This document shows, in pieces, positions 1 to 32,205 of a stretch of DNA of 32,205 nt. This DNA comes from an uncultured Clostridia bacterium (GTDB taxonomy: Bacteria > Bacillota > Peptococcia > Peptococcales > Peptococcaceae). The notes under the pieces were generated by a model. It did not search any database, was not told the origin of the DNA, and saw only the letters and a program-made list of their open reading frames with translations. The position numbers and the translations under genes are program-made. Position 1 is the first letter of the stretch, and every line of letters begins with the position of its first letter. The stretch spans positions 1-32,205 of the forward strand of contig CALXSY010000020.1 in the NCBI GenBank assembly GCA_944391285.1, written 5' to 3'.

Positions 1-972
1 TTAGGATACTTTAATGAAAACTTCTTCGTCCTGCTTAAAAGCGGTATTCTCAGGTAAAAGAATTTTGACCTTGATGCTTTCTTTGTTTTTATTAAGGCTG
101 TTTTGCTCCTCTTTGGGGGTGTACTGCTGACGTAGATCCAAATATTTGACGATGCCGGTTTCCTCGTGGTCTTTAGTGTAAATAATGACCTCTTGCTGGT
201 AGGTTATTTCATCCAGACGGTCATTCGGCCAGTAAACGATGACGTACTGCTCATTTTGGGCAGCAATATCGGCAATGTCGCTGCCGGCAGTAACAATTTC
301 ACCGGGGCGGTAAAAACTGCCGACTATAGTGCCGGCGGTTTGGGCATAGATGGTGTATTTGTCCAACTCATCTTCTGCCTGGGCAAGCTTGCTTTTGGCT
401 AATTCCACGTCAGCTACAGCAGCACGCAGCTGGGAGTCGGTGGCTGTGTTCAAGAGGGAGTTAAGCTGCTGCTTGCTGTTATCCAGCATAATAGCTTTAA
501 TTTCGGCGTTGCTTTGAGCTATTTGGAGATTTTTCTGATATTCTTCGGCTTCCTTAGCGGCAACAGCACCGCTTTGGTATAATAAATCATAGCGTTCGGC
601 TTGCAGCTGGGCTTCATTAAGCTCGACTAAGGCAGTTTCGTATTCTTTTTGGGCGATGGCTACGGCATTTTCTCCTTGCTTAACGGCTTCTTTTTCTGCA
701 GAGCTTTGCAAGCCGTCCAAGATAGCTTGTTTTTGCAGCAAGCTTTGCTCCAGCTGTTCATAATTATAACGACCGGAAGTATTATCTATTTGAGCTAAAA
801 TAGCGCCTTTTTCAACGGTTGCTCCTAAAGAGGCGTTAACTTCCACGATTTTGCCGCTGACTTCGCTGGGGTTAGCATAAATTTCCGCTTCTACTCTGCC
901 GCTTAGATCCTGTGTTCCGCAACCGCTCAATAAAGTCAGGCAGATAAACAAAAAGACAATTAATTTTCGCAT
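1..972 (-). CDS. HlyD-family periplasmic adaptor lipoprotein of ABC exporter
   Basis: A 323-residue membrane fusion protein expected to link an inner-membrane exporter to the cell envelope. A signal peptide (MRKLIVFLFICLTLLSGC) ends in a clear lipobox, LSGC, with Cys18 as the lipidation site. Next comes a biotinyl-lipoyl-like segment (about residues 28-62, with GKIVEVNASLGATVEKGAIL), a long Gln/Glu/Ala-rich coiled coil (about 65-205), and a second lipoyl half with a beta-barrel (TAGTIVGSFYRPGEIV, about 212-230). The start overlaps the end of the TetR gene by 13 nt and has a GGAGATGG ribosome binding site, so it is the last gene of the operon seen here. The layout resembles E. coli YbhG with YbhF/YbhS/YbhR. 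The substrate is unknown. The stop codon lies at the window edge, so the gene is complete but any further downstream gene is not visible. Confidence 0.9.
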   Translation of the reverse strand: MRKLIVFLFICLTLLSGCGTQDLSGRVEAEIYANPSEVSGKIVEVNASLGATVEKGAILAQIDNTSGRYNYEQLEQSLLQKQAILDGLQSSAEKEAVKQGENAVAIAQKEYETALVELNEAQLQAERYDLLYQSGAVAAKEAEEYQKNLQIAQSNAEIKAIMLDNSKQQLNSLLNTATDSQLRAAVADVELAKSKLAQAEDELDKYTIYAQTAGTIVGSFYRPGEIVTAGSDIADIAAQNEQYVIVYWPNDRLDEITYQQEVIIYTKDHEETGIVKYLDLRQQYTPKEEQNSLNKNKESIKVKILLPENTAFKQDEEVFIKVS

Positions 973-1634
973 TTTTCACCATCTCCTTGTTTAGAAAGAC
1001 CGCCGGCAATAAAATGAATCCAATATTGAGTGTAATCCGGGAGCTCATGAGCAAAAAATTGGGGGAGCATGACGATCTTGGTTATTAAAAAGCCTACGAT
1101 AGAAGACATGATAAGCTTTTGCATGACATCTAAAGGCCAATCAATCAATTTTCCTTGCTCCTGCAGGTTTTTGAGTATTTCTTGCAAAGGTAATTTTTCC
1201 AGCATAGCTGCAACCTTGCTTTGCAGCTGCGGTCGATAAGGCAATTCTTGAACGACGAGTTTGATAGCTGCCACAGGCAGTTCCTCACTTTGCATAAGCT
1301 GGATGCGGTTAGTGATTATCGCCTGCAACGCTTCCTCTAAGGAATTGTAGGTTTGGGCAAAAATTTCTTCCAGACCGGTCATAAAGAAGGGTTCAATAAT
1401 ATTTTCTATCACCAAATCGGTTATGGCTAAAAAGAGTTCGTCTTTTGTGGCGTAGTTTTTAAAAATAGTTCCCTCCGCTACTTGGGCGAGCTGAGCGATT
1501 TCCCGGGTGGAGGTTGCAGTGTATCCTTTTTGGGCAAAGAGCAAGCAGGCTGCTTTGATGATAGCCTTTTGTTTTTCGGTTAAATCTTTTTGCTTTTCAC
1601 CTAAAACTTTTTCAAAATTAATCTCGATTTGCAT
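960..1634 (-). CDS. TetR/AcrR-family transcriptional regulator of the ABC exporter operon
   Basis: A 224-residue TetR-type repressor. The N-terminal helix-turn-helix lies at about residues 20-67 and contains the typical TSTREIAQLAQVAEGTIFKN segment and the following YATKDEL. The C-terminal ligand domain is helical and not conserved. An upstream GTG at 1643 is possible, but the ATG at 1634 has an AGGGGTG ribosome binding site 6 nt away and is preferred. It sits between the permease (12-nt gap) and the HlyD gene (13-nt overlap) in one transcript. The only strong inverted repeat at the operon promoter (3382-3407) is the obvious target, so I infer autorepression released by an exported compound. 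This is inferred from family behaviour and position. Confidence 0.9.
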   Translation of the reverse strand: MQIEINFEKVLGEKQKDLTEKQKAIIKAACLLFAQKGYTATSTREIAQLAQVAEGTIFKNYATKDELFLAITDLVIENIIEPFFMTGLEEIFAQTYNSLEEALQAIITNRIQLMQSEELPVAAIKLVVQELPYRPQLQSKVAAMLEKLPLQEILKNLQEQGKLIDWPLDVMQKLIMSSIVGFLITKIVMLPQFFAHELPDYTQYWIHFIAGGLSKQGDGEKCEN

Positions 1635-1646
1635 AAAAAGCACCCC

Positions 1647-2654
1647 TTAGATTTTTCTGTGTTTTTTCAAAATCAGCGTATTTAATAGCATAAATAAGAC
1701 GGAAAAACCGCTTAGAATCAAAATATTGAGACCTATGTCGGCCAAAGAGCCGCCTTTAATCATAACAGTTGTCAGGGCTTGAGTGACATAATATAAAGGA
1801 AAAAGGTGACCGAGAGCATCTAAAACAGGCGTTAAATCAAACAATCCGGTAAAGAATACTTGCGGGACGATGACAATAGGAATGAATTGAATCACCTGAA
1901 ATTCGTTATGCGCAGCAGTGGAAAGCAAGATTCCGAGAGTTAAGGCTACCATAGCGGTCAATAAAGCGATAAGCATGACTAAGAAAAAGCTGCCGACCAT
2001 CATAATATTTAGAATGTAAATAGAGAACCAAGCGATAATGACAGCCTGCACCACCGTTAACACTCCAAAACCCAAAGTATAGCCGGTAACGATTTCCCAG
2101 CGGCGAATGGGGGTTGATAATAATTTTTCCAATGTTCCGCCGGTTCGTTCCTGCAAAAAAGAAATACCGGCAACGACAAAGACTAAGAAAAAAATGATTA
2201 CGCCGATCAATAAAGGACCGAAACGGTCAAAGGAGCTTTGACCTTCATAGCCGTAAAGGTATTCGACAGCTAAGCTTTGATTTTGCTGGACGTTTGCCAA
2301 AGCCGCATTGACTATCTGCAAGACCAAGCTGACCTTGCCGGGATCCGAGCCATCAACTTCGAGCTGCGGCAGACCTTGGCTCCAGCTGATAGTGGCAGTT
2401 ATTTCTCCGCTGAGCAATTTGTCATGAGCCGTACTTTCGTCCATCCTTAGCGGCATTAGACCGCCGGCTTCCAAGGAGTCGACAAATTTCACCGGAGCAT
2501 TAATAATGGCGACAGCAGGCTGCTGGACGTAATCGCCCAAAACAAAGTACACCAAAGTCATAATCACCATAGGTGCGCCAAACATTAAAGCAAGAGTGCG
2601 TTTGTCGTGCAGCAATTGAGTTAAGATGCGTTTAGCTAAAGCTTTAATGCGCAT
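1647..2654 (-). CDS. ABC-2 type transporter permease
   Basis: A 335-residue membrane subunit of a drug-exporter-type ABC transporter (YhiH/DrrB-like ABC-2 fold). It has one N-terminal membrane segment (about residues 20-40), a large extracytoplasmic domain (about 41-170), then five hydrophobic segments in the C-terminal half. The conserved block GTLEKLLSTPIRRWEI is the usual ABC-2 coupling region. The frame is open further upstream into the ATPase gene, but the ATG at 2654 has a GGGGAGGTGG ribosome binding site, overlaps the ATPase stop by 11 nt, and gives the N-terminus MRIKALAKRIL typical of the family. It works with the upstream ATPase and the downstream HlyD lipoprotein. Only one permease gene is present, so it probably acts as a homodimer. 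Confidence 0.92.
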   Translation of the reverse strand: MRIKALAKRILTQLLHDKRTLALMFGAPMVIMTLVYFVLGDYVQQPAVAIINAPVKFVDSLEAGGLMPLRMDESTAHDKLLSGEITATISWSQGLPQLEVDGSDPGKVSLVLQIVNAALANVQQNQSLAVEYLYGYEGQSSFDRFGPLLIGVIIFFLVFVVAGISFLQERTGGTLEKLLSTPIRRWEIVTGYTLGFGVLTVVQAVIIAWFSIYILNIMMVGSFFLVMLIALLTAMVALTLGILLSTAAHNEFQVIQFIPIVIVPQVFFTGLFDLTPVLDALGHLFPLYYVTQALTTVMIKGGSLADIGLNILILSGFSVLFMLLNTLILKKHRKI

Positions 2655-3369
2655 GATCCACCTCCCCGTAATAAATAAAAGCTTCTTCGATAGTTGCGGA
2701 GTTGGTGTTGCGCTTAAGGGCAGAGGGGGTATCTTCGGCAATTATTTGACCGTCGCGCAGCATTGCCAAATAATCGCATTTTTCTGCTTCATCCATGACA
2801 TGTGTAGTTAAAACAATGCTGACTCCGGAGTCGGCAATAGCTCGCAGCTGCTGCCAGATTTTTTGGCGCAGCAGCGGATCGATGCCGACAGTAGGCTCAT
2901 CCAATATTAAAACCTGCGGCTGGTGCAATAAAGCGATGGCTAAAGATAATCTGCGTTTCATGCCGCCGGAAAAAGATTGCACCGGGCGCGATAAATCATT
3001 TTCCAAGCCCACCAAAGAAGCTGTTGCGAAAGCCCGTGAGCTAATATCTTTTGTTTTCATGCCGTAAAGAGCACCGAAAAACTGCATATTTTCCATGGCA
3101 CTCAAGGAAAGATACAAAGCATCGCTCTGCGCCATATAGCCGATTCGTGAAAGCATGCTGAGCTTGGGCATTTCTTCTCCCAGTACGACCACTTTGCCGG
3201 AAGTGGCTGCTAGAATACCGGCCATAATTTTGACGACGGTAGTTTTGCCGCAGCCGGAAGGACCCAACAAGCCGTAGATGCTTCCTTGATCTATATGCAT
3301 ATTAATGCCGTTTAAAACGGATTTTTTGCCGTAGGAATGGCAGATATTTTCCATAATGACGCTTTGCAT
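2644..3369 (-). CDS. ABC transporter ATP-binding protein
   Basis: A 241-residue nucleotide-binding subunit that powers the adjacent ABC-2 permease. All motifs are intact: Walker A GPSGCGKTT (residues 36-44), Q-loop GYMAQSD, signature FSGGMKRR, Walker B VLILDEPT, and the switch histidine in TTHVMDEAE. A GTG at 3402 would lengthen the N-terminus by 11 residues, but that stretch lies inside the operator palindrome. The ATG at 3369 has GGAGG 7 nt upstream and is the likely start. It is the first gene of the operon, directly behind the consensus promoter at 3408-3436. Substrate specificity cannot be read from this subunit. Confidence 0.94.
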   Translation of the reverse strand: MQSVIMENICHSYGKKSVLNGINMHIDQGSIYGLLGPSGCGKTTVVKIMAGILAATSGKVVVLGEEMPKLSMLSRIGYMAQSDALYLSLSAMENMQFFGALYGMKTKDISSRAFATASLVGLENDLSRPVQSFSGGMKRRLSLAIALLHQPQVLILDEPTVGIDPLLRQKIWQQLRAIADSGVSIVLTTHVMDEAEKCDYLAMLRDGQIIAEDTPSALKRNTNSATIEEAFIYYGEVDHAH

Positions 3370-3381
3370 TAAATCGCCTCC

Positions 3382-3407
3382 GTTAAGTGAGTGATTACTC
3401 ACTTAAC
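3382..3407. promoter_or_regulatory. Perfect inverted-repeat operator of the ABC exporter operon
   Basis: Two 11-bp arms, GTTAAGTGAGT (3382-3392) and ACTCACTTAAC (3397-3407), pair perfectly around a 4-bp spacer. The site abuts the -10 hexamer and covers the expected transcription start, the classic position for a TetR-family repressor. The TetR protein encoded in the same operon (960-1634) is the probable ligand. Confidence 0.85.
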
Positions 3408-3436
3408 AGTATAGCGCATAACTTTTTGCCTGTCAA
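3408..3436 (-). promoter_or_regulatory. Sigma-A promoter of the ABC exporter operon
   Basis: Read on the minus strand: TTGACA (3436-3431), a 17-bp spacer, then TATACT (3413-3408). This is near-perfect consensus, and the operator palindrome follows directly. It is about 40 bp from the ATPase start codon. Confidence 0.88.
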
Positions 3437-3890
3437 GACCTTGTTTTTGGCGGATAGTTTGGCGGTATAATTGCCGATCTGTCTTTTGCAAAAGATGTTT
3501 GGGCAATAGGGGTTGGCAAATAAAAAAACAAAGAACGGAGAAATGCTAAAAAACCCCTCACAGCAGTTGCCAAAAGCTGCCGCAAGAGGTTTAAGATAGA
3601 TGCTTTTTAGAATATGATAAAAGGAATTGTTAATAGCAGGATAAAATTCCAGTTGATACCGTTCATATTTATAAAGCAGGGGCAGAGTATTTAAATTTGC
3701 TGTCAAGACGATACTTACAACCATAACACCGACATATTTTTCTCTTTTGTCCATATCGACCGTTTGCAATACTGTATCTTCATAGCTCTAAATTAGATGT
3801 TGAGAGCGGGAGAAAAATAAAGATATCCTTAAATGAAGGTTATTTGTTGCTTTATATTACAAAAGTTAAATATTTTTAAGCAGCGGTTAT
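3437..3890. other. Intergenic region without a convincing gene
   Basis: The only long open frame runs on the minus strand from about 3769 to 3395. It has no ribosome binding site, passes through the terminator-like hairpin at 3551-3592 and ends inside the exporter promoter and operator. Its first part (MDKREKYVGVMVVSIVLTAN) is hydrophobic, so a remnant of a small membrane protein is possible, but I do not call it a gene. The rest is AT-rich upstream sequence of the dehydratase operon. Confidence 0.55.
3545..3592 (-). terminator. Probable minus-strand intrinsic terminator
   Basis: On the minus strand the segment 3592-3551 folds into a long imperfect stem with several G-U pairs, with CTGC/GCAG at its core, ending in GAGGGG and followed by TTTTTT (3556-3551). 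It would stop minus-strand transcription entering the exporter promoter region from 3600-3900. What transcript it ends is unclear. Confidence 0.5.
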
Positions 3891-3919
3891 TTGACAGATA
3901 AGCATAAAAAGGCTATAAT
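3891..3919 (+). promoter_or_regulatory. Consensus promoter of the dehydratase-type operon
   Basis: TTGACA (3891-3896), a 17-bp spacer and TATAAT (3914-3919) match the sigma-A consensus exactly. Transcription would start near 3926, leaving a leader of about 75 nt before the GTG at 4001. Confidence 0.9.
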
Positions 3920-3939
3920 TATCTATGATTAAGAAGATG

Positions 3940-3974
3940 CGCCACTCCTATGGAGAAAGGCGGTTTTCTTTTTT
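3940..3974 (+). terminator. Leader hairpin with U-rich tail: possible attenuator
   Basis: CGCC (3940-3943) pairs with GGCG (3959-3962) and CTCC (3945-3948) with GGAG (3952-3955), with small internal mismatches. A T-rich stretch (3964-3974) follows. It lies between the strong promoter and the start codon of the dehydratase-type gene, so it could terminate transcription early. No competing antiterminator stem was identified. Confidence 0.45.
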
Positions 3975-4000
3975 GGAGATTTTATGAAGAGGTGGAAAAG

Positions 4001-5293
4001 GTGAAAGTGGTAGAAAGCTTTGGGCAATACATAGAGAAATTGAGTCAAACCGACCCCGTCCGCGCCCGCCGGTGGCTGAAGAGGGGCTGGAGCGCTCAGC
4101 ATTTAAAATATAGATTTATGCCGGATAAACGCCTGCAGCCGGCGGACAGATATTTGGCGGATTTAATGATGTCTGCCATGCTCAAACCTTTGCAAAATCC
4201 GGAGCAATCAGCAATTGTCAGCGTTTTTACGCCCTGCGAAATGCTGCAGGAGGTGGGATTGAATCCGTACAACGTGGAGAGTTACTCCTGCTACTTGGCA
4301 GCCAGCAGAACCGAAAGGGGATTTTTGCAGCGAGTGGAGCAAAGCGGTATAGCCGAGACTTTATGCAGCTATCACAAAACCTTTATCGGAGCGGCGGAAA
4401 GCGGAATTTTGCCTAAGCCCAAATGCATCGTTTACACTAACTTAACCTGCGATGCCAATCTTTTGACTTTCAGAAAATTGGCAGAGATGTTTGATGTGCC
4501 GTCCTTTGCCATTGATGTGCCGATGAAGCAAAATGAGGAAAACGTGCAGTATGTGGCAAATCAGCTTAAAGAGCTTGCCGCATTTTTGGCAAACAGCACC
4601 GGCAAAAAGATTAATGAGGAAGCATTAAAGGAAAGAGTGCGCACCAGCAAAAGAACCTTAGAAAAATATGAGCTCTACCAAACTAAGAGAGCCGACCGCT
4701 ATATTCCTACTGATTTGGTAACTCCTCTTTACTGCGGTATGACCAATAATATTTTATTGGGCACCAAGGAAAACGAACATTATATGGAGAAACTTTTAGC
4801 AGATGTGGAAAAAGCCCGGTCCAAGCAGGGCAAGCGCATTTATTGGATGCATACCATACCTTTTTGGTCAGAGGCAGTGAAGAAGGAATTGTATTTTAAG
4901 AACGAAGCCCAAATCGTCGGCTGTGAGCTGGCGGAGGTTTGTGAGGCGGATTTTGATCCGGAGAAGCCCTTTGACGCTATGGCAAAACGCATGGTTTATC
5001 ATGCGCTTAACGGCAGTGCTGTGCGCCGGATAGAAGCCGGCATCAGGCATGCTAAAAAGGTTAAGGCTGACGGCGTAGTCTGGTTTGACCATTGGGGCTG
5101 CAAGCACACCATGGGCGCGGCTCAGCTGGCCAAGAAAAAATTTGAAGAACAAGGCTTGCCGTTATTGATTTTAGACGGCGATGGCTGTGACCGAAGCCAT
5201 GGCGGCGAAGGACAAACTCTGACCCGCTTGGAAGCATTTTTAGAAATGCTCAGCGATGATCCGGCAGCAGTAGGAGGAGAGAAAGATGAATAA
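4001..5293 (+). CDS. 2-hydroxyacyl-CoA dehydratase-type (HgdB/BcrC fold) subunit
   Basis: A 430-residue protein of the 2-hydroxyacyl-CoA dehydratase / benzoyl-CoA reductase superfamily, which also holds the double-cubane cluster reductases. These enzymes use an iron-sulfur cluster and one electron from an ATP-driven activator for difficult reductions or eliminations. Visible family features are the cysteine segments FTPCEMLQEVGLNPYNVES and ETLCSYHKTFIGA, the TNLTCDANLLTFRKLAE motif, and the C-terminal WFDHWGCKHTMG and LDGDGCDRSHGGEGQTLTRL. An ATG at 3950 is in frame but lies in the leader hairpin loop. The GTG at 4001 has an AGAGGTGG site and is preferred. The gene overlaps the activator fusion by 8 nt. 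No CoA-transferase or substrate gene lies nearby, so the substrate is unknown. A YjiM-like or double-cubane reductase is as likely as a true dehydratase. Confidence 0.85.
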   Translation: MKVVESFGQYIEKLSQTDPVRARRWLKRGWSAQHLKYRFMPDKRLQPADRYLADLMMSAMLKPLQNPEQSAIVSVFTPCEMLQEVGLNPYNVESYSCYLAASRTERGFLQRVEQSGIAETLCSYHKTFIGAAESGILPKPKCIVYTNLTCDANLLTFRKLAEMFDVPSFAIDVPMKQNEENVQYVANQLKELAAFLANSTGKKINEEALKERVRTSKRTLEKYELYQTKRADRYIPTDLVTPLYCGMTNNILLGTKENEHYMEKLLADVEKARSKQGKRIYWMHTIPFWSEAVKKELYFKNEAQIVGCELAEVCEADFDPEKPFDAMAKRMVYHALNGSAVRRIEAGIRHAKKVKADGVVWFDHWGCKHTMGAAQLAKKKFEEQGLPLLILDGDGCDRSHGGEGQTLTRLEAFLEMLSDDPAAVGGEKDE

Positions 5294-6944
5294 AACCTAC
5301 TATGTATGCAAATATACTCCCATAGAATTATTAGCGGCTTTCGGGGCAGAGTGTGAAAACCTGAATGAAATGCCCCAGGGCTTTGATCAGGCGGACCAGA
5401 TTGCTCATCCCAATCTCTGCGGCTTTGGCAAATCTTTATTGGAAGCGGTAATGAGCGGCAAGGTTAAAGAGCTGGTCTTGGTGAACTGCTGTGATACGAT
5501 TCGCAGTGTATATGATATTTTGGAGGAAAGTGGGAAATTAGATTTCCTTTATATAGTGGATATGCTGCATAGCGAAGGCAGCTGCAGCAAAGAGCGCACC
5601 GCTTGGCAATTAAAGGATTTAGCCCGCGCTTACGGTGCGTATAAAGGGCAGGAGTTTGACGAAAAGCGCTTTTGGGCGGCATTTAAAGCGCCTCAGAAGA
5701 ATAACGAGCCGTATATCAGCGTGCTCGGCGCCCGCATGGGCAATGAATTGTTCGCCATGGTCAAGGAGGCGATCCCCTATCCGGTGCACAATCAAACCTG
5801 TGTCAACAACCGTTCGGTAGGCGACAGCAAACCGCCTCAAGGCGTTTCCTTTGAGGAATTGATGGAATGGTATGCCGGAGAACTGCTGGGACAGATGCCC
5901 TGCATGCGCATGACGGACAACACCAAAAGAAGACAGCTGTACTTAGACCCCAATTTAAAGGGCGTTATCTACCATACAGTTAAATTCTGCGATTTTTACA
6001 GCTTTGAATATGCGCAGATAAAGCAGCAGCTGACAGTGCCGCTTTTAAAAATTGAATCCGATTACACAGTGCAAAGCAGCGGACAGCTTTTGACCAGATT
6101 GCAGGCGTTTGCCGAAAGCATGCATATGGGCGAGCAGGAAGGGAAGGAAATTAAGATGGGAAAAGGATATTTTGCAGGAATTGACAGCGGATCCACCAGT
6201 ACGGATGTGGTGATACTCAATAAAGATAAACAAATCGTGACGACGGTTATTTTGCCTACCGGAGCCGGAGCGGCTGTCGGCGCGGAAAGAGCATTAGAGG
6301 AAGCGCTGAAGCAAGCGGGCTTAAAACGGGAGGATATCGATGCCATGGTAACTACCGGCTACGGTCGCACCGCGATTTCCGACGGCGATAAAAGCATTAC
6401 GGAAATCACCTGCCATGCTCGAGGGGCGCATTTCTTAGATCCGGAGGTGCGCACGGTAATTGATATCGGTGGGCAGGACAGCAAGGTTATCCGCTTGGAC
6501 GAAACCGGCGCCGTAGTAAATTTTGTGATGAATGACAAATGCGCCGCCGGCACCGGCAGATTTTTGGAAATGATGGCGCGCACTATGGAAATGAGCTTGG
6601 ATGAAATGGCTGTAACGGGCTTAAATTATAAGGAAGATATCACCATTTCCAGCATGTGCACGGTATTTGCCGAATCAGAGGTGGTTTCCTTGATCGCTCA
6701 AAATAAAGAAACCGATGATATTGTGCATGGGTTAAACAAAGCAGTAGCCTCTAAAACCGTTGCCTTAGCCAAAAGAGTCGGCGGAGAGGAGCGCTATATG
6801 ATGACCGGCGGAGTGTCCAAAAATAAAGGCTTGGTTAAAACTTTGGAAGAAAAGCTGGAAACCAAGCTGATCATCAGCGACTATGCCCAATTATGCGGAG
6901 CATTAGGAGCAGCGCTGTTTGCCATGGATATGGTTACAGCTTAA
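5286..6944 (+). CDS. Fusion of dehydratase-type subunit and BadF/HgdC-type ATPase activator
   Basis: A 552-residue two-part protein. Residues 1-290 resemble a second HgdB-fold subunit: VNCCDTIRSVYDILE, CSKERTAWQLKDL, NQTCVNNRS, VKFCDFYSFEYAQIK and SSGQLLTRLQAF. Residues 291-552 are a complete activator of the BadF/BadG/BcrA/BcrD family with the ASKHA ATPase fold: phosphate-1 loop GIDSGSTSTDVV, DIGGQDSK, the cluster cysteines in NDKCAAGTGRF and SSMCTVFAESE, and the MTGGVSKN adenosine motif. Activators are usually separate proteins of about 260 residues. An internal ATG at 6156 (codon 291) follows a GGGAAGGAAA ribosome-binding-like stretch, so a free activator could also be made. The start at 5286 has GGAGGAGAG upstream. 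A strong terminator follows at 6981. Confidence 0.88.
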   Translation: MNKTYYVCKYTPIELLAAFGAECENLNEMPQGFDQADQIAHPNLCGFGKSLLEAVMSGKVKELVLVNCCDTIRSVYDILEESGKLDFLYIVDMLHSEGSCSKERTAWQLKDLARAYGAYKGQEFDEKRFWAAFKAPQKNNEPYISVLGARMGNELFAMVKEAIPYPVHNQTCVNNRSVGDSKPPQGVSFEELMEWYAGELLGQMPCMRMTDNTKRRQLYLDPNLKGVIYHTVKFCDFYSFEYAQIKQQLTVPLLKIESDYTVQSSGQLLTRLQAFAESMHMGEQEGKEIKMGKGYFAGIDSGSTSTDVVILNKDKQIVTTVILPTGAGAAVGAERALEEALKQAGLKREDIDAMVTTGYGRTAISDGDKSITEITCHARGAHFLDPEVRTVIDIGGQDSKVIRLDETGAVVNFVMNDKCAAGTGRFLEMMARTMEMSLDEMAVTGLNYKEDITISSMCTVFAESEVVSLIAQNKETDDIVHGLNKAVASKTVALAKRVGGEERYMMTGGVSKNKGLVKTLEEKLETKLIISDYAQLCGALGAALFAMDMVTA

Positions 6945-6980
6945 AAAAGGTGTATTTAAAAGGCAATATTTTTTAAATAA

Positions 6981-7006
6981 AAAAGAGCATCTGCGGATGC
7001 TCTTTT
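6981..7006. terminator. Bidirectional intrinsic terminator
   Basis: A perfect 11-bp stem, AAAAGAGCATC (6981-6991) and GATGCTCTTTT (6996-7006), with a TGCG loop. It has an A run on one side and a T run on the other, so it serves both the dehydratase operon and the convergent LysR gene. Confidence 0.93.
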
Positions 7007-7044
7007 TTGTTGTTTAGAGTTTTTTCGAGGTTGGCAATTAAAAA

Positions 7045-7944
7045 TTACAAAAAAACACTTTCCAATACGGTGAGAAAAGATTGGGCTAAAGGTGAAAAAG
7101 TGCGCTGACTGTGAACAAAATAGCCAAAATACCTTACATTGAGGTCGTGAATTGGTAAAAAGATAGTTTCTTCCGGTACAAATCCCATGCTTTGACCTTG
7201 GTATAAACAAGTTATGCCAATACCGACATTATTGCGCAGCAGTTCACGATAGATACCGGCATTAGGTTCATATATTTTCTTTTGCGCGACGATTGCTTGA
7301 AAAATATCGGCATTTGAGGGATCAGCGGCGATATTTTCAGCACAATTAAAAAGTACGGTAGCTTTTTTTAAGTTATTTAAAGAAAGGCTTTTTTTGCTTG
7401 CTAAAGAGGATTTGTTGGAAATAATAGCTCCGGTTTGAAATGATGTGCAATGATGGAATTTAATCTGAGGATAATCACATAAAATTTCTTGTTCGGTTTT
7501 TTCGGTTAAAACGGAGAAACCTAAATCTACTTGGGCATCAACAAACAAAGATAAAGTATCACTGGGCGAATGTTTGATGGAAGAAACCAATACATGAGGA
7601 TATTTTTGATAATACAGACTGATAGCTTTAGGCAGGAAAACCTCCATAGATAATGCAGTGCCGGCGATGGAAAGATGCCCCTGTAAATTGTTAAGCTGAA
7701 ATTTTTGGATAATTTTATCCAGCTCATACATAAAGTTTTTGGAAACAGCAACCAATTCTTTGGCTTCGTCGGTTAAAGACACACCTTTGACGGAACGCAT
7801 CAGTAAAAGCAAACCCAGCTCATCTTCTAAATTTTTTATGGAAATACTTAAAGCTTGGTGGGAAAGGTGTAAACTTTTAGCGGCAGCACTGATTGAGCCT
7901 TGTTTTTGAATTTCCATCAAATATTCCAATTGTTCAAAACGCAT
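7045..7944 (-). CDS. LysR-family transcriptional regulator
   Basis: A 300-residue LysR-type regulator. The N-terminal winged helix is typical: MRFEQLEYLMEIQKQGS, then ISAAAKSLHLSHQALSISIK and NLEDELGLLLL. The rest is a periplasmic-binding-protein-like effector domain. An in-frame TTG at 7968 is rejected because the ATG at 7944 has an AGGGAGGG ribosome binding site. The gene is divergent from the hydrolase/transporter pair at 8402-11959, the usual arrangement for a LysR activator and its target. Candidate binding sites lie between them: an inverted repeat at 8017-8039 and a second one over the target promoter at 8343-8361. The effector is probably the hydrolase substrate or product, but the sequence does not show which. 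Confidence 0.92.
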   Translation of the reverse strand: MRFEQLEYLMEIQKQGSISAAAKSLHLSHQALSISIKNLEDELGLLLLMRSVKGVSLTDEAKELVAVSKNFMYELDKIIQKFQLNNLQGHLSIAGTALSMEVFLPKAISLYYQKYPHVLVSSIKHSPSDTLSLFVDAQVDLGFSVLTEKTEQEILCDYPQIKFHHCTSFQTGAIISNKSSLASKKSLSLNNLKKATVLFNCAENIAADPSNADIFQAIVAQKKIYEPNAGIYRELLRNNVGIGITCLYQGQSMGFVPEETIFLPIHDLNVRYFGYFVHSQRTFSPLAQSFLTVLESVFL

Positions 7945-8016
7945 AAAAAAACCCTCCCTAAAATACAATAAAAATAGGCGGAAAATAATAACTTGGTTTA
8001 TTAAGGTGATTCAAAA

Positions 8017-8039
8017 AATGCTAAATAATCTTTAGCATT
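8017..8039. promoter_or_regulatory. Perfect inverted repeat in the lysR leader, candidate LysR site
   Basis: AATGCTAAA (8017-8025) and TTTAGCATT (8031-8039) form a perfect 9-bp inverted repeat with a 5-bp spacer, fitting the T-N11-A dyads bound by LysR proteins. It lies in the predicted leader of the LysR gene, downstream of its -10. The half-site AATGCTAAA occurs again at 8347-8355, in front of the divergent hydrolase. Confidence 0.6.
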
Positions 8040-8077
8040 AAAGGCTTTGCACGAAAAAAATATTAACTGTTAAGAAT

Positions 8078-8107
8078 AGTATAGCACAAAGCTTAAAGCT
8101 AAGGCAA
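8078..8107 (-). promoter_or_regulatory. Probable promoter of the LysR gene
   Basis: On the minus strand: TTGCCT (8107-8102), an 18-bp spacer and TATACT (8083-8078), with an upstream TGC giving an extended -10. The leader to the ATG at 7944 would be about 125 nt. Confidence 0.6.
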
Positions 8108-8342
8108 GTTAAAGACCGTAAAAAAGAAGGAATCGGGGGAAAAATATGCTTTTTTCAATATATAAGATAAATAACGGCAGCTATACACTGCAAAAATAAT
8201 TTAATAATAGCATCGATAAATAAAAACCGGTATTGAAAAATAAGAAAAAACCGCAAGAATAAGGGAAACGGAAAATTAAGCTGCAAATTTTGCTTGCAGA
8301 CAGCTCTTTGCCGATAGTTTTATTTTGATATTTTTTTAAGCT
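8108..8342. other. AT-rich spacer between divergent genes
   Basis: Part of the 457-bp gap between the LysR start (7944) and the hydrolase start (8402). This stretch is AT-rich with scattered A and T tracts. I see no open reading frame with a ribosome binding site, no terminator and no repeated element in it. Confidence 0.5.
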
Positions 8343-8361
8343 GTTCAATGCTAAAATGAAC
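8343..8361 (+). promoter_or_regulatory. Extended -10 promoter overlapped by an inverted repeat (hydrolase operon)
   Basis: TGCTAAAAT (8349-8357) reads as an extended -10 element, TG-n-TAAAAT. It lies inside the inverted repeat GTTCA-N9-TGAAC (8343-8361) and contains the AATGCTAAA half-site. A good -35 at proper spacing is missing (TTGATA at 8325-8330 is 21 bp away), which fits a promoter that needs an activator such as the divergent LysR protein. Confidence 0.5.
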
Positions 8362-8401
8362 CTATAGATGAAATTTATTTTTCAATTAGGGAGGTAATAA
8401 A

Positions 8402-10390
8402 ATGGCAAAAGCAGACAAAATTTTAGTATTGGGTATTGACGGTATGGATCCGAGATACTCTAAGAAACTTTTGCAGGAAGGAAAAATGCCTAACTTCCAA
8501 AAAATTGTGGAGAAAGGCGCTCAAAGAGAAGATTTGGTTATGATGGGAGCGCATCCGACTTTGACTCCACCGATGTGGTGCAGCTTAGCCACAGGCGCTT
8601 ATCCTATGACTCACGGAATCACCTGCTTTAACCGCCAAAACGGCACAAAACTTGATGAAATCGGCTACAATTTCAGTTCTACTGATTGCCACGCTGAGCA
8701 GATTTGGAATGTAACTGCCGAAGCTGGCAAAAAAACTCTTGTTTGGCATTGGCCCGGAGGGTCTTGGCCGCCGAGCTCTGACAACCCAAATTTATATGTG
8801 GTAGACGGAACACAGCCGGCTATAGTTAACTCTATTGCGACAGTAGACGGAGAATTTATTTTGCTGGCAGATGAGAAAATTGAAGTAGTATCATATAAAC
8901 CTATGTCAGCTAATGATACCAATATTCCCTGTGTAGTAGAAGATTTAACTCCCAAAATTACTTTGGACCGCAATCTGGGCACTCGGAAAAAAGTGCTTTT
9001 GACCGAAGAAGAAGGAGAAGGCGTAGTAACTATTATGCCTTTTGACGTCGTTGTATCACCTATTAAAGAAGCAAAAGGCTGGGCAAATGCTCCGGCAGGT
9101 GCAAAAGAATTTACGATATTGTTTTCTCACGGTATGACTCGGCGTGTAGGCTTGATTATGCAAAATGAGGAAGGAATCTATGATCATGCGGCTTTGTATA
9201 AAAGCAAAAAAGATGCCGAGCCGTATGTAGCTTTACCGTTTAATGTTTTTGTGCAGGATGTCATAGACGAAGTGATTAAAGGCGATGAAAAGTATACGGC
9301 TAATCGCAATATGCGTTTATTAGAGTTGTCTCCGGACGGCAATCATTTAAAATTATGGGTTTCTCCGGCGTTGGATATTAATAATGACAGCATGTTTCAT
9401 CCGAAACGGATTTTCCAAGATATCAAAGAAAATGTTGGTTATCCGCAGCCATTCTCTTTTTTAGGCGGATCTGACAAGGTATTAATTAACGACTGCACCG
9501 GAGCAAATTGGAGCGCAGATGCAAAATGGACTGCAGCAGCTTTAAAATACCTGATTAAAAAAGAGGGCATAGAGATTATTTTCTCTCATTTTCATAATAT
9601 TGACCTGCAAGGGCATATGATGGTTAAGTATTTAAAAGATAAGGATATGCCCACGGCTAAATTGACCGAAGAAGAATATCAAGATTTGTTTGAACGGGTA
9701 TACTTGCAGACTGATGAGTATATTGGTGAGTTTTTGCCGTTGCTGGATGAAGGTTGGACAATTTTTATCATTTCCGACCATGGTCAGGTTTGTCCGGAAT
9801 ACAAGCACTATTTATTAGGCGACCCAACGGGAGTTAATGTACCGGTTATGCGTGCTTTGGGCTATACGGTAATGCATAAGGATGAAAATGGGCATGATAC
9901 CCATGATATCAACTGGGAAAAAACCAGAGCAGTTGCCGTCAGAGCTAATCATATTTACTTGAATTTAAAAGGACGTCAGGAATACGGCATAGTTGATTCT
10001 GAAGATAAATATGATTTAGAGGAAGAGATCATTACAGCGCTGTATGGTTACCGTGATCCGGGAACCGGCAAGAGAATTATCGCTTTGGCTTTGCACAATA
10101 AAGATGCAGCTATTTTAGGTTTAAGCGGTCCGGAATGCGGCGATGTTATCTATTTTACGGCAGAAGGATATACGATGGATCATGGCGATTGCTTGACTAC
10201 GACCTATGGTTATGCCAGCACTTCAGTGGCTCCGATCTTTGCCGCTGCAGGAAAGGGCTTGAAACAAAGTTACAGAACAGAGCGGGTTATTCGTTTAGTA
10301 GACTTGGCTCCGACAGTAGCAGTTTTAGCAGGGGTTAGAATTCCAGAGCAGTGCGAAGGCGCTCCGATATATCAGATTATTGAAAAGTAA
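8402..10390 (+). CDS. Alkaline-phosphatase-superfamily hydrolase (type I phosphodiesterase/NPP-like)
   Basis: A 662-residue metal-dependent hydrolase of the phosphodiesterase/nucleotide pyrophosphatase group (PF01663-like). The full two-metal ligand set can be placed: Asp13 in LGIDGMD, nucleophile Thr55 in HPTLTPPMWCSLATG, Asp401 and His405 in HFHNIDLQGH, Asp459 and His460 in ISDHGQ, and His594 in MDHGDCL. It lacks a signal peptide, so it should act in the cytoplasm on an imported or internal phosphate, phosphonate or sulfate ester. The long insertion between residues about 120 and 390 probably shapes the substrate pocket. The start has a GGGAGG ribosome binding site. A DASS-like transporter follows 102 bp downstream and a LysR gene is divergent, suggesting a dedicated uptake and hydrolysis pathway. 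The substrate is unknown. Confidence 0.88.
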   Translation: MAKADKILVLGIDGMDPRYSKKLLQEGKMPNFQKIVEKGAQREDLVMMGAHPTLTPPMWCSLATGAYPMTHGITCFNRQNGTKLDEIGYNFSSTDCHAEQIWNVTAEAGKKTLVWHWPGGSWPPSSDNPNLYVVDGTQPAIVNSIATVDGEFILLADEKIEVVSYKPMSANDTNIPCVVEDLTPKITLDRNLGTRKKVLLTEEEGEGVVTIMPFDVVVSPIKEAKGWANAPAGAKEFTILFSHGMTRRVGLIMQNEEGIYDHAALYKSKKDAEPYVALPFNVFVQDVIDEVIKGDEKYTANRNMRLLELSPDGNHLKLWVSPALDINNDSMFHPKRIFQDIKENVGYPQPFSFLGGSDKVLINDCTGANWSADAKWTAAALKYLIKKEGIEIIFSHFHNIDLQGHMMVKYLKDKDMPTAKLTEEEYQDLFERVYLQTDEYIGEFLPLLDEGWTIFIISDHGQVCPEYKHYLLGDPTGVNVPVMRALGYTVMHKDENGHDTHDINWEKTRAVAVRANHIYLNLKGRQEYGIVDSEDKYDLEEEIITALYGYRDPGTGKRIIALALHNKDAAILGLSGPECGDVIYFTAEGYTMDHGDCLTTTYGYASTSVAPIFAAAGKGLKQSYRTERVIRLVDLAPTVAVLAGVRIPEQCEGAPIYQIIEK

Positions 10391-10394
10391 GAGG

Positions 10395-10446
10395 CTTAGG
10401 CAGTCTGTTTTCTTAGGGTTTCAACCGGTAAAGCAGACTGCCTAAG
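10395..10446 (+). other. Long intercistronic hairpin without a T tract
   Basis: CTTAGGCAGTCTG (10395-10407) and CAGACTGCCTAAG (10434-10446) form a perfect 13-bp stem with a 26-nt loop, between the hydrolase stop and the transporter start. No T run follows, so it is not a standard terminator. It could protect or separate the two halves of the message. Confidence 0.7.
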
Positions 10447-10492
10447 AGAAAGTTGCAGCTTAAAAGTATTTAAAAGTTTAGGAGGGAGAAAA

Positions 10493-11959
10493 ATGTCAGC
10501 TAATGTTGCAAAAAATAAAAATGTATCTTGGTACGTCAATTCAGCTATTGTCTGTTTATTTGTGTTTGGGTTTGGCTTGTTACCGGCAATTTCTCCAATA
10601 ACCCCTGTAGGAATGAAAATAATGGGTATATTTATCGGTGTAATATGGGGATGGAGTTCGGTAGGCATGATTTGGCCCAGCTTATTGGGGCTGATAGCGC
10701 TGAGTTTTACGGAAATAACCAATATGACGCAATTATTATCCATTGGTTTTGGTACAGATGTCTTTCCTTTTATGATCATTATGTTTACTGTAATGAAGCT
10801 GATTGACAGTAACGGCGTAGCCAGCTGGATTGCTAACAAAATTATGCTTTTGTCTTTCTTAAAAGGTCGCCCATGGACTCTTATTTTTGTTATTTTTCTG
10901 GGGTCATATATTGTTTCCGGTTTAGCAGGCGGTCCTTTTGTAGCAGCAATTATGTTTTGGTCAATTTTTTACGGAATCTTTGAGGCAACCGGCTATAAGG
11001 CATATGAAAAATTTCCGACCTTAATGGTTATTGGGACAATGTTATCCTCCTGTTTGGCATTGGTAATACTTCCTTTCAAAGGAAATTCGATTGTTTTAGT
11101 GCAGACCTTTACTACTCTTTCCGGGTTAAGTATCGATTTTGTCAAGTATGAATGTTTAGTTATTCCCATGAGCATTTTAATGATTCTGACCTATGTTTTG
11201 GTTTGCCGCTTTGTTTTCCGCGCTGATGTCAGCGCTTTAAAACAATTTGATATAACCACCAGCGGATTTGTGGATGAAAGTGCCTTAAAACTGACGAAAA
11301 AACAAAAAGTATCTTTAGGAGTATTATTAGCCGTTTTGGTTATTATGATGGCACCCAGCTTTTTGCCGGCAGAATGGAAGCTGGCACAAGCGCTTACCGG
11401 CTTGGGACTGACCGGACGGTTTGCTGTTATTGCAGTAATTATTTGCATCATCAGAATAGATGGAGAGCCATTGCTTGATTTTAGCAAAGTAGCCTCAAAT
11501 GCGGTCATGTGGGATGCGATGTTTTTAGCCGCATTTATTATTCCGATTTCTTCATTTTTAACAGCTGATGCGACCGGGATAAAACCGTTTTTGACTCAAG
11601 TTTTAAGTCCTATTTTGGCTGGACGCCCAATGTTTGTTTTCACCGCACTATTGCTCTTGCTGGCGGCTATTTTAACTAACGTAGCTAACAATGGTGTTAT
11701 TGCAATTATTTTGATGTCTGTAGTTATGAGTTTTATGGATCAGATGAGCATTGATCCTACTGGTATCTGTGTTTTATTAATGCTCACAGTGCAGATTGCG
11801 CTGGTAACTCCGGCTGCTTCGCCTTTTGCAGCAATTCTTTTTGGCAATAAGGCTTGGATCAGGGCAAAAGATGTTTATCTGTATGGCACAATTTCGATTC
11901 TTATCTGCACGGCAGTAATGATTTTAGTCGGATATTTTTGGATGAATATCATATTCTAA
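10493..11959 (+). CDS. DASS/SLC13-like anion transporter
   Basis: A 488-residue integral membrane protein with about 11-12 hydrophobic segments, most like the divalent anion:sodium symporter (SLC13, Na_sulph_symp) group of the ion transporter superfamily. Two re-entrant-loop-like segments sit in equivalent places in each half: LPFKGNSIVLVQTF (about residue 196) and LTNVANNGVIAIIL (about 395). The usual Ser-Asn-Thr signature is replaced by GNS and ANN, so the substrate may differ from simple dicarboxylates or sulfate. The start has GGAGGGAG 8 nt upstream. It is co-directional with the hydrolase and probably imports the hydrolase substrate or exchanges its product. Two terminators follow. Family assignment rests on topology and these motifs, not on an alignment. 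Confidence 0.75.
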   Translation: MSANVAKNKNVSWYVNSAIVCLFVFGFGLLPAISPITPVGMKIMGIFIGVIWGWSSVGMIWPSLLGLIALSFTEITNMTQLLSIGFGTDVFPFMIIMFTVMKLIDSNGVASWIANKIMLLSFLKGRPWTLIFVIFLGSYIVSGLAGGPFVAAIMFWSIFYGIFEATGYKAYEKFPTLMVIGTMLSSCLALVILPFKGNSIVLVQTFTTLSGLSIDFVKYECLVIPMSILMILTYVLVCRFVFRADVSALKQFDITTSGFVDESALKLTKKQKVSLGVLLAVLVIMMAPSFLPAEWKLAQALTGLGLTGRFAVIAVIICIIRIDGEPLLDFSKVASNAVMWDAMFLAAFIIPISSFLTADATGIKPFLTQVLSPILAGRPMFVFTALLLLLAAILTNVANNGVIAIILMSVVMSFMDQMSIDPTGICVLLMLTVQIALVTPAASPFAAILFGNKAWIRAKDVYLYGTISILICTAVMILVGYFWMNIIF

Positions 11960-11973
11960 ATTGATTGCGCGAA

Positions 11974-12006
11974 AGCAGCTGAAAATATTTTTCAGCTGCT
12001 TTTTGT
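11974..12006 (+). terminator. Intrinsic terminator after the transporter
   Basis: AGCAGCTGAAAA (11974-11985) pairs with TTTTCAGCTGCT (11989-12000) and runs into TTTTTGTTT. It ends the hydrolase/transporter operon. Confidence 0.9.
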
Positions 12007-12021
12007 TTGGGAGAGATATAA

Positions 12022-12053
12022 AAAAATGCGCTTTCTAAAGAAAGCGCATTTTT
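12022..12053. terminator. Second, bidirectional terminator hairpin
   Basis: A perfect 14-bp stem, AAAAATGCGCTTTC (12022-12035) and GAAAGCGCATTTTT (12040-12053), with a TAAA loop. It follows the first terminator by about 20 bp and insulates the TetR gene downstream. Confidence 0.88.
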
Positions 12054-12097
12054 GGCGTACGGCGGATTTATTTTAGGCAAATTTTTTCTTTCTCCTC

Positions 12098-12126
12098 TTG
12101 CTTTAGGTAAGAAAATATTGTATAAT
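12098..12126 (+). promoter_or_regulatory. Promoter of the TetR gene at 12174
   Basis: TTGCTT (12098-12103), a 17-bp spacer and TATAAT (12121-12126). The ribosome binding site AAAGGAGG and the ATG follow about 48 bp later. Confidence 0.75.
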
Positions 12127-12173
12127 ATAAATACTAATTTTCAATTTCAGTTTTTATACAAAGGAGGTTAACT

Positions 12174-12794
12174 ATGGCGCGCAAATCATATTCGGAAGAG
12201 CAGCGGGACGAAATTAAACAAGCCTTGCTGGAAACGATGCTGAAATGCATTACGGAAAACGGATTGATTCACAGCAGTGTAGACAGCCTCTGTCAAAAGG
12301 TCGGAATATCCAAAACTTTCTTTTACAGTTTGTTTGATTCCAAGGAGGAGTTGGTCATGCAGGCATTGCGCTATCAGCAGCCCAAGCTATTGGCTTATGC
12401 CCGCAAGCTGATGGACGAATATAAATCCGACTGGCGGCAAGGGGTAAAGGTTTTTCTGCAAAACTGCTGTTATGGCGCTAAAAACGGCATTGCTGTGCTT
12501 TCCATTGAGGAAGAGCAGGAGATGCGACGCTATCTCTCCCAAGAAAATTTTCAAGCCTTTCAGCGGGATCAGCTCATTTTCTTCGGCAAATTGCTGGCGG
12601 TTTTGGGGCTTTCCTCAGAAAATATCGACCCCAGGCTTTTCGGCAATCTGGCGTTAATGATGATGATGGGTTATAAAGCAATACCGGATACCATGCCGTT
12701 TTTGTTTCCGGAGGCAGCGGAAGATATGGTAGATTTTCAAATCAATGCTATAGTAGATGCTATGGAAAAAGATAGAATAAATACTAAAAATTAA
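12174..12794 (+). CDS. TetR/AcrR-family transcriptional regulator
   Basis: A 206-residue TetR-type regulator. The DNA-binding region is clear at about residues 8-62: EQRDEIKQALLETMLKCITE, SSVDSLCQKVGISKTFFYSL and FDSKEELVMQ. The helical C-terminal domain is unremarkable and gives no ligand clue. The start has a very strong AAAGGAGG site. Its own promoter lies at 12098-12126 and two terminators separate it from the transporter. Its target is not evident: the next genes (12972 onward) may be regulated by it, since no terminator with a clear T run directly follows its stop. The window shows no efflux pump or metabolic gene next to it, which is unusual for the family. Confidence 0.9.
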   Translation: MARKSYSEEQRDEIKQALLETMLKCITENGLIHSSVDSLCQKVGISKTFFYSLFDSKEELVMQALRYQQPKLLAYARKLMDEYKSDWRQGVKVFLQNCCYGAKNGIAVLSIEEEQEMRRYLSQENFQAFQRDQLIFFGKLLAVLGLSSENIDPRLFGNLALMMMMGYKAIPDTMPFLFPEAAEDMVDFQINAIVDAMEKDRINTKN

Positions 12795-12822
12795 AAACAG
12801 ATATTAAAGGGAGATGCTTCTG

Positions 12823-12924
12823 ATGATAACACCCAAAATATATCAAGAGCAATTAAATACAGCAAAAGACAGCTTTGGGCTGTCGGTTTCCTGCGGTTTT
12901 TTCACCTTGTGCCGGTTTGTCTAA
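12823..12924 (+). CDS. Possible small ORF (33 codons), uncertain
   Basis: An ATG at 12823 follows GGGAG by 8 nt and opens a short frame beginning MITPKIYQEQLNTAKDSFGL and ending at a TAA at 12924. An earlier ATG at 12814 is too close to the ribosome binding site. The frame contains a hairpin, GACAGC (12868-12873) with GCTGTC (12879-12884), and a T run 12 bp further on. It could be a short peptide, the stump of a gene whose rest was lost when the downstream block arrived, or chance. No function can be assigned. Confidence 0.3.
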   Translation: MITPKIYQEQLNTAKDSFGLSVSCGFFTLCRFV

Positions 12925-12971
12925 ATGACATTCAGGCAGAAGGTGCTTTTGTTTTGAAGGGAGAGAATACT

Positions 12972-14420
12972 ATGAATTTACCAAAACGCAACAGTGCAGA
13001 CGGGCGCTGTTACTGGCTGAAACCCGAGGTGCAGGAGGAACTGCAGCCGCTCTTTGACCAGTGTATCCAGGACGCCATTGACGGCAAAATCACCCGCCTG
13101 GATTCACTCTGGCCTCCGGTAGTGGTCAGCAGTATAGGTGCGCCCTTTGCGGTGCACGATCTGGTGAGGAAATGGATAGAAGTGCAGCGAGCCGAAACCC
13201 TGGATGCAGAAAAGGCCATCGCCTTCAGCGAAAACCTGCGCCGCCAGAGCCGCTGGGGTGAAATTGACTATTATTTGCTTGAGCTGCTGCAACGGGAGCT
13301 GCAGGAGAAGTATTTTGTCGTGACAGGCAATGAAGATGACTACTGGAAAGAACAGGAATACTCCCTGAAACCTGGTATCCGTGCAGAGGATGTCCCGGAA
13401 GGGCTTTTGCGCTTTGCCTGCTATGTGGCTGTGAACTATAAGATATATGGAGCGAACTATGAATATTTGTCAACCAATTATCTCTTGGGCTTGGTCGGGA
13501 AAGTCCGACCTGAGATGGTAAAAAGTTTGAAAGAAAACGGTACCGGCAACTTGCCGCTTAACCTGCAAAAGAGGAAAACCAAGCACTTTACTGCATCGGC
13601 TAACGATGCCTTTGCCGTTATCCGTATTACAGCTAAGGACAGCACAGAGGAAGGTTACCGCGAAGTGCTGAACTATCTGTGCGAGGTTCTAAAACAGGAG
13701 GATTTTCCCCGCAGTTATGCGGTGGAGTTTAAAGGACCGGAAAAGATTTATCTCTCTGTCACCGGACTGCCCAAGAAAGGCATAAATCAATTATTCGCCG
13801 GCGCTGTCCAATATCCGTCCCTCCATTCCCTGCTGGAGCGCTACGCCCGCCTTGCCATGCGCCAGTATGAGCAGTACACCAATCTAAATGATGAGCAGTG
13901 CGCTCTGCCCGGCAGTTTTGCGGTGTTTGCCCTGGGCATGCTGGGGCAAAAATGGCGGCAGCTGGTGTGGAATTATCTCGACTTATGCGATGATGAACAT
14001 TCTCGCTTGCAGGAAAAATTCCTGCGGGAGTATGTGAAACAATTCGGCTTTACTGCTGATACAGTCCCCATTTTTGTCCGGGGCATATTATCTATGCAGA
14101 ATATGAAATATTCTAAGGACTATGCCGCATGGATGGCAAATGCAGAAAGTCTGGATGCTCTGCTGGAGGCAAAAGCCCATTTGTCTGAGATTGTTCCCAG
14201 CGGTTTTTCTTCCGATGAAGATGACGATGACGAGGACGAGCCAATTGAGGAAACAGAAGCCAGTCCGGAGGAAGTGCTGCAATACGCTTGGGAAAGTATC
14301 TGTTATGTTATTTGGGGCAAAAACAGCGCCAAAGGTGGTCAGAAAGCGGTGGAACAAGCACCGCAGGAATTAAAAGAGCGGTATCAGGAGATATTTCGCC
14401 AAATAGCTGATGATAAATAA
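12972..14420 (+). CDS. Uncharacterised protein with acidic linker, compositionally atypical
   Basis: A 482-residue soluble protein that I do not recognise. The frame opens at a GTG at 12909, but the ATG at 12972 follows a GAAGGGAGAG ribosome binding site and is preferred. There is no signal peptide or membrane segment. Aromatic and charged helical sequence dominates. A very acidic run (DEDDDDEDEPIEE) at about residues 417-429 separates the main body from a final helical segment. Base composition differs from the neighbours: CTG, GCC and CCC codons are common where adjacent genes use TTA/TTG and GCA/GCT, and the difference is strongest in the first and middle thirds. This suggests recent acquisition or a chimera. 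It is followed closely by two more uncharacterised genes in the same direction, so a shared operon is likely. Confidence 0.75.
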   Translation: MNLPKRNSADGRCYWLKPEVQEELQPLFDQCIQDAIDGKITRLDSLWPPVVVSSIGAPFAVHDLVRKWIEVQRAETLDAEKAIAFSENLRRQSRWGEIDYYLLELLQRELQEKYFVVTGNEDDYWKEQEYSLKPGIRAEDVPEGLLRFACYVAVNYKIYGANYEYLSTNYLLGLVGKVRPEMVKSLKENGTGNLPLNLQKRKTKHFTASANDAFAVIRITAKDSTEEGYREVLNYLCEVLKQEDFPRSYAVEFKGPEKIYLSVTGLPKKGINQLFAGAVQYPSLHSLLERYARLAMRQYEQYTNLNDEQCALPGSFAVFALGMLGQKWRQLVWNYLDLCDDEHSRLQEKFLREYVKQFGFTADTVPIFVRGILSMQNMKYSKDYAAWMANAESLDALLEAKAHLSEIVPSGFSSDEDDDDEDEPIEETEASPEEVLQYAWESICYVIWGKNSAKGGQKAVEQAPQELKERYQEIFRQIADDK

Positions 14421-14447
14421 GACGATTAAAAGGAAAGGAGCATAACT

Positions 14448-15158
14448 ATGGGATATGATGTAAGTTTTCACCCTATTTCACCAAAGGAAATGGAAGAATG
14501 GTATTTCACTCCGCTAAAATGGGTACAGGAAGGACAGGAAGAAAAGGTGCTGGAATTGGCAAGCAAGTATGGCATGGAAGAATTCTACGCTCAAAAATAT
14601 CTGGAAACCCTGCAGGTTGGTGCGGATACTGAAGCAGATGAATTGTTTGACAAAAGCCACGGCTTTTATCTGGCAATAGTGCAGGGATTTTTCCGTGAAT
14701 ATTATTATACCCGAGGCAGTGCCTTCACTTTTTTGGCGGAGCAAAAGCCGGAGTATGAGCAATATTTTACACCGTGGACACAAATTGTCCCGGAGAATTT
14801 TGCTAATCAGGCGGAAAATCGTATTATCGAAAATTATTGCTCCGGAGTGTATTTGTCGGCACAGCAGGTGGCACAGCTGCTTGGTGACTTAGAGAAAAAG
14901 ACAGAGGTTAAGGCGGATTTGGAAGCTATATGGAGCAATGGGCAGTTAGCAGTACTGAAAAAAGCCTTGACTGCCGCCCAAAATTTAGGCTGCGGTTTAT
15001 TAGAGGCGACCGAGGTGGTCGAGCCTAATCCTATTCGTCCCAATGAAAGCGGTAGTTTCTCCAATCTCTATAACTGCGACCGGGACGGCGTCTATATCTA
15101 TATTGATACTGTGATGCAGCAGCTCAAAGAAGTTATGGATAAAGATGGGCAGGAATAA
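14448..15158 (+). CDS. Uncharacterised cytoplasmic protein (operon partner)
   Basis: A 236-residue soluble protein that I do not recognise. It begins MGYDVSFHPISPKEMEEWYF and is helical, with many Tyr, Phe and Glu residues and no signal peptide, membrane segment or metal-binding cluster. The C-terminal part (YNCDRDGVYIYIDTVMQQLK) looks like a strand-helix unit. The ribosome binding site AAAGGAG lies 7 nt before the ATG and the upstream stop is 27 bp away. The downstream TPR protein starts 47 bp after its end, so the three genes form one unit. The style resembles stand-alone proteins found with SMI1/KNR4- or DUF4261-type immunity and housekeeping clusters of Bacillota, but that is only an impression. 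Confidence 0.8.
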   Translation: MGYDVSFHPISPKEMEEWYFTPLKWVQEGQEEKVLELASKYGMEEFYAQKYLETLQVGADTEADELFDKSHGFYLAIVQGFFREYYYTRGSAFTFLAEQKPEYEQYFTPWTQIVPENFANQAENRIIENYCSGVYLSAQQVAQLLGDLEKKTEVKADLEAIWSNGQLAVLKKALTAAQNLGCGLLEATEVVEPNPIRPNESGSFSNLYNCDRDGVYIYIDTVMQQLKEVMDKDGQE

Positions 15159-15205
15159 AATGAGGGCAATAATTATTCTTAAAAGCTCAAGAAAGGAGAC
15201 TAACT

Positions 15206-18200
15206 ATGGAATTATTGGAGCAATGCCAAAAGTGGTTTGAACAAGATGAAATTCAGAAGATTATCGATGCTTTGGAGGCTGTGCCGTTAGAGGAACACAC
15301 TCCGGAGATAGACAGCGAGCTGGCAAAGGCGTATATTGCCATTGCTGATTTAGATGAGCAGGAGCTTTTTGAAAAAGCGCTGGAACTTTTAATGCCTCAT
15401 GAGGAATATTTTAAAGACGATCATTGCTGGAATTACCGCATAGCAAGTGCTTATTACTACCTAAATCAGGAGGGAAAGGCGCTTGATTACTTTAAAAAAG
15501 CTTTGGAGGCTCGTGAGGGCGATGAGGATACGCTGGAATATATCGCCGACTGCCAAAATCGCCTGGCTCTGCCCCGGTTTGCAAAAAATTTCCGCCAGCG
15601 CACTAAAGAATCCTGGGCGGCTTTTGCGGCAATCGAGGCAGAACTGCGCAGTATTATGGATGATGAGGATAGGCAAAAGCGCGGCGAGGAATTGTTGGAT
15701 AAATGCAGCAGCGCTTTAAAAGTAGCTTTGAGCGATACTGCCTTTGAGCTGGGTTTTAACGGTGAAAAGTATGAGCTTATTTTAAGCCCCGAGGGACTGC
15801 GCTCCCGTTTGTTTCCGCTGGTGTATTTCCAAAGCCAAGCTCCGCAAGCAGTGCTGGAAAATTGGAATATCTGGGTCGGGCGTCAGCGCTCAGAAGGCTT
15901 TGAACTGCGGGTTGATGATATTGGGGTTAAGGCGGAGGATGTCTTGGTTTGGGCAGAGAAAAATCAAGATGAAAAAGCAGATTTAATTCTTTACTGCGCA
16001 AAGCTCGTGCCCCTTTTAAAGCAAGAGCCCGACAAAGCTTGGTGGATGCTTTCGACTTTGGTGGATCAGGTGTTAGGCGAAATTAACACTATTGCCTTAA
16101 TCGGCGGCTTTGATGTTTTTGCCGAAGCTAAAGCCGAACCTTCCGTTTTGCTTGCCGATTTGCCGCAAGCTTTGCAGGAGATGGGCTTTACTTTCTTTAA
16201 GGACGGCGAAGAATATTTGGAGAACAGCTATCTGGCTTATGAGATGGAACCCATTTCTGACCCGGACGCCGATTGGCGGCTGGACATTTTTGCCGGCAAT
16301 ACCCGACTGCCGGTCATTATTAATGAATATCTGGCAGCTCGCAGTGATTTGCTGGACGAATATCACCAAGACGGAATAGTAGCAGGATTTTTCTGCTATC
16401 CTCTTGAAGGCTTTAGCGGCGAAGAGAGAAGCAACGCTATTTTAGACTTTAGAGATTCCTTGCAGGAGGCAATTTTTAATAAAGTTGGCGAGGAAGCAGT
16501 AACCTTCTTAGGCGGGGCTACGGGTTTGTATTATGGATATCTGGATTTTATTGCCTGGGATTTGTTTGCTGTTTTGGATGCGGCACAGGAATTTTTCCAA
16601 GCAAGCACTCTGCCAAGAGCTGATTTCCACGTCTTTCGGCGTGATGTGGGCGGCGTGCCTTTGCTGGATGAGGAGGCAACAGAGCCGGATATTCATGAGG
16701 AAACCGGTTCGCTGCTTTCAGCGGAAGATATCGCCACATTGGAATCCTTTAACGGAGAAATAGGCGGTTATTTCGGCAAAATGATCAATTGGCTGAATGA
16801 TTTCATTGAAAACGGCGTAAATGAAGGAAGATTTACCGAAAAGCAAGCTCACCAGGATTTGCAGATTGCTCTTTGGTATGCTTACGCCTGCATCAACATG
16901 AATGATTATATTTATTATTATCGTGCGGCGGAGTGGCTGAAAGATTCAGAAAGCAGGGCTAAGGGCTGCGGCACTTGGTATTATCGGTATTCGGCGGCGT
17001 TAACATACTGCGGCAGGCTGGAAGAAGCGTGGCGCTATGCTGAACAAGGCACAGCGGAAGAACCGGATTATCCGTGGATTTGGCTGCAGGTGGGCAAGCT
17101 GCGGGCGCATTTCGGCGATAAGACAGGAGCTTTGGAAGCGGTACAGCAAGGCTTGCAGCTTGTGCCCAATGATTATGAATTTCTTACTTTGCAGGAGGAA
17201 ATTAATGCCGGAGCTACTTTGGAGCAGATGGAGTATCACTGGATTGACCCCGGTGCCGACGAAACGCTTCAAATGGGAATGGACGAAGATGCGGACGAAA
17301 AAAGGCTTACGATTAACTGCATCAACATAGATGAGAAAGGACTGGCGGAATTTTATCAGCTCTTTGCGCCTAAAGAGGACGATTACAGCAAAAATAATCC
17401 CTGCTGTGAATTCCATTATCCTATAACAGATCATTCGGTAGAGATTTCCTTCCGCATGAATGAAGCCGGGCTGTCCAAAATGGGCACTCAGTGGCTGCGG
17501 CAGCTGAAAGATTGGCTGGACAGCGGACAATGGCTGTATTATACTACAGACGATGGGGAAGGAACATTGACAGCCGTTTTGGTGGCGCAGAATTATCAAA
17601 TAGGCTTGATATATAAGCTGCCGGGCGAAGAGCAGTATTTCCAAATTTTCCGCGGTAAAGATGGTGAGGAAATAAATGCAGCTTGGCATGCCAACTATCC
17701 GCGGAGCAAAGGAGCGACAGATCTGCGGGGAACCTTTGCCGGTTTTGCGCTTTTAGCAAAACCGCAGTGGGATAAAACTAAGCTGATCCGTGATTTGTGG
17801 GAAAAATGGGCGATTATTGTCGAGGAAACGGAAGAAAGTGACGAGGATTCGCTGATATTTAATTTAGGCGAATGCTTGGTGGCGGTCAGCATGATGCCGT
17901 ATCCGATTCCGGATGGTGAAGCAGAGGAAAATGCGGGATTTAATTATTTTTGGCCGGAAGCAGTAAGCGCTGCCAAAGCTCACCAAGCGCACCTTATGGT
18001 AGCTGTGGTCGGCGAAGAGAATAATTTATTAGAACTGGGCAAAATTTATGCCAAAGTTTTGGCAGCCTGCTGCCGTCAGCTATACACCAGCGGTATTTAC
18101 GCCAGCGGAGTGGTCTTTGAGCCGCAGTTTTATGAAGAATGTGCGGATATTATGCTTCAGGACGGTCTGCCTATTTTTAACTGGGTGTGGTTTGGGCTCT

Positions 18201-18496
18201 ACCAAGACCAAAAGGGCTTAAGCGGCTACACCTACGGTTTGGAGCAGTTCGGCAGAGAGGAAATAGAGGTGCTGAATACAACTGCTGAGCCGGAGGAACT
18301 GCGCATTTTTATGGCTAATATCGTTTCTTATGTGCTTGAATACGATGTCGAACTGCATGACGGGGAAACTATTGGTTTTTCGGCGGCAGATAAGCATACG
18401 ATTATACTTAGTGAAGGAGTTGCCCTGCCGGGGGATACACTGAAAATCAGCTACGAGTCAACGGCAGAAAAAATAAATGATTTGCCGCAAAGCTGA
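15206..18496 (+). CDS. Large TPR protein with C-terminal DUF4261-like domain
   Basis: A 1096-residue cytoplasmic multidomain protein. Residues about 1-115 contain TPR-like helices (ALELLMPHEEYFKDDHCWNY, ASAYYYLNQEGKALDYFKKA). Residues about 130-480 are a mixed alpha/beta region unknown to me. A second TPR set lies at about 555-680 (TYCGRLEEAWRYAEQGTAEE, GKLRAHFGDKTGALEAVQQG). Residues about 690-880 hold another alpha/beta region. The C-terminal 200 residues fit the DUF4261 pattern: FNLGECLVAVSMMPYPIP, AKAHQAHLMVAVVGEENN and ILSEGVALPGDTLKISYES. No catalytic motif was seen. TPR arrays suggest a scaffold or sensor. The start has AAAGGAG. A strong terminator follows at 18644. Confidence 0.85.
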   Translation: MELLEQCQKWFEQDEIQKIIDALEAVPLEEHTPEIDSELAKAYIAIADLDEQELFEKALELLMPHEEYFKDDHCWNYRIASAYYYLNQEGKALDYFKKALEAREGDEDTLEYIADCQNRLALPRFAKNFRQRTKESWAAFAAIEAELRSIMDDEDRQKRGEELLDKCSSALKVALSDTAFELGFNGEKYELILSPEGLRSRLFPLVYFQSQAPQAVLENWNIWVGRQRSEGFELRVDDIGVKAEDVLVWAEKNQDEKADLILYCAKLVPLLKQEPDKAWWMLSTLVDQVLGEINTIALIGGFDVFAEAKAEPSVLLADLPQALQEMGFTFFKDGEEYLENSYLAYEMEPISDPDADWRLDIFAGNTRLPVIINEYLAARSDLLDEYHQDGIVAGFFCYPLEGFSGEERSNAILDFRDSLQEAIFNKVGEEAVTFLGGATGLYYGYLDFIAWDLFAVLDAAQEFFQASTLPRADFHVFRRDVGGVPLLDEEATEPDIHEETGSLLSAEDIATLESFNGEIGGYFGKMINWLNDFIENGVNEGRFTEKQAHQDLQIALWYAYACINMNDYIYYYRAAEWLKDSESRAKGCGTWYYRYSAALTYCGRLEEAWRYAEQGTAEEPDYPWIWLQVGKLRAHFGDKTGALEAVQQGLQLVPNDYEFLTLQEEINAGATLEQMEYHWIDPGADETLQMGMDEDADEKRLTINCINIDEKGLAEFYQLFAPKEDDYSKNNPCCEFHYPITDHSVEISFRMNEAGLSKMGTQWLRQLKDWLDSGQWLYYTTDDGEGTLTAVLVAQNYQIGLIYKLPGEEQYFQIFRGKDGEEINAAWHANYPRSKGATDLRGTFAGFALLAKPQWDKTKLIRDLWEKWAIIVEETEESDEDSLIFNLGECLVAVSMMPYPIPDGEAEENAGFNYFWPEAVSAAKAHQAHLMVAVVGEENNLLELGKIYAKVLAACCRQLYTSGIYASGVVFEPQFYEECADIMLQDGLPIFNWVWFGLYQDQKGLSGYTYGLEQFGREEIEVLNTTAEPEELRIFMANIVSYVLEYDVELHDGETIGFSAADKHTIILSEGVALPGDTLKISYESTAEKINDLPQS

Positions 18497-18643
18497 AGCG
18501 AATAAGGGCAAGAACAATACTCTTAGCAGCCGTAAGTGAAAGCTGCCCAAGGTTTGAAAAAGTGCTGTGCATATAGTTTAGGTTAAAAAATGTATCTGCA
18601 AGCATTAGCCAAAAGGTAGAAAGATCTGCGATATAGCGCCTGC

Positions 18644-18679
18644 AAAAAAGATGCCGCCAAACAAAGCGGCATCTTTTTT
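18644..18679. terminator. Strong bidirectional terminator
   Basis: A6 plus GATGCCGC (18644-18657) pairs perfectly with GCGGCATC plus T6 (18666-18679), with an 8-nt loop. It ends the three-gene unit upstream and would also stop minus-strand RNA from 18680-18840. Confidence 0.93.
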
Positions 18680-18891
18680 TGCTGTTGGTGGCAAAAGCAT
18701 AATGAAGAAGGTTACAAAAAAATCGTCGTGCAGGCAAATTATTTATTGTTTGGCAATATTGCTGAATTTGCTGATCCTCAAGAGCTTAGCTGGCATAATG
18801 TTCTTAATCTGCACTTAAAGCTTAATCCTTCTTTTACAATCAACATAGCAAGAATAAAAAATATTGTCAACAGTATTAACACAAACAATAT
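18680..18891. other. Segment between two terminators: possible small RNA or peptide locus
   Basis: About 210 bp lie between the terminators at 18644 and 18892. On the plus strand there is a 60-codon frame from GTG 18728 without a ribosome binding site. On the minus strand an open frame (from about 18908 to 18780) encodes a very hydrophobic stretch, LVPAFILFVLILLTIFFILA, followed by a basic tail, also without a ribosome binding site. Inside it a minus-strand promoter-like pair, TTGACA (18870-18865) and TATGTT (18847-18842) with 17-bp spacing, could start an RNA of about 170-190 nt that ends at 18644. None of this is firm. Confidence 0.35.
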
Positions 18892-18929
18892 AAAAGCAGG
18901 CACCAATTAATTTTGGTGACTGCTTTTTT
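18892..18929 (+). terminator. Intrinsic terminator upstream of the LytTR-type promoter
   Basis: AAAAGCAG (18892-18899) and CACCAA (18901-18906) pair with TTGGTG (18913-18918) and CTGCTTTT (18920-18927), with one G-A mismatch and a 6-nt loop, followed by more T. Its 3' arm overlaps the left half of the direct repeat at 18913-18942. Confidence 0.85.
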
Positions 18930-18942
18930 GCCGTTGGTTACA
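18913..18942 (+). promoter_or_regulatory. LytTR-type direct repeat upstream of the 19026 operon
   Basis: TTGGTGACT (18913-18921) and TTGGTTACA (18934-18942), 7 of 9 identical, with a 12-bp spacer and a 21-bp period. LytTR response regulators bind such paired 9-bp direct repeats two helical turns apart. The right half ends exactly 6 bp before the -35 at 18949. The same arrangement occurs at 25388-25417. Confidence 0.65.
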
Positions 18943-18948
18943 AGAATA

Positions 18949-18977
18949 TTGACAATATTAGGCACAAAAGGTATAAT
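18949..18977 (+). promoter_or_regulatory. Consensus promoter of the stalk-protein operon
   Basis: TTGACA (18949-18954), a 17-bp spacer and TATAAT (18972-18977), a perfect sigma-A match. It would drive the gene at 19026 and, with no terminator seen between the following genes, probably transcription through to the kinase at 25312. Confidence 0.9.
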
Positions 18978-19025
18978 TAAAATGAGGGTAATTATAATTC
19001 GCTGCTGAAAGGAACGTGGTCGGAT

Positions 19026-19592
19026 ATGGAGAAAATAATCCAGCGCAATACCTTTAAACCAACCGAAGATGAAGATTTTTGTGCTTATTTAAGGGATAGG
19101 GTCCAAGAAGGCTGGCAAATTTGCAAATTTAACCCTTGGTTTATAACCTTTAAAAAAGGTGAAAAAACAGATAAATATTATATTATCCTTTGCAATACTG
19201 GTCTAACAACAGAAAAAGAGCATCTTAGTAAATATCAAGCCTTAGGTTTAGAGCTGGTTGCCTCCTGTGGGGACAGATATCTTTTTTCTGCCGATACACC
19301 CTTTAGCGCCGAGTTAAAGAGAGATGCTCAAAGCAAACTGAAAAAATTTTGTTTTTCTAATGTATGGACGCAGTATGCGTTGCTTTTTCCGGTAATTATG
19401 CCGATAGGGAAAATAATATATTATGAAATAGTCTATAGGGAGTTTTATAGCTTTTTTGCCAAAACTAAGAACTGTGTCTTGATGGCAATTGTCTTAGCGC
19501 TGTTTGCAGGACTTTTAGTGCATAACATAAGAGAAACAAAAAGATATCTGAAACTAAAACGGAGCATCATGCAGTTAGAAGAGGTGGAATAA
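19026..19592 (+). CDS. DUF2812-like membrane protein
   Basis: A 188-residue protein with a soluble N-terminal domain (about 1-110) and two C-terminal membrane segments (about 118-135 and 150-170), ending in a charged helix. The N-terminal part has the DUF2812 look: FCAYLRDRVQEGWQICKFNP, FKKGEKTDKYYIILC, YQALGLELVASCGDRYLF. In Bacillota such proteins often accompany small regulators or exported proteins, but no molecular function is known. A GAAAGGAA site lies upstream, a little far from the ATG. It is the first gene behind the consensus promoter and the LytTR-type repeat, and its stop is only 3 bp from the next gene, so the two are co-expressed. Confidence 0.7.
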   Translation: MEKIIQRNTFKPTEDEDFCAYLRDRVQEGWQICKFNPWFITFKKGEKTDKYYIILCNTGLTTEKEHLSKYQALGLELVASCGDRYLFSADTPFSAELKRDAQSKLKKFCFSNVWTQYALLFPVIMPIGKIIYYEIVYREFYSFFAKTKNCVLMAIVLALFAGLLVHNIRETKRYLKLKRSIMQLEEVE

Positions 19593-19595
19593 GGA

Positions 19596-20555
19596 ATGAA
19601 AAAATTAAAAATATTCTCGGCAGTTTTGCTTTTAAGCCTGTCTTTAGCACAAGTATCGGCAGCGGCGGCAAATGAGCAAGAGGAAATCAGCTTCTTTTTA
19701 AACGGCAGTTATTTAGCGTGTGAGATTGCCCCGATAATTGAGCAGGGAGAAATATTGGTTCCGCTAAGAAGCATAGGCGAAGCACTGGATGCAGGGATAT
19801 ACTGGGATGGGCAAACTAAAACAGCGTCCTTGAAATCAAGCGGCTGGCGGGGAGAGCGCGAATTAAAATTCCAAAGCGGCAGCAAGACCGCCGCAATAAA
19901 CGGCGAAAAGATAACTTTGGCTGTGCCGATGCAAATAGTAAACGGACGCACTATGGTTCCAGCCTCAGCCATTGCGGAAGGTTTGGATTTAGCCGTAACT
20001 TGGGACGAAAAAACGCAAAGCTTAAGCCTGCAAGAACGCTACCGCTCTCAAAACGGCGCTGCAGAAATAGTTTTAACTCCGATAAAGGCTGATAAAGACA
20101 GCAGTTATATGATTTATCATGGCATGCAGGTTGAAATAAACGGGGAGAAATATGAATATGCTTGGGAGTGGAATGCCGGTGTTTGGCAATATATCGCCTA
20201 TAATCCGCCGGAGATTTATTGGGCAGATCTGAATGCTGACGGCAGGGAAGAAATCATTATTCGCTTAGTGGATGGCATAAACACGGGAACGGGAGTTTCT
20301 TTGGAAAAAGTGCATGTGCTCAAGCCAAACGGAGAGGAAATAGCGGTGCAGGATGCCGGTGAATATGCCGCCAATTTAGCTAAAGAAAAAGACGGGATTT
20401 CTGTCGGTGCTTGGGTAAGCTATGAAGTGACAGACGGAGAGTTAACAGCGGAAGTGACGGTTTATGAAAAGGAGGAGCCAAAAGTTTGGCTGTTAAAATA
20501 CGGCAATGCACACGGCAAACTGCAAGTGGTGCAGGCAGAGAGGGTGAATTATTAA
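19596..20555 (+). CDS. Exported copper-amine-oxidase-N-like (stalk domain) protein
   Basis: A 319-residue exported protein. The signal peptide is MKKLKIFSAVLLLSLSLAQV with cleavage probably after VSAAA. A copper amine oxidase N-terminal-like (stalk) domain follows at about residues 32-145, with both halves of the repeat: LVPLRSIGEALDAGIYWDG and MVPASAIAEGLDLAVTWDEK. Despite the name this domain binds no copper and serves as an extracellular stalk or binding module in Clostridia. Residues 150-319 are a beta-rich region with an Asp-rich loop (WADLNADGREEIIIRL) that resembles FG-GAP/integrin-type calcium loops. It follows the DUF2812-like gene by 3 bp and has a GAGGTGGAATAAGG ribosome-binding region. 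Its role is probably at the cell surface. Ligand unknown. Confidence 0.85.
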   Translation: MKKLKIFSAVLLLSLSLAQVSAAAANEQEEISFFLNGSYLACEIAPIIEQGEILVPLRSIGEALDAGIYWDGQTKTASLKSSGWRGERELKFQSGSKTAAINGEKITLAVPMQIVNGRTMVPASAIAEGLDLAVTWDEKTQSLSLQERYRSQNGAAEIVLTPIKADKDSSYMIYHGMQVEINGEKYEYAWEWNAGVWQYIAYNPPEIYWADLNADGREEIIIRLVDGINTGTGVSLEKVHVLKPNGEEIAVQDAGEYAANLAKEKDGISVGAWVSYEVTDGELTAEVTVYEKEEPKVWLLKYGNAHGKLQVVQAERVNY

Positions 20556-20641
20556 AAATTTTCTCACTTTCTTAAGCCGCAGAGAGCAAAATGCATAAAA
20601 GAGGAACGTGAAAACAAAGGCAATGACAAGGGGGAGCAAAA

Positions 20642-22177
20642 ATGAAAAAATTATTGAAAAAACTTACTGCAACTTGCTTCTTGGGAATATTTCTTTTGAG
20701 CTCAGTTCCCGTTTGGGCAAGTGTGCGCTTTGAGCCTATTGATCTGGACATTTATAGCCTTGGCGGATACGGCGAAGGCAAAATTTCCTTTGACATAATG
20801 GTAGGCGAACCCATTTATACCGCCATGTCGCCTGAAGGCGCTATCAGCACTGTTTCTGGGTTTATGGATACCAACGGCGAAGTCTTGATTGAACCTAAAT
20901 ATTCATATGCTTGGGAATTTTTTCAAGGCTATGCAAGAGTAGGTGAAGACATAACGGAATATTACGGCGGCGGAGAAAATGGTCGTACTATTCACTATCT
21001 AATCAACGAACAGGGACAAAGAGTGGAGTCGACTGTTTTGCTGGACAGTAAAGGTCTGTATGAGAGAGGATACAAAGATAGGCAAATTCTGTGGGTGAAG
21101 CCTCGCAGCCAATATGAGGATGTCAGATATGGTATGACCGATTTTGCGGGAAATTGGCTATTCCCTTTTGAGTTTGAAGATCTGCACTTGCCCAGTGAGG
21201 GCTATTACTTGGCAAAGCAAAATGGCAAGTACGGCTATATCCGCGCTGAGGAGGGCAAGGAGAGCTTGGAGCTCATCTATGAAGATGCCCAAGATTTTGC
21301 CTTAGGCTTAGCCTGCGTTAAATATAATGGTTTATGGGGGTATATAGATTATAATGGTGACTGGCAGATAGAGCCCCAATATTTAGAAGCTCAGAGCTTC
21401 AGCGAAGATGTGGCTGCGGTGAAAACGGCTTCCGGCTGGGGCGTAATCAATAAGGATAATGAAATAATTATCCCATGCATCTATGAAGAAATATCCCCCT
21501 GCCAAGAAGGGCGCATGGCAGTAAAATTAAAGGGCAAATGGGGCTATTTTGATAAAACGGGCGAAAAGGTGATAGATTTTAAATATGTTGAGGCACGAAA
21601 CTTTTCTGAGCAGTTAGCCATAGTGAGCACTGATTCCCAGCTCCAGTACAAACGAAAATATCAGCTTATCAACCAATGGGGCGAGCAGGTCTTGCCGCAG
21701 GAATATATAAATATTGTGCTCATTGATGAAACCAAAGGAGCACTCCAAAGAGCCAGCGACCGCAAGGCATTCTTTTACTATTTAGAGAACGAAATGGCAG
21801 AGGAACCAGAGGCAAGAGATTTTATCCGGCTATATTTAAACGGCAAATACGTAGCAGGCGATGTGGATCCCGTTATTTGGGGTGAGCATTGTTATCTGCC
21901 CTTGAGAAGCTTAGGTGAAGCATTGGGTGCAGAGATAGACTGGGATGCGGATCAAAGCATAGCTTACTTCAATTTGGGCGAAAACTCCGTTGAGCTTCTT
22001 CTTTATCGTAATGTTGCTTATATTAACGGACAAAGGATAGAACTGGATCTGGGAAATGATCCTTTCACAAATAATGGCAGAACAATGGTGCCGGTCAGAT
22101 TAATCAGCGAAGCGTTAAACTTTGATGTCCAGTGGAATGCTGAGGAGCAAGCAATTTATTTAACCGGCAAGGAGTGA
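20642..22177 (+). CDS. Exported WG-repeat protein with C-terminal stalk domain
   Basis: A 511-residue exported protein with signal peptide MKKLLKKLTATCFLGIFLLS and cleavage near VWASV. The middle (about residues 70-350) consists of WG beta-propeller-like repeats: FMDTNGEVLIEPKYSYAWEF, GLWGYIDYNGDWQIEPQYLE, SGWGVINKDNEIIIPCIYEE and GKWGYFDKTGEKVIDFKYVE. The C-terminal 115 residues are a copper-amine-oxidase-like stalk domain with LPLRSLGEALGAEIDWDADQ and MVPVRLISEALNFDVQWNAE. WG repeats are thought to mediate protein or glycan binding. The ribosome binding site is AAGGGGGAG. It lies in the same operon as the stalk protein upstream (86 bp) and the double-repeat protein downstream (6 bp). Confidence 0.88.
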   Translation: MKKLLKKLTATCFLGIFLLSSVPVWASVRFEPIDLDIYSLGGYGEGKISFDIMVGEPIYTAMSPEGAISTVSGFMDTNGEVLIEPKYSYAWEFFQGYARVGEDITEYYGGGENGRTIHYLINEQGQRVESTVLLDSKGLYERGYKDRQILWVKPRSQYEDVRYGMTDFAGNWLFPFEFEDLHLPSEGYYLAKQNGKYGYIRAEEGKESLELIYEDAQDFALGLACVKYNGLWGYIDYNGDWQIEPQYLEAQSFSEDVAAVKTASGWGVINKDNEIIIPCIYEEISPCQEGRMAVKLKGKWGYFDKTGEKVIDFKYVEARNFSEQLAIVSTDSQLQYKRKYQLINQWGEQVLPQEYINIVLIDETKGALQRASDRKAFFYYLENEMAEEPEARDFIRLYLNGKYVAGDVDPVIWGEHCYLPLRSLGEALGAEIDWDADQSIAYFNLGENSVELLLYRNVAYINGQRIELDLGNDPFTNNGRTMVPVRLISEALNFDVQWNAEEQAIYLTGKE

Positions 22178-22183
22178 TAAAAA

Positions 22184-23212
22184 ATGAGAACATTAAAGAA
22201 AATGCTGAGTGTGCTTTTGCTGTTGTCTTTAAGTCAAATCCCCATTCCTGCTTGGGGAGCTGAAAACTGCACGGTGACCTTGCCGGAGTTTAAGGTAACT
22301 ATCAATGGAGAAGAATTCGACAATTCTTACAGCAAATATCCCCTTTTGCTGTATAAGGATATCACTTATTTCCCCTTAACCTATTATGATTGCCGTCTCT
22401 TAGGTGTCAGCACGGCTTATGACCAGCAAAATGGTTTAGCCTTAATAAAAGATGACAGCGGCTACAGTGAATATTTAAGAGAACTAACCTCGCAGAAAAA
22501 TGCCAAACAACAAACAGCCCAAATAGCACAAGGACCAATCACCATCGGCGGACAGAGGATTGATAATGCTGAGGAAGACTATCCCTTTTTACTGTTTCGC
22601 AATGTAACCTATATGCCACTTACCTGGAAATATGCCGCTATCGAGTTTGGCTGGCAGTACAGCTTTGATTTAACCAATGGCTTGGTTATTACCGGCGAAG
22701 CAGAGCCGGTAGCGGCTGAACCAGAACTTCATTTTGTTGATTATCCGTCTATCATGGGTGATAATGGTTCTTGGCGTTTTGTTCTCCATGCTCTACAGCC
22801 TGGAGAATATACCCATCATCTTACCGGCGATTATAATTCCGACCTGGACAGATGGGGTATTTCCTTTTATAATTTCCAAGAAGCAGTCTATCTTCATCCC
22901 ATAGATCCTTTGGAATATCGGATTTATCGTAAAATTAACGGTGAGGAACACTTGGTATATAAAAAGAGTATGAGCTTATACAGCGGTGAAGTGCCCAGTA
23001 TATTTGTTGTGCATCATCACTTAAACATACCATATTGGGATAGTGAGTATGTTAAAGAGGGGAAATATATGGTGCGGATAACCTATCCGGATAATTTTAT
23101 TTATAGCGAGCAGGGATCAGATGAAATATTGTTAACACCGTTTAATCAGGATTTTGCTGATAACAATTACCTTTACTTTAATTTTGAAGCGCCGGTAAAA
23201 GTCGTGAAGTAA
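22184..23212 (+). CDS. Exported protein with two YPLLLYKDITYFPLT-type repeats
   Basis: A 342-residue exported protein with signal peptide MRTLKKMLSVLLLLSLSQIP ending at PAWGA. Two divergent stalk-like repeats follow: KYPLLLYKDITYFPLTYYD (about residues 50-68) and DYPFLLFRNVTYMPLTWKY (about 127-145), each preceded by a VTINGEEFDNS or ITIGGQRIDNA strand. The C-terminal half (about 180-342) is beta-rich and unknown to me, with many aromatic residues. It is a clear paralogue of the protein at 25510. The start is 6 bp after the WG-repeat gene, with a weak AAGGAG-like site inside that gene's end. It precedes the LytTR regulator by 40 bp, so signalling genes and surface proteins share a transcript. 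Confidence 0.85.
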   Translation: MRTLKKMLSVLLLLSLSQIPIPAWGAENCTVTLPEFKVTINGEEFDNSYSKYPLLLYKDITYFPLTYYDCRLLGVSTAYDQQNGLALIKDDSGYSEYLRELTSQKNAKQQTAQIAQGPITIGGQRIDNAEEDYPFLLFRNVTYMPLTWKYAAIEFGWQYSFDLTNGLVITGEAEPVAAEPELHFVDYPSIMGDNGSWRFVLHALQPGEYTHHLTGDYNSDLDRWGISFYNFQEAVYLHPIDPLEYRIYRKINGEEHLVYKKSMSLYSGEVPSIFVVHHHLNIPYWDSEYVKEGKYMVRITYPDNFIYSEQGSDEILLTPFNQDFADNNYLYFNFEAPVKVVK

Positions 23213-23252
23213 AAGAGACAAAAGGCTAAATATTTCCATAAAAAGGAGAAAA

Positions 23253-23987
23253 ATGATGAGGATAGCAGTTTGTGACGATGAGCAAAATGAGTTGGAGATA
23301 ATGCAGAATTTATTTAATAATTATCCGCAAGCCATGGCTGAATGGCAGATAGTTTATTTTACCGCCGGCAAAGAATTATTGGAGGATAAAACAGGCTTTG
23401 ATATAATATTTTTAGATATCGAGCTGACTGACAGCAATGGGGTGGAAGTGGCGGCAAAAATCAAAACAGCATATCCGCTGAGCCAAATTATCTTTATTTC
23501 CAATTATCCCAAATATGTAACTCAATCTTACTATATCGATACTTTTCAGTTTTTGATAAAGCCTTTGACCCAGGAGATCTTTGATTGTGAACTGACCCGC
23601 TGTCTGGAGAAAGTAAAACGAGGCGCCAAAATAATTATTCGTAAAACTAAAGAAGGCAAAGTGACTTTAAAGAAAGCGGATATAGTGTATTTGGAAGCGC
23701 AAAGACGAGTTTTAACGGTGTATTTGCGCGATGGCAGCAGTTATCAATATTACGGCAGGCTGGCAGATGAAGCAGAGGAACTGGGAAATGAGGAGTTTGT
23801 GCGCTGTCACAAGAGCTTTATCGTCAATCTGGAGTTTGTGCTGAGTTTTGATTATAAAAATATCGTGCTCAGCCTTAAAGCAGACGGCAGTAAAAACAGC
23901 ACTTTGAGCGGCAATATCAGTATTCCGATCGGCGGAGCGTATTACAAAAACTTTAAAGAGGAGATGCTCAAGTTTTTAGCATTTTAA
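23253..23987 (+). CDS. LytTR-family response regulator (AgrA/ComE type)
   Basis: A 244-residue response regulator. The receiver domain (about residues 1-120) has the acidic pocket CDDEQ (Asp8, Asp9), phosphoacceptor Asp55 in IIFLDIELTDSNG, the Ser/Thr in IIFISN and the Lys in FLIKPL. The LytTR DNA-binding domain (about 135-240) shows VTLKKADIVYLEAQRRVLTV and FVRCHKSFIVNLEFV. Tandem ATG codons start the gene; AAGGAG fits either. Such regulators bind pairs of 9-bp direct repeats with 12-13 bp between, and exactly such repeats occur at 18913-18942 and 25388-25417. The partner kinase gene follows by 25 bp but is broken. No agrB/agrD-like peptide gene was found nearby. Confidence 0.93.
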   Translation: MMRIAVCDDEQNELEIMQNLFNNYPQAMAEWQIVYFTAGKELLEDKTGFDIIFLDIELTDSNGVEVAAKIKTAYPLSQIIFISNYPKYVTQSYYIDTFQFLIKPLTQEIFDCELTRCLEKVKRGAKIIIRKTKEGKVTLKKADIVYLEAQRRVLTVYLRDGSSYQYYGRLADEAEELGNEEFVRCHKSFIVNLEFVLSFDYKNIVLSLKADGSKNSTLSGNISIPIGGAYYKNFKEEMLKFLAF

Positions 23988-24012
23988 AAAACAGATTGCA
24001 GAGGTAGGTATT

Positions 24013-25312
24013 ATGGATCAAGTAAGTGTCAATATTTTCAGTGCCTTTTTCGAATATTTTTGTCTGTGGCTGTTCTTTTACTGGGTTTTTGGCAGAAAAG
24101 AAAGTATTTCCAAGAAATATTATTGGTCGGTCAATTTGTTAATGCCTGTTTATTGTTTCTTTTTATCATCATATGTGGCAAACTTTACTTTGCGCAGTAT
24201 TCTTTATGTGCTTTCGATTATTTTACCGGCAACAATGTTTAACGGCAAAATGCGCAATAAATTATCCTTTGGCGTAATTTATTTGGTTATCCAAATGATT
24301 TGCGAAATGTTAGTGTCGATGATTTTGCTTAAAGTCCATCAAGTGACAGTCATACCTTTTGCGGCGGAGGTTTATGCCGTGGGGGTAGTTTATGTGAGAA
24401 TTTTATGCTTGTTTGTGACCGTCATAATGGCGGCGGTTTTAGCCCGCAAAAATTTGTTTGCTTTTACGGCAGATAAAACCCAATTAGCGCTTTTGCTTTT
24501 TATTCCTTTGGTGAGTATTTTCGTTATTTATATCCTTATGGACAATTTGCTAAAGCTGGAGCATTAGGGCTATTACCGCACTATAGCGGCGATTATCGGC
24601 ATACTTTTGGCGAATGGAGCTTTGTTTTATGTGCACAATGAGATCAACAAGCAGGCATTGCTAAAACGGCAGCTCAGCGAGCTTAACGCCATCCAAAAAA
24701 TGCAGGAAGAAAACTTGCTGAACTTAGAGGATAAAAATAAGGAAAATCGTCAGCTTTTACATGATGTGAAACATTATTTTCTGATTTTAAAGGGATATAT
24801 CCTCAATGAGGAAAAGCAAAAGGGGCTTGATTATATTGACGGTTTGTTGGAAGAGATAGAAGAAAAGCATTTTACATTGACCGGCAACGGCATCATTGAC
24901 ACCTTGCTTTCCTTTAAGAGCATGCAGGCGAAAAAGAAAGGTATAGTAATTCATTATTCTGTTTTTTTTAGCGGAAACAAATGTTGCCGCAACAGATATT
25001 GCCTTGATTTTAGCCAATGCTTTGGACAATGCCATTGAAGCCACTGCCAAGATAACTGATGAAGCGCGAAAAAGCATCAGACTTTCTTTGTTAAACAGAG
25101 GCAATCATTTGAAGATAGAAGTGGTTAATCCCATCTCTAAGCCCTTAAACTTAAAAAATAATACCCTGCAATCTACCAAATTCGATAAAACCGCTCACGG
25201 CTTCGGCTTAAAAAATATTCAAAGCCTTGCGCAAAAAAATAACGGTGAAATGTTCATTTCCTGTGCCGGTCAAGAGTTTAAACTTACGGTTATTTTAACA
25301 AATAAAAAATAA
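24013..25312 (+). pseudogene. AgrC-type sensor histidine kinase, broken by amber codon and frameshift
   Basis: The gene spans 1300 nt. An N-terminal membrane domain of five or six segments (24013-24564) ends at an in-frame TAG at 24565-24567. The same frame continues with one more membrane segment, a coiled coil and the phosphoacceptor region RQLLHDVKHYFLILKGY. A one-base shift follows at a run of eight T (24962-24969): with seven T the frame would continue as VFLAETNVAATDIALILANA, through the N-box LANALDNAIEA and the G-box GFGLKNI, to the stop at 25312. Removing one T gives 432 codons plus stop, the normal AgrC length. Two lesions suggest decay. Readthrough plus slippage, or phase variation at T8, cannot be excluded. 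It would otherwise signal to the LytTR regulator. Confidence 0.85.
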
Positions 25313-25387
25313 GAAAGTTGCGGCGGGAAAAATACCGGCACTGTTAAGAGAAGGCTTAGCAGTACCTTTTTTGGAAGACGAGGTCAT

Positions 25388-25417
25388 TGGTTACATAATG
25401 CAGGTTATTGGTTACAC
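25388..25417 (+). promoter_or_regulatory. LytTR-type direct repeat upstream of the 25510 gene
   Basis: TTGGTTACA occurs at 25388-25396 and again at 25409-25417, with a 12-bp spacer and 21-bp period. The identity extends upstream: 14 of 15 bases match between 25382-25396 and 25403-25417. The right copy ends 6 bp before the -35 at 25424, the same spacing as at 18942/18949. The likely ligand is the LytTR protein at 23253. Confidence 0.75.
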
Positions 25418-25423
25418 TTGTGT

Positions 25424-25451
25424 TGAGGAGAGAAATAATTTATGCTAAAAT
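25424..25451 (+). promoter_or_regulatory. Promoter of the 25510 gene
   Basis: TTGAGG (25424-25429), a 16-bp spacer and TAAAAT (25446-25451) with an upstream TGC, giving the extended -10 TGCTAAAAT. It is weaker than the promoter at 18949, as expected for one that needs the upstream LytTR-type site. Confidence 0.6.
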
Positions 25452-25509
25452 ATTAATAAGAAAGGCTTTTTTATGGCTAAAGCAGTTTAATTTAAGGAGG
25501 GTGGAGTTT

Positions 25510-26361
25510 ATGAAAAAATACCTTATGATAGTGGTGTTAGCCATCTTTTTGGCAGCAGGGGCAGCTGCTCCGGCTCAAGCAGCACAAAATGTGACCGTAA
25601 CGCTGCCGACTTTTTCCGTCACCTTAAATGGCTACCAGATGGTGCCGGAATATGATCAATATCCGCTAATTGTCTACAAGGACATCACCTATTTTCCCAT
25701 GACCTATCATTATGCCGGCTTTTTGGGCTTAGAGATAAATTGGGCAGATTACACCTTGAGTGTTAATAAAACAGACGCTACCAGCAAAAGATTGCGTTGG
25801 TATGAACAAACCGAGAAAAATAAGCTTTCCCAGACTGCCAGCCTTGCATCCTTTAATGTCGTGGTAAATGGTGAGGTAATTGATAACAGCAAAGAAAAAT
25901 ATCCCCTGCTTTTGTTCCGTGATGTTACTTATTTCCCTCTGACCTGGCGCTTTGCCGTAGATGAATTTGGCTGGGATTATACCTTTGATATGGAGCAAGG
26001 ATTACAAATTGCCAGCAAGCTGTTATTCGTCGAGGAAGATCAATATGTTATCGGTGGCAATTTAACGGTTGGTTTTCCTCATAGTACTTGGAATGAACAG
26101 TATAAATTCACCGTTTATCAAGACAGTGAAAAAGTAAAGACCTTTAGCGTAAAAGAAGATCTGGTGGGGAGCGGGGATTATTATTTTCATGAGCAAGCAG
26201 ATGAAAATGGTTTTATGCAAAACCCTCACACTGCCCGCATAGAAGGCAATATTTTATTTTTACCCTGCGTGCGGCAAGATAGCAATGCAGATAAAAAAAA
26301 TGTCCTGCTGGAAATAGATTTAGATCAAGGAAAGGTAGTCAATAAAACAAAAGTGGATTAA
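25510..26361 (+). CDS. Exported protein with two YPLLLFRDVTYFPLT-type repeats
   Basis: A 283-residue exported protein. The frame is open from 25408, but the ATG at 25510 follows AAGGAGGGTGGAG and starts the signal peptide MKKYLMIVVLAIFLAAGAAA (cleavage near AQAA). Two stalk-like repeats are clear: QYPLIVYKDITYFPMTYHY and KYPLLLFRDVTYFPLTWRF, the second followed by FGWDYTFDMEQGL. It is a paralogue of the protein at 22184, whose repeats have the same spacing and the same VTLPxFxVTxNG opening. The C-terminal 120 residues differ between the two. It has its own promoter with the LytTR-type direct repeat, so it is a predicted target of the regulator at 23253. No terminator with a long stem was seen after it. 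Confidence 0.87.
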   Translation: MKKYLMIVVLAIFLAAGAAAPAQAAQNVTVTLPTFSVTLNGYQMVPEYDQYPLIVYKDITYFPMTYHYAGFLGLEINWADYTLSVNKTDATSKRLRWYEQTEKNKLSQTASLASFNVVVNGEVIDNSKEKYPLLLFRDVTYFPLTWRFAVDEFGWDYTFDMEQGLQIASKLLFVEEDQYVIGGNLTVGFPHSTWNEQYKFTVYQDSEKVKTFSVKEDLVGSGDYYFHEQADENGFMQNPHTARIEGNILFLPCVRQDSNADKKNVLLEIDLDQGKVVNKTKVD

Positions 26362-26440
26362 TCCATGGGAAAACAAAGCAAGAAATAAGCTTTTGCCGCA
26401 GAGATTAAGCAAAAAAAGAGCGGTATATAATATTTTGCCC

Positions 26441-26469
26441 TTGCAAGTCGGGCGGAGATTTGGTATAGT
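26441..26469 (+). promoter_or_regulatory. Promoter of the MATE leader and gene
   Basis: TTGCAA (26441-26446), a 17-bp spacer and TATAGT (26464-26469). Transcription would start near 26476 and give a leader of about 148 nt before the MATE start codon. Confidence 0.65.
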
Positions 26470-26490
26470 ATTAGCGAATAAATAAGTCAT

Positions 26491-26610
26491 CGGAGGACAG
26501 TACACCGTAGTGTAGGGGATAGTAAGCGTAATGCTTGCAGGCCGCCTGTCAGATAAGATGCCGAGTGAGCTCGGAAAAAGGCTGTTAAAATGCCGCAAAT
26601 AAATTATTTG
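26491..26610 (+). promoter_or_regulatory. Structured 5' leader, candidate riboswitch upstream of a MATE gene
   Basis: The leader can fold into a closed multi-helix unit. GACAG (26496-26500) pairs with CTGTC (26546-26550) and encloses two hairpins: TACAC/GTGTA (26501-26505 with 26510-26514, loop CGTA) and AAGC/GCTT (26524-26527 with 26533-26536, loop GTAAT). Downstream are CCGAG/CTCGG (26561-26565 with 26570-26574) and CAAATAA/TTATTTG (26596-26602 with 26604-26610), the last ending 2 nt before the AGGAGG site. Such an arrangement suits ligand control of translation. I could not match it to a known class by eye. The guanidine-IV (mepA motif) class, known upstream of MATE genes in Clostridia, is the first one to test. 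Confidence 0.5.
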
Positions 26611-26623
26611 TCAGGAGGAAATT

Positions 26624-27449
26624 ATGAATTCAGAAGTTTTTGCTACCCTCGCACCTACTAAGCTTTTCTGGCGCTGTGCTCTCCCTTCAATGATAACGAT
26701 GGTTTTCGGTGCTTTGTATCAGATTGCCGACGGTATTTTTGTCGGGCGCTTTATCGGCGAAGATGCTTTGGCGGCGGTCAATCTGATCATGCCGATCATT
26801 ATGATGGTCTTTGCTTTTTCCAATATGCTGGCGACCGGAGCGTCGGTGCGGATTGCGGTTTTTTTGGGCGAGAAAAAAAGAGCTGAGGCGGCGCAGGTTT
26901 TTTCTTTTATCCTTAAAACGATCTTTTTTGTTTCGCTTATTTTAGGACTAATCGGCTTTTTCTTTGCCGAAAGCTTTGTTCGGCTTCTCTCTCCGGGAGC
27001 AAGCGAGACGGCAATAAAATACGGCATAACATATATTAGAATATATGCCGTATTTTCGTCCCTTTTGCCTATCTATTTCGCGACCGACAACTTTCTTAGG
27101 CTCTGCGGCAAAGAAAAAGTGAGCATGTGGCTGGGAATTGGCACCCAGGGAATAAATATTATTTTGGATGCCATCCTCATCGCCGGCTTGGGGCAAGGTG
27201 TGTGGGCGGCAGCGTTTACCAGCTGCTTGGCAATCGTCTTAGGTTCTGTCATCAGCCTTTGGATGTTTCGGGGCAATTGTTTTTCCGTGCCTCTTTCTGG
27301 GGCTGCTGACACCCATCTGGCAGCTCAACGGAGTTTGGCTGACTGCGGTGGCGGCCAGCGCGGCAAGTGCCGTTTTAGCCGTATTTTTAGCCTTAACGCT
27401 GAAAATGAGCTTAAGGACGGGCAACGAAGCTTTAGTTTTTGGATATTGA
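26624..27449 (+). pseudogene. MATE-family efflux transporter with internal deletion
   Basis: Codons 1 to about 217 are a normal N-terminal half of a MATE (MepA/NorM-like) multidrug exporter, with MNSEVFATLAPTKLFWRCAL and SMITMVFGALYQIADGIFVG at the start. After WMFRG (about 27272) the reading frame becomes senseless. From 27273 the +1 frame reads AIVFPCLFLGLLTPIWQLNG, then VWLTAVAASAASAVLAVFLA, and stops at 27447-27449, which is the C-terminal end of the same family. About 58 codons remain there. MATE proteins have about 450 residues, so roughly 170 codons, probably membrane segments 7 to 10, are missing and the join is out of frame. The product should be non-functional. The ribosome binding site (AGGAGG) and upstream leader are intact. 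Confidence 0.85.
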
Positions 27450-27452
27450 CAA

Positions 27453-27486
27453 AAAAGAGGCTGCCTTTTGAAAGGCAGCCTCTTTT
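27453..27486. terminator. Strong terminator after the MATE pseudogene
   Basis: A perfect 16-bp stem, AAAAGAGGCTGCCTTT (27453-27468) with its complement at 27471-27486, and a 2-nt centre, effectively a 4-nt loop. It works in both directions. Confidence 0.93.
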
Positions 27487-27560
27487 AACAGATAGGGCGA
27501 CAGTTCCGATTTTTAAATAAGCTTTTTCAAAAAACGCCAAAGGGTAATAGAGGATATTAG

Positions 27561-27583
27561 AAAAACTCCCTGTCTGGAGACAG
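27561..27583 (-). terminator. Probable terminator of the lipid operon
   Basis: On the minus strand CTGTC (27583-27579) pairs with GACAG (27574-27570), followed by GGAG and TTTTT (27565-27561). The stem is short, but it lies right after the decarboxylase stop. Confidence 0.5.
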
Positions 27584-27591
27584 AAAAACGA

Positions 27592-28413
27592 TTAATTCAG
27601 GGCATTGCCGATCCATTGACCCTGCAGAACCCGCACTTCCTCTTGGTGAAGGAGCTCAGCGCTGATTTCGTCTTTCAGATTTATCGTGCCCGGCTCAAAA
27701 AGCAGGATAATAGTAGAGCCGGCAAGCTCAAAATGTCCCTTTTCTGCACCTTTCACAAAACGGGTATTTTCGTGTTTGTTAAAAATGCCGCCGACCGCCA
27801 AGGCACCTATTTCGCACTGCACCACCGGTCCGAAATTTTTGGTCGTAAGCAAGCACCAGCTGCGCCGGTTGAGCACAAAAACCGGCACCTTTTCGCAGGC
27901 AATAGGCTGCACGCTGTGGAGCATGCCGGCAATATAATTATTCTTGGACAGATAGCCGTCGTCAATATAGCAGTAGCGATGGCAATCGGACACGCACAGC
28001 CGAAAGATTAAGCAGGTGCCGCCCAGATAATTTTCAGCCAGCTCTTCGTCCTGTAAAAAATCCCGCAGCCGATAGTGGGAATTTTTTAAAGAAAAACTGC
28101 TGTCTTCATTGATGGGAAAGGCGCTCAGCCAGCCGTCGCAGGGACTGATTAAATGTTTGGGTGCATAATCAACGTTGATATGCTCCCGCCTGCGGGCAAA
28201 GAAATCCCGAAACGAACGATAAGAAGCCTGCTCCTCGGGGGTTAGCTTAATATCATGCTTTTTAATATACCGCTTGATTAACGGCTTAGAATAACCGGAG
28301 TGGAGAAAACGGGTGATGGGGCGCTCTAAATGGGATTGCATAATTAGCTTTAAAAAGCAGCGTCCCAGCATATTGCTGTATAAAAAGGTGACTAATTTGG
28401 AATTGTTATTCAT
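27592..28413 (-). CDS. psd: Phosphatidylserine decarboxylase
   Basis: A 273-residue pyruvoyl enzyme that converts phosphatidylserine to phosphatidylethanolamine at the membrane. Family blocks are the SYRSFRDFFARR segment, LISPCDGWLSAFPI, VSDCHRYCYIDDGYLS and the self-cleavage motif in ELAGSTIILLFEPG. Cleavage before Ser233 in AGST (LGST or GGST in most relatives) would create the pyruvoyl group and the small alpha chain of about 41 residues. The length fits the longer Clostridium-type enzyme. The ATG overlaps the synthase stop by 4 nt (ATGA), with GGAGG upstream, so translation is coupled. It is the last gene of the three-gene lipid operon. Confidence 0.93.
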   Translation of the reverse strand: MNNNSKLVTFLYSNMLGRCFLKLIMQSHLERPITRFLHSGYSKPLIKRYIKKHDIKLTPEEQASYRSFRDFFARRREHINVDYAPKHLISPCDGWLSAFPINEDSSFSLKNSHYRLRDFLQDEELAENYLGGTCLIFRLCVSDCHRYCYIDDGYLSKNNYIAGMLHSVQPIACEKVPVFVLNRRSWCLLTTKNFGPVVQCEIGALAVGGIFNKHENTRFVKGAEKGHFELAGSTIILLFEPGTINLKDEISAELLHQEEVRVLQGQWIGNALN

Positions 28414-29030
28414 GCGATACCTCCGCTTAAAACGATGATAAAACCGGCAATGCCGGCGGTGAGCATTACGGTGATTCCTATAAGCTTAGGCTTTTTTAAT
28501 TGGAATGGCAAAAGAAAGGCTGCGGCGATGATTAAAAGCCCCCAGGAGGACAGTTTTTCCATGGGCAGGTTAAATTTAAAGCCTAAGCCCAGCAATAAAG
28601 GCAGCAAAAGCGCTGTGGAGGTAACCGGCAGTCCCAGATAAAATTCCCGGCGGGCAGAGGTTTGGCTTTGGCGCTCCTCTTCGTCCACATTGAACCACGC
28701 CAGGCGAATCAATGCGCAGAGCAGAAAGAGGGCGGAGACCAAAACGGAAAAAACTGTTTTTTCCGAGCAGTAGAGCACAATCAATGCCGGCAAAACGCCG
28801 AAGCTGATTAAATCGCTCAAGGAGTCAATTTGAATACCGAAGCGCTTTTCTGCTTTGGTGCGCTGTCTGGTTGCAGCGATTTTGCCGTCAAACATATCGC
28901 AAAATCCCGCAGCCGCTAAGCAGGCCAATGCCATTTTCAAATCAGCTCCGCTGATAAAAACAATGCCCAAAAAACCAAAAAATGTGCCGATGTAAGTTAA
29001 AATAACTGTGTAATTGTAATAACCAATCAT
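28410..29030 (-). CDS. pssA: CDP-alcohol phosphatidyltransferase, probable phosphatidylserine synthase
   Basis: A 206-residue membrane protein with about six hydrophobic segments that should join CDP-diacylglycerol and serine. It opens MIGYYNYTVILTYIGTFFG, like Bacillota type II synthases. The CDP-alcohol motif is present as Asp45, Asp48, Gly49, Ala52, Gly65, Asp69 and Asp73 (CDMFDGKIAATRQR, FGIQIDSLSD). The Arg that normally follows Ala52 (DGKIAR) is Ala53 here; an Arg occurs two residues later. The four catalytic aspartates are intact, so activity is plausible. The stop overlaps the decarboxylase start, confirming a PS-to-PE pathway. The ribosome binding site is AAGGAGG, and the VTT gene ends 16 bp upstream. 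Confidence 0.9.
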   Translation of the reverse strand: MIGYYNYTVILTYIGTFFGFLGIVFISGADLKMALACLAAAGFCDMFDGKIAATRQRTKAEKRFGIQIDSLSDLISFGVLPALIVLYCSEKTVFSVLVSALFLLCALIRLAWFNVDEEERQSQTSARREFYLGLPVTSTALLLPLLLGLGFKFNLPMEKLSSWGLLIIAAAFLLPFQLKKPKLIGITVMLTAGIAGFIIVLSGGIA

Positions 29031-29046
29031 ACTTTACCTCCTTAAA

Positions 29047-29625
29047 TTAAAGAACATTGGCAAAAAAGACGCTGTATAATAAAATGCACCAAGGCTTGGC
29101 CAGAATGACGATGGCAATAAATTTCCGTGCCGACATATCTATCAGCCCGGAAAAATAACAAAGGAAATCGTCCGGGGCTAAGGGCAGAAGAATTGCCAGA
29201 AATAAAACTACGGTGTAGCTTTTGCTTTGGTTGATCTTGGCAATGTAGCGGTCGTATTTTTTGAGCGAAATCATCTTAGTGACTAAAGGACTGCCGAAAC
29301 GCTTGGCCAGCCAATAAGCGGCAATAGACCCGGCGCTGATGCCGATATAATTGATCCAAAAGCCGCCGGCAGAGCCGAAGAGCGCTGCTCCGACTATACA
29401 GCCGGTAAAGCCGGGCAAAACCGGCAGCACCACCTGGAGCATTTGGATGAGGGCAAGAACGACCGGCGCCCAGATGCCGAAGGAGGATATATAGCTTTTA
29501 AGACTTGCCGCTGAGTTGAAATGTCCGCCCAGCCAGCCGTTTAAGATGACAAACAGTGACAGGGCTAATAAAGCGATGAGACCGGCGAAGGTTGTATATT
29601 TGATAAAACTCTCTTTGGTGTACAT
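29047..29625 (-). CDS. TVP38/TMEM64-family (VTT domain) membrane protein
   Basis: A 192-residue membrane protein of the DedA/VTT superfamily. Family marks are the re-entrant region with LQVVLPVLPGFTGCIVGAAL, the FGSAGGFWINYIGISAGSIA stretch, AYWLAKRFG, and the second re-entrant block LPLAPDDFLCYFSGL. About five or six hydrophobic segments are visible. Members of this superfamily are lipid scramblases or flippases: eukaryotic TMEM41B and VMP1 move phosphatidylserine and other phospholipids, and bacterial DedA proteins move polyprenyl phosphate or phosphatidylethanolamine. Being the first gene of an operon that makes PS and PE points to redistribution of these lipids across the membrane. That link is inferred. 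The start has AAGGAGG. Confidence 0.9.
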   Translation of the reverse strand: MYTKESFIKYTTFAGLIALLALSLFVILNGWLGGHFNSAASLKSYISSFGIWAPVVLALIQMLQVVLPVLPGFTGCIVGAALFGSAGGFWINYIGISAGSIAAYWLAKRFGSPLVTKMISLKKYDRYIAKINQSKSYTVVLFLAILLPLAPDDFLCYFSGLIDMSARKFIAIVILAKPWCILLYSVFFANVL

Positions 29626-29666
29626 AAAATTCCTCCTTAGCTTTGATGATTATAAGTATAAAGGGT

Positions 29667-29708
29667 AAATCTTAATTTTCGCCGCGGAAATTTATGAAGA
29701 AATCTTAA
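29667..29708. promoter_or_regulatory. Direct repeats between the lipid operon and the two-component genes
   Basis: AAATCTTAA occurs at 29667-29675 and 29700-29708, 33 bp apart (about three helical turns). Each is followed by a T-rich stretch and then GC-rich CGCCGC or GCGGC. They lie between divergent starts at 29625 and 29776. OmpR-type regulators bind direct repeats, so autoregulation and control of the lipid genes are possible. Minus-strand -10-like sequences TATACT (29660-29655) and TATAAT (29654-29649) are close by. Confidence 0.45.
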
Positions 29709-29747
29709 ATTTTTGCGGCTTTGCTTTTGCTTTTGGCAAATTGATGA

Positions 29748-29753
29748 TATAAT
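29748..29753 (+). promoter_or_regulatory. -10 element of the two-component operon
   Basis: A perfect TATAAT lies 22 bp before the ATG at 29776. No good -35 is found at 16-18 bp, only T-rich TTTTGC at 29725-29730, so this promoter may need activation. Confidence 0.5.
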
Positions 29754-29775
29754 CAGGGTAAAGGGAGGTGCGGAG

Positions 29776-30471
29776 ATGGACGGAAAAAAGATATTATTTG
29801 CTGATGATGATCCTCAGATTAGAGAGGCTTTGAGTTTATTGCTGAATGCAGAAGGCTACGAAACTTTGGAAGCTTCCTGCGGCAAGGAAGTATTGGAGTT
29901 AATGGATCATACTGTGGATTTGGTAATTTTGGATGTGATGATGCCGGAGATGAGCGGCTATGCAGTTTGTGCCGAGCTGCGCAAGCGCTATACGGTGCCG
30001 ATTATGTTTCTGACGGCGAAATCTCAGGACTCGGACAAAACCTTGGGCTTTTCTTTAGGCGGCGATGATTATTTGGTCAAGCCCTTTTCCTATAATGAGC
30101 TGATCAACCGGGTTAAAGCCATTTTGCGGCGCTATTATGTCTATGGGGCAAAAACCGCTGAGCCCAATCAGGTTATTCATTGCTGCGGGAATATTGAAAT
30201 CGACACCAACCGTTCGACAGTCAAGGCAGACGGTAAGGAAGTTATTTTAACGGATATCGAATATCGGATTTTAGTGCTTTTGGCAACGCACCGGCAGCGG
30301 ATTTACTCAGCGCAAAACATTTACGAAATCATCTGGAATGAGCCCTATACTTATTCTTCGACCAACACAGTTATGGTTCATATCCGCAATATTCGCCGCA
30401 AATTAGGCGATGATTCGCAAAACAGCCACACTATTCGCACCGTCTGGGGAAAGGGGTATCGTATTGAATAA
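29776..30471 (+). CDS. OmpR/PhoB-family response regulator
   Basis: A 231-residue two-component regulator. The receiver domain has the acidic pair Asp11/Asp12 (FADDDP), phosphoacceptor Asp53 in LVILDVMMPEMSG, the conserved Thr in MFLTAKS, and Lys in YLVKPFS. The winged-helix domain (about 130-231) ends with MVHIRNIRRKLGDDS and IRTVWGKGYRIE. The frame is open from 29713, but the ATG at 29776 has GGGAGGTG upstream and a natural start MDGKKILFADDD. Its stop overlaps the kinase start by 8 nt. The style is that of regulators that sense cell-envelope stress or antimicrobial peptides (VanR-like). Divergent lipid genes are possible targets. Confidence 0.94.
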   Translation: MDGKKILFADDDPQIREALSLLLNAEGYETLEASCGKEVLELMDHTVDLVILDVMMPEMSGYAVCAELRKRYTVPIMFLTAKSQDSDKTLGFSLGGDDYLVKPFSYNELINRVKAILRRYYVYGAKTAEPNQVIHCCGNIEIDTNRSTVKADGKEVILTDIEYRILVLLATHRQRIYSAQNIYEIIWNEPYTYSSTNTVMVHIRNIRRKLGDDSQNSHTIRTVWGKGYRIE

Positions 30472-31798
30472 CAGAATTGCCAACAGAATCTCCGGCAGCT
30501 TAAAATTACAGCTGTTTTGCGCCGTTTTGGGCTCTTTGCTTTTGGCGCTTGCCGTTTTTGCCGCCACCTTTTTTCTGGGCAATATTTTATTGGACCGCAC
30601 CATTTACGGACAATACTTTGCCAAAGGCATGGCAGAGCAGCAGTTTGCTAAACTGCAGGAATATGCTAAGGAGGAAGGCATCTCCATGGATAATCTCCAA
30701 AGGCTCAATATTTGGTGCAGCCGCAGCGAAAAGGTGTATCTCACCCTTTATAAGGACGATATGTTGATTTATGAGTCCTCTTCCTTCGGCAAAATTGCCG
30801 GTCATGGCTATGCCCAAAAATTTGACCCCGATTTGGAGGACGAGGACAGTGAATATACCTTAGTTCTGCAAGACGGAGAAAGGCTGCGGGCGTTTTTATA
30901 TTATTACGCCGGCGACGCCTTTTACTTTGGCATGACAGCGCTGGCAGCGCTGACGGCTTTTCTGGCATTTTCTCTCTGTTTTAGCTTGATTATCGGTGCC
31001 AAGGTGGCATATATCAGCCAGCTGAAGCGGGAGCTGGATATTCTTTCCGGCGGGCAGCTGGAATATAAGGTTACAGTCCGCGGCAATGACGAATTGGGCG
31101 AGCTGGCCGACGGCATTGACCAAATGAGACAGTCTATACTCAAGCACCAGGAGATAGAAAAACAGATGCGCTCCGCCAATTCGGAGCTTATTACCGCCAT
31201 GTCCCATGATTTGCGCACGCCGCTTACATCCTTGCTGGCTTATCTGGAGATTATTGAGCGTCAAAAATATTCCGACGAGGAGCAGCGGCAGGAGCTGATT
31301 CATAAATGTGTGGGGCAGACGATGCGGATAAAAAATATGGCCGATAAATTATTCGCCTACTTTTTAGCCTACGCCGTCGAATGGGAAGATGCCGAAACGG
31401 AGTTAGTCGATGCCGACCAATTACTTGCGCAGATTTTCGGTGATTATGCTTATTCTTTGGAAAGCAAAGGCATGAAGGTTGAGTGTGATTTTGCGCCTGT
31501 CACGGCAGAAATCCGGGTTAATACCGAGCTTTTGCAAAGAGCGCTGGATAATCTTTATTCCAACCTTTTAAAATATGCCGATCCGCAGGAGCCAATCAAC
31601 ATTGCCTATAAACGGGAAGGAGATAATATGCTCATCACCATAACTAATTTTGTTCGCACTGATCAAGAAAAAAGCGACAGCACCAGCATTGGCTTAATCA
31701 CCTGCCGGCGGATTGTGGAATATCACAAAGGTTATTTTGCTGCTTCTAAGCTGGGAAATATCTTCCGGGTAACAGTAGTGCTGCCGTTAGCGGATTAA
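30464..31798 (+). CDS. Sensor histidine kinase with HAMP domain, degenerate ATP-binding G1 box
   Basis: A 444-residue membrane kinase. The preferred start is a TTG at 30464 (protein MNNRIANRISGSLKL) with AAAGGGG upstream and an 8-nt overlap with the regulator. An ATG at 30410 lies well inside the regulator gene. Features in order are a first membrane segment (about 15-38), an extracellular sensor (about 40-150), a second membrane segment (about 155-180), HAMP (to about 235), the dimerisation helix with His248 in AMSHDLRTPLTSLLAYLEII, and the N-box LQRALDNLYSNLLKYADPQE. The G1 box DxGxG is not recognisable; only TSIGLITCRRIVEYHKG remains, as in some VanS-like short-lid kinases. A terminator follows at 31831. 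Confidence 0.92.
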   Translation: MNNRIANRISGSLKLQLFCAVLGSLLLALAVFAATFFLGNILLDRTIYGQYFAKGMAEQQFAKLQEYAKEEGISMDNLQRLNIWCSRSEKVYLTLYKDDMLIYESSSFGKIAGHGYAQKFDPDLEDEDSEYTLVLQDGERLRAFLYYYAGDAFYFGMTALAALTAFLAFSLCFSLIIGAKVAYISQLKRELDILSGGQLEYKVTVRGNDELGELADGIDQMRQSILKHQEIEKQMRSANSELITAMSHDLRTPLTSLLAYLEIIERQKYSDEEQRQELIHKCVGQTMRIKNMADKLFAYFLAYAVEWEDAETELVDADQLLAQIFGDYAYSLESKGMKVECDFAPVTAEIRVNTELLQRALDNLYSNLLKYADPQEPINIAYKREGDNMLITITNFVRTDQEKSDSTSIGLITCRRIVEYHKGYFAASKLGNIFRVTVVLPLAD

Positions 31799-31830
31799 AA
31801 TAAGGAGCTTGTCGATATAATGGGGATGAT

Positions 31831-31861
31831 AGCGGTAAATATTGAATTTACCGCTTTTTTT
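31831..31861 (+). terminator. Intrinsic terminator of the two-component operon
   Basis: AGCGGTAAAT (31831-31840) pairs perfectly with ATTTACCGCT (31846-31855) and is followed by seven T. It lies 33 bp after the kinase stop. Confidence 0.93.
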
Positions 31862-32169
31862 GAGATAAGAAGCTGAGGAGAGAAATTTTTCCGGCAAAGA
31901 GTAACATATGTTATTTATTGTTGAAAGGTATTTGTGCTAAAATATAGTTGAAAGATATAGCGCTAATATCATATATATTTTTTTGATTTATCGTAGGAAA
32001 ATCCTTAGAGGTACACTCATTTAACTTGTGCTTTTAGTAACAGAAATTGGTTTTTGAGAAAAGTTTAATATCGCTTGAATTGCGGGTTATTATCGTTATT
32101 TTGTTTAGCATAATTGCCGCATTATTTAAGAAGTTAAAACAAATTATATTATTTTAAGGAGGATTATCT
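31862..32169 (+). promoter_or_regulatory. Upstream region of the sulfotransferase-like gene, with palindrome and promoter-like elements
   Basis: This gene-free 308-bp stretch holds a perfect 12-bp palindrome, TAACATATGTTA (31902-31913). About 8 bp later come promoter-like elements: TTGAAA (31921-31926) with TATAGT (31943-31948) at 16 bp, and the extended -10 TGCTAAAAT (31935-31943). A short GATAT/ATATC hairpin (31954-31958 with 31966-31970) sits in the leader. The remaining 190 bp before the start codon are AT-rich with no reading frame. Confidence 0.5.
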
Positions 32170-32205
32170 ATGGGACATCCATCAATTCACCCAACAGGAA
32201 CAACT
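32170..32205 (+). CDS. Start of a probable aryl-sulfate sulfotransferase (partial)
   Basis: Twelve codons, MGHPSIHPTGTT, are visible before the window ends. The ATG has a strong AAGGAGGA ribosome binding site (32157-32164). From memory this N-terminus resembles cytoplasmic-type aryl-sulfate sulfotransferases of anaerobic Bacillota, which start MGHPS-x-YPTG-x-T and transfer sulfate between phenolic compounds. Twelve residues are too few for certainty. The leader with a palindrome suggests dedicated regulation. Confidence 0.5.
   Translation, partial: MGHPSIHPTGTT

Follow-up and report, generated by a model that had tools for sequence, protein, structure and literature searches.

Organisation of the locus

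The window, as the whole stretch of DNA under analysis is called here, covers 32 205 nucleotides of contig C20 from an uncultured Clostridia bacterium of the Peptococcaceae with a genome of 1.70 Mb; a second contig of the same genome is referred to as C3. The features relevant to this study are as follows.

18691–18838, plus strand: decayed lipoprotein gene fragment, 89% identical at the DNA level to the gene that follows site 3 on C3
18892–18927, plus strand: hairpin of a strong intrinsic terminator (-18.7 kcal/mol, z -3.7); half-site 1 of site 1 lies within its 3' arm
18913–18942, plus strand: site 1, TTGGTGACT-N12-TTGGTTACA, period 21, predicted LytTR operator
18949–18977, plus strand: perfect sigma-70 promoter, TTGACA-17-TATAAT, 6 bp after site 1
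19026–19592, plus strand: DUF2812 membrane protein, first gene of the predicted operon
19596–20555, plus strand: exported protein with a Cu_amine_oxidN1 (stalk) domain
20642–22177, plus strand: exported protein with WG repeats and a Cu_amine_oxidN1 domain
22184–23212, plus strand: exported protein, with a double N-terminal module in common with the 25510 protein (45% over 165 aa)
23253–23987, plus strand: AgrA-type LytTR response regulator, receiver and LytTR domains intact
24013–25312, plus strand: AgrC-like histidine kinase gene, broken twice: a TAG codon interrupts the frame at 24565, and the frame shifts at a T8 run near 24967
25387–25416, plus strand: site 2, TTGGTTACA-N12-TTGGTTACA, perfect direct repeat, period 21, predicted LytTR operator
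25423–25451, plus strand: weak promoter, TTGAGG-17-TAAAAT, with an extended -10 TG, 6 bp after site 2
25510–26361, plus strand: exported double-module protein, behind site 2

The 25510 protein gave a confident all-beta AlphaFold model (pLDDT 88.8), and searches of the PDB with it, by sequence and by fold, returned no significant match. A full-length homologue (57%) is encoded about 2.5 kb from an agr locus (regulator, AgrC-like kinase and AgrB) in Peptococcaceae bacterium UBA7185, so that regulator and target are neighbours in two genera. The double N-terminal module (25510–26361; G000:C8:11600-12274; C2:118270; C2:120018) has no Pfam family and also occurs fused to an N-acetylmuramoyl-L-alanine amidase-like protein.

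Two further observations concern the genes of the window. A promoter-like TGGACA-17-TATAAT (22845–22873, 11/12) lies within the 22184 gene, some 400 bp ahead of the regulator, and could drive repeat-independent expression. In the MATE efflux gene at 26624–27520 the match to MATE models stops at about residue 218 of some 435 and unrelated sequence follows; the gene is likely a pseudogene.

Paired direct repeats upstream of two promoters

Two 9-bp direct repeats, 12 bp apart and directly upstream of a -35 hexamer, were found at both site 1 and site 2. The original prediction had placed them at 18913–18942 and 25388–25417 with a common 21-bp period, each ending 6 bp before a -35 hexamer at 18949 and 25424. 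The period, the 6-bp spacing and the coordinates of site 1 and its hexamer were all found as described, whereas the second repeat lies one base to the left, at 25387–25416, and its -35 at 25423. The second half-site of site 1 is identical to the half-site of site 2 and stands at the same 6-bp distance. When the window was scanned with up to three mismatches there were two matches against 0.02 expected in shuffles, a figure that is partly circular because the pattern was built from sites 1 and 2. The letters of TTGGTTACA fit poorly to the published LytTR consensus, which counts against the predicted operator reading.

Half-site 1 of sites 1 and 3 (site 3, on C3, is described below) falls inside the 3' arm of a strong terminator hairpin, and is thus also constrained as a terminator arm, which again counts against reading it as an operator. 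Site 4 has no strong hairpin. In two relatives (G008:C65 and G006:C39) a half-site also overlaps hairpin-like sequence, as judged by eye. The region 18860–18959 forms an imperfect inverted repeat with 47-nt arms, centred on the terminator and carrying TTGACAATATT at both outer ends, which creates a further promoter-like sequence at 18870 on the minus strand.

Distribution of the repeat in the genome

A strict pattern had two exact matches in the 1.70 Mb genome, namely sites 1 and 2; the third-best match, C3:21093, was rejected as a further site since it lies inside a pyrD-like gene. Through similarity of their spacers to those of the window sites, two more sites were reached on C3.

C3:65161-65200, minus strand: site 3, preceding a 353-aa lipoprotein gene
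C3:78828-78867, minus strand: site 4, between the gene of the genome's only other LytTR regulator and its divergent neighbour, 123 bp from the regulator gene

Site 4 heads a run of small exported proteins, the last of which is a full-length paralogue (46%) of the 25510 protein. A direct-repeat search upstream of this second regulator with default-type seeds reported none; site 4 is on the opposite strand, with a 7/9 match. The combined pattern, TTSGNDACW-N12-TTSRTKACA-N6-TTGA, scanned over the whole genome, found exactly four sites at zero mismatches and none at one or two, and at three mismatches the count equalled that of the reversed-pattern control. Wide occurrence of the repeat at unrelated places in the genome had been named in advance as an outcome that would refute the original proposal; it was not observed. 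When the 9-mer before the -35 was compared with the 9-mer 21 bp upstream, 7, 9, 7 and 7 of 9 letters agreed at the four sites; period 21 totals 30/36 letters, and no other period from 9 to 44 exceeded 16/36.

Site 1 shares 74% identity with site 3 over 88 bp, and the two may be paralogues rather than independent occurrences, a point that counts against the predicted operator reading. The stretch 18640–18838, which includes the lipoprotein gene fragment, is a remnant of a duplicated hairpin and lipoprotein gene from which the promoter and gene start have been deleted.

The claim of a small surface-protein regulon is supported as regards its exported targets, but not as regards its confinement to the window, for there are two more sites on C3, one of them beside a second LytTR regulator.

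A motif associated with LytTR genes across the Peptococcaceae

The strict TTGGTTACA pattern was uninformative in relatives, where its matches fell in coding repeats such as an RHS-type gene. A generalised motif, xTxRTKACA-N12-xTxRTKACA-N6-TTG, was sought in 13 genomes of the family (the present one and 12 other Peptococcaceae). Named matches assign the relatives to the Peptococcaceae; contig G009:C70, for one, corresponds to Peptococcaceae bacterium UBA7185. In the 12 others the motif is found both 50–140 bp upstream of LytTR/agrA-like genes and ahead of exported proteins encoded nearby. Each of the five exact matches among the 13 genomes has a LytTR gene at no more than 4.7 kb, and three stand 68–93 bp upstream of that gene on the same strand; at zero to one mismatch, 9 of 14 matches lie within 5 kb of a LytTR gene, a zone that makes up 1.7% of the sequence. 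Because the core xTxRTKACA was partly read off the LytTR loci of relatives, this enrichment is not fully blind or independent, which counts against it. The stronger part of the evidence is the peaks of period and gap, together with the sites found only later: the motif signal has its sole peak at period 21 with gap 6, and altering either abolishes it. A sequence-free, promoter-anchored scan of the relatives' LytTR loci likewise peaked at period 21, with 24 counts versus 0–7, a count inflated by overlapping registers.

In two relatives (G008 and G006) the regulator operons are preceded by GTTATGACA-N12-GTTATGACA-N6-TTGTAA. Further sites in relatives stand before exported proteins, a CHAP-like wall enzyme and a C39-like exported protein (named from their sequences), so that there too the targets are regulator operons and exported proteins. 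One locus (L127, G008:C86) has three tandem half-sites, AGTTATGAC[GA], at 21-bp steps upstream of its regulator, not two. In 1.14 Mb of LytTR-free DNA no match was found at up to one mismatch, and in 17 LytTR-bearing genomes of other families the matches equalled the reversed-pattern control, with none near a LytTR gene; given this background level, the operator form appears to be family-specific and restricted to the Peptococcaceae.

The regulator and its broken kinase

The gene at 23253–23987 had been predicted to encode a LytTR response regulator, which was borne out by matches to PF04397 (54.4 bits, cut-off 22.6, E 1.5e-14) and PF00072 (43.0 bits, cut-off 30.2, E 5.6e-11). Its frame is intact and the receiver residues are in place. 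Its best NCBIfam matches were all far under their cut-offs, and a scan of named genomes with the regulator alone found no relative; its nearest relatives within the family are 29–39% identical and their loci carry an AgrC-like kinase and AgrB. Near its C-terminus the protein carries Ala at a position that is Arg or Lys in most LytTR domains of the family, and this counts against the operator reading.

No intact AgrC-type kinase adjoins this regulator. The three fragments of the broken gene align in order to an intact paralogue on C3 (residues 17–110, 209–326 and 330–438), which adjoins the second LytTR regulator; the frameshift at the T run may be a sequencing error. An AgrC-like kinase beside a LytTR regulator in a relative (L083, 6129–7434 of G003:C105) is also split, into two overlapping frames, perhaps by an error of the metagenome assembly. 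The absence of agrB, originally noted for the window, extends to the whole genome, which encodes no AgrB, while 7 of 12 relatives in the family have one and relatives keep agrB beside the same regulator and kinase. With its partner kinase broken, the signal input of the regulator has probably been lost. Read from its genes, the circuit is a decayed agr-type system.

The repeats as predicted operators

We infer, with a probability of roughly 0.8, that the repeats are operators of the LytTR regulator encoded between them, or of that regulator together with its paralogue on C3, and that they serve to regulate its own operon and the 25510 gene in an agr-derived circuit whose kinase is broken and whose AgrB is gone. 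In more general terms, they are very probably binding sites of a quorum-sensing-type switch protein controlling secreted proteins in Peptococcaceae. The geometry, the rarity in the genome and the association with LytTR genes across the family all support the LytTR-type operators first predicted, and the placement of the motif, genome-wide and family-wide, supports the predicted targets, that is, the operon from 19026, which includes the regulator, and the 25510 gene. New with respect to the original prediction are the wider regulon, the broken kinase, the overlap with the terminator and the perfect consensus of the first promoter.

A regulator dimer would lie along one face of the DNA, its two half-sites exactly two helical turns apart, and, centred near -57 (counted from the -35) and ending 6 bp before the -35, would recruit RNA polymerase, acting as an activator rather than a repressor. 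Site 1 would serve the regulator's own operon and site 2 the exported protein at 25510, while sites 3 and 4 would act on exported proteins encoded beside the second LytTR regulator; either the window regulator or its C3 paralogue may be the binder. The window regulator would probably receive its input through cross-talk from the intact paralogous kinase on C3, or have residual, basal activity alone, and the probable role of site 1 is to boost an already strong promoter.

The promoters bear on this mechanism in two ways. Those of the relatives' regulator genes match TTGACA at only 3–4 of 6 positions, and a -35 this poor is what activation would lead one to expect. In this genome three of the four sites (1, 3 and 4) have a consensus -35; these promoters do not look activator-dependent, which counts against the activation model, and the one at 18949, a perfect consensus, may not depend on activation at all. 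Taken with the broken kinase, the consensus -35 at three of four sites suggests a partial or complete loss of signal dependence. It may even be that, after loss of signal maker and sensor, regulator and operators survived while three of four promoters moved to a consensus -35, leaving the exported proteins on without a signal and the operators folded into the terminators of upstream genes, although we put this forward only tentatively.

A different reading of these promoters is possible, if doubtful: that the operators are relics, the regulator being inactive after the loss of kinase and AgrB, the promoters constitutive, and the repeats persisting because the loss was recent or because they form part of a terminator. 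The broken kinase, the missing AgrB, the shift to a consensus -35 relative to the promoters of relatives, and the debris of neighbouring genes would all agree with this. Against it, the regulator has kept its frame and receiver residues, four promoters still carry undamaged half-sites, the genome has an intact paralogous kinase, and site 2 retains a weak -35 that would need help.

It is very unlikely that site 1 is no more than a terminator with a strong promoter behind it, resembling site 2 by chance. Half-site 1 does lie in the hairpin arm, and the decayed neighbouring copy has TTTTTTGCTGTTGGTGGCAA after its own hairpin without a promoter; however, the match of the second half to site 2 at the same 6-bp distance, the period of 21 at all four sites, including site 2 and the hairpin-poor site 4, and the same geometry in relatives speak for an operator. 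Proteins other than LytTR regulators also use direct repeats at two-turn spacing, and the window holds an OmpR-type regulator (29713–30471) with a kinase, but binding by that protein, or by a MerR- or SARP-like one using direct repeats, is very unlikely, since the motif tracks LytTR genes in relatives and the window scan found no site before the OmpR-type gene.

The LytTR operator reading thus provides a concrete, family-wide predicted operator for agr-type LytTR regulators of the Peptococcaceae, a family of gut and anaerobic bacteria for which no described agr regulon was found; in the open-access literature we found no paper on agr operators in the Peptococcaceae. It would allow the targets of the regulon to be read from sequence, and it presents a natural example of a quorum-sensing circuit left with regulator and operators after losing signal and sensor, raising the question of whether promoter strength compensates.

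Comparison with known systems

The LytTR sites of LRS systems are 9-bp direct repeats, usually 12 bp apart, 4–11 bp before the -35 of autoregulated operons (PMC6193735), and AgrA sites are centred near -60, with S. aureus operators accompanied by non-optimal promoter spacers (PMC4227749); the geometry of the window sites matches this published LytTR/AgrA architecture. The resemblance to LRS systems (HdrRM and BrsRM of Streptococcus mutans) extends to repeats of that spacing just upstream of the -35 and to autoregulation of the LytTR operon (PMC6193735). In contrast, LRS regulators lack a receiver domain and are paired with a membrane inhibitor, whereas the window regulator contains a receiver domain and is accompanied by a kinase gene, and so does not belong to the HdrRM/BrsRM type. 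With VirR, ComE, YpdB and BtsR it has in common a LytTR domain and two tandem half-sites, but differs in half-site sequences and targets.

The closest likeness is to agr (AgrA/AgrC/AgrB/AgrD) of Staphylococcus and clostridia. The window regulator is a LytTR-family response regulator of AgrA type followed by a gene for an AgrC-like GHKL kinase, the direct repeats stand just upstream of the promoters of its own operon and of exported targets, and relatives have agrB in the locus. Unlike agr, this genome has no AgrB and the kinase is broken; it also differs from S. aureus agr in its promoters, where spacers are 17 bp long and the -35 is mostly consensus, and in its half-site sequence.
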